Below are positions 1-42,923 of a stretch of DNA of 42,923 nucleotides, piece by piece; the first letter of the stretch is position 1; every line of letters starts with the position of its first letter. The DNA comes from Microbacteriaceae bacterium (GTDB taxonomy: Bacteria > Actinomycetota > Actinomycetes > Actinomycetales > Microbacteriaceae). The stretch is taken from positions 1 to 42,923 of the forward strand of contig CANCKM010000006.1 of NCBI GenBank assembly GCA_947378555.1. Reading direction: 5' to 3'. The translations under genes and the position numbers were made by a program. The notes below the pieces were generated by a model, which had not been told where the DNA came from, made no database searches, and saw nothing but the letters and a program-made list of their open reading frames with translations.

Positions 1-698
1 TCGGTTCGCTGCGGCCCCTGCTTATTGCCCAGTTCGCTCAGTTGTGAGCGCTGGATGATGGTGCGCTTGCGTTTAATCGCATAGGGCTCAACCGTAGTGA
101 AGCAGCGCACCCAAGGACTGGTGACTACTCGTTTGATTGGAAAAGCCGAGAGCAACGGAACCAGTGATTGGGCCTGCTTTTTGCCGAGTGGCAAGAGTGG
201 CCGTTTTCCGTCCTCTTTATTCCAGTCTGATCGCGGTGTCGCTTTGGCATGGCGCAAGACTACGAACGGCAGAGTGTCTAGTGCGTCCTGCGCGTGAATG
301 TCGAGCAACGCCTGCAGCGGTTCGGCATCTTTCGGGTAAGTCAGAAGGGCAAATGCGTCTTGGGCTCGCACCCAGGTCACCTCTGCCACCTCCTCAGATG
401 GTTTGAACTTGGATCTTGCCACCGTCTTATCGGTGACCTTCGCTGCCCAGTAATGCACCTCTTTTGGTTCACCAGAGGTCAGCGTGTACTTCTGGATTCC
501 AAGTCGCACACCCAAACGGATCTTGAGCCCGGTCTCCTCCGCGATTTCTCGAACCGCGGTTTCTGGAAGGCACTCGCCGGGGTCTTGCTTTCCCTTGGGC
601 CAACCCCAGTCTTTATAGCGACCTCGGTAAATCATGGCAACCATTAGCTGCCCGCCAACAACTCTCCAGCACAATGCCCCGGCGGCATAAACGGTCAC
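1..698 (-). CDS. NUDIX hydrolase with C-terminal histidine phosphatase domain (MutT1-like), partial
   Basis: The C-terminus lies beyond the window edge; 232 codons are visible. The N-terminal half (residues about 1-130) is a NUDIX domain with a complete NUDIX box: GKQDPGE, then seven residues, then REIAEETGL. After a linker, LRHAKA (about residue 148) opens a histidine-phosphatase (phosphoglycerate mutase-like) domain with its catalytic RH. This two-domain order is that of mycobacterial MutT1, which hydrolyses 8-oxo-dGTP and diadenosine polyphosphates; a sanitising or Ap(n)A/polyphosphate-linked role is inferred from the family. The GTG start overlaps the ppk stop (GTGA), so translation is probably coupled to ppk. 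The exact substrate cannot be read from sequence. Confidence 0.9.
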
Positions 699-2818
699 GC
701 GGTTCTCGTGGCACGTTTGGCGTAGGTTTCCTTCATGATCTGATCTTGCACATCAGTCAGTGGCTTACCGTTGGCGTCTAATTTATGGCGAACCCATTCA
801 CCGTTGGCTTGAAGGTGCCAGGATGCAGAGGATTGGGCCATGGCCAAATCCATCGCGTGGTTTACTTCCTTGATGTGATCTGGCTGGCTGAGCCTGACCA
901 AAGCCTCAACTCTGCGGTCGAGGTTTCGGTGCATCATGTCGGCTGATCCGATGTATACCTCGGGGTCACCGCCACCATCAAAAACGAATGCTCGGCTGTG
1001 CTCGAGGTACCGACCAAGCACCGATCGCACGCGAATATTCTCGCTTAGCCCAGCAACGCCGGGGCGCAACGAACACATTCCGCGCACGATGATGTCAACT
1101 TCGACACCCGCGTTGGATGCCGCATAGAGGGCATCGATGATCTTTTCGTCAACCAAGGAGTTGACCTTGATGCGAACCCGAGCGGCAAGACCCGAACGCT
1201 TGTGCTCGATTTCCTGATTGATGCGGGCAACAAGCCCGTCTCGAACCCCGTTTGGTGAAACCAGGAGCGACTTGAAGCTTGCGGCCGGAGCGTAGCCCGA
1301 AAGCTGATTAAACAGCGTCGTTAGGTCTTCACCGACTGTCTCGCGCGCGGTAAGAAGGCCAAAGTCCTCATAAAAGCGAGCGGTTTTTGGGTTGTAGTTT
1401 CCGGTACCAATGTGACAGTAGCGCCGCAGGGTGTTACCTTCCTGGCGAATTACCAGCGAAAGTTTGCAGTGGGTCTTGAGCCCAACGATTCCATAAACGA
1501 CGTGAACACCGGCCTGCTCAAGTTTTCTGGCCCACGCGATGTTGTTTTGCTCATCGAATCGCGCCTTGATTTCAACCAGAGCCAAGACCTGCTTGCCGGC
1601 CTCGGCGGCCTGAATCAGGGCGTCAACTATTGGTGAGTCACCCGAGGTGCGGTAGAGGGTTTGCTTGATTGCCAAAACCTGAGGATCGGCGGCTGCTTGC
1701 TCGAGGAACGCCTGCACCGATGTTGTGAATGATTCGTAGGGGTGGTGTAGGAGTATTTCGCGCTTGCGCAGAGCCGAAAAAATGTCGACCTTTTCGTCTT
1801 CGCCAACCCAGAGATAACGGTTGGTGATTACTTGGTGTTTCGCAAAGTGCAGTTCCGGCCGCTTCAGGCTGGCAATCTCGGCAAGCCCAGTTAGGTCAAG
1901 CAGCGAAGGCAGGTGATAAACGTCTTCTTCCGAAATATCGAGCTCGCGAACCAAAAGCTCAAGCACCTGAGGGTTGATGTTATTGGCAACCTCTAGTCGA
2001 ACCGGTGGACCGAAGCGACGGCGAAGTAGCTCTTTTTCAAGAGCAACCAGCAAGTTTTCACCTTCATCCTCGTCAACCTCAAGATCCTCGTTGCGAGTCA
2101 CCCGGAAGGCGTGCTGTTGCTGCACCTCCATTCCCGGAAAAAGTCGACCCAACTGCTGGCCGATGATGTCTTCTAGCGGAACAAACCTCGCGTTTGTGAC
2201 ACCGCTGTTGCCCGGCACCCTAACGAAGCGCGGTAGCAGTGGCGGAACCTTTACACGAGCAAAGTGTTCCTTTTCGGTGTCGAGATTTTTTAGCACCACG
2301 GCAAGGTTTAGTGATAACCCTGAAATGTATGGGAACGGGTGTGCTGGGTCAACCGCAAGGGGAGTCAAGACGGGAAAAATTTGGTTCTGGAAGTAGGCCT
2401 CGAGCGAGGTTTTATCTTCTTCGGCTAGTTCCTTCCAGCGCACCAAGTGGATTCCACTGGTCTCAAGCGCCGGTTCTAAAACTTCACGGAACAGTCGGGC
2501 GTGGCGCCCCTGCAAGCGATGTGCTTCTTCGCTGATCTCGGTTAGTTGCTCGGTTGCCGAGAGGCCCGTTGGTGCAGTCACGGCAAGACCTGTGGCTAGC
2601 CGACGCTTTAGCCCGGCAACTCGCACCATGAAGAACTCGTCGAGGTTGGAAGCAAAGATGCTCGCAAACTGCACGCGTTCTAAAAGTGGCACGGTTTCGT
2701 CTTCGGCAAGCTCAAGCACGCGTTGGTTGAATGCCAACCAACTCATCTCTCGGTCGAGGTAGCGATCAGCTAGGAGGTTACCTTCGGGCAGGGTAATGGC
2801 CATGGTTTCTTCAGACAC
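695..2818 (-). CDS. ppk1: Polyphosphate kinase 1
   Basis: 707 residues, the usual length for PPK1, which reversibly transfers the ATP gamma-phosphate to polyphosphate. The N domain begins [14 protein letters not shown] (residues 22-35), typical of the family. The phosphorylated histidine is expected at His450 in THCKL, part of the first phospholipase-D-like motif; the second active-site histidine is His607 in [20 protein letters not shown] (469-480) is the conserved nucleotide-site stretch. I chose the GTG start because AGGAT lies about 7 nt upstream; an internal ATG five codons on is an alternative. The gene sits 44 bp after the glnR-like gene and overlaps the NUDIX gene by 4 nt, so the three probably form one operon. 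Confidence 0.97.
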
Positions 2819-2862
2819 TTTTATATCCTGCCACGCCTTGGTTGCCTCAAGGTTAACTTGGT

Positions 2863-3546
2863 CTAGGTTGCCGAAGCGAAAGCGTCTTGTTCGTTGTTTA
2901 GATTGAATCGGTATCCAACATTTCTCACGGTTCCAATCAGCGATTCGAGGTCGCCTAGTTTGGCTCTCAACCTTCTGATGTGCACGTCAACAGTTCTGGT
3001 TCCACCGAAATAGTCGTATCCCCACACCTCGCTGAGCAGCTGCTCTCTGGTGAAGACCCGCCCTGGGTGCTGAGCCAAAAAGCGCAGTAGTTCAAATTCT
3101 TTGTAGGTTAAATCAAGCGGGCGGCCGTGAACCTTTGCCGAATAGCTGGCTTCATCGATGACAACTCCCGAAGCGTGAATTCGGTCATCTTTCTCACCGT
3201 TGATTCCACGGTCAATTCCCAGTCGAATTCGAGCGTCAATTTCTGCTGGTCCGGCGGTTTCTAGGATTATGTCGGAGGCGCCCCATTCGCCCGAGATCGC
3301 AGCCAAGCCACCCTCTGTCACGATGAGGATCAACGGCACCGACAACCCAGTGGTATTGAGAAGTTTGGAGAGAGCCTTGGCGTTAGCTAGATCGGATCGG
3401 GCGTCCAGAAAAATCAGGTCACAGTGGGGGGCGTTAACCAGGCTGGCTGGTTCGGCACTGACCTGTCGCACTCGGTGACTGAGCAGCATCAAGGCAGGCA
3501 AAACTTCGGTTTGGTTTGCCGAAGACAAAATAAGGATTTGTGCCAT
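2863..3546 (-). CDS. glnR: GlnR-like OmpR-family response regulator
   Basis: 227 residues. The N-terminal receiver-like domain carries [32 protein letters not shown] and [13 protein letters not shown], which match the actinobacterial GlnR pattern, an atypical receiver that controls nitrogen assimilation without a dedicated kinase. The C-terminal winged helix (about 135-220) includes [38 protein letters not shown] and [11 protein letters not shown]. The open frame extends 73 codons upstream, but the ATG at 3546 starts the domain, has AAGAG upstream and a TACTAT -10 box at 3573-3578; longer starts would run into the divergent gene. It precedes ppk1 in the same direction. The symbol rests on family similarity only. 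Confidence 0.85.
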
Positions 3547-3572
3547 TTTGCTCTTTTCAAATGGATACTTCA

Positions 3573-3578
3573 ATAGTA
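3573..3578 (-). promoter_or_regulatory. Probable -10 box for glnR-ppk1 operon
   Basis: On the minus strand the hexamer reads TACTAT and lies 26 nt before the glnR ATG, leaving room for a short leader with AAGAG. No clear -35 hexamer is visible. Confidence 0.4.
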
Positions 3579-3615
3579 GCGCCATGGCGGGCGCGGATTG
3601 GGGCATGATTGAGGG

Positions 3616-3873
3616 GTGAAGACTCGCTGGATCATGATTGTGGCTATTTGGGTGGCCGTCATTGTTTGCGCCTTTTTGGCGGTTGAACTGCAACCCAAGG
3701 AGGAAGCGCTTGCCTCTTTCGGGGCTATTTTGGCCGCCTCGGTCGCTACCGTTTCGGTGGTTCACCTGATTCGAGCCAGCTCACAGGGATTCGTTCGCGA
3801 ACTCATTTATGTGTCGGGTGGCAGCTACCTCTTTTTGGCGCTGCTTAGTGGCTACCTGCTATTGAAAGGCTAG
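3616..3873 (+). CDS. Small membrane protein, two or three TM helices, unknown function
   Basis: 85 residues, function not recognised. Hydrophobic helices are visible at about residues 6-24 ([18 protein letters not shown]), 33-52 ([20 protein letters not shown]) and 65-83 ([19 protein letters not shown]), so an integral membrane location is likely. The GTG at 3616 is the outermost plausible start, but it has no well-spaced Shine-Dalgarno; the ATG at 3634 is possible. It is divergent from glnR and followed within 10 bp by another tiny membrane protein and the nitrobindin-like gene, so these may be co-transcribed. Confidence 0.65.
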
Positions 3874-3876
3874 ACT
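3871..3876 (+). promoter_or_regulatory. Leaderless -10 box TAGACT for the 35-codon gene
   Basis: TAGACT lies exactly 6 nt before the ATG at 3883, the spacing at which transcription would begin on the start codon. The first three bases are also the stop codon of the upstream gene. Confidence 0.5.
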
Positions 3877-3882
3877 CGAAGC

Positions 3883-3990
3883 ATGCTTTCGTTTGAGATT
3901 TTCTTTACTGGACTTCTGGTTCTTGCCTTCGTAGCAATCGGGGCAATCTCTATTTTGGTGCTATACAAACTTTTCAAGGGCCAGAAATAG
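3883..3990 (+). CDS. 35-residue single-pass membrane peptide
   Basis: This short ORF encodes MLSFEIFFTGLLVLAFVAIG followed by AISILVLYKLFKGQK: one hydrophobic helix with a short basic C-terminal tail (KLFKGQK), the N-out/C-in type expected from the positive-inside rule. Support for a real gene is a leaderless-type -10 box 6 nt upstream, tight packing (10 bp after one gene, its stop directly adjoining the next start), and an AAGGG inside its end that can serve as ribosome binding site for the nitrobindin-like gene. The function is unknown; conservation in relatives would settle it. Confidence 0.6.
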   Translation: MLSFEIFFTGLLVLAFVAIGAISILVLYKLFKGQK

Positions 3991-4635
3991 TTGTTCGTTC
4001 TGCCCGATGACCTGCCGCTCGAGCTGACGCCTTTTGCGTTTTTGGTTGGCACCTGGGAGGGCTCGGGAGTAATCAGCGAACGTTTTCGCGATGACCCGGC
4101 TAGCGACCAAGAGTCGGTAAGCCACGAGTTTGTGCAGCGAATTGAGTTTGCCCACAATGGTCAGAACTACCTGTCATATCAGTCGACGGCCAAAATTCTT
4201 GATGACCCGGGCCTCATTCTTCCAAGCGAAATCGGATTTTGGCGCTTGGATCGACCAGTTGAACTAGCCGATGCCGGCCCTGGACTGCTTCCGGGGCGAG
4301 GCGAGAGCAAATTAAAGACCCACGACGACTTAGAACAGTTTAGAAATGAACGGGGCGGCTTCAATATCAGCGCCTCTATTTTGCATCCAACCGGAATTTC
4401 AGAACATTACGTTGGCCAAATCAAAGGCGCAAGAGTTGATTTGCAAACCCAACAGGGTTTGGTGCCAGCCGCTATCGCCGATGAACTCAGCCCGATGAAG
4501 CCATACGGCTATGCCGAACGCATGTATGGTTCGGTCGAAAGCGCTTTGCTCTGGGTTTGGGAGGTTCGGGAGTTTGGAAAACCAGACGCACCCCTCGTGC
4601 CACTAGCCTCAGCCCGCCTCGAACGAATTGCCTAA
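3991..4635 (+). CDS. Nitrobindin / FABP-like heme-binding beta-barrel protein
   Basis: 214 residues. FAFLVGTWEGSG (residues 12-23) is the signature opening strand of the nitrobindin family (older name DUF1794/THAP4-like), followed by repeated beta-strand stretches such as IGFWRLDRP and ISEHYVGQI and a closing AERMYGSVESALLWVWEV. Bacterial nitrobindins bind ferric heme and isomerise peroxynitrite to nitrate; this role is inferred from the family. The probable heme ligand histidine cannot be fixed without alignment. The frame opens with TTG directly after the preceding TAG; AAGGG lies 14 nt upstream, and no better in-frame start exists before the domain. It is followed 3 bp later by the YgfZ-type gene. 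Confidence 0.85.
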   Translation: MFVLPDDLPLELTPFAFLVGTWEGSGVISERFRDDPASDQESVSHEFVQRIEFAHNGQNYLSYQSTAKILDDPGLILPSEIGFWRLDRPVELADAGPGLLPGRGESKLKTHDDLEQFRNERGGFNISASILHPTGISEHYVGQIKGARVDLQTQQGLVPAAIADELSPMKPYGYAERMYGSVESALLWVWEVREFGKPDAPLVPLASARLERIA

Positions 4636-4638
4636 AAA

Positions 4639-5685
4639 ATGAAGCCCAAAGATCACTTCGGCAACCCAATGATTGAGCAACGCAAACTGGCTAACGGGCA
4701 GGCCGCGGTTCTTCTTCCAGAACGCGGCATCATTTCGGTGGGCGGCCCGGACCGCTTGGAATGGCTGCACTCGATGCTCAGCCAAAACCTGCGCTCGATG
4801 GCCGTTGGCGAAAGTGCCGAGGCATTGCTTCTTGACCCCCAAGGGCATATCGAACGTGTCGTTCACTTGATCGACGATGGTGAACAAACTTGGCTTTGGT
4901 TTGAGGGGGAGTCGGAGAATTTCACCGACTGGCTCGACATGATGATATTTCGCCGCAAGGTGACCGTGCAAAATCGGTCTGCTGATTTTGCGGTGGTTGG
5001 TAAAGTCACCGATGGTGTTCCGCAGGCCTTCGAATCCAATGGTGTTGCGCTGACCTGGCAAGACCCGTGGCCAAGGTTGGCGCCTGGCGGCTTCCATTAC
5101 GCCAAGGGCGCACCGCCGCGCTGGAGCTGGACAGAGAGCCTGGTTGCGTTCGAACGAACCCCGGAAGTTTTTGAAGCATTCGAACCGGCCGGAACCATGG
5201 CCTATGACGCCTTGCGAATCGCAGCGCATCGACCGCAGCAAAGCACCGAGGTTGATGACAAGGCGTTGCCTCACGAGTTTGATTGGCTCACCACAGCCGT
5301 GCACCTGTCGAAAGGCTGCTATCGAGGTCAAGAAACCGTAGCCAAGGTCCATAACCTTGGGCACCCACCAAGGCGACTTATTTTCATGCACCTCGATGGC
5401 TCGGGTCACGACATTCCAGATCGCGGCGACGAAATTTTCGTTGTGGCCACCGATGGAACCTTGGAGCCGACCTCACGTGGAAAAGTCACCTCGGTGCAAC
5501 AGCACTTTGAGATGGGCCCGATTGCCCTCGGCTTGGTCTCGCGCTCGGTGCCGGAAACGGCCTCACTCATGGTCAGAACCAGATTTGGCGATGTAAATGC
5601 TAACCAAGAGGTGATTGTTCCGGCCGATGCTGGCAAAGCCGGCAACATCAAGCAAAAGAAACTCCTGATGGGTGGCGGCCACTAG
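4639..5685 (+). CDS. ygfZ: YgfZ/GcvT-domain folate-binding protein
   Basis: 348 residues. The family signature KGCYRGQET appears at about residue 230, preceded by PHEFDWL, as in YgfZ, the tetrahydrofolate-dependent protein that assists assembly or repair of certain iron-sulfur enzymes. The N-terminal half is GcvT-like (GGPDRLEWLHSMLSQNL, about 35-51) and the C-terminal barrel includes GKVTSV and IALGLVSR. The ATG follows the nitrobindin-like stop by 3 nt without a clear Shine-Dalgarno, so reading may be coupled. Its stop TAG shares one base with the GTG of the FUSC-like gene. Confidence 0.93.
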   Translation: MKPKDHFGNPMIEQRKLANGQAAVLLPERGIISVGGPDRLEWLHSMLSQNLRSMAVGESAEALLLDPQGHIERVVHLIDDGEQTWLWFEGESENFTDWLDMMIFRRKVTVQNRSADFAVVGKVTDGVPQAFESNGVALTWQDPWPRLAPGGFHYAKGAPPRWSWTESLVAFERTPEVFEAFEPAGTMAYDALRIAAHRPQQSTEVDDKALPHEFDWLTTAVHLSKGCYRGQETVAKVHNLGHPPRRLIFMHLDGSGHDIPDRGDEIFVVATDGTLEPTSRGKVTSVQQHFEMGPIALGLVSRSVPETASLMVRTRFGDVNANQEVIVPADAGKAGNIKQKKLLMGGGH

Positions 5686-6782
5686 TGGCAAGAAAGATCT
5701 CGAAGCGTTTTCTGCCTCGAGTTCACTGGAACCTCCCCGATGCCTCACTCCGGCTGTTCGAGTCACTGGCTCCGATTTTGCAAATAACTTTCGCTGCCAC
5801 CGGCGCCTATCTATTTGCCTATTACGTCTTGAATCATCACGTTCCAATGTTGGCCGTCACGGTGACAATAACCAGCCTCGGTTTCAGCCGCGATGCCAGA
5901 CCGCGCCGAATCGTTGAGACCGCGACCGGCATGGTCACCGGAATCGCACTGAGCGAGGTGCTGCTAAACACCATCGGCCAGGGCGTTTGGCAGTTGGGCC
6001 TGGTGCTGTTGATTTGTTTGAGCGTCGCAAGATTTCTAAGCGGAAGTGCCGCTTTTGCGCTCGCCGCGGGAATCCAATCCATGTTGGTAATCATCGTTCC
6101 AGCACCGGCCGGGGGAGTCTTCACCAGATCGATTGACGGTTTGATTGGGGGTTTCACGGCTATTTTGGTCACCGCCTTGATTCCGCGTGACCCTCGCGGT
6201 TTGGCAAAATTTGATGCCAACAAGCTTTTTGGGGTTTTTCTCGGTTCGCTCGATGATTTGGCTCTCGCGCTAAAAAATGCGGATGTCAAAGCCGCCGATG
6301 CCACGCTCGGTCAGGTTCGCAAAACTCAACCGTTGGTTGACAACTGGCGGTTGTCTCTCGATTCGGCCATAGCGATTTCAAAGATCTCGCCATTCCTCAG
6401 AAAGTATCGTGACGAGTTAGCAGGTCAGCTTCGTTTGCTGCGAGGAATGGATTTGGCCACTAGAAACCTGAGGGTTCTCGTGCGGCGGGTTTACTTTTTG
6501 ATGCGGGACGGGCAACGGCGACCCTACTTAGAAGATCTGATCCAACAGATTTCGCAGGCAACTCGGGTGCTATCTGAAGGGCTGGAGAACCCGGATCGGC
6601 TGCTGGAGGCCGAAGAACTTTTCGTTGGAATCATTCACCAACTAGACCCAAAACTGTTTGCAATCGCCGACCAAATCAGCGAGGCCAGCGTCATTTTGTT
6701 GATGCGTCCGCTGCTAGTTGACCTGCTTTGTGCCAGCGGCTTGAGCGTTGAGGATGCCCGCGCCGAACTGCCAAAGGTCTAG
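5685..6782 (+). CDS. FUSC-family (aromatic acid exporter-like) membrane protein
   Basis: 365 residues. Residues 25-165 contain about six hydrophobic helices, including LAPILQITFAATGAYLFAYY, MLAVTVTITSLGF and AFALAAGIQSMLVIIV, with the DARPRRIVETATGMVTGIAL stretch typical of FUSC/ArAE N-terminal domains. The remaining 200 residues are soluble and helical, as in that family. Family members export aromatic acids or act in envelope stress; the substrate here is unknown. The GTG start overlaps the preceding stop by one base. Its stop overlaps the convergent methyltransferase stop by 4 nt. Confidence 0.8.
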   Translation: MARKISKRFLPRVHWNLPDASLRLFESLAPILQITFAATGAYLFAYYVLNHHVPMLAVTVTITSLGFSRDARPRRIVETATGMVTGIALSEVLLNTIGQGVWQLGLVLLICLSVARFLSGSAAFALAAGIQSMLVIIVPAPAGGVFTRSIDGLIGGFTAILVTALIPRDPRGLAKFDANKLFGVFLGSLDDLALALKNADVKAADATLGQVRKTQPLVDNWRLSLDSAIAISKISPFLRKYRDELAGQLRLLRGMDLATRNLRVLVRRVYFLMRDGQRRPYLEDLIQQISQATRVLSEGLENPDRLLEAEELFVGIIHQLDPKLFAIADQISEASVILLMRPLLVDLLCASGLSVEDARAELPKV

Positions 6783-7573
6783 GGCTTCACCGCGGACCAC
6801 TCAACGGTGATTTCGCCGAGCCGCCAACGTTTGCGGTTTGCAACGATCGGCCAACCGCCCGCAACCATTGTTTCGCAGGTGGCAATCCAACGCTGAACCG
6901 ATCCAAAGTCGCTCATCGGGCTTGCCTTTTTCCAGGCAGAATCCAGAGCGTTCAAATAACGATGGATAGCCTCGCCCGGCAGATTGCGGTGAATCAACGC
7001 TTTTGGCAGCCTTTCGGCGACCTTGCTTGGTAAATCTAGACCGTTGAGCCGAAGCGAGATCGTGAAGCTGAGCGGCTCGTTGGAATCCAGAGTGACCCAA
7101 CTGGCGATTCGACCGATTTCGTCACAGGTGCCTTCGACTAGAAGACCCGTTGGGCTGAGTCTGGACTGCATCAGCTTCCAAGCGGCAGCTACCTCGGCTT
7201 CGGAGTATTGACGCAGCACATTGAAGGCTCGAATCAGGTCAACTTTTGCAGCCTTGTCGAAACCGGCCGGCATTGGAACCTCGAATCCGCCGAGTGCAAA
7301 ATGCAGTTTTGAATGGGCGACCGCCAGGCCTCGTTCGACTCTTTCGCGGTCGATTTCAATGCCGATGACTTGGCATTCGGGATTGGTTTTGCTAACTCGT
7401 TGCAGCAGTTCGACCGCGGTGATTGGGCTTGCTCCAAAGCCGAGGTCAACGAGTATCGGTCTCTTAATCGAGCGCAGCAGCGGCAGTGCGGCGATGAATC
7501 GGTCCACTCGGCGCAGCCGGTTCGGATTGGTCGTTCCTCGGGTCACGGTTCCGACCGGTTTTTTGATAGCCAC
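6779..7573 (-). CDS. SAM-dependent class I methyltransferase, substrate unknown
   Basis: 264 residues. The SAM-binding motif I is [17 protein letters not shown] (about residues 40-56); the acidic end of strand 2 is [11 protein letters not shown] (about 69-79); [14 protein letters not shown] (about 110-123) is a plausible motif IV region. This marks a Rossmann-fold methyltransferase but gives no substrate. The GTG at 7573 has no Shine-Dalgarno but sits 6 nt after TAATTT, a leaderless -10 pattern. It is divergent from gpmA (72 bp between starts) and convergent with the FUSC gene. Confidence 0.82.
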
Positions 7574-7579
7574 AGTTAT

Positions 7580-7585
7580 AAATTA
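7580..7585 (-). promoter_or_regulatory. Leaderless -10 box TAATTT for the methyltransferase
   Basis: On the minus strand TAATTT ends 6 nt before the GTG start at 7573; no ribosome binding site is present, which fits a transcript starting at the start codon. Confidence 0.45.
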
Positions 7586-7632
7586 GCCGTTGCCGTGGCG
7601 TTCAGTTTGCCTAGCTGTTGCGGCCGGCTCGG

Positions 7633-7638
7633 TAAACT
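7633..7638 (+). promoter_or_regulatory. Leaderless -10 box TAAACT for gpmA
   Basis: TAAACT lies 7 nt upstream of the gpmA ATG and there is no Shine-Dalgarno, suggesting a leaderless transcript. Confidence 0.5.
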
Positions 7639-7645
7639 AGAACGC

Positions 7646-8401
7646 ATGACCGCTAAATACACACTCATTTTGTTGCGCCACGGCAACTCTGTCTGGAACC
7701 AAGCCAATCTTTTTACCGGATGGGTTGACGTTGATTTGAGCGACCTGGGCCGAACCGAGGCGCATCGCGCTGGCGAGTTGCTTGCCGAAAGCGGACTGAA
7801 GGCAGACTTGCTTTACACCTCACGTTTGAAGCGGGCAATCAACACCGCTCACATCGCCCTAAACGCAGCCGACCGCAGTTGGATTGACGTTAAGCGCGAC
7901 TGGCGTTTGAACGAACGTCACTACGGTGCGCTTCAGGGCAAAGACAAGGCTCAAACTCTTGCCGAGTACGGACCGGAGCTTTTTCAAACCTGGCGCCGCA
8001 GCTTTGATGTTCCACCACCGCCGATTGATGACAACGACCAGTACTCTCAGGCTCATGACGAGCGCTACGCCGGTCTTGGCGATGCTCTGCCTAGGACCGA
8101 GTGTCTCAAAGATGTTTTGGTTCGCATGATGCCGCTTTGGAACGATGAGATTAGGGCAGACCTAGAAAGCGGCAAAACCGTTTTGGTCACCGCTCACGGA
8201 AACTCGCTTCGCGCATTGGTGAAGCATCTTGACGGAATCTCAGACGAGGACATCGCCGAGCTCAACATTCCAACCGGCATTCCGTTGGTTTACCGTCTCG
8301 ACGAAAACTTCAAGCCATTGGTTGCCGGTGGCGAATACCTTGACCCAGCTGCTGCTGCCGCCGGAGCCGCAGCTGTTGCCGCTCAGGGTGAAAAGAAATA
8401 G
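7646..8401 (+). CDS. gpmA: 2,3-bisphosphoglycerate-dependent phosphoglycerate mutase
   Basis: 251 residues, the normal length for dPGM, which interconverts 3- and 2-phosphoglycerate in glycolysis. [10 protein letters not shown] (residues 8-17) holds the phosphorylated histidine; [25 protein letters not shown] and [18 protein letters not shown] (second catalytic histidine) follow in the family order. The frame is open far upstream, but the ATG at 7646 begins the domain and is preceded by a leaderless-type -10 box. The C-terminus ends in an alanine-rich tail ([19 protein letters not shown]). A strong bidirectional terminator follows. In mycobacteria gpm1 also neighbours senX3-regX3, so the synteny supports the call. 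Confidence 0.97.
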
Positions 8402-8410
8402 TTAGAGCTT

Positions 8411-8448
8411 AAAAAAAGAGGTCTGACCGATGGTCAGACCTCTTTTTA
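8411..8448. terminator. Bidirectional intrinsic terminator between gpmA and phoU
   Basis: A 16-bp perfect stem (8413-8428 with 8432-8447) including GAGGTCTGACC/GGTCAGACCTC with a 3-nt loop is flanked by A-runs on one side and T-runs on the other, so it can terminate transcription of both convergent genes. Confidence 0.93.
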
Positions 8449-8454
8449 TTGAAT

Positions 8455-9111
8455 CTAAACCTCTTCGGTCTCGTGCCAAGCGCCGGTGGTTAGGTAGGAA
8501 ACCTTGCTTGAAATATCGACCACGTGGTCGGCAAAACGCTCGTGGTAGCGACTGGCTAGTGTCACGTCAACGGTAAACATTGCGTTTTCTTTCCAGTCAT
8601 CGCCAAGCACAACGTCGAACACCTGACGGTGAAGCTCGTCAACTCGGGCGTCCTCTGCCTGAATCTTGCGGGCAAAGTCGACGTCGGTGTTTTTCAGCAG
8701 CTGAGCTACCTTATTGGCCAACTCAATGTCGAGTGCGCCCATTTCTTCGAAGGTCTTGCGCAGTGACTCTGGAACGGCCGAGCCTGGAAAGCGGTAGCGG
8801 GCAATGGTTGCGATGTGGCTGGCCAACGCGCCCATTCGCTCGAGCGATGCGCTCATGCGAAGTGCCGAAACTAGGATTCGCAAATCGCGGGCAACCGGTG
8901 ACTGGCGAGCCAAGATGCGAATCACCAGTTCGTCGAGGGCAAGTGCCTTGTTTTCGTTGGCCTCGGCCAAGGCGATTGCTTCGTCGGCGGTGGCAACGTC
9001 AGACTTTAGAAATGCGGTCGACGCCTTTGTCATGATGGTGGCAACCGACTCGGCGATTTCAACCAGGCGATCTTGAACCTCGTGCAGCTCGTTTTGAAAA
9101 ACCTCGCGCAT
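8455..9111 (-). CDS. phoU: Phosphate signalling regulator PhoU
   Basis: 218 residues in two three-helix PhoU repeats: ARDLRILVSALRMSASLERMGALA closes the first, and YHERFADHVVDISSKVSYLTTG closes the second, with the acidic/His metal-cluster stretches typical of PhoU (ERMGALASH, ERFADHVVD). PhoU damps phosphate-starvation signalling through the Pst transporter and, in actinobacteria, SenX3. The open frame has an earlier ATG at 9132, but the ATG at 9111 starts the conserved MREVFQ and has GAGAGG 8 nt upstream, so I used it. It is divergent from senX3; no pst genes are in this window. Confidence 0.93.
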   Translation of the reverse strand: MREVFQNELHEVQDRLVEIAESVATIMTKASTAFLKSDVATADEAIALAEANENKALALDELVIRILARQSPVARDLRILVSALRMSASLERMGALASHIATIARYRFPGSAVPESLRKTFEEMGALDIELANKVAQLLKNTDVDFARKIQAEDARVDELHRQVFDVVLGDDWKENAMFTVDVTLASRYHERFADHVVDISSKVSYLTTGAWHETEEV

Positions 9112-9250
9112 TGTGTGTCGCCTCTCGCTCATAAACTCTTACCTCGAACCTTCGCACCCCAAGGTGAACAACAAGAAAATACTGCCAAAACTAGAGGCGA
9201 ATTGCTCTGATCTTGACCATTTTCTTTATCCCTATCAAGTTACCATCACC

Positions 9251-9256
9251 TATCGT
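9251..9256 (+). promoter_or_regulatory. Leaderless -10 box TATCGT for senX3-regX3
   Basis: TATCGT followed by TAACCTT (7 nt) precedes the GTG at 9264. The same string TATCGTTAAC precedes the GlpR-like gene at 41897. GTTACC (9238-9243) and GTTAACC (9255-9261) flank the box and could be part of a RegX3-type site, but this is not a clear Pho box. Confidence 0.45.
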
Positions 9257-9263
9257 TAACCTT

Positions 9264-10424
9264 GTGAACACTTTAGAGCTAGTCACAGCCTTCTTCGTTG
9301 GGCTTGGCTTGGGCGCCCTCATCCTGGCGCTGCTGCTCTGGTCCTTTCGCACCGGGCGGCTCAACCGCAAACGCTTCAACCCGGTTCCGGCCGAGGTTTC
9401 GGCGGCCCTAGACATTTTGGCCACGGCCGTTATCGTTCTCGGCCCCTTCAACAACGTGCTCAGTTCAACGGCCGGCGCCCGTTCAATGGGTCTCGTCGAG
9501 TTTCGTCGCCTAGTGCACGATCCACTAGCGGAGTTGGTGAACCGAGCACGCCAAAGTGGCTTCGCCGAGGAACTCCAAGCCGAAGTGTCGGTAGGCATGC
9601 GCGGTGCAACGCTTTTCATCGGAGCCAAGGCGGCAAAACTGCGCGATGGATACGTGATCCTCTTGGTTGATGACCGAACCGATTCGATGCGTCTTGACGA
9701 TATGCGTCGTGATTTTGTGGCAAACGTTTCGCATGAGCTCAAGACTCCGGTTGGCGCCATCGGATTACTCGCCGAAACCATTCAGGGCGACACCGAAGAC
9801 ACCGAGATGGTCAAGCGTTTTGCTGGCAACCTAGTCAAGGAATCCAAGCGCCTCGCAAACCTCATCCAAGACATCATTCAGCTGTCTCGCTTGCAGTCCA
9901 GCGAGGTTAGCACCAAGGCTGTGTGTGTCGACCTGAACAACGTGGTGCATGAGGCAATTGACCGCACCGCACAGGTGGCTGAATCTCAAAAAGTAGCGGT
10001 GAACTACATCGAGGCCGAAAAGACGTATGTGCTCGGTGACTTTGAAATGCTTTGCACCGCGGTAAAGAACCTGATCGAAAATGCGATTGTCTATTCCGAG
10101 GAGGGCGGGCAAGTTGGGGTCGGCATTAAAATTTCTGGCAAGAACGCCGAAATCGCCGTGACCGACAGCGGAATTGGAATCCCCGCCGACGAGCAAGCGC
10201 GAATATTTGAGCGATTTTATCGCGTCGATCAATCCAGGAACCGCCAGACCGGTGGCACCGGCCTTGGGCTAAGCATTGTAAAACACGTGGCAATAAAACA
10301 CCGTGGTGAAATCCGCCTTTTTTCCAAGGTGGGTCTGGGTTCGACTTTTACCCTGTGTTTGCCGGTGGCAGATCAAGAAACTTTAGAGTCCCAAAATGAA
10401 TCACTTATGGAAGGCCAAGAATGA
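9264..10424 (+). CDS. senX3: Phosphate-sensing histidine kinase SenX3
   Basis: 386 residues. One long N-terminal hydrophobic segment (LVTAFFVGLGLGALILALLL, about residues 5-26), then a PAS-like region (about 45-140, ending VILLVDDRTD), then the H-box FVANVSHELKTPVGAIGLLAE (about 152-172) with the phospho-accepting histidine, N-box NLIENAIVYSEEGG, and G-boxes DSGIGIPADEQ and GTGLGLSIVKHV. The H-box wording is that of mycobacterial SenX3. A TTG 17 codons earlier keeps the frame open, but GTG 9264 follows a -10 box by 7 nt. The stop overlaps regX3 by 4 nt (ATGA). Divergent phoU and downstream regX3 support a phosphate-starvation role. Confidence 0.92.
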   Translation: MNTLELVTAFFVGLGLGALILALLLWSFRTGRLNRKRFNPVPAEVSAALDILATAVIVLGPFNNVLSSTAGARSMGLVEFRRLVHDPLAELVNRARQSGFAEELQAEVSVGMRGATLFIGAKAAKLRDGYVILLVDDRTDSMRLDDMRRDFVANVSHELKTPVGAIGLLAETIQGDTEDTEMVKRFAGNLVKESKRLANLIQDIIQLSRLQSSEVSTKAVCVDLNNVVHEAIDRTAQVAESQKVAVNYIEAEKTYVLGDFEMLCTAVKNLIENAIVYSEEGGQVGVGIKISGKNAEIAVTDSGIGIPADEQARIFERFYRVDQSRNRQTGGTGLGLSIVKHVAIKHRGEIRLFSKVGLGSTFTLCLPVADQETLESQNESLMEGQE

Positions 10425-11101
10425 CCAGGGTATTAGTTGTTGAAGACGAGCAGGGTCTTCGCGAGCCACTTGTCTATCTGCTAAAAAAAGAAGGTTACGA
10501 GGTCATTGAGGCGGCCGATGGTCTTATTGCTCTCGAGTTGTTTGCAGAGCAGGGTGCCGACATCATTCTGCTTGACCTCATGCTTCCCGGCATGAACGGC
10601 GACAAGGTTTGCAAGGTGATTCGTCAAACCTCAAACGTGCCAATCATCATGGTCACCGCGAAGGATTCCGAAATCGACAAGGTTCTCGGTTTAGAAATCG
10701 GCGCCGACGATTACGTCACAAAACCGTACTCAACTAGAGAGCTGCTGGCTCGCATGAACGCGGTGCTTAGGCGTCAGGTTAGCCCATCCATCGCGGTTGG
10801 AAACATCATTGAGGCCGGATCGGTTCGCATGGACACCGAGCGCCACAGCGTCACCGTTGCTGGCCAAAAGGTGGCCTTGCCGCTGAAGGAATTCGAGCTA
10901 CTCGAGTTCTTGCTCGAAAACGTAAACCGCGTGCTGACCAGAGGCCAGATTATCGATCGGGTTTGGGGGTCGAACTATTTCGGCGACACCAAAACCCTCG
11001 ATGTTCACATCAAGCGCATTCGCTCAAAGATTGAAGAAGACCCAGCCCGCCCGGTGCACCTGGTTACGGTGCGCGGTCTCGGCTACAAGTTCGAGGTTTA
11101 A
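10421..11101 (+). CDS. regX3: Response regulator RegX3
   Basis: 226 residues. Receiver domain with acidic pocket VVEDEQG, phospho-acceptor Asp in IILLDLMLPGMNGD (about residue 52), switch Thr in IIMVTAKDSE and Lys in YVTKPYSTREL (about 101). The OmpR-type winged helix follows from about 130 (LPLKEFELLEFLLENVNRVL, DTKTLDVHIKRIRSKIE, VTVRGLGYKFE). It overlaps senX3, so they are translated together. In related bacteria RegX3 activates pst, alkaline phosphatase and other phosphate-scavenging genes; that target set is not visible here. Confidence 0.94.
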   Translation: MTRVLVVEDEQGLREPLVYLLKKEGYEVIEAADGLIALELFAEQGADIILLDLMLPGMNGDKVCKVIRQTSNVPIIMVTAKDSEIDKVLGLEIGADDYVTKPYSTRELLARMNAVLRRQVSPSIAVGNIIEAGSVRMDTERHSVTVAGQKVALPLKEFELLEFLLENVNRVLTRGQIIDRVWGSNYFGDTKTLDVHIKRIRSKIEEDPARPVHLVTVRGLGYKFEV

Positions 11102-11114
11102 CCTCTAAACAGCC

Positions 11115-11675
11115 TTACGGGGTTGGAGTCGGGGATGCACTCGGCGAGGCGCTTGGTGATGCGGTAGGCGCCACTGTTGGCCAAGCCGTCGGCAAAGTCT
11201 TTACGAACTCGGTGTAGGTAGGCAGTGTGCCATCGAGCACCGGAACATCCATGCCACGGCCGGTCGCGTGAGACGAAACCACGTAAATCTTTACGAGCTG
11301 ACCCGGCTTTGCCTCTGAGCCAGAGATGGACTGCAGGGCCACAAGAAGAGCTGGCGAAGAGTTGTATCCAAAGTCAAGTTTTTCACCGGCTGCCATTAGG
11401 AATGGTGCGTAGGGCACCTTTGCTCCGTTGACGTCGGTCATCTGAAGAGACACTTCGGTTGCCTTGGTGCCCGAGTTCACCAGCGAGCCAACGAGGGCGC
11501 CGGTGGTTCCGTTGCTTAGGTAGATGAAGTTTCTGGCCTTCACACCATCGGTTAGGTCAACCTGTGAGCCATCACTCGGCGCATACATTTTGAGGCTTTC
11601 GGCCGGTGAAAAACTGCAACCGGCGGTGGATAGTAGTAAGGCGGTGGCGATAGCCACTGCGGCAAACTTGCGCAT
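11115..11675 (-). CDS. Conserved actinobacterial lipoprotein, function unknown
   Basis: 186 residues with a clear lipoprotein signal: MRKFAAVAIATALLLSTAGC, lipobox LSTAGC with the lipidated cysteine at residue 20. The mature part is probably a beta-sandwich (YAPSDGSQVDLTDGVKARN, LVGSLVNSGTKATEVSLQM), and the C-terminus is a low-complexity Pro/Ser/Thr/Ala tail, which often spans the wall. An in-frame codon nine residues earlier exists, but AGAAGGA about 10 nt before the ATG at 11675 supports this start. It is convergent with regX3, 13 bp apart. Homologues are common in Microbacteriaceae; no biochemical role is known to me. Confidence 0.8.
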   Translation of the reverse strand: MRKFAAVAIATALLLSTAGCSFSPAESLKMYAPSDGSQVDLTDGVKARNFIYLSNGTTGALVGSLVNSGTKATEVSLQMTDVNGAKVPYAPFLMAAGEKLDFGYNSSPALLVALQSISGSEAKPGQLVKIYVVSSHATGRGMDVPVLDGTLPTYTEFVKTLPTAWPTVAPTASPSASPSASPTPTP

Positions 11676-11745
11676 GTGATGAGTCCTTCTGGATGACGGC
11701 AAAGTGCATCATTAGTTTACTCTCTCGTTATCAGGCTAACTGTGG

Positions 11746-11751
11746 TAAAAT
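11746..11751 (+). promoter_or_regulatory. Probable -10 box TAAAAT for carD-ispDF-cysS-rlmB
   Basis: TAAAAT lies 27 nt before the carD ATG, giving a short leader that contains GAAGGGA as ribosome binding site. The -35 region is not obvious. Confidence 0.4.
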
Positions 11752-11778
11752 CGTAGTTTCTGAAGGGATTTAACCTGT

Positions 11779-12264
11779 ATGAAGTTTGAAGTTGGCGAAA
11801 CCGTCGTTTACCCTCACCACGGCGCCGCAACAATTCTCGCAAAAGAAGAGCGCAGCATGCGTGGCGAGACCTATGCATATTTGCAACTTAAGGTAGCCCA
11901 GGGCGACCTAACGATTTGGGTTCGTGAAGACAATGCGGTTTCTGAAGTTGGCGTGCGCGATGTAATCGACGACGCTGGCGTTGAGCAGGTGTTTGGCGTT
12001 TTGCGCGCCGAGTTCACCGAAGAGCCAACCAACTGGTCACGCCGCTACAAGGCGAACCTAGAGAAGCTTGCATCGGGTGACGTTGTTAAGGTTTCCGAGG
12101 TTGTTCGTGACCTGTGGCGCCGCGACCAAGACCGTGGCCTTTCTGCCGGTGAAAAGCGCATGCTTGCCAAGGCTCGTCAAATTTTGGTTTCTGAATTGGC
12201 TCTTGCCAAAAAGACCGATGAAGAGAAGGCTTCGCTGATCCTTGACGAAGTCCTAGCCTCGTAG
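11779..12264 (+). CDS. carD: CarD-family RNA polymerase-binding transcription regulator
   Basis: 161 residues, the size of mycobacterial CarD. The N-terminal Tudor-like RNAP-interaction domain starts [17 protein letters not shown] (residues 3-19). The C-terminal helical DNA-binding domain includes [21 protein letters not shown] and the conserved tryptophan in [10 protein letters not shown] that wedges into the -10 upstream fork. CarD stabilises open complexes with the housekeeping sigma factor. It is followed 11 bp later by ispDF, the same carD-ispD-ispF-cysS-rlmB order known from mycobacteria. Confidence 0.96.
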
Positions 12265-12275
12265 GCAGTAGCTCA

Positions 12276-13457
12276 ATGCCCGCCCGCGACGTCGCTGTGG
12301 TGGTTGTCGCAGCCGGTCGTGGCGAGCGACTCGGTGCCGGTGCCCCGAAGGCCTTTGTAAAACTAGGTCAACGCACACTGCTCGAACACACCATCGATAA
12401 TATTTCCCAAATGGCATCGGTTTCAAGGCTGGTGCTTGCCGTACCCGCGAGCCACGTGCTTGAGGCAACGGCGATGGCTTCGGCTTCGGCGGTGTCAACA
12501 TCCATCGTTATTGGTGGCGACACCAGGCAGCAGTCAATCGAAAACGCGCTGCAGGTCATCGAACCCGGCACGCCAATCGTTTTGGTTCACGATGCCGCCC
12601 GCTCACTTGCCCCGGCCGAACTTTTTGAGCGCGTTGCCGCCTCGGTGCGCGAATCTGGGCTGGCAACGATTCCCGTCATGCCGGTCGCCGACACCGTAAA
12701 ACATGTTCTGGGCGATCTGGTTTTAGAAACCGTTGACCGTTCCAGCTTGCGCCTCGCCCAAACCCCACAGGGCTTTCAGGCCTTCGAGCTGCTGGCCGCC
12801 TATCAGTCCGCCGGCGAAGACTTCACCGATGACGCAGCCCTTGTGCAATCTCTCGGGGGCCAGATTAGGCACGTGCCTGGCGATTCTCGCGCATTCAAAA
12901 TAACCACGATGGATGACCTTGCGGCCGCCGAACGCCTGCTCGCCGAATCCACTGTTTTGACTCCGGTCACCCACCCGACGCCACTGGTTGGCATTGGCAT
13001 CGATGTGCACCGATTCTCGGTCGACCCAGAAAAGCCGCTCTACCTTGGTTGCCTGCTTTGGCCGGGGGAGATTGGCCTCGATGGTCACAGCGACGGAGAC
13101 GCCATTGCGCACGCGCTGGTTGACTCCCTGCTTTCGGCGGCTGGACTAGGAGACATCGGAACCCAGTTCGGGGTTGACCGACCAGAATATGCCGGGGCCA
13201 GTGGTGAACTCTTTATCGAGGGCACGATCAACCTGCTATCCATCGCCGGTTTCAAGGTGAATAACGTTGCCGTCGAAATCGTTGGCAACCGACCAAAACT
13301 CAACCCGAGACGCCAAGCGGTTGAAGCGCGCCTGACCGAGTTGGTTGGGGCGCCGGTGACCTTGGCAGCTACCACCACCGACGGCCTTGGTTTCTTGGGT
13401 CACAGCGAAGGTTTAGCGGCCGTTGCGAACGCTTCAATCGTTAGGCTAGCCTCGTGA
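12276..13457 (+). CDS. ispDF: Bifunctional MEP cytidylyltransferase / cyclodiphosphate synthase IspDF
   Basis: 393 residues: an IspD domain (1-225) fused to IspF (about 235-393). IspD has VVVVAAGRGERLGAGAPKAF with the nucleotide-binding Gly/Arg/Lys, VLVHDAARSL and DTVK. IspF has GIGIDVHRF with the zinc ligands Asp and His, LDGHSDGDAIAHALVDSLL with the third ligand His, and GFLGHSEG. Together they perform the third and fifth steps of the non-mevalonate isoprenoid pathway. In mycobacteria these are separate adjacent genes; a fused form occurs in several lineages. The end overlaps cysS by 4 nt (GTGA), indicating coupling. Confidence 0.97.
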   Translation: MPARDVAVVVVAAGRGERLGAGAPKAFVKLGQRTLLEHTIDNISQMASVSRLVLAVPASHVLEATAMASASAVSTSIVIGGDTRQQSIENALQVIEPGTPIVLVHDAARSLAPAELFERVAASVRESGLATIPVMPVADTVKHVLGDLVLETVDRSSLRLAQTPQGFQAFELLAAYQSAGEDFTDDAALVQSLGGQIRHVPGDSRAFKITTMDDLAAAERLLAESTVLTPVTHPTPLVGIGIDVHRFSVDPEKPLYLGCLLWPGEIGLDGHSDGDAIAHALVDSLLSAAGLGDIGTQFGVDRPEYAGASGELFIEGTINLLSIAGFKVNNVAVEIVGNRPKLNPRRQAVEARLTELVGAPVTLAATTTDGLGFLGHSEGLAAVANASIVRLAS

Positions 13458-14902
13458 GCATGAGCAAGCTAAACCTGCGCCTTTATGATTCTCGGTCGGC
13501 CGAACTCAAAGACTTTGAGCCGATCGTTGCCGGTCAAGTTGGCATCTATCTTTGCGGCCCAACCGTGCAATCCGCACCGCATGTTGGCCACCTGAGGTCG
13601 GCTCTGGTTTACGACCAACTGCGTCGCTGGCTAACCGCCAAGGGCCTTAACGTCACACTGATTCGCAACGTCACCGATATCGATGACAAAGTTTTGGCCA
13701 ACGCTCTGGTTTCTGGTGAAACTTGGTGGGCGCTTGCTTACCGTTTCGAGCAGGAGTTCAACGCGGCCTACCGCGCTCTGGCAATCGAGGCACCAACCTA
13801 TGAGCCTCGGGCAACCGCACACATTCCTGAGATGCTCGCCTTGATCGAGCGACTCGTTGCTGCCGGATACGCCTACCAAGCCGAAGATGGTTCGGCCGAT
13901 GTTTATTTTGCCGCCTCGCAGTGGGCCAACTATGGCGAACTTACCAACCAAAAGATTGATGCCGAAAAGGTGCTTGAAGCCGGCGAGATTGCCGACCCTA
14001 AAAAGCGCGACCCAAGAGACTTTGCACTGTGGAAGGCGACCAAGCCGGGCGAGCCAGAATCGGCTAGCTGGGCAACCCGCTTTGGAGCCGGCCGCCCTGG
14101 TTGGCACATTGAATGCTCGGCCATGGCGACTCGTTACCTGGGTGCCAGCTTCGACATTCACGGCGGCGGGCTAGACCTGCGCTTCCCACACCACGAAAAC
14201 GAACTGGCTCAATCCAGCGCGGCCGGCGATCACTTTGCCACCATTTGGCTACACAACGGCCTTGTTAACGTTGGCGGCAACAAAATGTCCAAGTCTCTCG
14301 GCAACTCAATCTTTGCCACCGACCTGCTAAACGCGGCCAGCCCAATCGCCGTTCGCTATTACCTCGGCAGTGCGCATTACCGTTCGGTGCTCGACTATCA
14401 CGAGGGTGTTCTGGAAGAAGCCGAGTCGGCCATCGAGCGCATCCAAAGTTTCATCGACCGCGCAGCACGCCGCTTGACCGGAACCCGATTCGAAGTTAGC
14501 GGCGAGTTTGACTTTGCTGCCTTGCCGACAGATTTTATAACCGCGATGGATGAAGACCTCAGCGTGCCAACCGCCCTGGCTTGCCTGCACGAGACCGTGC
14601 GCGCCGGCAACACATCCATCGATTCGGATGAGGTCGAGTCAATCGGGGTAGCCCTCGCGGCAGTGCAAGCCATGCTTCAGGTGCTTGGGTTAAACTCAAG
14701 CGATGCGCAGTGGGCAACAACTGCCGACACAAAGACTTTCAACGCGCTGGATGTAATCGTTCAGGGTCTGATTGCAGAACGAAACACGGCTCGCGTGGCA
14801 AAAGATTTTGCTCGCGCTGACGCCATCAGAGATCAACTACAACAAGCCGGCATAACCCTAGAGGATGCAGCCGACTCAACCCATTGGAGTACAAATGGCT
14901 AG
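13454..14902 (+). CDS. cysS: Cysteinyl-tRNA synthetase
   Basis: 482 residues. The HIGH-like motif is HVGHLRSALVYD (about residues 43-54), with the zinc ligand Cys in YLCGPTVQ; further zinc ligands are in GWHIECSAMA and FPHHENELAQS. KMSKS occurs in GGNKMSKSLGNS (about 278-289). A C-terminal helical anticodon-binding region follows. It is not MshC, which is shorter and lacks this tail. GTG 13454 overlaps the ispDF stop; an ATG two codons later is an equally possible start. Confidence 0.96.
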   Translation: MSMSKLNLRLYDSRSAELKDFEPIVAGQVGIYLCGPTVQSAPHVGHLRSALVYDQLRRWLTAKGLNVTLIRNVTDIDDKVLANALVSGETWWALAYRFEQEFNAAYRALAIEAPTYEPRATAHIPEMLALIERLVAAGYAYQAEDGSADVYFAASQWANYGELTNQKIDAEKVLEAGEIADPKKRDPRDFALWKATKPGEPESASWATRFGAGRPGWHIECSAMATRYLGASFDIHGGGLDLRFPHHENELAQSSAAGDHFATIWLHNGLVNVGGNKMSKSLGNSIFATDLLNAASPIAVRYYLGSAHYRSVLDYHEGVLEEAESAIERIQSFIDRAARRLTGTRFEVSGEFDFAALPTDFITAMDEDLSVPTALACLHETVRAGNTSIDSDEVESIGVALAAVQAMLQVLGLNSSDAQWATTADTKTFNALDVIVQGLIAERNTARVAKDFARADAIRDQLQQAGITLEDAADSTHWSTNG

Positions 14903-15926
14903 CAAACCAGGTCGCCCAGGCGCGGCAAAAGGCAAAAAAGGCGCAACTATCGGCACCGGCGGCAAGGGTCGTCGCGCCCTAGCAGGCAAGGGACCAACCC
15001 CCAAGGGCGAAGAGCGCAAGGGTCACCCAAAGCAACGCGCTGCCGAGCACCGCGCCAAGTATGCCGCGCAAAGCCCGGTCAACTCGCGCAAGGGTGAGTT
15101 TCTAGCACCCAGCGCCCGCACCGCTGGCAGCGCCGGAGCTGCCTCGCGCAACACCCAGCGCGTGGCCAAGGCCGCCGACGCCGGCGAGGTGCTTTCTGGC
15201 CGCAACTCGATCCTCGAGGCACTGCGCTCAAAGGTTCCGGCAACCGCCATGTACATTTCGAACCGCATTGAGATGGATGACCGCGTCAAGGAAGCCATCA
15301 CAATGGCAAACGCGCGTTCCATTCCAATCAGCGAGGTCACCAAGGCTGAGATTGACCGTCTAACCGGTTTTGACTCGGTGCACCAGGGAATCGCCCTGGC
15401 TGTTCCGGCCTACAACTACCAGCACCCGATGGATCTTCTTGACAAGATCATCTCGCGCGGCCAGACCCCGCTTTTGGTTGCCCTCGATGGCATCACCGAC
15501 CCGCGCAACCTCGGAGCAATCATCCGAAGCGTTGCGGCCTTTGGTGGTCAGGGAGTAATCGTGCCGCAGCGTCGTTCAGTTGGAGTCACCGCTTCGGCTT
15601 GGAAGACCTCGGCCGGTGCGGCCGCTCGTATTCCAGTTGCTCTGGCTGCCAACCTGAACAACACGCTAAAAGAACTCAAAAAGCGCGGCCTGTTCGTTGT
15701 CGGTCTTGACGGTGAGGGTGACATGCAGTTGCCAACCTTCAAGCTTGGCCCAGAGCCAATAGTTTTGGTTATCGGTTCAGAGGGTAAGGGTCTGTCACGT
15801 TTGGTTCAGGAAAACTGCGACGCCATTTTGTCGATTCCAATCGCACGCGACACCGAGTCGCTAAACGCCGGTATTGCTGCCAGCGTTGCGCTTTATGAAA
15901 TCAGTAAGAGCCGCCCAACACTGTAA
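14895..15926 (+). CDS. rlmB: 23S rRNA (guanosine-2'-O-)-methyltransferase RlmB (SpoU/TrmH family)
   Basis: 343 residues. The first 75 residues are a Lys/Arg/Gly/Ala-rich, probably disordered RNA-binding tail. The substrate-binding domain begins at VLSGRNSILEALRSK and the SPOUT knot domain contains ALDGITDPRNLGAIIRSVAAFG (motif 1 Asn/Arg), VLVIGSEGKGLSRLV (motif 2) and LSIPIARDTESLNAGIAASVALYE (motif 3), the SAM-binding loops. It should methylate G2251 of 23S rRNA by homology. The frame is open earlier, but ATG 14895 has GGAG about 7 nt upstream and overlaps the cysS end by 8 nt. Confidence 0.93.
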   Translation: MASKPGRPGAAKGKKGATIGTGGKGRRALAGKGPTPKGEERKGHPKQRAAEHRAKYAAQSPVNSRKGEFLAPSARTAGSAGAASRNTQRVAKAADAGEVLSGRNSILEALRSKVPATAMYISNRIEMDDRVKEAITMANARSIPISEVTKAEIDRLTGFDSVHQGIALAVPAYNYQHPMDLLDKIISRGQTPLLVALDGITDPRNLGAIIRSVAAFGGQGVIVPQRRSVGVTASAWKTSAGAAARIPVALAANLNNTLKELKKRGLFVVGLDGEGDMQLPTFKLGPEPIVLVIGSEGKGLSRLVQENCDAILSIPIARDTESLNAGIAASVALYEISKSRPTL

Positions 15927-15959
15927 GAGGTTTTAGCGGCGAGGTGTTGGCGGCAACGC

Positions 15960-17267
15960 TTAGACCTTGTCGCGCCAGTCTTCTTCTTCGTCCTCGTAAA
16001 CCACGATGGTGCCGGTTGGCACCGGGTTTGGCAGCGTAATTGCTTCTGTCACGGGTGAGAGCAAGGCTTCTTCGTCCCGACGGTGCGCAAGCACATTGGC
16101 GACGTATGACTGAACTGCCTCGGCGAGCGGAATGTCTCGTTCTTGTTCTTGGCTGATGTACCAGCGGTGCTCTAGCACCTGATGGAAAATCTCGGCGGGT
16201 TCTAGCTTTCCGGCCATTTCGCGCGGAATCGCCATGACAACCGGTTCAAAGGTGTGACTTAGCCACTCGTGGGCTAGGTACTCCTCGTCGATTCCTGGCC
16301 GAACATGCTGGGCGCGATACTGATCCATGTCGTTTAGTAAGCGTCTGGCCTGGTTTTCTTCAACGTCAAGCCCGGTAAGTCGCATAAGGCGCCTCGAATG
16401 GTGACCGGCGTCAACCACCTTTGGTTGAATGCGCACCGTGGATCCGGCCGAGTCGGTTTTGATTGCCAACTCTTCGATGTCGAAACCAAGTTCATTTAGG
16501 CGATCGACCCGGCGCTGAATCTTCCAACGCTCGCTCAGGCTAAAAGCTTCGGCTCCGGTGAGTTCATCCCAGAGTTCGCGGTATTTGGCAACGATGCGCT
16601 CGCTGGTGGCAACCGCATCGATTCCACCTTTGGCGTTGCCAGAGGCAATCAAATCCATGAGTTCACCGGCAATGTTGACTCTGGCGATCTCTAAGTCGTT
16701 TTCTCGTTGACCTCTTGAAAGACCAGATTCGTAGAGCTGACCCGTTTCGGCGTCGACCAAATAGGCGGCGAAGGCCCCGGCATCGCGGCGAAAGAGGGTG
16801 TTGGAAAGTGAAACGTCGCCCCAAAAGAATCCGGCGATGTGCAACCTAACCAGCAACCCAGAAAGTGCATCAACCAAGCGAGTTGCGGTTTCGGGGCGCA
16901 AGCCTTGCGACCACATGGCGCGGTAGGGGAGCGAAAACTTGAGGTGACGGGTGATTAGCGCAGCCGGCAATGGCTCGCCCAGCTCATCGGTTCGATTGTT
17001 GATGATGGCAAAGGGTTCAACCGATGGCACATCAAGTTTGATTAGGTTCTTGAGCATGTCGTATTCGCGCCTTGCCAATTCGGGCAAGGTTTCTTTGATG
17101 GCGATGACGTGATCGTTGAGGTGCGCAAAACGCACCGTGTGGCGGCTAAGTCCCTTGGGCAGAGCCGCAATATTCTCGGTTGGCCAGTCTTCTAAAGGCA
17201 AATGCCACGGTAGATCCAGCAGAGCTGGTTCTACCGTGGCAGCCGTAATGTCGAGTGATTGACCCAC
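15960..17267 (-). CDS. DUF4032 protein with kinase-like fold
   Basis: 435 residues. The N-terminal half resembles a protein-kinase/InaA-type fold: HVIAIKETLPELARREYDML (about 54-73) offers the Lys and Glu pair, LHIAGFFWGDVSLSNTLF (about 142-159) the catalytic-loop Asp and Asn, and AYLVDAETG the metal-binding Asp in place of DFG. The C-terminal half, with IQPKVVDAGHHSRRLMRLTG and the Tyr-rich LEHRWYISQEQERDIPLAEA, is the DUF4032 region. Retention of these residues suggests a working phosphotransferase, but the substrate is unknown. Its GTG overlaps the ABC ATPase stop by one base, so the two are co-translated and may be functionally linked to sugar uptake. Confidence 0.8.
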   Translation of the reverse strand: MGQSLDITAATVEPALLDLPWHLPLEDWPTENIAALPKGLSRHTVRFAHLNDHVIAIKETLPELARREYDMLKNLIKLDVPSVEPFAIINNRTDELGEPLPAALITRHLKFSLPYRAMWSQGLRPETATRLVDALSGLLVRLHIAGFFWGDVSLSNTLFRRDAGAFAAYLVDAETGQLYESGLSRGQRENDLEIARVNIAGELMDLIASGNAKGGIDAVATSERIVAKYRELWDELTGAEAFSLSERWKIQRRVDRLNELGFDIEELAIKTDSAGSTVRIQPKVVDAGHHSRRLMRLTGLDVEENQARRLLNDMDQYRAQHVRPGIDEEYLAHEWLSHTFEPVVMAIPREMAGKLEPAEIFHQVLEHRWYISQEQERDIPLAEAVQSYVANVLAHRRDEEALLSPVTEAITLPNPVPTGTIVVYEDEEEDWRDKV

Positions 17268-18343
17268 TAGTTGAGGCGTTCACCGGTTTCGATGTCGAAC
17301 AGGTGAGTGATGCCGCCCTGTGGGCGAAGGTGAACGCTCACGCCCGCGGTTGGGTGGCTCTGGGCCTCAACGCGTGACACCATGTCAACGCTGACTCCAC
17401 CGAGCTGGGTGCGACCGTAAAGGAAGGCGTCGGCGCCGAGTTCTTCGATAACGTCGATCTCAACTTCAACACCCTTGTCCTTGGTCACTTCGAGGTCTTC
17501 TGGACGAAGGCCTACGGTGATTGACTTGGCGCTGGTCTTGGCGAGAATGTCGCGATCGATTGGAAGCACAACGTTGCCGAACTGAACGCCGCCATCAACG
17601 ATAGGAAGCTGCAATAGGTTCATGGCTGGTGAGCCAATGAAGCCTGCAACGAAGACGTTTAGCGGGCGCTCGTAGAGGTTGCGAGGGGTGTCGACCTGCT
17701 GAAGTACGCCGTCCTTCATCACTGCAACGCGGTCACCCATGGTCATTGCTTCAACCTGGTCGTGGGTCACGTAAACGGTGGTTACTCCGAGGCGACGCTG
17801 AAGCGAAGCGATTTGGGTGCGAGTCTGAACGCGAAGTTTGGCGTCCAGGTTCGAAAGAGGCTCATCCATCAAGAACACCTGAGGCTTGCGCACGATTGCG
17901 CGACCCATGGCAACGCGCTGGCGTTGACCACCGGAAAGGGCCTTTGGCTTGCGAGCAAGGTATGGCTCGAGGTCAAGAAGCTTTGCTGCTTCTAGCACGC
18001 GGGCTGCACGCTCGTCTTTGTGAACGCCGGCGATCTTCAGGGCAAAGCCCATGTTCTCGGCAACGGTCATGTGTGGGTAGAGGGCGTAGTTCTGGAAGAC
18101 CATTGCGATGTCGCGGTCTTTTGGTGGAATGTCGGTGACGTCGCGGTCACCGATCAAGATGCTGCCTTCGTTGACGTCTTCTAGGCCCGCAAGCATGCGA
18201 AGCGAAGTTGACTTGCCACAACCCGAAGGACCAACCAAAACCAAGAACTCGCCATCGGCGATTTCTAGTTGAAGTTTGTCCACGGCTGGGCGAACGCCAC
18301 CTGGGTACAACCGCGTTGCGGCTGAGAATGTTACTGATGCCAT
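17267..18343 (-). CDS. ugpC: Sugar ABC transporter ATPase, UgpC/MsiK type
   Basis: 358 residues. Walker A GPSGCGKST (about residues 38-46), Q-loop VFQNYALYPHMTV, signature LSGGQRQRVAMGRAIVRKPQ, Walker B VFLMDEPLSNLDAKLR and switch His in VYVTHDQVEA are intact. The C-terminal OB-like MalK/UgpC regulatory domain (about 240-358) includes VGLRPEDLEV. There is no permease or binding-protein gene nearby, so it probably energises several carbohydrate importers encoded elsewhere, as MsiK does in actinomycetes. GGAG 6 nt before the ATG is a good ribosome binding site. The symbol is used in the annotation sense; the actual sugars are unknown. Confidence 0.9.
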   Translation of the reverse strand: MASVTFSAATRLYPGGVRPAVDKLQLEIADGEFLVLVGPSGCGKSTSLRMLAGLEDVNEGSILIGDRDVTDIPPKDRDIAMVFQNYALYPHMTVAENMGFALKIAGVHKDERAARVLEAAKLLDLEPYLARKPKALSGGQRQRVAMGRAIVRKPQVFLMDEPLSNLDAKLRVQTRTQIASLQRRLGVTTVYVTHDQVEAMTMGDRVAVMKDGVLQQVDTPRNLYERPLNVFVAGFIGSPAMNLLQLPIVDGGVQFGNVVLPIDRDILAKTSAKSITVGLRPEDLEVTKDKGVEVEIDVIEELGADAFLYGRTQLGGVSVDMVSRVEAQSHPTAGVSVHLRPQGGITHLFDIETGERLN

Positions 18344-18356
18344 TTGTTTCTCCTCA

Positions 18357-18374
18357 CCGGCAGGTACGTGCCGG
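18357..18374. repeat. Inverted repeat in the ugpC 5' leader
   Basis: CCGGCA and TGCCGG flank a 6-nt centre just upstream of the ugpC ribosome binding site. It could be an operator or an RNA hairpin. A second small inverted repeat, TGCCG-CCAAT-CGGCA, lies at about 18391-18405. The rest of the 166-bp divergent region shows no other element apart from the DsbA-gene promoter. Confidence 0.35.
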
Positions 18375-18438
18375 ACGATCCGTTGTGAAGTGCCGCCAAT
18401 CGGCAGCCTTTTTATTATCGCAGTTGAAGGCGTTCGCC

Positions 18439-18467
18439 TAGACTGTTTTAGACATCGGTTTTATAAC
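18439..18467 (+). promoter_or_regulatory. Promoter of the DsbA-like gene
   Basis: TAGACT (-35-like, 18439-18444) and TATAAC (-10, 18462-18467) are separated by 17 bp, placing the start of transcription about 35 nt before the coding start, with AGAGGTAG as ribosome binding site. Confidence 0.45.
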
Positions 18468-18509
18468 TAAAAGCAACAGTCGAGGTTGACTGTGAAATAA
18501 GAGGTAGAA

Positions 18510-19448
18510 ATGACACCGCAAGAGCAAAAAGTTACCCGTTCAGAACAGCGTGAAGCGGCCCGAGCCAAGGCCCGTGAAATGCGCGAAGCAAGCCAAAAGA
18601 GTGACCGTCGCAAGCGCGGCCTCAAGCAGTTCGCAGTAGTCGCCCTGATTTTGGGATTGCTCGCCGGAGTCGGCGCAATCGTTGTGAACCAGATCAACCA
18701 GGTTCCGGTGACCCCGAGCGACACGATCAACTACCCGCACAACATGACTTGGAACAACGGAATCCAGATTGGCAAGGATTTCAAGGTCATCAACAACCCG
18801 AACGTTGTAAACGGAGCGGCTCCAACCGGAACCCCAACCCCGACACCAATCACGACTGTTCCAAACATCACCGTTTACCTTGACTACCAATGCCCGGTCT
18901 GTGGCAAGTTCGAAGAGGCCCAGCACGCGCAACTTTCCGACTGGGTCAAGCTCGGTGCCGCAACGGTCGAGATCCACCCGGTGGCCTTCCTCGATGGATA
19001 CCGCGACAACTACTCAACCAACTTCTCACAGAACGTGGCCAATGCTGCCGTTTGTGTGGCCGACCAAGCGCCGAACAGTTTCTTCAACTACAGCGCCTAC
19101 CTCTATGCAAATCAGATGCCAGAAGGAGGGGCTGGTCCAAGCGACTCGCAACTCTTGCAGTGGGCTAAGGACAGCGGAGTAGGTTCGGCAAGCTCGGCGG
19201 TCGAAACCTGCATAAAGTCCAAAAAGTTTGTTCCGTGGGTCTTGTTCGAAGCGACCAAGTACATCAAGGATCGCACCAACAAGGATTACGCCAGCCACTG
19301 GTTTGAGCAGATTCCGGGATGGACGACCCCTCCGGGCAAAGGAACTCCTCTGGTCCTAATCAACAACCAGACGGTGCAGCCGGCAACCGCCATCTTCGAC
19401 GAGGCAGCTTTTGCTCAGGCAGTCCTCAGGGCTGCTGTTCTGAAGTAG
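18510..19448 (+). CDS. Membrane-anchored DsbA-family thioredoxin-like oxidoreductase
   Basis: 312 residues. A charged cytoplasmic N-terminus (about 1-43) precedes one TM helix (FAVVALILGLLAGVGAIVV, about 45-63). After a Pro/Thr linker, the extracytoplasmic thioredoxin fold begins NITVYLDYQCPVCGKFEEAQ, with the redox motif CPVC at about residue 128; the cis-proline region is GTPLVLINN near 290. Topology and motif match actinobacterial secreted thiol-disulfide oxidoreductases of the DsbA/BdbD type that fold exported proteins. AGAGGTAG 6 nt before the ATG supports the start. It is followed 30 bp later by the deacetylase. Confidence 0.92.
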   Translation: MTPQEQKVTRSEQREAARAKAREMREASQKSDRRKRGLKQFAVVALILGLLAGVGAIVVNQINQVPVTPSDTINYPHNMTWNNGIQIGKDFKVINNPNVVNGAAPTGTPTPTPITTVPNITVYLDYQCPVCGKFEEAQHAQLSDWVKLGAATVEIHPVAFLDGYRDNYSTNFSQNVANAAVCVADQAPNSFFNYSAYLYANQMPEGGAGPSDSQLLQWAKDSGVGSASSAVETCIKSKKFVPWVLFEATKYIKDRTNKDYASHWFEQIPGWTTPPGKGTPLVLINNQTVQPATAIFDEAAFAQAVLRAAVLK

Positions 19449-19478
19449 CCAAGGGCCAAACGGTTTAGGAACCAGCAG

Positions 19479-20216
19479 ATGGATCGCCGAGAGTTATTCA
19501 AACTTTCGGCCTCCAGCCTGCTGGTTCCTGCGTTAACCGAGGGCCGGCTCGCGCCCGTCGAGGCACAACCACTCAGCGTTCTAACAAAGCCGTGGGCCCC
19601 AAGGCACACCGTTTGGTCACTTCCACAGTCTCCGGTCAGAAGGCTCGCCTGGACGGTAGACGATGGCGGCTCGCTTTCGTCGCTCAAGAGCTACACCGAC
19701 CTGCTCAAGCGGCACCCTTACCTGCGCATGACATTCTTCGTGACCTCGACTTACAGCACGTGGCGCAGCATCCATCGTTATTTGCAACCGCTGGTTGACA
19801 CCGGGCAGGTGCAACTGGCAAACCACACCCACACTCACGCAGATTTGACCAGGCTAAGTTCGACGCAAATCGGGCATGAGCTGAATAGTTGCCGCCATTT
19901 TATTTATGAGTATTACGGGGTCAAGAGTCAACCGTTTTTCAGGCCGCCTTTTGGTTATTACAACGACTATGTGATTCGATCGGCCGCCGCCGTCGGCTAC
20001 TACACGCCGGTGATGTGGTACGGCACCCTGGGTGATTCGGGCTCAATCACGGGCCATCGGGTGGTGGAACTTGCCAAGGCATACTTTCACGATGAGGCGC
20101 TGATCATCGGACACAGCAACAATCTGACAGCCTCGAGCCGGTTTGACGATCTGCTTAAGTTGATTCGAAACCGTGCACTGAAAACTGTGACCCTCAACGA
20201 TGTTTGGCGCAGCTAA
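19479..20216 (+). CDS. Secreted polysaccharide deacetylase (CE4/NodB), probable Tat substrate
   Basis: 245 residues. NodB motifs are present in order: motif 1 TVDDGGS (usual TFDDG), motif 2 HTHTH within LANHTHTHADL (metal-binding histidines), motif 3 RPPFGYY, and a C-terminal LIIGHSN equivalent to motif 5. Motif 4 (usually DxxDW) is weak: MWYGTLGDSG. The N-terminus MDRRELFKLSASSLLVPALT has a twin-arginine followed by LFKLSAS, close to a Tat signal. Family members remove acetyl groups from peptidoglycan or other N-acetylated glycans; the substrate here is not known. It probably shares a transcript with the DsbA-like gene. Confidence 0.82.
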   Translation: MDRRELFKLSASSLLVPALTEGRLAPVEAQPLSVLTKPWAPRHTVWSLPQSPVRRLAWTVDDGGSLSSLKSYTDLLKRHPYLRMTFFVTSTYSTWRSIHRYLQPLVDTGQVQLANHTHTHADLTRLSSTQIGHELNSCRHFIYEYYGVKSQPFFRPPFGYYNDYVIRSAAAVGYYTPVMWYGTLGDSGSITGHRVVELAKAYFHDEALIIGHSNNLTASSRFDDLLKLIRNRALKTVTLNDVWRS

Positions 20217-20247
20217 CCAAACCGCAACGACGCAGCCTCGGTCTTGC

Positions 20248-20253
20248 TAGACT
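20248..20253 (+). promoter_or_regulatory. Probable -10 box TAGACT for tRNA-Thr
   Basis: TAGACT lies 33 nt before the tRNA 5' end. No convincing -35 hexamer is seen. Confidence 0.35.
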
Positions 20254-20286
20254 GGTCAATGACAAAAAGTTAAGGCTTTCAGTCAA

Positions 20287-20362
20287 GCCGACCTGGCGCA
20301 ATTGGCAGCGCACCGCACTTGTAATGCGGGGGTTAGGGGTTCAAGTCCCCTGGTCGGCTCCA
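20287..20362 (+). tRNA. tRNA-Thr (UGU)
   Basis: Acceptor GCCGACC pairs with GGTCGGC; D stem GCGC/GCGC; anticodon stem CCGCA/TGCGG with loop CTTGTAA giving anticodon TGT; T arm GGGG-TTCAAGT-CCCC. The discriminator is T and the terminal CCA is encoded (20360-20362). Confidence 0.95.
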
Positions 20363-20383
20363 AATAACGCTGTTTCCCGCGGC

Positions 20384-20389
20384 TAAACT
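20384..20389 (+). promoter_or_regulatory. Leaderless -10 box TAAACT for the GNAT gene
   Basis: TAAACT lies 6 nt before the ATG at 20396, with no Shine-Dalgarno. Confidence 0.5.
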
Positions 20390-20395
20390 GCTGAC

Positions 20396-21013
20396 ATGTC
20401 AGATGCGCCGGCAAATCCGCAACCAGTGAATACCCAATCAGCGAATCCCGAAATAACCGTGCAACCTTTGACCCTCGAAAACTTCGACGGGTTTGTTGCC
20501 ATGCAAATGCGGGTTGGTGCCAGAAGCTTCAAGTCTTGCTCGTGCATGTACTTTCGAAACCCCGAAACCGACTACAGCACCGGCAGTGCCGAGCAAAACC
20601 GAGCCGACCTTCGCGTCATCCTCGCATCAGGGGCCGTGCCAGGGTTGGTGGCCATTCGGTCGGGCAAGGTGGTTGGTTGGGTTGGGGTTGGCCCGCGTGG
20701 CGATTTTCCGAGGTTAGAAAACTCGGCGGCTCTCAAAGCCATCGACGATGTTGATGCTTGGCCGATTATCTGCTTTTTTGTCGACCGATCCCATCGTCGC
20801 CAGGGGGTCGCAACGGCTCTGTTGAAAGCCGCTGCCGCCCATGCCAAATCGTTGGGTGCCGTCGCTCTCGAAGCCTTCCCGGTTGATTCAGCGGCGGCGC
20901 TCGCCGATGATCACGCGTTTCACGGGCCGCTAGAGCTTTTTGAACGCGATGGATACCTTGAAGTTGCTCGCCAAAAAGCCAATCGCCCAATCCTGCGTAA
21001 GCTGCTCGGCTAG
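20396..21013 (+). CDS. GNAT-family N-acetyltransferase
   Basis: 205 residues. After a short Pro/Asn-rich N-terminus (1-22), the GNAT core shows VAIRSGKVVGWVGVGPRG (strands 2-3), then ICFFVDRSHRRQGVATALLKAAAAHAK (about 122-148), the acetyl-CoA pyrophosphate-binding motif A of the form R-x-x-G-x-A. The Cys-rich FKSCSCMYF (about 45-53) is unusual for the family and resembles a group of uncharacterised GNAT proteins. The acceptor substrate cannot be inferred. A leaderless-type promoter precedes the ATG; it is convergent with the cysteine hydrolase gene. Confidence 0.85.
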   Translation: MSDAPANPQPVNTQSANPEITVQPLTLENFDGFVAMQMRVGARSFKSCSCMYFRNPETDYSTGSAEQNRADLRVILASGAVPGLVAIRSGKVVGWVGVGPRGDFPRLENSAALKAIDDVDAWPIICFFVDRSHRRQGVATALLKAAAAHAKSLGAVALEAFPVDSAAALADDHAFHGPLELFERDGYLEVARQKANRPILRKLLG

Positions 21014-21023
21014 CCGGTTTCGA

Positions 21024-21590
21024 CTACTTTGCTGCGCTGATGCGCTGGATCGCCTCAACCGTGGCGAGCACCTCGGCGAAGTCGCCGTCCAGGTTGGTGG
21101 CAGTTGCCAGCGACAGCTGCTCGGCCGAGAGTGTCAAATCGCCAAAAGACTTGGCAAAGGTGTGGGTGGCATCAAGGGCAAACCAGACGTCGTACCCCAG
21201 GTTGCCAGCCATGCGCGCTGTGACATCGCAGCACATGTTGGTTTGGATTCCGCAGATTGCAATCGCATCAATTTCGTTTGCCTTGAGCCAAGCATCTAAA
21301 TCGGGGCTTCCATAGAACGCCGAGTTCACGCTCTTGGTCACCAAGAGGTCAGGGGTCCCGGTGATGACCGCTTTGAAGTCGTTGCCCGCTTGACCGGGTC
21401 TCAGCACCGAGGTTTCAAGCAAAGAATCGTGTCTGACAAAAACCACCGGTTGATTGGCTTCGCGCCAAGCCGCAATAAGCTGCTTGATGTTCGCTTCGCA
21501 CGATGGATTATTTCGCTCGCCCGGCTCGTCGTAGTTGGCGAAACCCTGTTGTACGTCGATGACGATCAGGGCTCGCTTGGTTTCGGGCAT
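21024..21590 (-). CDS. Isochorismatase-family cysteine hydrolase
   Basis: 188 residues. The catalytic triad is visible: Asp in RALIVIDVQQGF (about 12), Lys in LLVTKSVNSAFYGSPD (about 84) and Cys in CGIQTNMCCDVTAR (about 117), with the cis-peptide region before it. Members hydrolyse isochorismate, nicotinamide or other amides; the substrate is not specified by neighbours. The ATG at 21590 overlaps the msrB stop (TGATG), so I took this start rather than the TTG one codon upstream; the two genes are probably translated together. Confidence 0.88.
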   Translation of the reverse strand: MPETKRALIVIDVQQGFANYDEPGERNNPSCEANIKQLIAAWREANQPVVFVRHDSLLETSVLRPGQAGNDFKAVITGTPDLLVTKSVNSAFYGSPDLDAWLKANEIDAIAICGIQTNMCCDVTARMAGNLGYDVWFALDATHTFAKSFGDLTLSAEQLSLATATNLDGDFAEVLATVEAIQRISAAK

Positions 21591-21988
21591 CAAGCCTCGT
21601 TGAACTTGATGCTGACCGAGTTTATGCAGTAGCGGTCGCCAGTTGGAGTTTGCGGTGCGTCCTCAAAAACGTGACCTAGGTGACCACCGCAGGCTGCGCA
21701 GCGAACTTCGGTGCGTAGCATTCCGTGGCTGCGGTCTTCAATCAACTCAACGGCGTCGCCGATTTTTGGTTCGTAAAAACTTGGCCAGCCACAGTGCGAA
21801 TCAAACTTGGCCACGCTGCGAAACAGTTCGGCCCCGCAACCCTTGCAGCTATAGACGCCCTCGCGGTTTTCGTTCAAGAGTTCGCCGGTGTTGGCTCGCT
21901 CGGTTCCGCCCTCGCGCAAGACGTGGAATTCAAAATCGCTGAGTTCTTGCTGCCACTGCTCATCAGTTTTTTTAATTGGGTAGTCCAT
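21590..21988 (-). CDS. msrB: Peptide methionine-(R)-S-oxide reductase MsrB
   Basis: 132 residues. The zinc-binding CxxC pairs are CKGCG and CAACG; FDSHCGWPSFY and the catalytic cysteine in GDRYCINSVSIKF (about residue 120) are typical of MsrB, which repairs methionine-R-sulfoxide. The frame permits GTG at 21994, but the ATG at 21988 has AAAGG at good spacing. It heads a two-gene unit with the cysteine hydrolase and is divergent from the LytR_C protein gene (77 bp between starts). Confidence 0.95.
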   Translation of the reverse strand: MDYPIKKTDEQWQQELSDFEFHVLREGGTERANTGELLNENREGVYSCKGCGAELFRSVAKFDSHCGWPSFYEPKIGDAVELIEDRSHGMLRTEVRCAACGGHLGHVFEDAPQTPTGDRYCINSVSIKFNEA

Positions 21989-22065
21989 CGGCACACCTTT
22001 CGTTGGAAACGCCTAATATTAACTCGAGGCGCAGTTGTGCCTCCTGAAAGTTTAAAGCAGGATTC

Positions 22066-22596
22066 ATGGCAGAAAAGTTCCCGACAGACGCGTTTGACTC
22101 GGTTTCGAGAAAAGCTGGTCGGCACCGCACCCGTCGCACGTTTGCCGACGGTGCATTCGACTTTGGCAAGCTGGTGCTTGCTGCCAGCGCGCTCACCGTT
22201 GCCGGCTACTTTGCAGTCTCGGCTTTCAACAGCACCAGCATCATCACGGGTTCAGATTTGCCAGGAGGCAGCACCAACACCGCGGTCTTCACCGGTGGAA
22301 CACGGGCCGGGGGAGTCGGAATAACCGTGCTCGATGGCACCCTTGGCAAGGGCTTCGCCTCGGCACTGGGTCACAAACTGCTTGACGCCGGGTGGAACGT
22401 TTTCTCGGCTTCTGATCTCGTTCTGGCTTCGGATCACACTTCGGATCAAATCACGAGCACGACCGTATACGTTCAAACAGAGGCCTTGAAATCCAAGGTT
22501 GAGAGTTTGACCAAAGACATCGGAGTCTGGCCGGTGGAGGTTTCTACGCTGTATTCAGACCCAATAACCGTGGTGCTCGGCACCGATTTCAAGTAG
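22066..22596 (+). CDS. Membrane-anchored LytR C-terminal domain protein
   Basis: 176 residues. A basic cytoplasmic N-terminus (KAGRHRTRR) precedes one TM helix (LVLAASALTVAGYFAVSAF, about 37-55). From about residue 82 GVGITVLDGTLGKGFASALGHKLLDAGW fits the LytR_C (VanW/CpsA-associated) fold, where short ITVLNGT-type strands start a compact alpha/beta domain, ending ITVVLGTDF. The domain is thought to act at the cell wall, but here it lacks the LytR-CpsA-Psr catalytic domain, so it is a stand-alone accessory protein. GCAGGA before the ATG is the ribosome binding site. Confidence 0.75.
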   Translation: MAEKFPTDAFDSVSRKAGRHRTRRTFADGAFDFGKLVLAASALTVAGYFAVSAFNSTSIITGSDLPGGSTNTAVFTGGTRAGGVGITVLDGTLGKGFASALGHKLLDAGWNVFSASDLVLASDHTSDQITSTTVYVQTEALKSKVESLTKDIGVWPVEVSTLYSDPITVVLGTDFK

Positions 22597-22621
22597 TCGA
22601 AAGCCTTAAGTGGCCTTGCAC

Positions 22622-22643
22622 GGTTTATAACACGTGTATAACC
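22622..22643. repeat. Palindromic element around CACGTG upstream of cspA
   Basis: GGTTTATA and TATAACC flank a CACGTG core (22631-22636). The left and right parts can also be read as a tandem pair of GTNTATAAC. It lies 186 bp before cspA and 26 bp after the LytR_C stop, where a regulator site could sit. Confidence 0.3.
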
Positions 22644-22691
22644 TATTTGGCATTTCAGTAAACTCCTTGCCTTAAAAGGCAACTATCAGGC

Positions 22692-22773
22692 TAGACTCGT
22701 AAGTGGTCGAAGCATTAACCGCGAAATTTTTTTTGCAGTTTACATAGGAACCCCGGAATCCCTCGGTTACTAT
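22692..22773 (+). promoter_or_regulatory. Two candidate -10 boxes for cspA
   Basis: TAGACT at 22692-22697 would give a leader of about 125 nt; TACTAT at 22768-22773 would give a leader of about 48 nt. The leader contains ACTCGG (22777-22782) complementary to CCGAGT (22796-22801), a hairpin that only the longer transcript contains whole. A run of eight T at about 22727-22734 is also present. Confidence 0.4.
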
Positions 22774-22828
22774 GCGACTCGGCGAGGATTTTCATCCGAG
22801 TTGTTCACTTAGTAACAGGAGTATTTAC

Positions 22829-23032
22829 ATGGCACAAGGAACCGTCAAGTGGTTCAACGCTGAAAAGGGTTTCGGCTTCATCACCCAGGATGGCGGAGCG
22901 GACGTTTTCGTTCACTTCTCAGCTATTCAGTCCGATGGCTACAAGGAACTCAAAGAGAACCAGCGCGTTGAGTTCGAAGTAAAGAACGGCGACAAAGGCC
23001 CACAGGCCGACGCAGTTCACGTAATCGGCTAA
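22829..23032 (+). CDS. cspA: Cold-shock protein, CspA family
   Basis: 67 residues, a single cold-shock domain: [17 protein letters not shown] carries RNP1 (KGFGFI), and DVFVHFSAI is RNP2. This is the standard compact OB-fold RNA chaperone that melts mRNA structure. AGGAG 8 nt before the ATG supports the start; an upstream in-frame ATG at 22772 has none and would add 19 unrelated residues. The 232-bp upstream region is unusually long for this window, in keeping with a regulated leader. A strong terminator follows. Confidence 0.96.
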
Positions 23033-23048
23033 TTTAGGCTTGATTTAA

Positions 23049-23082
23049 GAAACACCCCCTCTTCGGAGGGGGTGTTTCGTTT
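23049..23082 (+). terminator. Intrinsic terminator of cspA
   Basis: A 13-bp stem GAAACACCCCCTC/GAGGGGGTGTTTC is closed by a TTCG tetraloop (23062-23065). The following T-tract is short (GTTTAA). Confidence 0.85.
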
Positions 23083-23115
23083 AACCAACGAATCCGGTTC
23101 TCGAACCGCTCAAGA

Positions 23116-23142
23116 CTTGCACTCTCTATGCTCGAGTGCTAA
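23116..23142 (+). promoter_or_regulatory. Upstream imperfect CIRCE element (HrcA operator)
   Basis: CTTGCACTC, a 9-nt spacer, then GAGTGCTAA. The right arm is perfect and the left arm differs from TTAGCACTC at two positions. The arrangement overlaps a plausible promoter, TTGCAC (23117-23122), 17 bp, TAAAAC (23140-23145). Confidence 0.75.
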
Positions 23143-23149
23143 AACTGTA

Positions 23150-23176
23150 TTAGCACTCGATTAGGTTGAGTGCTAA
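23150..23176 (+). promoter_or_regulatory. Perfect CIRCE element (HrcA operator) upstream of groEL
   Basis: TTAGCACTC, 9-nt spacer GATTAGGTT, GAGTGCTAA: an exact match to the CIRCE consensus, placed 38 nt before the groEL ATG and downstream of the putative promoter. It predicts repression by HrcA with heat induction. Confidence 0.97.
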
Positions 23177-23213
23177 AACCATCAAACTTATCCAAGTTCG
23201 GGAGAAACCCTAA

Positions 23214-24833
<1,620 letters not shown>

Positions 24834-24848
24834 TCCAATAAGACATAC

Positions 24849-24882
24849 AAAAAGGGCGAATCCGAAAGGATTCGCCCTTTTT
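24849..24882 (+). terminator. Intrinsic terminator of groEL
   Basis: A 15-bp stem AAAAAGGGCGAATCC/GGATTCGCCCTTTTT with a GAAA tetraloop; it can also act on the opposite strand for the convergent WXG100 gene, whose stop is 16 bp away. Confidence 0.93.
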
Positions 24883-24897
24883 GCTTTTTGGGGGGAG

Positions 24898-25185
24898 TTA
24901 GATGAAGAGACGGGCGTTTGAGTGCTCGATTTCGGCGTATTGGCGTGCGGCGATTGCCAAAGCCTGGCCGAGTTCACCCAACTGATTGTCGACCAGGGTT
25001 GAGGTGCTGCGCCAGCGGCCGGTTAGTTCCTGAAAGCTGTCGGCCGCTACTCCGCGCCAAGACGACTGCAGGCCAACCAGTTGACCGTGCAGGCTTTCAA
25101 CTTCGGATTGCAGTCGACTGATTGTTGCTTGGATGGTGGTGTTTGCAGCGAGCACTAACTCGCTGTCTACTGAAAATGCTGACAT
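24898..25185 (-). CDS. WXG100 family (ESAT-6-like) protein
   Basis: 95 residues, the usual WXG100 size. Two helices are separated by the turn SSWRGVAADSF (about 42-52, the W-x-G motif), with a hydrophobic heptad pattern before and after. Such proteins are normally secreted as dimers by type VII (ESX) systems. No EccC-type ATPase or partner lies nearby, so the secretion machinery, if any, is elsewhere. The ATG at 25185 has AGGAG 5 nt upstream; a longer frame is open but unlikely. The C-terminus lacks an obvious YxxxD/E signal apart from YAEIE near the end (ARQYAEIE), which fits Y-x-x-x-E. Confidence 0.8.
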   Translation of the reverse strand: MSAFSVDSELVLAANTTIQATISRLQSEVESLHGQLVGLQSSWRGVAADSFQELTGRWRSTSTLVDNQLGELGQALAIAARQYAEIEHSNARLFI

Positions 25186-25284
25186 TTGACTCCTAACTAG
25201 ATGTTTATGGAGTCTTTCAGTGGGTACGACACAAAAAGCCAAAAAGGGTGCTGTCTGTGGATAAGACGGCCCGAAGCGTTGCGG

Positions 25285-26817
25285 TTAGCGCTGACGCTTA
25301 GGAAGGGCAACGCGGATGGTGGTGCCGCCTCCAGGGGTCTCGTCGGCCACGATTTCGCCACCGTGCCTAGAGATTATTCCCTTGACTATCGCGAGACCAA
25401 GACCAGAGCCGCCGGTTTCGCGATTCCTTGAGTTGTCTGCCCGGAAGAAACGCTCAAATACCTTGGAACGCAACTCCCTTGGAATGCCCTCACCGCGGTC
25501 TCGGACCTCGATTACCACCCGATCGCCGGGTGCTTCGGCCATGGCGAGTTCAATCTTTTCGTCATTGGGCGAGAACCTCGCTGCGTTGGCAAGCAGATTG
25601 ATGAGCACCTGCCGCAGTTGCCCAGAGTCGGCATCGACCATGAGCTGGGCACCCGCGGCCAAGGGTTTTCCGTTGAAATCGTTGATTGCTATGTTCGAAC
25701 TGTGGTTGGCGACCGACACATCCATCGCTGCATCTCTGGCAAGTGAAACCAGGTCGGTAGGGTTGGTCTTGAGTGCGGTTGCCTCATCCATGCGCGCCAA
25801 AGCCAACAGGTTTTCGACCAGCTCTGACATGCGAATTGCTTCGTTCTCAATGCGCTGCATGGCCTCACCGACCGCCTTGGGTTCTTTTAGTGCGCCGATG
25901 CGGTAGAGCTCGGCATAGCCTCGAACCGAAACCAGGGGGGTGCGCAGCTCGTGGCTGGCATCGGCAATGAAGCGACGCATTTGGTCGAGTGTCTTATTGC
26001 GAGATGACATGGCCGATTCGATGCTGCCGAGCATTGTGTTGAGCGATTGGTTGATTCTGCCAATCTCGGTGGTGCCGGGTTGCTCCATGAGGCGTTGGGA
26101 AATGTCGCCCTCTGCCACGGCCTTTGCGGTTCGCTCAACCTCGCGCAGTGGGCGAAGTGCGGAGGTGATGACTATCCAGGTGGCCGCGCCGCTGATGACG
26201 AGCAAAAGCAGCCCGAAGCCGGCGCCGATGTTTGCGTATTGATCAAGCAGCAGGGTATTGCTGGCGGTTGGCAAGGCGACCACGAGCGAACCGGATTGCT
26301 CGGTTAGGGGCACGGCCACCATGCGCCAGGTTGTGATGTTGCCTTTGGTCGAGCCGGTGACCTTTTTGCTCTTCACCTCGAACGGAATGGCGTTGGTTGA
26401 CTTCACCCAGCTGGCCGTGAAGCCGCTCATGTTCGGAACATCGGTGTTCTTGCCAGCTGCCGATACCAGGCCTATTAGCAAGCCGCCACTGGGGTCTAGA
26501 TAGGCAATGTAGTAGTCACTTGGAAGGCGAGGAAGCTGAACCTTTTGCGAGGCCAGTCGATCCTCTAAAAGAGCAGGGTCTTCATGCTGCAAGGTGGCGG
26601 CCGTCGAGTTGAGCAGGGTGTCAACGTTTTGCTGCAGATAAGTTTTGAGCAACGAGATTGTGCCGAGGCTAGAAACGACAAGCAGAACACCAATGAGCGC
26701 AACCGACAGAGCGGTTAGCTTGGTGCGCAACGAGATTCTCTGAAAAAATCCCACTTGGTTTCTGGGCCGAGCCGCGGATTTTGAGTCTGCGGCTGCCGAG
26801 CGTTTGCCCTTTGGCAA
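25285..26817 (-). CDS. Sensor histidine kinase, TcrY/TrcS type
   Basis: 510 residues. TM1 (KLTALSVALIGVLLVVSSLGT, about 33-53), an extracytoplasmic sensor region (about 60-195), TM2 (IGAGFGLLLLVISGAATWIVI, about 197-217), a HAMP linker (LRPLREVERTAKAVAEGDIS), the H-box MRRFIADASHELRTPLVSVRGYAE (His about 289), N-box NLLANAARFSPND, and G-boxes DRGEGIPRELRSKVFERFF and GGSGLGLAIVKGI. All catalytic motifs look intact. The signal is unknown. The ATG directly follows the response-regulator stop, with no gap, so it is co-translated with its partner. Confidence 0.93.
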   Translation of the reverse strand: MPKGKRSAAADSKSAARPRNQVGFFQRISLRTKLTALSVALIGVLLVVSSLGTISLLKTYLQQNVDTLLNSTAATLQHEDPALLEDRLASQKVQLPRLPSDYYIAYLDPSGGLLIGLVSAAGKNTDVPNMSGFTASWVKSTNAIPFEVKSKKVTGSTKGNITTWRMVAVPLTEQSGSLVVALPTASNTLLLDQYANIGAGFGLLLLVISGAATWIVITSALRPLREVERTAKAVAEGDISQRLMEQPGTTEIGRINQSLNTMLGSIESAMSSRNKTLDQMRRFIADASHELRTPLVSVRGYAELYRIGALKEPKAVGEAMQRIENEAIRMSELVENLLALARMDEATALKTNPTDLVSLARDAAMDVSVANHSSNIAINDFNGKPLAAGAQLMVDADSGQLRQVLINLLANAARFSPNDEKIELAMAEAPGDRVVIEVRDRGEGIPRELRSKVFERFFRADNSRNRETGGSGLGLAIVKGIISRHGGEIVADETPGGGTTIRVALPKRQR

Positions 26818-27513
26818 TTATTTCCCGTTCTTCGACTTATACATGTAGCCAACACCGCGCTTGGTCTGAATCAGCGGCTCGGTGGTTAGCGGGTCAAGTT
26901 TCTTGCGAAGGTAGGAAACATAAGACTCAACGATTCCCATCTCGCCGTTGAAATCGTACTCCCAAACGTGATCCAGAATCTGCGCCTTGGTTAGCACGCG
27001 GTTCGGGTTCGACATCAAAAATCGCAGCAGTTTGTATTCGGTTGGGCTTAGCTCAACATCGACGCCGTTGACCCACACCTCGTGGGCGTCTTGGTTGATG
27101 GTGATCTCGCCAACCGAGAGCGACGAATCCTCGGGCTCGGATGCCCGGGTGCGTCGCATGATGGCGTTGATTCGAGCCACGATTTCATCGAGGCTGAAAG
27201 GTTTGGTCACGTAGTCATCGCCACCAACGGTTAGGCCGGTGATCTTGTCTTCGGTTTCATCGCGCGCGGTCAGAAACAGCACCGGGGCGGTGATGCCCAT
27301 CGAGCGAATCTTTTTCGTGACGCTGAAGCCATTCATGTCTGGCAGCATCACATCCATGAGAATGATGTCTGGCTTTTCTGACTCGGCGGCTTGAACCGCG
27401 GCCGAACCGGAACCTACCGCGATAACCGTGAATCCGGCGAAGCGCAAACTGGTTGCCAAGAGGTCTCTGATGTTTGGTTCGTCATCGCAGACGAGTACCT
27501 TAACGTTTTCCAT
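26818..27513 (-). CDS. OmpR-family response regulator, TcrX/TrcR type
   Basis: 231 residues. Receiver domain: VLVCDDEPNIRD acidic pocket, phospho-acceptor Asp in DIILMDVMLPDMNGF (about 53), Thr in VLFLTARDE, Lys in YVTKPFSLDEI. The winged helix contains LSPTEYKLLRFLMSNPNRVLT, YVSYLRKKLD and QTKRGVGYMY. It is paired with the histidine kinase downstream. An inverted repeat TCTCAGG/CCTGAGA (27522-27528 and 27546-27552) lies just upstream of the start and may be an autoregulatory site. The regulon cannot be inferred. Confidence 0.94.
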   Translation of the reverse strand: MENVKVLVCDDEPNIRDLLATSLRFAGFTVIAVGSGSAAVQAAESEKPDIILMDVMLPDMNGFSVTKKIRSMGITAPVLFLTARDETEDKITGLTVGGDDYVTKPFSLDEIVARINAIMRRTRASEPEDSSLSVGEITINQDAHEVWVNGVDVELSPTEYKLLRFLMSNPNRVLTKAQILDHVWEYDFNGEMGIVESYVSYLRKKLDPLTTEPLIQTKRGVGYMYKSKNGK

Positions 27514-27521
27514 GTCTACAT

Positions 27522-27552
27522 TCTCAGGGAGTTTGCTGAAAGATTCCTGAGA
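27522..27552. repeat. Inverted repeat upstream of the response regulator
   Basis: TCTCAGG and CCTGAGA are separated by 17 bp, 9 bp before the start codon of the minus-strand response regulator. The gap between this gene and the XPB gene (27514-27629) shows no other clear element. Confidence 0.4.
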
Positions 27553-27629
27553 GTTGGTTGGGTGTTTCCTGCTAATACGATGGATGTCGTTTGCACAACG
27601 AAAGCAGCCGCACCGCCTTCGTTACTTGT

Positions 27630-29279
27630 TTAAACCAGGTCGACCGCATCCAAGATTGTGTAGGCATAACCCTGCTCGGCCAAGAACCGCTGGCGATTTT
27701 GGGCAAAGTCCTGATCGACCGTGTCTCTTGCGATCAGCGTATAGAAGCTGGCCGCCCGGCCATCGCCCTTTGGCCTAAGCAGGCGCCCGAGCCGCTGAGC
27801 TTCTTCTTGACGACTGCCGTAGGAACCGGAAATCTGAATCGCAACCGAGGCTTCTGGAAGGTCGATTGAGAAGTTGGCAACCTTGGAAACCACAAGGGTT
27901 TTTTCGGTACCGTCGCGGAAGGCTTGAAAGAGTCGTTCGCGTTCTTCGATCGGGGTTTCACCGGTGATCTCGGGGGCCTTGAGCGCCGCCGAAACCGAGT
28001 GAATCTGGTCGAGGTACTGACCAATCACCAGGGTTGGCTCACCCTCGTGCTTTTTGAGCAACGCTCTAATCACCGAGATTTTTACCGGTGAGGTGGCTGC
28101 AATTCGGTAGCGATCTTCCTGGCTGGCGATTGCATAGTTGAGGCGCTCTTCCTCTGGCAGGTCGACTCGAACTTCAAAGCACTCGGCCGGGGCAATGTAG
28201 CCCTGAGCTTCGATTTCCTTCCAGGGGGCATCAAAACGCTTTGGCCCGATGAGCGAAAAGACATCGCCCTCTTTGCCGTCTTCGCGCACGAGAGTGGCGG
28301 TTAGCCCGAGGCGACGCCTTGCCTGAAGATCGGCTGTCATTTTGAAGATTGGTGCCGGCAACAGGTGAACCTCGTCGTAAACCACAAGACCCCAGTCGTT
28401 GGCATCTAGCAGGGCCAGGTGGGCGTATTCATTTTTACGCTTGGTTGTAAGAATCTGATAGGTGGCGATGGTGACCGGCTTTACCTCTTTGAGCGAGCCG
28501 GAATACTCACCGATTTCTTCTTCGGTCAGCGAGGTGCGCTTTAGCAACTCGGCCTTCCACTGCCTGGCCGAAACCGTGTTGGTCACCAAAATCAAGGTGT
28601 TGGTTTTGGCAACCGACATGGCGGCCGCCCCAACGATAGTTTTTCCGGCACCGCAGGGCAGCACCACAACGCCAGAGCCGCCAACCCAAAACTTATCCAC
28701 CGCGTCTTGTTGATAGCCGCGAACCGACCAGCCGTCTTCGGCCAGCGAGATTTCGTGGGGAGTACCCTCGGTGTAGCCGGCTAGGTCCTCTGCTGGCCAA
28801 CCCAACTTGAGAAGCTCTTGCTTGACCTGACCGCGGGCCCAAGGCTGAATGCTGAAGGCGGTTTCTGAGATTCTGCCACCCAAAAGCAGGGCAATCTTCT
28901 TGTGCCTCGAAGCCTCAATCAAGATGGCCGGCTCTTTCGATACCAGCTCCAGCTCGCCCTCTGGGCCGCGCTGAATGATTAGGCGACCGTAGCGAGACAT
29001 CGTCTCGGTGATGTCGGCTCGCACCGAAGTTGGAACGGCAAACTTGGCGTATCGGTCGAGCACTCCCAAAACAAAATCCGAGTCATGCCCGGCAGCCCTG
29101 GCGTTCCACAGACCGAGTCGGGTGATGCGATAGGTGTGAATGTGCTCGGGCGCGCGCTCGAGTTCGGCAAAAATGGCCAGCTCATGCCTTGCGTCAGCCG
29201 CCTGCGGGTGGTCAACCTCAAGCAGTGCGGTCTTATCGCTCTGCACGATTAGTGGCCCCATGGTGGTTGCGTCTGACAT
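27630..29279 (-). CDS. XPB/Ssl2-family DNA helicase
   Basis: 549 residues. Helicase motifs in order: I LPCGAGKT (about 207-214), II VVYDEVHLLP (DEVH about 302), III GLTATLVREDGKEGD, which includes the RED motif that defines XPB, and VI QEEAQRLGRLLRPKG. The N-terminal about 150 residues form the damage-recognition-like region of bacterial XPB. Mycobacterial XPB is a 3'-to-5' DNA helicase of uncertain repair role. The ATG at 29279 has AGGGG 9 nt upstream; an earlier in-frame start would overlap the upstream gene more. It follows the helicase-associated gene, as in mycobacteria. Confidence 0.95.
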   Translation of the reverse strand: MSDATTMGPLIVQSDKTALLEVDHPQAADARHELAIFAELERAPEHIHTYRITRLGLWNARAAGHDSDFVLGVLDRYAKFAVPTSVRADITETMSRYGRLIIQRGPEGELELVSKEPAILIEASRHKKIALLLGGRISETAFSIQPWARGQVKQELLKLGWPAEDLAGYTEGTPHEISLAEDGWSVRGYQQDAVDKFWVGGSGVVVLPCGAGKTIVGAAAMSVAKTNTLILVTNTVSARQWKAELLKRTSLTEEEIGEYSGSLKEVKPVTIATYQILTTKRKNEYAHLALLDANDWGLVVYDEVHLLPAPIFKMTADLQARRRLGLTATLVREDGKEGDVFSLIGPKRFDAPWKEIEAQGYIAPAECFEVRVDLPEEERLNYAIASQEDRYRIAATSPVKISVIRALLKKHEGEPTLVIGQYLDQIHSVSAALKAPEITGETPIEERERLFQAFRDGTEKTLVVSKVANFSIDLPEASVAIQISGSYGSRQEEAQRLGRLLRPKGDGRAASFYTLIARDTVDQDFAQNRQRFLAEQGYAYTILDAVDLV

Positions 29280-29304
29280 TACTAAACCCCTACTTTGTTG
29301 AACA

Positions 29305-31119
29305 TTAATCGAGTGAAACTTTGAGAATGCTAGATAGCGGCAAGGTTCGTTCAATATCTGCCCGACTATCCAGTGCGCGCAACCTACCGTTTGCTATGCC
29401 GATGGGCTCAAGCAGATATTCAATCTCTAAGCCAGCCGCGTTGGTCACCGTGATTTGCAACTTGGTCTTGTTCTTTAGCGCCAACTGAATCTGCCGCTGA
29501 ATGTCACTGCTGTCCGGATCCTTGCTAACCCTTGAATCCTGCGCTCTGATGCGTTGAATGTCATCGACAATGGTCGATGCCTTTTTAGCGGTGGTCTCCG
29601 AACCGTTTAGTTCAAGCGCCACCCGCGGTGACAAAACCTTGCCAAACTCATCGACTCGAATCGCGGCGTACCCTGCCTCGCGCAAGCCGTAGTAAATAAC
29701 CTCGGGTTCAAATCTGGTGTGCAAACCAGCCTCGGCGCTGGCTCGCATTCCGGCACCGGCGCCAGGCAAAAGGTTGAACGGGCGCAGGCGAGTGTCGTTG
29801 AGGATTTCGGTTAGCAAGATTGGGTCGGCGGCTCGAATGCTGCTTCTTGCCTCGCCCGAGGCGGCCGAAACCGTAAGGCGCCCAAAGCGATTTGCCACCT
29901 CGCGAATCAAGTAGCCAACCGGCTGCGGCAAAGCCTTGCCAGAGAGTTCGACCAGCAGCCCACTAATCTGCTCAGGCCGTAACCCAGTTTCGAGTCCGTG
30001 GGTGACGCTCAGGGTGGTCAAGCGGTAGGTTGAGGCCATGCCGATTTGTTCGGTCTCGGCAAATCGCCGTAGCTCGATTTCGGTTGCCGTTGGCAAAGGC
30101 CCGGGGGCAATAAGTGACAGGTCGGCTTGGCAAATAATTTTGTTCTGAGCCACCGGCAACATTTCGGCAGCCAGCTTGACCGCCTCGTCAATCTTGCCAT
30201 CGAGGGTTGCGTTCAACCAAGAGGTCGCCGAACCCTCAACGGTCAGGCCGATGCTGTTCGCCAGCTTCGCCAGACGATGGATGCGTGACTGCACCGAACT
30301 GTCGGCCAAGGGGTAGTTGCGCGCCAAAAGAGAATCCAAGTTCGGAATATTTGGTGCAAAGGTTTTGATGTCGGATAGCAGTTCGTTCGCCGATTCATCG
30401 CCGAGGATATTGCGCCAGGTTGAAACCAGGTGTCGCCAGCGTTGTGTTTGGCTCCAACCAACCCATTTCTCGGCCTGAGTCGAGAGTTGCCAGCGCCCAT
30501 TGGCCAAAACCACCAACCCGCTCAAATCGGCGAGGTCATAAACGATGCGGGCAAAATCGTTGGTTTTTCTGAGGTGGCTGGCAAGGCGCTTGATGTCTGG
30601 CAATCCGACGCTGCGGCGGCCGACCTCGCGCACGTAGCGCAGTTCCAGGTCGAAGTGAAGTTCGGTCAATGCCTGCAGGATTTCAAATATGCAGATCCCG
30701 GCCTCACGGTCGGTGGCGGCTTGCATGTCCTGAGCTTGACCCGAGTCGACGGCAGCCAAAGCCGGCTCAACGGTGATTTGCCCGCCGTTGGACTTGGTTA
30801 TGACGGCAAAGTTTTCGGCAACGGTTGGGAACAGTCGATATTCGGATTCGACTTTTTCGACCAAGAAGTTTCGAGTCAAACTCTCAACGGCTTGTGCTTC
30901 GGCGGGCAGCTGATTCTGAAGTTGTTCAAGGGCCTTGGCCTGAGACCTCGGAAGACCGGCTAACGTGGCACCAAGCAGTTTTGGGGCCGTCATGGCCTCG
31001 GCGAGGTCAAAAATGTCAACCAGTCCGGCTGAGTTGATCATGCGCTCGGTAATGACGCGAGTAAGTTCGGAATCGCTCGCAGCTCGAAGTGCCGCGGCCA
31101 TTCTCAACATTTCGCTCAT
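29305..31119 (-). CDS. Helicase-associated (Helicase_C_3 type) protein, XPB partner
   Basis: 604 residues, no Walker motifs. The sequence is largely helical with winged-helix-like stretches, and the last third (YLIREVANRFGRLTVSAASG, PILLTEILNDTRLRPFNLLPGAG, EYLLEPIGIANGRLRALDSR) fits the helicase-associated family found directly upstream of XPB genes in actinobacteria (Rv0862c beside Rv0861c). The C-terminal NAAGLEIEYLLEPIG resembles a WYL-like beta fold that may bind nucleic acid or ligand. Function is inferred from the conserved pairing. It ends 25 bp before the XPB start and begins 15 bp after the small membrane protein gene. Confidence 0.82.
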   Translation of the reverse strand: MSEMLRMAAALRAASDSELTRVITERMINSAGLVDIFDLAEAMTAPKLLGATLAGLPRSQAKALEQLQNQLPAEAQAVESLTRNFLVEKVESEYRLFPTVAENFAVITKSNGGQITVEPALAAVDSGQAQDMQAATDREAGICIFEILQALTELHFDLELRYVREVGRRSVGLPDIKRLASHLRKTNDFARIVYDLADLSGLVVLANGRWQLSTQAEKWVGWSQTQRWRHLVSTWRNILGDESANELLSDIKTFAPNIPNLDSLLARNYPLADSSVQSRIHRLAKLANSIGLTVEGSATSWLNATLDGKIDEAVKLAAEMLPVAQNKIICQADLSLIAPGPLPTATEIELRRFAETEQIGMASTYRLTTLSVTHGLETGLRPEQISGLLVELSGKALPQPVGYLIREVANRFGRLTVSAASGEARSSIRAADPILLTEILNDTRLRPFNLLPGAGAGMRASAEAGLHTRFEPEVIYYGLREAGYAAIRVDEFGKVLSPRVALELNGSETTAKKASTIVDDIQRIRAQDSRVSKDPDSSDIQRQIQLALKNKTKLQITVTNAAGLEIEYLLEPIGIANGRLRALDSRADIERTLPLSSILKVSLD

Positions 31120-31134
31120 AGGGCGAGTCGGTTT

Positions 31135-31389
31135 CTAATTTTTATTCGATCGATTTTCACGCGAGCGACGGCGCAGGTTGACCAGCACAAGGGCAATAAT
31201 GAGCGCTGCGGCAAGAGGCAAGCCGATGGCAGGTAGTACCAGGAAGATGGGCCAAACCTTGGTTGACCCGCTGGCGCCGGTGATTAGCACCACAAAAAGA
31301 CTGATAACCGAAGCACCAACCACACCGACCATCATGTAGGCAAGCACGGTTTCTAAGCGATTCGGGTTTGATTCTTTGTCATTAGGCAT
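31135..31389 (-). CDS. Small two-TM membrane protein
   Basis: 84 residues; two strongly hydrophobic helices (MMVGVVGASVISLFVVLITG, about 18-37; PIFLVLPAIGLPLAAALIIALVLV, about 46-69) and a basic tail RRRSRENRSNKN. Function not recognised. A longer TTG-started frame exists, but the ATG at 31389 lies 6 nt after TATCCT, a leaderless -10 pattern. It precedes the XPB-partner gene on the same strand. Confidence 0.7.
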   Translation of the reverse strand: MPNDKESNPNRLETVLAYMMVGVVGASVISLFVVLITGASGSTKVWPIFLVLPAIGLPLAAALIIALVLVNLRRRSRENRSNKN

Positions 31390-31395
31390 CCTTCT

Positions 31396-31401
31396 AGGAT
31401 A
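31396..31401 (-). promoter_or_regulatory. Leaderless -10 box TATCCT for the small membrane protein
   Basis: On the minus strand TATCCT ends 6 nt before the ATG at 31389. Confidence 0.45.
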
Positions 31402-31445
31402 CCGCTGAGCGCGAACCAATAGGGTGCGCTTGGGTTTCGTTCAGG

Positions 31446-31451
31446 TAAAAT
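31446..31451 (+). promoter_or_regulatory. Probable -10 box TAAAAT for cspB-DUF3027
   Basis: TAAAAT lies 29 nt before the cspB ATG, leaving a short leader with AAGAGG as ribosome binding site. Confidence 0.4.
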
Positions 31452-31480
31452 AATGTTCGGTCCAATTGAAAGAGGTTCGC

Positions 31481-31864
31481 ATGCCAACAGGCAAAGTCAA
31501 ATTCTTTGACGAAGAAAAAGGTTTCGGCTTCATCGCCTCTGACGACGGTGCCGAAGTGTTTTTGCACATCAGCGCATTGCCAGCCGGAACAACCTCGGTC
31601 AAGCCAGGAACTCGCGTTGAATACGGTGTAGCCGAGGGCAAGAAGGGCGCTCAGGCGCTTTCCGTGCGTCTCTTGGAGGTACCGCCGAGCCTAGTCAAAA
31701 TGGGCCGCAAGCCGGCCGATGAAATGGCCATCATCACCGAAGACCTGATCGGGCTACTCGATGTAATCGGTGGCGGTTTGAAGCGCGGCAAGTATCCAGA
31801 GCCGGTAAATGCCAAGAAGATCGCCTCACTGCTTCGCAAGCTAGCTGACGAACTAGATGCCTAA
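31481..31864 (+). CDS. cspB: CspB-like cold-shock protein with C-terminal helical extension
   Basis: 127 residues. Residues 1-65 form a cold-shock domain (GKVKFFDEEKGFGFIAS with RNP1, EVFLHISAL as RNP2, usual aromatic Trp replaced by Phe). Residues 66-127 are a helical extension (AIITEDLIGLLDVIGGGLKRG, KKIASLLRKLADELDA) as in the longer actinobacterial CspB. AAGAGG precedes the ATG at 31481; the frame is open five codons further. The DUF3027 gene begins inside its last codons, so they are coupled. Confidence 0.93.
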   Translation: MPTGKVKFFDEEKGFGFIASDDGAEVFLHISALPAGTTSVKPGTRVEYGVAEGKKGAQALSVRLLEVPPSLVKMGRKPADEMAIITEDLIGLLDVIGGGLKRGKYPEPVNAKKIASLLRKLADELDA

Positions 31865-32444
31865 GGTTCTTGCGGCGGGCAGCCGTGAACAGGCACATTC
31901 CGAGGCGGTGGCTGGCGCCAAAGCGCTTGGCTACGAGGCCACGGTGGTTGGCGAGTTTTTAGAGGCCGTGCAGGAAGACGAGGGGCTAACTAGCTACCTC
32001 TTTGAGAGCACCCTGAAGGGCTACGCCGGATGGCGCTGGTCAATCACGCTGTATCAGGCAGACGCGAATCAGGCCGCAACCGTTTCTGAGGTTCTTATGG
32101 TTCCGGGCGATAGCTCGCTTTTGGCACCCGCTTGGGTTCCTTGGTCGGAACGTCTTGCCGACTACAAGGCCCTGCAGGCTGAGTTAGAGGCGCAGGCCGC
32201 AGCCGATGCAGCCGAAGCCGAGGATGCCGAAGATACTGAAGATTCTGAGGACGAACTTGTCGAGGGTTTTGTTGAGATTGAAACCGAAGACGAGGATGAG
32301 TCGCAGGCTGAAGACTCAGCGACGTCTGACGTGGAAAATGGCATAGACGCCGAGGCCCAGACCCGCAACGCAAGTCCATGGCCACCAAGACTGTTCAGTC
32401 GAAAGCGATGGATAGGTCGCAAGAAGGCTAATAAGGGCGACTAA
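31857..32444 (+). CDS. DUF3027 family protein
   Basis: 195 residues. GYAGWRWSITLYQ (about 53-65) and APAWVPWSERL (about 89-99) are the Trp-rich signatures of DUF3027, an actinobacterial family of unknown function. From about residue 112 the chain is extremely acidic (DAEDTEDSEDELVEG), turning basic at the end (FSRKRWIGRKKANKGD), so the tail is probably disordered. It overlaps cspB by 8 nt. Residues 154-195 are encoded in antisense to the DUF2530 gene, a 129-nt convergent overlap; an earlier functional end cannot be excluded. Confidence 0.85.
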   Translation: MPKVLAAGSREQAHSEAVAGAKALGYEATVVGEFLEAVQEDEGLTSYLFESTLKGYAGWRWSITLYQADANQAATVSEVLMVPGDSSLLAPAWVPWSERLADYKALQAELEAQAAADAAEAEDAEDTEDSEDELVEGFVEIETEDEDESQAEDSATSDVENGIDAEAQTRNASPWPPRLFSRKRWIGRKKANKGD

Positions 32445-32549
32445 GAACACGGTCATTCCAACCGCAATTGCCAAGTTGGCGTTGGTTCGCATTGGTTCGG
32501 GGTCGGGCTTGCGCTCGGAATCCCTAACATAAAATTTGAACTTCGCCAT
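32316..32549 (-). CDS. DUF2530-like small membrane protein
   Basis: 77 residues. Two hydrophobic helices: NLAIAVGMTVFLVALISLLA (about 24-43) and WWPWTCVAGLGLGVYAIFHV (about 55-74) with a W-x-W-T-C motif and C-terminal RRR, matching the actinobacterial DUF2530 pattern. The gene family normally sits next to DUF3027, converging on it, as here. The ATG has a leaderless-type -10 box TAGTGT 6 nt upstream, which argues for a real gene despite the overlap with DUF3027. Confidence 0.78.
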   Translation of the reverse strand: MAKFKFYVRDSERKPDPEPMRTNANLAIAVGMTVFLVALISLLATYPSLSTEQSWWPWTCVAGLGLGVYAIFHVRRR

Positions 32550-32555
32550 GTCTCA

Positions 32556-32561
32556 ACACTA
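32556..32561 (-). promoter_or_regulatory. Leaderless -10 box TAGTGT for the DUF2530 gene
   Basis: On the minus strand TAGTGT ends 6 nt before the ATG at 32549. Confidence 0.45.
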
Positions 32562-32584
32562 AGCGAAGCGGCTTGGTTTTTCGC

Positions 32585-33706
32585 CTATTTGGCGAGCTGT
32601 GCCACCGTGAAGTCAATCGCCGAGGTAAGTTTCTCAACATCAGATAGTTCGGTTGCCGTAAAGGTTGCAACGCGCAACTGATTCCTGCCCAGCTTGCGGT
32701 AGGGCTCAACGTCAACGATTCCATTTGAACGCAGCACCTTGGCAATGGCCGCGGCATCAACCTCGGCTGCAAAGTCGATGGTCACAACCACCTGGGAACG
32801 GTGATCCGGGTTGGTCACAAACGGGGTCGCGTATTGGCTCGCCTCAGCCCAGTCGTAGAGGTGCTTCGAGGTTTGGGCGGTTCGGGAGTGTGCCCAAGCG
32901 AGCCCACCCTGAGCGTTCATCCAATCGACCTGCTCGGCTAACAAAAACAGCGTTGCGATTGCCGGGGTATTCAGGGTCTGGCTCAATCTTGAGTTGTCGA
33001 TTGCGGTTTTCAAGCTCAAAAATTCTGGAATGTACCTTGACGTCTGGGCTACCGCCTCGGTGCGGGCCACCGCTGCCGGTGACATCAAGGCAAGCCAGAG
33101 ACCGCCATCAGAGGCGAAGTTCTTTTGTGGGGCAAAGTAATAAACGTCGGTTTCCAGAGGATCAAAGTCGATTCCACCGGCAGCTGAGGTGGCATCGGTC
33201 AAAAACAATGCACCCGAGTCGGCGCTGGCAACTCTCTTCACCGGAGTGCTAACGCCGGTTGAAGTCTCGTTTTGGGCATACGCGTAAAGGCTAACTCCGG
33301 CCTCTGCCTCAAGCTCAAGACGCGAACCGGGCTCACCTTTGATGACGGTGGGAGCGGTTAGCCATGGGGCCTGAAGGGCAGCGGCAAACTTGGCGCCAAA
33401 CTCGCCGTGAACCAAGGCCTGAGCCTTGCCATCGGCCAAGGAATGAGAAGCCACATCCCAGAACGCGGTTGAACCACCATTTCCAAGCACGATTTCGTAG
33501 CCATCGGGGTTGTGGAAGAAATCCATCAAGCCGTCCTGCACTCGCTTGACCAGATTCTTGACCGGGGCCTGCCGGTGCGAGGTGCCCATCAGTTTTGCAC
33601 CTTCGGTTGCAAAGGCGGCGATTTGTTCTGGTCGCACTCTGGATGGGCCACAACCGAATCGGCCGTCGACTGGAAGGAACTCGGTGGGAATAATGATTTC
33701 AGGCAT
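32585..33706 (-). CDS. serC: Phosphoserine aminotransferase
   Basis: 373 residues of the actinobacterial SerC type. FGCGPSRVRPEQ (about 17-28) is the N-terminal substrate region, MGTSHRQAPVKNLVKR follows, GNGGSTAFWD binds the PLP phosphate, and the Schiff-base lysine is in YYFAPQKNFASDGGLW (about residue 195). It transaminates 3-phosphohydroxypyruvate in serine synthesis. The ATG is preceded at 6 nt by TATACT, a near-consensus -10 box, indicating a leaderless transcript. It is divergent from dtxR. Confidence 0.96.
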   Translation of the reverse strand: MPEIIIPTEFLPVDGRFGCGPSRVRPEQIAAFATEGAKLMGTSHRQAPVKNLVKRVQDGLMDFFHNPDGYEIVLGNGGSTAFWDVASHSLADGKAQALVHGEFGAKFAAALQAPWLTAPTVIKGEPGSRLELEAEAGVSLYAYAQNETSTGVSTPVKRVASADSGALFLTDATSAAGGIDFDPLETDVYYFAPQKNFASDGGLWLALMSPAAVARTEAVAQTSRYIPEFLSLKTAIDNSRLSQTLNTPAIATLFLLAEQVDWMNAQGGLAWAHSRTAQTSKHLYDWAEASQYATPFVTNPDHRSQVVVTIDFAAEVDAAAIAKVLRSNGIVDVEPYRKLGRNQLRVATFTATELSDVEKLTSAIDFTVAQLAK

Positions 33707-33712
33707 GCCTCA

Positions 33713-33718
33713 AGTATA
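33713..33718 (-). promoter_or_regulatory. Leaderless -10 box TATACT for serC
   Basis: On the minus strand TATACT ends 6 nt before the serC ATG, with no Shine-Dalgarno between. Confidence 0.6.
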
Positions 33719-33816
33719 TCGGCGAAGTTGCCGATGTCTTGGGTGCAGTCCACCATAATTAGGGCAACCGCATCGCATTGGGGCAATCGATTTGAAATAA
33801 AGGAGGATTCATCGCC

Positions 33817-34521
33817 ATGGCTGACCTAATCGACACCACAGAGATGTACCTCAGAACCATTTTGGAACTTGAAGAAGAAGGTCAGGTGCCGATGCGAGCC
33901 CGAATCTCGGAGCGCCTCGACCACTCTGGCCCAACCGTTTCTCAGACCATCGGTCGCATGGAGCGAGATGGATTAGTCGAACTCAGCAATGACCGACACC
34001 TCGAATTGACCGACCACGGGCGCAAGTTGGCAATTGGGGTAATGCGAAAGCACCGACTGGCCGAGCGTCTGCTGGCCGATGTGATTGGCCTCGAGTGGGA
34101 GTTTGTGCACGACGAAGCTTGTCGCTGGGAACACGTGATGAGCGAACAGGTTGAGCGCAAGATTCTTGGCCTGATTCAGAACCCGGATGTTTCACCATAC
34201 GGAAACCCGATCCCAGGCCTTGATGCCCTCGGTTTTCAAGGTAACACTGGTTTCAAGGACGGGGTCACATCAGTGACCGCGCTTGACGAAAAAATGTTGG
34301 ACGGGCGCGATTTCGTGCTTCGTCGCATCGGTGAGCCGCTACAGATGGATTCGAACCTGCTTTTGAGATTCAAATTTCTTGGGATACTGCCAGGCAGTTC
34401 AGTGACACTTTCACGCAGCGGGGAGGGGTGGCGCATCTGCGCTAGCTCGGCCGATCAGGGCCTTTTGCTTCGAAATTCCGATGCCATGCATCTTTTTGTT
34501 GAGTCGCCCTTAACCCACTGA
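33817..34521 (+). CDS. ideR: DtxR/IdeR-family metal-dependent transcription repressor
   Basis: 234 residues, close to mycobacterial IdeR throughout. The winged helix includes PMRARISERLDHSGPTVSQTIGRM (recognition helix) and GLVELSNDRHLELTDHG. Metal ligands of both sites are conserved: His79, Glu83 and His98 of the ancillary site; Met10, Cys102, Glu105 and His106 of the primary site. A C-terminal SH3-like domain follows (about 150-234). It probably represses iron-acquisition genes when Fe(II) is bound. AAAGGAGG precedes the ATG, a near-perfect ribosome binding site. A clear IdeR box is not seen in this window. Confidence 0.94.
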   Translation: MADLIDTTEMYLRTILELEEEGQVPMRARISERLDHSGPTVSQTIGRMERDGLVELSNDRHLELTDHGRKLAIGVMRKHRLAERLLADVIGLEWEFVHDEACRWEHVMSEQVERKILGLIQNPDVSPYGNPIPGLDALGFQGNTGFKDGVTSVTALDEKMLDGRDFVLRRIGEPLQMDSNLLLRFKFLGILPGSSVTLSRSGEGWRICASSADQGLLLRNSDAMHLFVESPLTH

Positions 34522-34536
34522 TTCGCTGGATTTCCG

Positions 34537-34564
34537 GGTTATAAACAGTCACCAAACTGTAACC
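34537..34564. repeat. Inverted repeat downstream of dtxR/ideR
   Basis: ACAGT (34545-34549) and ACTGT (34556-34560), with flanking GGTT (34537) and AACC (34561-34564), can form a bulged stem after the ideR stop. There is no T-tract, so a terminator is doubtful; it could be an operator for the NlpC/P60 promoter. Confidence 0.3.
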
Positions 34565-34614
34565 AAATTCACAGGTTGGTCTCAGCCTTAAGTGAATTAA
34601 CATACAACATCGGG

Positions 34615-34620
34615 TAAAGT
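34615..34620 (+). promoter_or_regulatory. Probable -10 box TAAAGT for the NlpC/P60 leader
   Basis: TAAAGT would start transcription at about 34627, exactly where the first hairpin of the structured leader begins. Confidence 0.5.
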
Positions 34621-34626
34621 GGAGAT

Positions 34627-34750
34627 GTTGCCTCGAAAGAACCTGTGGGGCAATCGAACTCGGATGGTTTCCTAGCCCGCAATCCGAGTTTTTAGAACTC
34701 ATAGTTTCGTTGCGGGAATTGGCTTGTCCAATGAAACTCGGAGGTTTAGT
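34627..34750 (+). ncRNA. Structured 5' leader (candidate riboswitch/expression switch) of the NlpC/P60 gene
   Basis: Visible pairings: hairpin A GTTGCCTC (34627-34634) with GGGGCAAT (34647-34654); hairpin B AACTCGGAT (34657-34665) with ATCCGAGTT (34682-34690), followed by T5; hairpin ATTGG/CCAAT (34718-34732); a 7-bp long-range match CCCGCAA (34676-34682) with TTGCGGG (34710-34716); and a 9-bp match TCCGAGTTT (34683-34691) with AAACTCGGA (34734-34742), which overlaps the GGAGG ribosome binding site (34740-34744). The last pairing and hairpin B use the same strand, so they exclude each other. Actinobacterial NlpC/P60 and Rpf genes are often controlled by the c-di-AMP (ydaO-type) riboswitch; GGGGCAATC and CAATCCGAG only loosely recall it, so identity is open. 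Confidence 0.6.
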
Positions 34751-35662
34751 TTGACGCAAAAAAGCAACGCAAGACACCGCGCTCAAGGTGAAGTCAAGGT
34801 TTTAGAGACTTTTGAGTTGCGCAGTCGCCGCTCGATTCGTGAGGCAGAACGGGCACGTCAGTCGCGCTCGGCAGACCGAGCCGAAAGAAAACTTGCCAGA
34901 GTGGCCAAAATTGATGGTCAACCGCTGGCCGTTCAGCAAATCACAAAATCTCAGGGCAAGTATGTCGTGCGCCCTCACGCAGCACCCAAGAAGGTAACCA
35001 AACGGGTCTTACGCGACCTAGTTGCAATGGGTTTTGCCTCCGGAATTTTTGCCACCGCTGCACTCCCGGCCTATGCGCTTTCGCCGGATGTCGTTTCAGC
35101 TGGCGGCTTCACAACTATCAGCAGCAAGCAGCTTGCCACCGATTATCAAGCCCAGAGCCTGACAATATCGGCAATCAATCAGGTCGAATTTGGTCGCGGT
35201 GACTATAAAGCCACCCCGCTTTCCGAAACCGATCGCCAGAACATCTTGAACGCCATCAAGCAGTACACCGGCCCGACGGCAAGCGACTTTATTGCCAACC
35301 CGCCTTACAGCAAGCTTGACCCAGCTGACGTTCTAAAGGTTGCAGCCAAATACGTTGGTACACCATACGTCTTCGGTGGCGAAAACCCAGGTGGTTTTGA
35401 CTGTTCCGGTTACGTTCGCTACGTCTACGCGCAGTTTGGAATCAACCTGCCACACTCGGTCATTGGCCAGTCGTTCTTTGGAATCAAAGTGAAGTTCGAA
35501 GATGCCATGCCGGGCGACATTGTTGTGCTCAATAACCTAAGTCACGATGGAATCTATGCCGGCAACGGAAACTTCTATCACGCACCGCGCCCCGGTGACG
35601 ATGTTAAGTTGGCCCCGATCTTCACCGATCAGGTTTACTTCATCAGACTGCAAACCAACTAG
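34751..35662 (+). CDS. Secreted NlpC/P60 peptidoglycan endopeptidase
   Basis: 303 residues. A long charged N-terminus (about 1-88, rich in Arg/Lys/Glu) precedes a hydrophobic export signal or anchor (VAMGFASGIFATAALPAYAL, about 91-110). The NlpC/P60 domain occupies about 195-303: catalytic Cys in GGFDCSGYVRYVYAQFG, His in NLSHDGIYAGNGNFYHA. Family members cut gamma-D-Glu-meso-DAP type bonds in peptidoglycan. I chose the TTG at 34751, because GGAGG lies 6 nt upstream; a TTG nine codons earlier lacks a site. The structured leader indicates control at the RNA level, expected for a dangerous wall hydrolase. Confidence 0.9.
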   Translation: MTQKSNARHRAQGEVKVLETFELRSRRSIREAERARQSRSADRAERKLARVAKIDGQPLAVQQITKSQGKYVVRPHAAPKKVTKRVLRDLVAMGFASGIFATAALPAYALSPDVVSAGGFTTISSKQLATDYQAQSLTISAINQVEFGRGDYKATPLSETDRQNILNAIKQYTGPTASDFIANPPYSKLDPADVLKVAAKYVGTPYVFGGENPGGFDCSGYVRYVYAQFGINLPHSVIGQSFFGIKVKFEDAMPGDIVVLNNLSHDGIYAGNGNFYHAPRPGDDVKLAPIFTDQVYFIRLQTN

Positions 35663-35712
35663 ATTTCGAGCAAATCCGAGAGGGTTTCAGCAAAACTACG
35701 CAACCATTTCGT

Positions 35713-35740
35713 AACCTGACACGCCTAAATTATTCAGGTT
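35713..35740. repeat. Inverted repeat just upstream of the small-ORF promoter
   Basis: AACCTGA (35713-35719) and TCAGGTT (35734-35740) are separated by 14 bp and abut the -35 box; followed by TTTTGG. It may be an operator for the small ORF or a weak terminator of the NlpC/P60 gene. Confidence 0.35.
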
Positions 35741-35769
35741 TTGGTCAGCATTAAGCTCTAGCCTGTTAT
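35741..35769 (+). promoter_or_regulatory. Promoter of the 32-codon ORF
   Basis: TTGGTC (35741-35746), 17 bp, TGTTAT (35764-35769); transcription would start at about 35776, 30 nt before the GTG. Confidence 0.5.
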
Positions 35770-35805
35770 TAGGTACCTACCGTTTATTTGGAAGGGGAGT
35801 CGATT

Positions 35806-35904
35806 GTGGTCACGCTAAACCTGCCTGCCAAGCATGTTTATCAACAACGCCATGGCCAACAACCCATCCAAGCTTCGGCTGAATCAACGCGTCGTCCATT
35901 GTGA
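35806..35904 (+). CDS. 32-residue ORF ending in a terminator; leader peptide or small protein
   Basis: This short frame starts GTG with AGGGGAG 6 nt upstream, one of the strongest ribosome binding sites in the window, and a -35/-10 pair further up. The product starts VVTLNLPAKHVYQQRHGQQP and ends in ASAESTRRPL; it is polar, Gln/His-rich, with no TM segment or known domain. Its stop codon lies inside an intrinsic terminator, so ribosome position could affect termination and hence transcription into the HNH gene 78 bp downstream. It may be an attenuator leader peptide, a stand-alone small protein, or part of a small RNA; I do not recognise it. Confidence 0.5.
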   Translation: MVTLNLPAKHVYQQRHGQQPIQASAESTRRPL

Positions 35905-35918
35905 CGGCGCGTTTTTTA
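35887..35918 (+). terminator. Intrinsic terminator overlapping the end of the 32-codon ORF
   Basis: ACGCGTCGTC (35887-35896) pairs with GACGGCGCGT (35903-35912), 10 bp with one G-U, loop CATTGT, followed by T6 ATT. The ORF stop (35902-35904) sits in the loop and 3' arm. The 320-bp gap between the NlpC/P60 and HNH genes is otherwise explained only by this small transcription unit. Confidence 0.9.
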
Positions 35919-35982
35919 TTGCCCGAACGCTAGTTGCCGCCCGAAAACCCAGAATCCGTCTGGGTGATTTCGAAAGGACAAA

Positions 35983-36480
35983 ATGCGCACATTGGTTTTG
36001 AATGCTGGATACGAGCCGCTTGCCGTGGTCTCTTTTAAGCGAGCGATTATTTTGGTGCTCAATAAGAAGGCAACGGTATTGCAAGGCGCTGCCAATCAGG
36101 TGGTTCGAAGCGCCAGCGGCGAATACGAACTGCCCTCGGTGATTTTGCTGTCAAGATACGTGCGAATCCCCGGCGCCAAGGCGGTTCCGGTTTCACGCCG
36201 AGGTGTTTTGCGCCGCGATAACCACCGCTGCGCCTATTGCGGTCGAGCCGCAAACACCATCGATCACATTCACCCTAAATCCAGAGGTGGAAAAGACAGT
36301 TGGGAAAACCTGGTTGCCTGTTGCCTGCGCTGCAACAACCTAAAAAGCGACAAGCCACTTGCAGAAATCGGTTGGACACTAAAGGTGACGCCAAAAATGC
36401 CAACCGGTCACGTTTGGTCGGTTCGTGGGGCCGAGAGTCTGGATCCCAACTGGGATGCCTATCTTCAACTGGCAGCTTGA
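35983..36480 (+). CDS. HNH endonuclease family protein
   Basis: 165 residues. The HNH domain (about 73-125) has RRDNHRCAYCGRAANTIDHIHPKSRGG, then SWENLVACCLRCNNLKSDK: the DH and N of the HNH metal site plus two CxxC zinc pairs (CAYC and CLRC). The N-terminal 70 residues (LVLNAGYEPLAVVSFKRAII) are the conserved extension of the chromosomal actinobacterial HNH group, which is not linked to phage here. The physiological substrate is unknown. AAAGGA precedes the ATG. Confidence 0.92.
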   Translation: MRTLVLNAGYEPLAVVSFKRAIILVLNKKATVLQGAANQVVRSASGEYELPSVILLSRYVRIPGAKAVPVSRRGVLRRDNHRCAYCGRAANTIDHIHPKSRGGKDSWENLVACCLRCNNLKSDKPLAEIGWTLKVTPKMPTGHVWSVRGAESLDPNWDAYLQLAA

Positions 36481-36481
36481 G

Positions 36482-36553
36482 TGACCCCGAGAAGAATCGA
36501 ACTTCCGCACAAGGTTTAGGAAACCTCTGCTCTATCCACTGAGCTACGGGGCC
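36482..36553 (-). tRNA. tRNA-Arg (CCU)
   Basis: On the minus strand, acceptor GGCCCCG pairs with CGGGGTC (one G-U), D stem GCTC/GAGC, anticodon stem GAGGT/ACCTT with loop TTCCTAA giving CCT, T arm GAAG-TTCGATT-CTTC. The discriminator is A; CCA is not encoded. A TAGACT -10 box lies upstream at 36566-36571 (minus strand). The 3' end is 1 bp from the HNH stop. Confidence 0.93.
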
Positions 36554-36565
36554 GCAGATTACTTG

Positions 36566-36571
36566 AGTCTA
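36566..36571 (-). promoter_or_regulatory. -10 box TAGACT for tRNA-Arg
   Basis: On the minus strand TAGACT lies 12 nt before the mature tRNA 5' end; TTCGCA 18 bp further up is a weak -35. Confidence 0.45.
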
Positions 36572-36652
36572 TCCGAGGCAATGGGGGGTTGCGAAGTTCT
36601 AATTGTTTTGAAAGCAACGGCAAGCCTGACCGCTGTTTTGATGCTAAAAAGT

Positions 36653-36658
36653 TAGGCT
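36653..36658 (+). promoter_or_regulatory. Leaderless -10 box TAGGCT for the helicase-like gene
   Basis: TAGGCT ends 6 nt before the GTG at 36665, which favours that start over the ATG four codons later. Confidence 0.45.
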
Positions 36659-36664
36659 TCAAAA

Positions 36665-39600
36665 GTGGAAACGAAAATGAACCTTTGGCAAGAGTGGCAG
36701 AACCAACTCGGCGTGCTCGGGGTCACCAATCCGCTCCTAAACTTTGAACCAAACACCTTCGGTCAAATCGATCTAGACCGTGCTCACCCGGGCGGGCTAG
36801 CCCAGTTTGTTGGCGGTGGAGCGACGGTGCTGAGCAATCTGATGCGCGACCCGCTTGCCTACTCTCGGGCTGCTTCGGCATCCAGACGAATCAAAGCCAA
36901 AGCCGAACTGCTCGAGCAACATTTCGGTATCGCCTCGATGCACTTGGTTGGTGGCTTGGTCAACTTTGCCGCCGACGGCTTCGATCTGAGTGAACCAATA
37001 TTTCTATGGCCGATGCGCATTGTTAGCAAGGGTGACGATTTCGAGTTCTCGCTGGCGGGTGCTGCCAGAGTCAACCCGGCTCTCATCGAATCACTAGCAA
37101 CTTGCTACGGCATCAGGCTCAACCCGGCCGAACTGCTAAATCGGTTGGACAAAAACAGCGACCTGATTCCGATTGCCGTCCTTGAATACCTGAGCCAGTT
37201 GACCGCTCAAAAGGCCAACCTAGATTTGCAGCGCATGCTGGTTGTTGGCAACTTCAGCACCGTGCCAACCGAGTTGCTTGCCGACTTCCAGCGCAACGAT
37301 AACCCGCTGCTTATGCAGTTGGCCGATGAGCAAGAGCACTACCTGGTCAGCGACACCATCGAGGGTGCCACAGAAAACCCAACCCCAATTCCGATGGATG
37401 TTGCCCTCGTCGCCGATGCCGATCAAACGCAGCAGCACATCGTGGCTCGGGCTGCGGCCGGGCACAGCTTCGCCGTTGAAACCCTGCCCGGTTGCGGCTA
37501 TACCCAAACCGTGGTCAATATTCTTGGCGCTCTGGTTAGCCAGGGCAAACAGGTTTTGGTGGTAGCACCGAGGCGTTTGACGCTCAACGAGATTTCGGAT
37601 CGACTGGCCCACCTCGGGCTAAATGGCCTCGGCATTCGCTCGACCTCAACCTGGCTCGACCTGGTGGCAGCGATTTCGAGAAACGAAAAGGCCAGACCAA
37701 GTGCGCTGGCCGAGGCTCGTGAACGACTGGCTGAGGTTTCGGATGATCTGAACCGGTACTTCGATGCTTTGAACCGTAGCGATGAAGAGCTGGGTGTTTC
37801 AATCAGCCAGGTTCTTGAGGAGCTTTCGGCGCTAAGTGCCATGCCGCACGCTCCGGTGACCAAGGCTCGAATCAGCCGAGACAAGCTCGCTTTGAATGCC
37901 GATCGCACTCAGGGCTTGCTGTTACTGCAGAGCGCATTCGACCTTGGCGAGTTCAAGTTCGGGCCTCAGGACAGCGCTTGGTACCAGGCCCGTTTTGATT
38001 CACCCGCAGCTGTTGATGCGGCTGTCGAACTCGCCATCCGGTTGCGCGACGAGTCGCTGCCCAAACTCAAAGAGCAACTGGCCGAGTTCATTGCGGCTGC
38101 CAGGTTTAAGCCCGCCGATTCGGTCTCTGACTGGGGCGGCTACCTGCGTTTGTTTAGTGGCATTCGCGAGACTCTGGATCGTTTTGTGCCCGATGTTTAT
38201 GACCGCCCACTTGATGAGTTGATTGCCGCCACCGGTCAGCGCAAGGAGCGCAGCAACCTTTCTGGCGGCACTCGTCGACGCCTTAAGAAGTTGGCTAAGG
38301 AATATTTGCGCCCTGGCATGACGGTGACCGACATGAACTCGGCGCTTCGAGCCATTGAAGAGCAGCGTCAGCAGTGGTCACGTTTTTGTCTTATTTCCAG
38401 CCCGCCTCATGTTCAACCGGGCATAAATGAAGCGCTGGTTGCCTATCAGGGCTTCATGCAAGACCTTGATCAGCTGCAGAGTCACCTTGATGCCAACAGC
38501 GACGAACGGCCCCTGGCTGCGTTGAATCTGGCTGATCTAGAGGCAAAACTTGTTTCGCTCAGCACCGACACCGCTGCCTTAGAAAACCTGGGGGATCGCT
38601 CGCTCGTCAGTGCGCAGTTGCATGAGTTGGGGCTCGGCAAACTGGTTCGCGACCTCGGGCGTTTGCACGTGGCCAAGGATCACTTGGCAAGCGAGTTTGA
38701 TTTGGCCTGGTGGCAGTCGGCCCTTGAGGTTCTCAGCAGCAATGACAATGTTCTGCTCGGCTACAGCTCTGAGCAGATTGCCGCCCTTGAGCAACGCTTC
38801 AGGCAGGGCGATGCCCAGCTGGTGGTTCAGGCGGCCGCCGAGTTGAACTTTGATTTAAATCAACGATGGATAACCGCCTTGGCGCAGTACCCTGCCGAGA
38901 CAGCTGCCTTTCGCAGTTTGCTCAAGACAGGGTCTGCCGATTTTGTTTCTGCATCCAAGGTTGCACCTAACGTCTTTGCGGTAATCGCACCGGTTTTGAT
39001 GATGTCGCCTTTTGAGGTTGCCACCAAGGTTCCAAGCGACCATGTCTTCGATACCGTTTTGGTGCTAGATGCGGCTGGCACCACAACCGCCGAAAACTTC
39101 TCGGCATTGCGCAGGGCCAAGCAGGTGATTGCCTTTGGTGATGAGGCAATAGCTAATCCGGTCGGCTTTGAGGTTGAATGCCGTCCAAAGTTGTTGGGCC
39201 TTGGTTTTAGTGTGAACTCGATTTACCAGGATGTTCGCGAGCACTTTGACAGCGAGGTTTTGCGTCGCAGCTATCGCACCAGCGGGCAGATTCTTGGCTC
39301 GCTCATTAATCGCGAGTTTTACCAAAACCGCATCATTTTTGAACCGACCGCCGAGCAATTTTTGGGCAACAGCAACTTCCACATCGAGTTTGTCACCGAA
39401 GGAAACCGCGCCAACAATCCGGTTGAGGGTGCTAACGAAAGCCTAGACGCCGAGGTTCGCAAGACTGTCGACCTGATTTTTAATCACGCGCTTTGGCACC
39501 CCGAAGAATCCCTTCTGGTGTCATCGGCATCCGCCATGCACGCCGACCGCTTGCGCAATGCCGTTCACGTTGGCTTGAAGAACAACCCAAACCTGCGCCA

Positions 39601-40342
39601 GTTCTTTGAGGTTCACGGTCACGAGCGATTCGAAATCACCCCGTTGTCAGAACTTGCCCATCGCACCGCCGACCGAGTCATCTTTTCGATTGGTTTTGGC
39701 AAGACCCAGCAGGGTGGCCGACTAACCAACTTCGGCCAGCTGAGCGAGCCAGATGGTCGTCGTGCTCTGGCAAACCTCTTGGTGAGTGCTCGTCACAGCA
39801 TCACAGTGGTTAGTTGTTTTGATTCGAGTTCGATTGCCGAAGAGAACCTGAAGGGTGGCTCGTCGTATCTAAAGGATCTGCTCGATGCCAAGGCCGCTCA
39901 GGTTGTCTCGACCGAAGTTGTTGAAAACGATCCGATGCTTCGAGACCTCTCGCTGCGGCTGCGCAAGTTGGGAGTCAGGGTTGACTCACAGTTTGGCGAT
40001 CGTTTGCCACTGGCCATAAGTTTTGCCAAGTCGGCAGCCGTTATCGAGCCGGATTGGGCTTTGCTTGGCAGTAGCTTGCGAGAGCGTCTGCGTCTGCGAC
40101 CTTATCTCTTGGGTGCCATGGGCTGGCAGTACATCAGGGTTCACAGTTTTGAACTTTTCGCCGACCCTCAAGCGATGGCTCAAAAGATTGCTCAATCGGT
40201 TGGTATTCAGGTGGCCAAGCGACCTCAGGTGTTGTTTGATGAATCCGACCGCGCCTTTGAAGACACCGATTTGGCCTGGGGCGAAAAATCAGATTCTAAT
40301 GATGATCGACTGCGCCAAGATAAACCACCGCACTGGGGCTAG
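36665..40342 (+). CDS. SF1 (UPF1-like) helicase-fold protein with degenerate ATPase motifs and MTES_1575-like C-terminal domain
   Basis: 1225 residues. The layout is that of large actinobacterial AAA_11/AAA_12-type helicases: an N-terminal domain (about 1-230), a first RecA-like segment with LPGCGYTQTVVNILGAL at 274-290, an insertion rich in coiled-coil-like helices (about 340-780), motif II region VLVLDAAGTTT (Asp802), motif III-like AFGDEAIANP (about 825), the SF1 stretch LRRSYRTSGQILGSLINREFY (about 863), and the motif V/VI region GRRALANLLVSARHSITVVS. Walker A lysine is Tyr279, motif II lacks its glutamate and the motif VI TRAR is VSAR. The last about 100 residues (RLRKLGVRVDSQFGDRL; LLGAMGWQYIRVHSFELFADP) resemble the REase-like MTES_1575 domain, but its catalytic D/E-x-K is not evident. 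ATPase and nuclease activity are therefore doubtful. Confidence 0.75.
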   Translation: METKMNLWQEWQNQLGVLGVTNPLLNFEPNTFGQIDLDRAHPGGLAQFVGGGATVLSNLMRDPLAYSRAASASRRIKAKAELLEQHFGIASMHLVGGLVNFAADGFDLSEPIFLWPMRIVSKGDDFEFSLAGAARVNPALIESLATCYGIRLNPAELLNRLDKNSDLIPIAVLEYLSQLTAQKANLDLQRMLVVGNFSTVPTELLADFQRNDNPLLMQLADEQEHYLVSDTIEGATENPTPIPMDVALVADADQTQQHIVARAAAGHSFAVETLPGCGYTQTVVNILGALVSQGKQVLVVAPRRLTLNEISDRLAHLGLNGLGIRSTSTWLDLVAAISRNEKARPSALAEARERLAEVSDDLNRYFDALNRSDEELGVSISQVLEELSALSAMPHAPVTKARISRDKLALNADRTQGLLLLQSAFDLGEFKFGPQDSAWYQARFDSPAAVDAAVELAIRLRDESLPKLKEQLAEFIAAARFKPADSVSDWGGYLRLFSGIRETLDRFVPDVYDRPLDELIAATGQRKERSNLSGGTRRRLKKLAKEYLRPGMTVTDMNSALRAIEEQRQQWSRFCLISSPPHVQPGINEALVAYQGFMQDLDQLQSHLDANSDERPLAALNLADLEAKLVSLSTDTAALENLGDRSLVSAQLHELGLGKLVRDLGRLHVAKDHLASEFDLAWWQSALEVLSSNDNVLLGYSSEQIAALEQRFRQGDAQLVVQAAAELNFDLNQRWITALAQYPAETAAFRSLLKTGSADFVSASKVAPNVFAVIAPVLMMSPFEVATKVPSDHVFDTVLVLDAAGTTTAENFSALRRAKQVIAFGDEAIANPVGFEVECRPKLLGLGFSVNSIYQDVREHFDSEVLRRSYRTSGQILGSLINREFYQNRIIFEPTAEQFLGNSNFHIEFVTEGNRANNPVEGANESLDAEVRKTVDLIFNHALWHPEESLLVSSASAMHADRLRNAVHVGLKNNPNLRQFFEVHGHERFEITPLSELAHRTADRVIFSIGFGKTQQGGRLTNFGQLSEPDGRRALANLLVSARHSITVVSCFDSSSIAEENLKGGSSYLKDLLDAKAAQVVSTEVVENDPMLRDLSLRLRKLGVRVDSQFGDRLPLAISFAKSAAVIEPDWALLGSSLRERLRLRPYLLGAMGWQYIRVHSFELFADPQAMAQKIAQSVGIQVAKRPQVLFDESDRAFEDTDLAWGEKSDSNDDRLRQDKPPHWG

Positions 40343-40363
40343 AGCCCAAAAGCGTCTTGAGCT

Positions 40364-40576
40364 TTAGGATTCCGAGCTTGAGCTGTTCTTTGGCGGGCTC
40401 GCGGCGTTATCCGTCTTGTAAAAACCGCTGCCCTTGAAGGTCACGTCGCCCAAGCCAAAAACCTTGATTAGGTTGCCCTTGCACTCCGGGCATATGGTCA
40501 AGGCATCTTCACTCAGCGCCTGATTAATGTCGAAGGCGTGTGCGCACTTTTTGCACTTGTATGAGTAGATTGGCAT
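40364..40576 (-). CDS. FmdB-family zinc ribbon protein
   Basis: 70 residues. MPIYSYKCKKCAHAFDINQ carries the first CxxC and TICPECKGN the second, giving a single rubredoxin-like zinc ribbon, followed by KVFGLGDVTFKGSGFYKTD, the FmdB/CxxC_CXXC_SSSS pattern with a Ser-rich tail. Role as a putative regulator is unproven. It lies 4 bp after the cyclo-ligase gene, the same neighbour as in mycobacteria (Rv0991c/Rv0992c), and also has its own leaderless-type promoter whose -10 box overlaps the cyclo-ligase stop codon. Confidence 0.92.
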   Translation of the reverse strand: MPIYSYKCKKCAHAFDINQALSEDALTICPECKGNLIKVFGLGDVTFKGSGFYKTDNAASPPKNSSSSES

Positions 40577-40580
40577 CTTG

Positions 40581-41204
40581 CTAGTTTAAGCCCTCATCAA
40601 ACTTTATGGTTTTGGTCGCTGTTATCGCGGCCGTCACCTTTCTGTCATGAGACTCGGCTGGAATCTCGGTCAAAACTTCTGGGTCGTAAACCACGGCAAC
40701 CGTCAGGGGCATGGTAGATCCGGCCGTCCGCTTTTGTTCTTTCAGCGAAGCCAGGGCGCGGTCGTAGTAGCCCAGCCCTTTTCCCAGGCGGTTACCATTT
40801 AGATCAACTGCGGAGGCCGGCAAAATAATCAAGTCGGCTTCTGATAACTCGGCGACCGGGCCAACCGGTTCGGCAAAGCCGTGGATTCCAATGCTCGTTG
40901 AAACCCCATCCCAGCTAACCCAGTGCAGTTCGCGGTCGGGTTTTGCAACGGGAAGCAAAACTGAGATCGATGCCCCAGTTAGTTTTTCGAGAAAGGGTCG
41001 AAGTTCTGGCTCTGTGCCATAGGGCAGGTAAGCCGCAACGGTTCCGATTTTTCGCCCTTCGCAATAGCGAACCAGTTGATTGCAAAACCCCTCGGCCAGC
41101 GCCTGCAAATCCTCGGTGGAGGCGTTAACGTAAAAGGTCTCTCTGGCCGACTTCAACTGCGCTCGCAGTTTTCCTTTTCGATTTGCAAGCGAGATTTCAT
41201 CCAT
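40581..41204 (-). CDS. 5-formyltetrahydrofolate cyclo-ligase
   Basis: 207 residues. The ATP-binding N-terminal region KGKLRAQLKSAR (about 10-21), VAAYLPYGTEPELRPFLEKL with the folate-site residues, and the signature NRLGKGLGYYDRAL (about 145-158, phosphate-binding loop) are characteristic. The enzyme converts 5-formyl-THF to methenyl-THF using ATP. There is no Shine-Dalgarno; CAAGAT, a near -10 hexamer, lies 7 nt upstream on the minus strand, and the divergent rimJ-like start is only 18 bp away. In many relatives galU and glp lie between the two genes; here they are absent. Confidence 0.94.
   Translation of the reverse strand: MDEISLANRKGKLRAQLKSARETFYVNASTEDLQALAEGFCNQLVRYCEGRKIGTVAAYLPYGTEPELRPFLEKLTGASISVLLPVAKPDRELHWVSWDGVSTSIGIHGFAEPVGPVAELSEADLIILPASAVDLNGNRLGKGLGYYDRALASLKEQKRTAGSTMPLTVAVVYDPEVLTEIPAESHDRKVTAAITATKTIKFDEGLN
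40583..40588 (-). promoter_or_regulatory. Leaderless -10 box TAAACT for the FmdB gene
   Basis: On the minus strand TAAACT ends 6 nt before the ATG at 40576 and runs into the TAG stop codon of the upstream cyclo-ligase gene. Confidence 0.5.
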
Positions 41205-41209
41205 GCGAC

Positions 41210-41215
41210 TAATCT
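41210..41215. promoter_or_regulatory. Overlapping divergent leaderless -10 boxes
   Basis: On the plus strand TAATCT (41210-41215) lies 7 nt before GTG 41223. On the minus strand CAAGAT (41212-41217) lies 7 nt before the cyclo-ligase ATG (41204). The two hexamers share four base pairs, so one element may serve both directions. Confidence 0.45.
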
Positions 41216-41222
41216 TGCCATC

Positions 41223-41834
41223 GTGCCCATGCCTTTTGCCCTAACCCATGACGATGTAAAACTACGTCTGTTGCGTATGCGTGATTCCAAGGCGCTCGAG
41301 CGGGCGATACTGGGCAATCGCGAATGGTTGCGGCCTTGGGAGGCCACTAGCCCAAACCGACCCAACTCTTTCGATATAAAGGCTCAATCGAGGGCATTGC
41401 TTCGTCAAATGGACGAGCAGAGTGGACTGCCTTTTGTGATCGAGGTGTCTGGCGAGGTGGTTGGCCAACTCAATGTTGCCAACATGCTTTATGGTTCGGT
41501 GAGTTCGGCGGTGCTTGGCTACTGGGTCGTCCCTGAGGTTGCCGGGCGTGGAATCGTGCCAACGGCTGTGGCGTTGGCGAGCGATTATCTTTTCAACATC
41601 GTCGGCATGCACCGAATCGAGATAGACATTCGACCCGAAAACAAACCCAGCCTTCGGGTCGTTGAAAAGCTTGGCTTTCGCTATGAGGGTTTAAAGCAGG
41701 GCTACATCCATATAAATGGGGCCTGGCGCGACCATTACGTTTTTTCCCTAACGCATGAAGAGGTGCCAGACGGTGTTCTCAATCGCTGGTTGAGGCGCCA
41801 GGTTCCGCAACTCAAATACCCTTGGAACGATTAG
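41223..41834 (+). CDS. rimJ: RimJ/RimL-type GNAT N-acetyltransferase
   Basis: 203 residues. LRLLRMRDSKALERAILGNREWLRPWE (about 14-40) is the N-terminal RimJ-like stretch, LGYWVVPEVAGRGIVPTAVALASDYLF (about 100-126) the acetyl-CoA loop with GRG, and IEIDIRPENKPSLRVVEKLGFRYEG the closing motif B. RimJ acetylates the N-terminus of ribosomal protein S5 in E. coli; the target here is not proved. I chose GTG 41223, 7 nt after TAATCT; the ATG two codons later is the alternative. The GlpR-like gene follows, as in mycobacteria (rimJ Rv0995, Rv0996). Confidence 0.88.
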   Translation: MPMPFALTHDDVKLRLLRMRDSKALERAILGNREWLRPWEATSPNRPNSFDIKAQSRALLRQMDEQSGLPFVIEVSGEVVGQLNVANMLYGSVSSAVLGYWVVPEVAGRGIVPTAVALASDYLFNIVGMHRIEIDIRPENKPSLRVVEKLGFRYEGLKQGYIHINGAWRDHYVFSLTHEEVPDGVLNRWLRRQVPQLKYPWND

Positions 41835-41896
41835 CTTCGCTCGAATAAAAAACAAACACGCAGCCCGAAATGTACCTTTCGCAGGCAAACACCTCA

Positions 41897-41902
41897 TATC
41901 GT
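41897..41902 (+). promoter_or_regulatory. Leaderless -10 box TATCGT for the GlpR-like gene
   Basis: TATCGT lies 6 nt before the ATG at 41909; TATCGTTAAC is the same 10-mer found before senX3. Confidence 0.5.
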
Positions 41903-41908
41903 TAACGT

Positions 41909-42565
41909 ATGGACTTTTCTTGGCTTGGCGGCATCACGCTAGCGGCAGTTGCCGTGCTTTGGATTGTGTTCTTCATACCCTCTTGGTTTCACCGCAGCCA
42001 AGACAAAACCTATAACCGCAGCAATCGTCGCGAACAAGCTTCGGTGGTGCGCGAACTCAGGCAGCCAAGGGCAAACAGCATGCTGTCGGTTGCTGAAAAA
42101 GTTCACATGCTAACCACTCGGGTTCAGTTTTTTATGTCCCTTTCGATTCTTGGATTTGTGACGGCAATCGTTTCGGTTGGGTTGGCTTTCATCAACCCCT
42201 TTACTCTTTTTGGAACTGTCGCGGGGCTGGGGGTCTTTGCCCTCTCTAGACAGGTGGTGCGCGCGGCCAGCCGCGAACGCATCAAGTTGTCTAAGGTGGC
42301 GGCTCGAGCAAGAACATCCATCGCTAGTTCTTTGGTTGCTTGGGGCACCCAGGATCAAGCTCTTCAGTTGGCGCAGAGCGCCGACCCAAGGGCGTGGACT
42401 CCAAACGTTTTGCCAGCTCCCGTTAATCAGCTTCGGGTGGGTGAACTGCAGGTTTCGCCGATGGCCGAGGTGGTGAACATTGCTGCCGCTGAACAGCCAA
42501 AAACCGATTCGCTCGATTCGCAAAAACTCGATGAGATTCTGCAACGCCGCCGCGCTTTGGGCTAG
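41909..42565 (+). CDS. GlpR-like divisome membrane protein
   Basis: 218 residues. TM helices at about 8-27 (ITLAAVAVLWIVFFIPSWF) and 73-110 (FFMSLSILGFVTAIVSVGLAF and NPFTLFGTVAGLGVFALS), with a basic loop between (RSQDKTYNRSNRREQ) and a C-terminal soluble tail ending in DEILQRRRALG. Topology, length class and position after rimJ resemble Rv0996 and corynebacterial GlpR, the membrane receptor of the gephyrin-like division protein Glp. The identification rests on synteny and topology, not on a decisive motif. No glp gene is present at its usual place. Confidence 0.6.
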   Translation: MDFSWLGGITLAAVAVLWIVFFIPSWFHRSQDKTYNRSNRREQASVVRELRQPRANSMLSVAEKVHMLTTRVQFFMSLSILGFVTAIVSVGLAFINPFTLFGTVAGLGVFALSRQVVRAASRERIKLSKVAARARTSIASSLVAWGTQDQALQLAQSADPRAWTPNVLPAPVNQLRVGELQVSPMAEVVNIAAAEQPKTDSLDSQKLDEILQRRRALG

Positions 42566-42568
42566 ACT
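42563..42568 (+). promoter_or_regulatory. Probable -10 box TAGACT for the repeat protein
   Basis: TAGACT begins in the stop codon of the GlpR-like gene (TAG 42563-42565) and would start a leader of about 40 nt that holds AGGAG. Confidence 0.4.
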
Positions 42569-42615
42569 GCTGACAATCCGCGAACAATTATTAATAAACA
42601 TCAGGAGTAAACAAC

Positions 42616-42923
42616 ATGGGTTTTTTTGACAAGGTAGCCAAGAGTTTCAAGCGCAACGCACCAAAGGCTGCCGACGCAGTTCAGGAAATCGTTGAAGACA
42701 CCGTTGAGGCTGGCAAGGAAACCGTTGCCAAGGCCAAGAAGGTAGCAGACGCCAAAGTTGTCGAAGCGAAGAAGGCAGTAGTCAAGGGTCTTCAGAGCGC
42801 CGAGAAGAAGGTTGCGTCTGGTGTTGAGGCTGCCGAGAAGAAGGTTGCCACCGGCGTCAAGACTGCTGAAAAGGCTGTCACCAAGACCGTGAAGACCGCC
42901 GAAAAGGCAGTCACCACCGGAGT
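42616..42923 (+). CDS. Lys/Ala/Val-rich protein of 11-residue repeats, partial
   Basis: 102 codons are visible; the 3' end is beyond the window. After MGFFDKVAKSFKRNAPKAAD the chain is built from 11-residue units such as SAEKKVASGVE, AAEKKVATGVK and TAEKAVTKTVK (from residue 61), an arrangement that forms long amphipathic helices, as in LEA-group 3, apolipoprotein or synuclein-like proteins. It may coat membranes, polymers or nucleoid, but this is inference. AGGAG 9 nt before the ATG supports the start. At DNA level the repeats are also similar (GAGAAGAAGGTTGC appears twice). Confidence 0.75.
   Translation, partial: MGFFDKVAKSFKRNAPKAADAVQEIVEDTVEAGKETVAKAKKVADAKVVEAKKAVVKGLQSAEKKVASGVEAAEKKVATGVKTAEKAVTKTVKTAEKAVTTG

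Follow-up and report, generated by a model that had tools for sequence, protein, structure and literature searches.

A candidate double-pseudoknot, riboswitch-like RNA in the leaders of wall hydrolase genes of Microbacteriaceae

An NlpC/P60 hydrolase gene in the window (the whole stretch of DNA analysed here, 42,923 nucleotides from a Microbacteriaceae bacterium) is preceded by a leader that raises two questions, namely whether it folds into a conserved RNA and, if so, how such an RNA would act on the gene. The first-pass annotation had described a switch in which one strand pairs either with an upstream strand, in a terminator-like form, or with the ribosome binding site, with an additional long-range pseudoknot. 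The present comparisons indicate that the leader is almost certainly a real, conserved structured RNA. Our preferred reading, to which we assign a probability of roughly 0.6, is that of a double-pseudoknot cis-regulatory RNA, an orphan of riboswitch-like kind, that gates translation of wall hydrolase genes in Microbacteriaceae. The elements of the leader in the window are the following.

34615-34620, + strand: −10-like element TAAAGT, from sequence
34627-34637 / 34644-34654, + strand: P1 hairpin with AACC in its loop, from covariation in 19 leaders
34656-34665 / 34682-34691, + strand: P2 hairpin, GAACUCGGAU with AUCCGAGUUU, its loop containing the 5′ strands of P5 and P3
34666-34671, + strand: P5 5′ strand GGUUUC, abutting the 3′ side of the P2 5′ strand
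34676-34681, + strand: P3 5′ strand CCCGCA, immediately 5′ of the P2 3′ strand
34695-34707, + strand: P2a mini-hairpin GAAC-N5-GUUU, near-invariant
34711-34716, + strand: P3 3′ strand UGCGGG (pseudoknot)
34718-34732, + strand: P4 hairpin AUUGG/CCAAU, variable in sequence, from sequence; the family counterpart covaries
34733-34738, + strand: P5 3′ strand GAAACU, ending 1-2 nt 5′ of the ribosome site
34740-34744, + strand: Shine-Dalgarno element GGAGG, from sequence, near-invariant among relatives
34751-35662, + strand: NlpC/P60 hydrolase gene with a TTG start at 34751 (Pfam PF00877, E 3.5e-19)

The leader and its relatives in the genus

The strands on which the earlier switch was built, AACTCGGA (34657-34664), TCCGAGTTT (34683-34691) and AAACTCGGA (34734-34742), are present as described, and direct reading of the window gives a T5 run at 34689-34693. 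In 2000 dinucleotide shuffles of 34615-34760, an 8-mer with two separate perfect complements arises once and a single 8-mer inverted repeat 296 times, so that an inverted repeat alone is unremarkable. The folding energy of the leader is mildly low (z −1.43, 17 of 200 shuffles being equally or more stable), as calculated with a tool that leaves pseudoknots unscored. The comparative evidence for a structured leader, given below, is far stronger than this evidence from the single sequence. The gene 5′ of the hydrolase gene encodes a DtxR/IdeR-type repressor. An inverted repeat, CAACATC/GATGTTG, spans the −10-like element at 34605-34630 of the window, and is either a possible operator or due to chance.

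Relatives of the window protein (E≤1e-10) occur in 63 of the 67 genus genomes, and a search of genome contigs with the protein query P0001 returned no relatives. The upstream regions in the genus were sorted by eye into full leaders, a diverged group B with a longer P0, leaders with P1 only or with P1 and a short helix, and short leaders reaching about 45-55 nt past the −10. The leaders of L025, L038, L062 and L070 retain P1 without the P2/P3 core, L062 and L070 showing in addition a short P0-like helix (by eye), and these P1-keeping leaders are apparent stages in the erosion of the RNA. R1, a covariance model of the full-form leader of the genus, detects this form at E below 1e-20 in 20 of the 67 genomes, 19 of which are its training set. 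In 19 of the 20 cases the match lies directly 5′ of the relative of the window protein, and the remaining match, in G044, ends at the contig end, at the start codon. A weak additional match occurs at G000:C3:14084 (E 0.006). Since the full form is absent from most genus genomes, it has probably been lost repeatedly, and the shortened or bare leaders of the other genomes imply that the leader RNA is dispensable.

Nineteen full leaders, chosen by eye, were aligned on sequence only (alignment A1), leaving out L048 (a near copy of L047), L077 (the same genome, on a second contig), group B and the short leaders. Over P1, P2, P3 and two short elements, 92.5% of the cells are paired, against 77.0% after shuffling, and the covariation score is 0.526 against 0.232, a value reached in 0 of 500 shuffles and far above that of all six slid controls, the shuffle control being one that ignores the relatedness of the rows. 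P1 shows two-sided changes in 9 of 9 pairs, with 92.2% of cells paired over the 19 leaders. P2, which is the top helix of an unguided helix search and has 10 bp there, shows them in 8 of 8 counted pairs (columns 43-50/70-77; 97.1% paired). For the pseudoknot helix P3 they are found in 4 of 7 pairs, or 4 of 6 for its core; taken alone, this helix is 97.4% paired, against 83.6% after shuffling, and its covariation is reached in 0 of 500 shuffles. RNAalifold, which cannot show P2 and P3 at once, selects P1 and P3 unaided, with two-sided changes in 14 of 17 pairs. P2a is paired in 94.4% of cells with no two-sided changes; being near-invariant, it is conserved, its pairing unproven. A TAAA[AC]T-type element, a pattern that excludes the window's own TAAAGT form, stands 5′ of 13 of the 18 A1 leaders scanned.

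The claims of the first-pass annotation can be read against this alignment. Position 34627, at which the first conserved hairpin begins, is close to the expected start of transcription, as had been proposed, and the long-range pairing of CCCGCAA (34676-34682) with TTGCGGG (34710-34716) is borne out, P3 covarying in the genus and in the family. Of the three pairings in that annotation, P2 and the pseudoknot P3 thus stand, and the one between the P2 3′ strand and the ribosome site finds no support. This alternative fold, said to hide the ribosome site, is 75.9% paired over the 19 leaders, against 75.8% after shuffling, with a covariation of 0.245 against 0.245; its slid controls are lower (25-61%), and a species' own strand pairs with its ribosome site no better than strands swapped between species. 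The terminator-like fold fared no better, a T5 run following P2 in 6 of the 19 genus rows and the U-run being unconserved.

Two further pairings were considered and rejected. A pairing of AAACC in the P1 loop with GGUUU in the P2 loop, or with AGGUUU past the ribosome site, was dropped by eye, since it is broken in several rows that keep the loop. For the conserved GUUUCG (columns 92-98) and the bases before the ribosome site, own pairs have no advantage over swapped ones.

The family-wide RNA and its genes

A second alignment, A3, was made from 18 of 26 loci of the family, selected by eye; it leaves out L079-L083, L093 and L096, which have no such leader at the chosen start (for L082 and L083 none was found), and L100, a near copy. 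The unguided helix search on A3 returns P2, P5, P4, P1 and, lower, P3, and the counterpart of P4 shows two-sided changes in 4 of 4 pairs. The loop of P4, CCUAG (A3 columns 130-149), is conserved in most rows despite the varying stem. R2, a covariance model built from A3 without P3 and P5, was used for aligning. At E≤3e-6 it matches in at least 123 of 249 family genomes and at least 48 of 85 genera, with the best 12 candidates per genome scored, and weak relatives may be missed. At E≤0.05 the matches amount to at least 137 of the 249 genomes and at least 54 of the 85 genera, the 137 including 14 genomes with a best E above 1e-5, some of which are surely chance.

Around related proteins, R2 matches in 38 of 80 named loci at E≤1.3e-7; these loci overlap the family genomes searched and are not an independent sample. 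The titles of the matched loci name Cryobacterium, Leifsonia, Agromyces, Rathayibacter, Curtobacterium, Frigoribacterium, Mycetocola and others, or read "Microbacteriaceae bacterium". For two genera and the first 40 members of the family the lineage was checked, and the remaining named relatives are ones that we take to belong to Microbacteriaceae. Across the order, with the best 10 candidates per genome scored, at least 16 of 297 genomes match at E≤0.001, 14 of them in the family; the two matches outside it (4.4e-4 and 9.5e-4) have no hydrolase-like ORF downstream by eye and are chance-like. The weak match in L162 (E 6e-4) likewise has no hydrolase-like ORF downstream, by eye.

Two larger alignments were prepared with R2. 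A4 has 53 rows, or 44 after a 97% identity filter, and A6 has 102 leaders, or 92 after a 95% identity filter, drawn from 100 loci (80 of 80 of L245-L324, 15 of 20 of L143-L162 and 5 of L084-L104). Because both were aligned to R2, pairs of P1, P2 and P4 are favoured in their counts; P3 and P5 are not in the model. In an APC-corrected G-test on the 92 non-redundant rows of A6, the top 12 of 9180 column pairs all fall in P1, P2, P4 or P5, with P5 at ranks 4, 12 and 17, P3 at 16 and 23, and a non-helix pair at rank 13. P3 alone is 94.6% paired in A6, against 89.1% after shuffling (0 of 500). Few unpaired bases are near-invariant in the family (44 rows), fewer than would be expected of a classic aptamer.

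P5, the second pseudoknot helix, was recognised from the leaders of other genera, where the bases preceding GGAGG are complementary to the 5′ portion of the P2 loop. It ranks second in the unguided search on A3; in that alignment its pairing reaches 99.1%, and 4 of its 6 pairs show two-sided changes. Alone it is 98.4% paired in A6, against 89.0% after shuffling (0 of 500). In A1, taken as 6 pairs, it is 84.8% paired against 77.6% after shuffling (0 of 500), its covariation being reached in 2 of 500 shuffles; a slide of −1 still gives 68.8%, and taken as 8 pairs it is only 75.0% paired. Compensated variants are seen there, GGUCGC/GCGAUU and UUUGUA/UACAAA taking the place of GGUUUC/GAAACU. P5 is not among the 14 helices that the unguided search finds in A1, and this search lists the loop strand of P5 as paired with GGAGGUU itself. 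The latter pairing is mostly G-U and is 90.2% paired against 87.1% after shuffling (14 of 500; covariation 61 of 500); in A6 the best register of the loop strand with the ribosome site gives 83.9%. The support for P5 is thus strong across the family and moderate within the genus, and the P2-loop strand might itself also cover the ribosome site.

We consider it very likely that the variant in the window is homologous to the family-wide RNA. By eye the two have the same order of P1, P2, loop strands, P2 closure, P3, P4, P5 and ribosome site, with matching linkers; in both, the pseudoknot strands abut P2, P5 ends 1-2 nt before GGAGG, and the gene is related. Over its full length R2 aligns to 34616-34752 of the window, the leader (E 0.008 in 301 bases, 5.7 bits, filters off). 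In the family search with R2 none of the 5 genus genomes included matched, and in 29 other genus loci, some of them short-leadered, there was no in-register full-length match; the match with the lowest E, 4.9e-4 in L050, is out of register. R1, run against the 249 family genomes, found genus members only. The joining of the two forms is the weakest link of the argument, as it rests mainly on architecture and is weak by sequence.

Nearly all of the genes downstream code for wall hydrolases. Each of the 102 A6 matches has an ORF of 150 aa or more beginning −14 to +40 nt from the RNA end, and Pfam assigns NlpC/P60 to 90 of these genes, M23 to 9 and CHAP to 2. Their first in-frame start is TTG 90 times, GTG 12 times and never ATG, in a tally by a script that could not pick an internal ATG. 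A crude tally of the starts of 24 window ORFs gives 6 ATG, 2 GTG, 1 TTG and 15 undecided. In G068, G105, G108, G125, G179 and G263, one copy of the RNA precedes an NlpC/P60-type gene and another an M23 or CHAP gene (some by eye). The downstream hydrolases have a common N-terminal segment, which suggests that the association with M23 and CHAP may partly reflect duplicated genes that exchanged their catalytic domain.

Mode of action and competing explanations

In the mechanism that we favour, folding of the P2/P3 core would present the P2-loop strand for the formation of P5, which would place a rigid double pseudoknot directly beside the ribosome site and so lower initiation. The P2 loop would be fully used by two strands, of which that of P3 has its partner beyond P2 and that of P5 in the bases immediately preceding the ribosome site, and from this two-strand use we infer that the folded core and ribosome access are coupled. 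A small molecule other than c-di-AMP, bound to the folded core, could hold P5 in place and prevent initiation of translation or, less probably, permit it. In a second state the same loop strand may pair with the ribosome site itself, the signal molecule perhaps shifting the balance. P5 ends just before GGAGG and covaries, and the structure may be coupled to expression there. Both where P5 lies and the lack of a conserved U-run speak for translation rather than transcription, as do the first in-frame starts of the downstream genes (TTG in 90, GTG in 12, ATG in none), and we regard action at translation as likely. Sensing of a small molecule is, in our estimate, an even chance.

We have also considered that a regulatory protein might grip the pseudoknot and block the ribosome. 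The conserved loops of P1 (AACC) and P4 (CCUAG) could be sites for such a protein, and the scarcity of invariant unpaired bases in the core points the same way; a protein-binding leader nevertheless appears unlikely. Quite unlikely is a ligand-free structure, that is, a thermometer, or a fixed brake or stabiliser that keeps the lytic enzyme low. It would agree with the first in-frame starts, TTG or GTG in 102 of 102 genes, as for a gene kept low, and with the existence of relatives without the RNA; against it, known RNA thermometers are, to our knowledge, less elaborate than two covarying pseudoknots.

The first-pass annotation had left a choice between a divergent ydaO (c-di-AMP) riboswitch and a new class. 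The scan of window positions 34400-34900 against the 4227 models of Rfam gave no match even at E≤10, and RF00379 has none in the window leader at that threshold, in line with the annotation's remark that the ydaO consensus is not clearly met. In sets of 20, 20, 12 and 18 other loci Rfam likewise gave no leader match; what it found outside the leaders were tRNAs and matches below threshold, of which GcvB scored best (28.6 of 42 bits). In 50 other loci RF00379 had no match at E≤5, 3 or 2. Elsewhere in the window lie an msiK RNA (RF01747, 18342-18401, − strand, 63.9 bits) and two tRNA genes (20287-20359, + strand; 36482-36553, − strand).

A diverged ydaO riboswitch that kept its gene and changed its ligand would fit the distribution of RF00379 outside the family, where it occurs in 16 of 20 chosen actinobacterial NlpC/P60 loci, in 15 upstream of the matched gene and in 1 (L209) downstream; the family RNA thus occupies the place that the c-di-AMP riboswitch has elsewhere. 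A sub-threshold match to RF00379 (25.4 bits) in one small family genome (L325, G146:C1:41156-41267) points in the same direction. Against such descent, no match to RF00379 reaches the cut-off of 38 bits in any of the 67 genus genomes or of 100 family genomes, 3 of which belong to the genus; of 14 control genomes, 2 are positive (B. subtilis and C. glutamicum). The diadenylate cyclase domain PF02457 is likewise found in 0 of the 67 and 0 of the 100 genomes (84 genera), with 11 of 14 controls positive, so that the family seems, from its genomes, to lack c-di-AMP synthesis. The helices also differ from the ydaO plan. A c-di-AMP riboswitch is excluded as far as the genomes searched show, and descent from one is very improbable. 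Hardly any weight can be given to the switch first proposed, in which the P2 3′ strand alternates, with a terminator form, between the P2 5′ strand and the ribosome site. In the window the two helices have 10 bp each (−13.0 and −12.8 kcal/mol), near-equal energies that make a species-specific role of the alternative pairing possible; against the switch stand the shuffle-level pairing, the lack of a swap effect and the sparse T5 runs among the relatives.

Known leader RNAs and the place of this one

In riboswitches of the preQ1 and SAM-II types a pseudoknot strand adjoins or covers the ribosome site, and control is translational. The present RNA differs from these in sending two strands (P3 and P5) from one hairpin loop, in having P1 and P4 in addition, and in matching no Rfam model. 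The "224 RNAs" survey of 2017 reportedly describes an NLPC-P60 RNA motif in actinobacteria, named for the same gene class. If this motif is part of Rfam 15, it belongs to the 4227 models that gave no match; the present RNA might otherwise be identical with it.

In C. glutamicum a c-di-AMP riboswitch (ydaO/yuaA, RF00379) precedes nlpC, likewise a gene of an NlpC/P60 wall peptidase, and represses it, probably at translation, according to PMC9960051. The leader described here would, by analogy, work like this translational riboswitch without being related to it. The leader switch of rpfB in M. tuberculosis (PMC6009663) also stands over a gene for a wall-lytic enzyme with a TTG start; unlike the present leader, it is a transcription terminator/antiterminator, and it is reported to be confined to some mycobacteria. 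A literature search, made mostly without subscription papers, gave no description of this RNA by title or abstract opening, and a term look-up in PMC11109978 and PMC2864571 found no mention of NlpC or Microbacteriaceae. The kind of element, a structured cis-regulatory leader, is known; the RNA family, its architecture and its ligand appear not to have been described.

We propose tentatively, at somewhat less than even odds, that the leader represents a new riboswitch class for a cell-envelope or growth signal, one that replaces c-di-AMP riboswitches at wall-hydrolase genes in Microbacteriaceae. Lytic wall enzymes need tight limits, and an RNA gate at NlpC/P60, M23 and CHAP hydrolases in at least 48 genera would amount to a family-wide control point. 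As sister families carry c-di-AMP riboswitches on the same gene class, the question of what replaced c-di-AMP in the control of the wall becomes testable.
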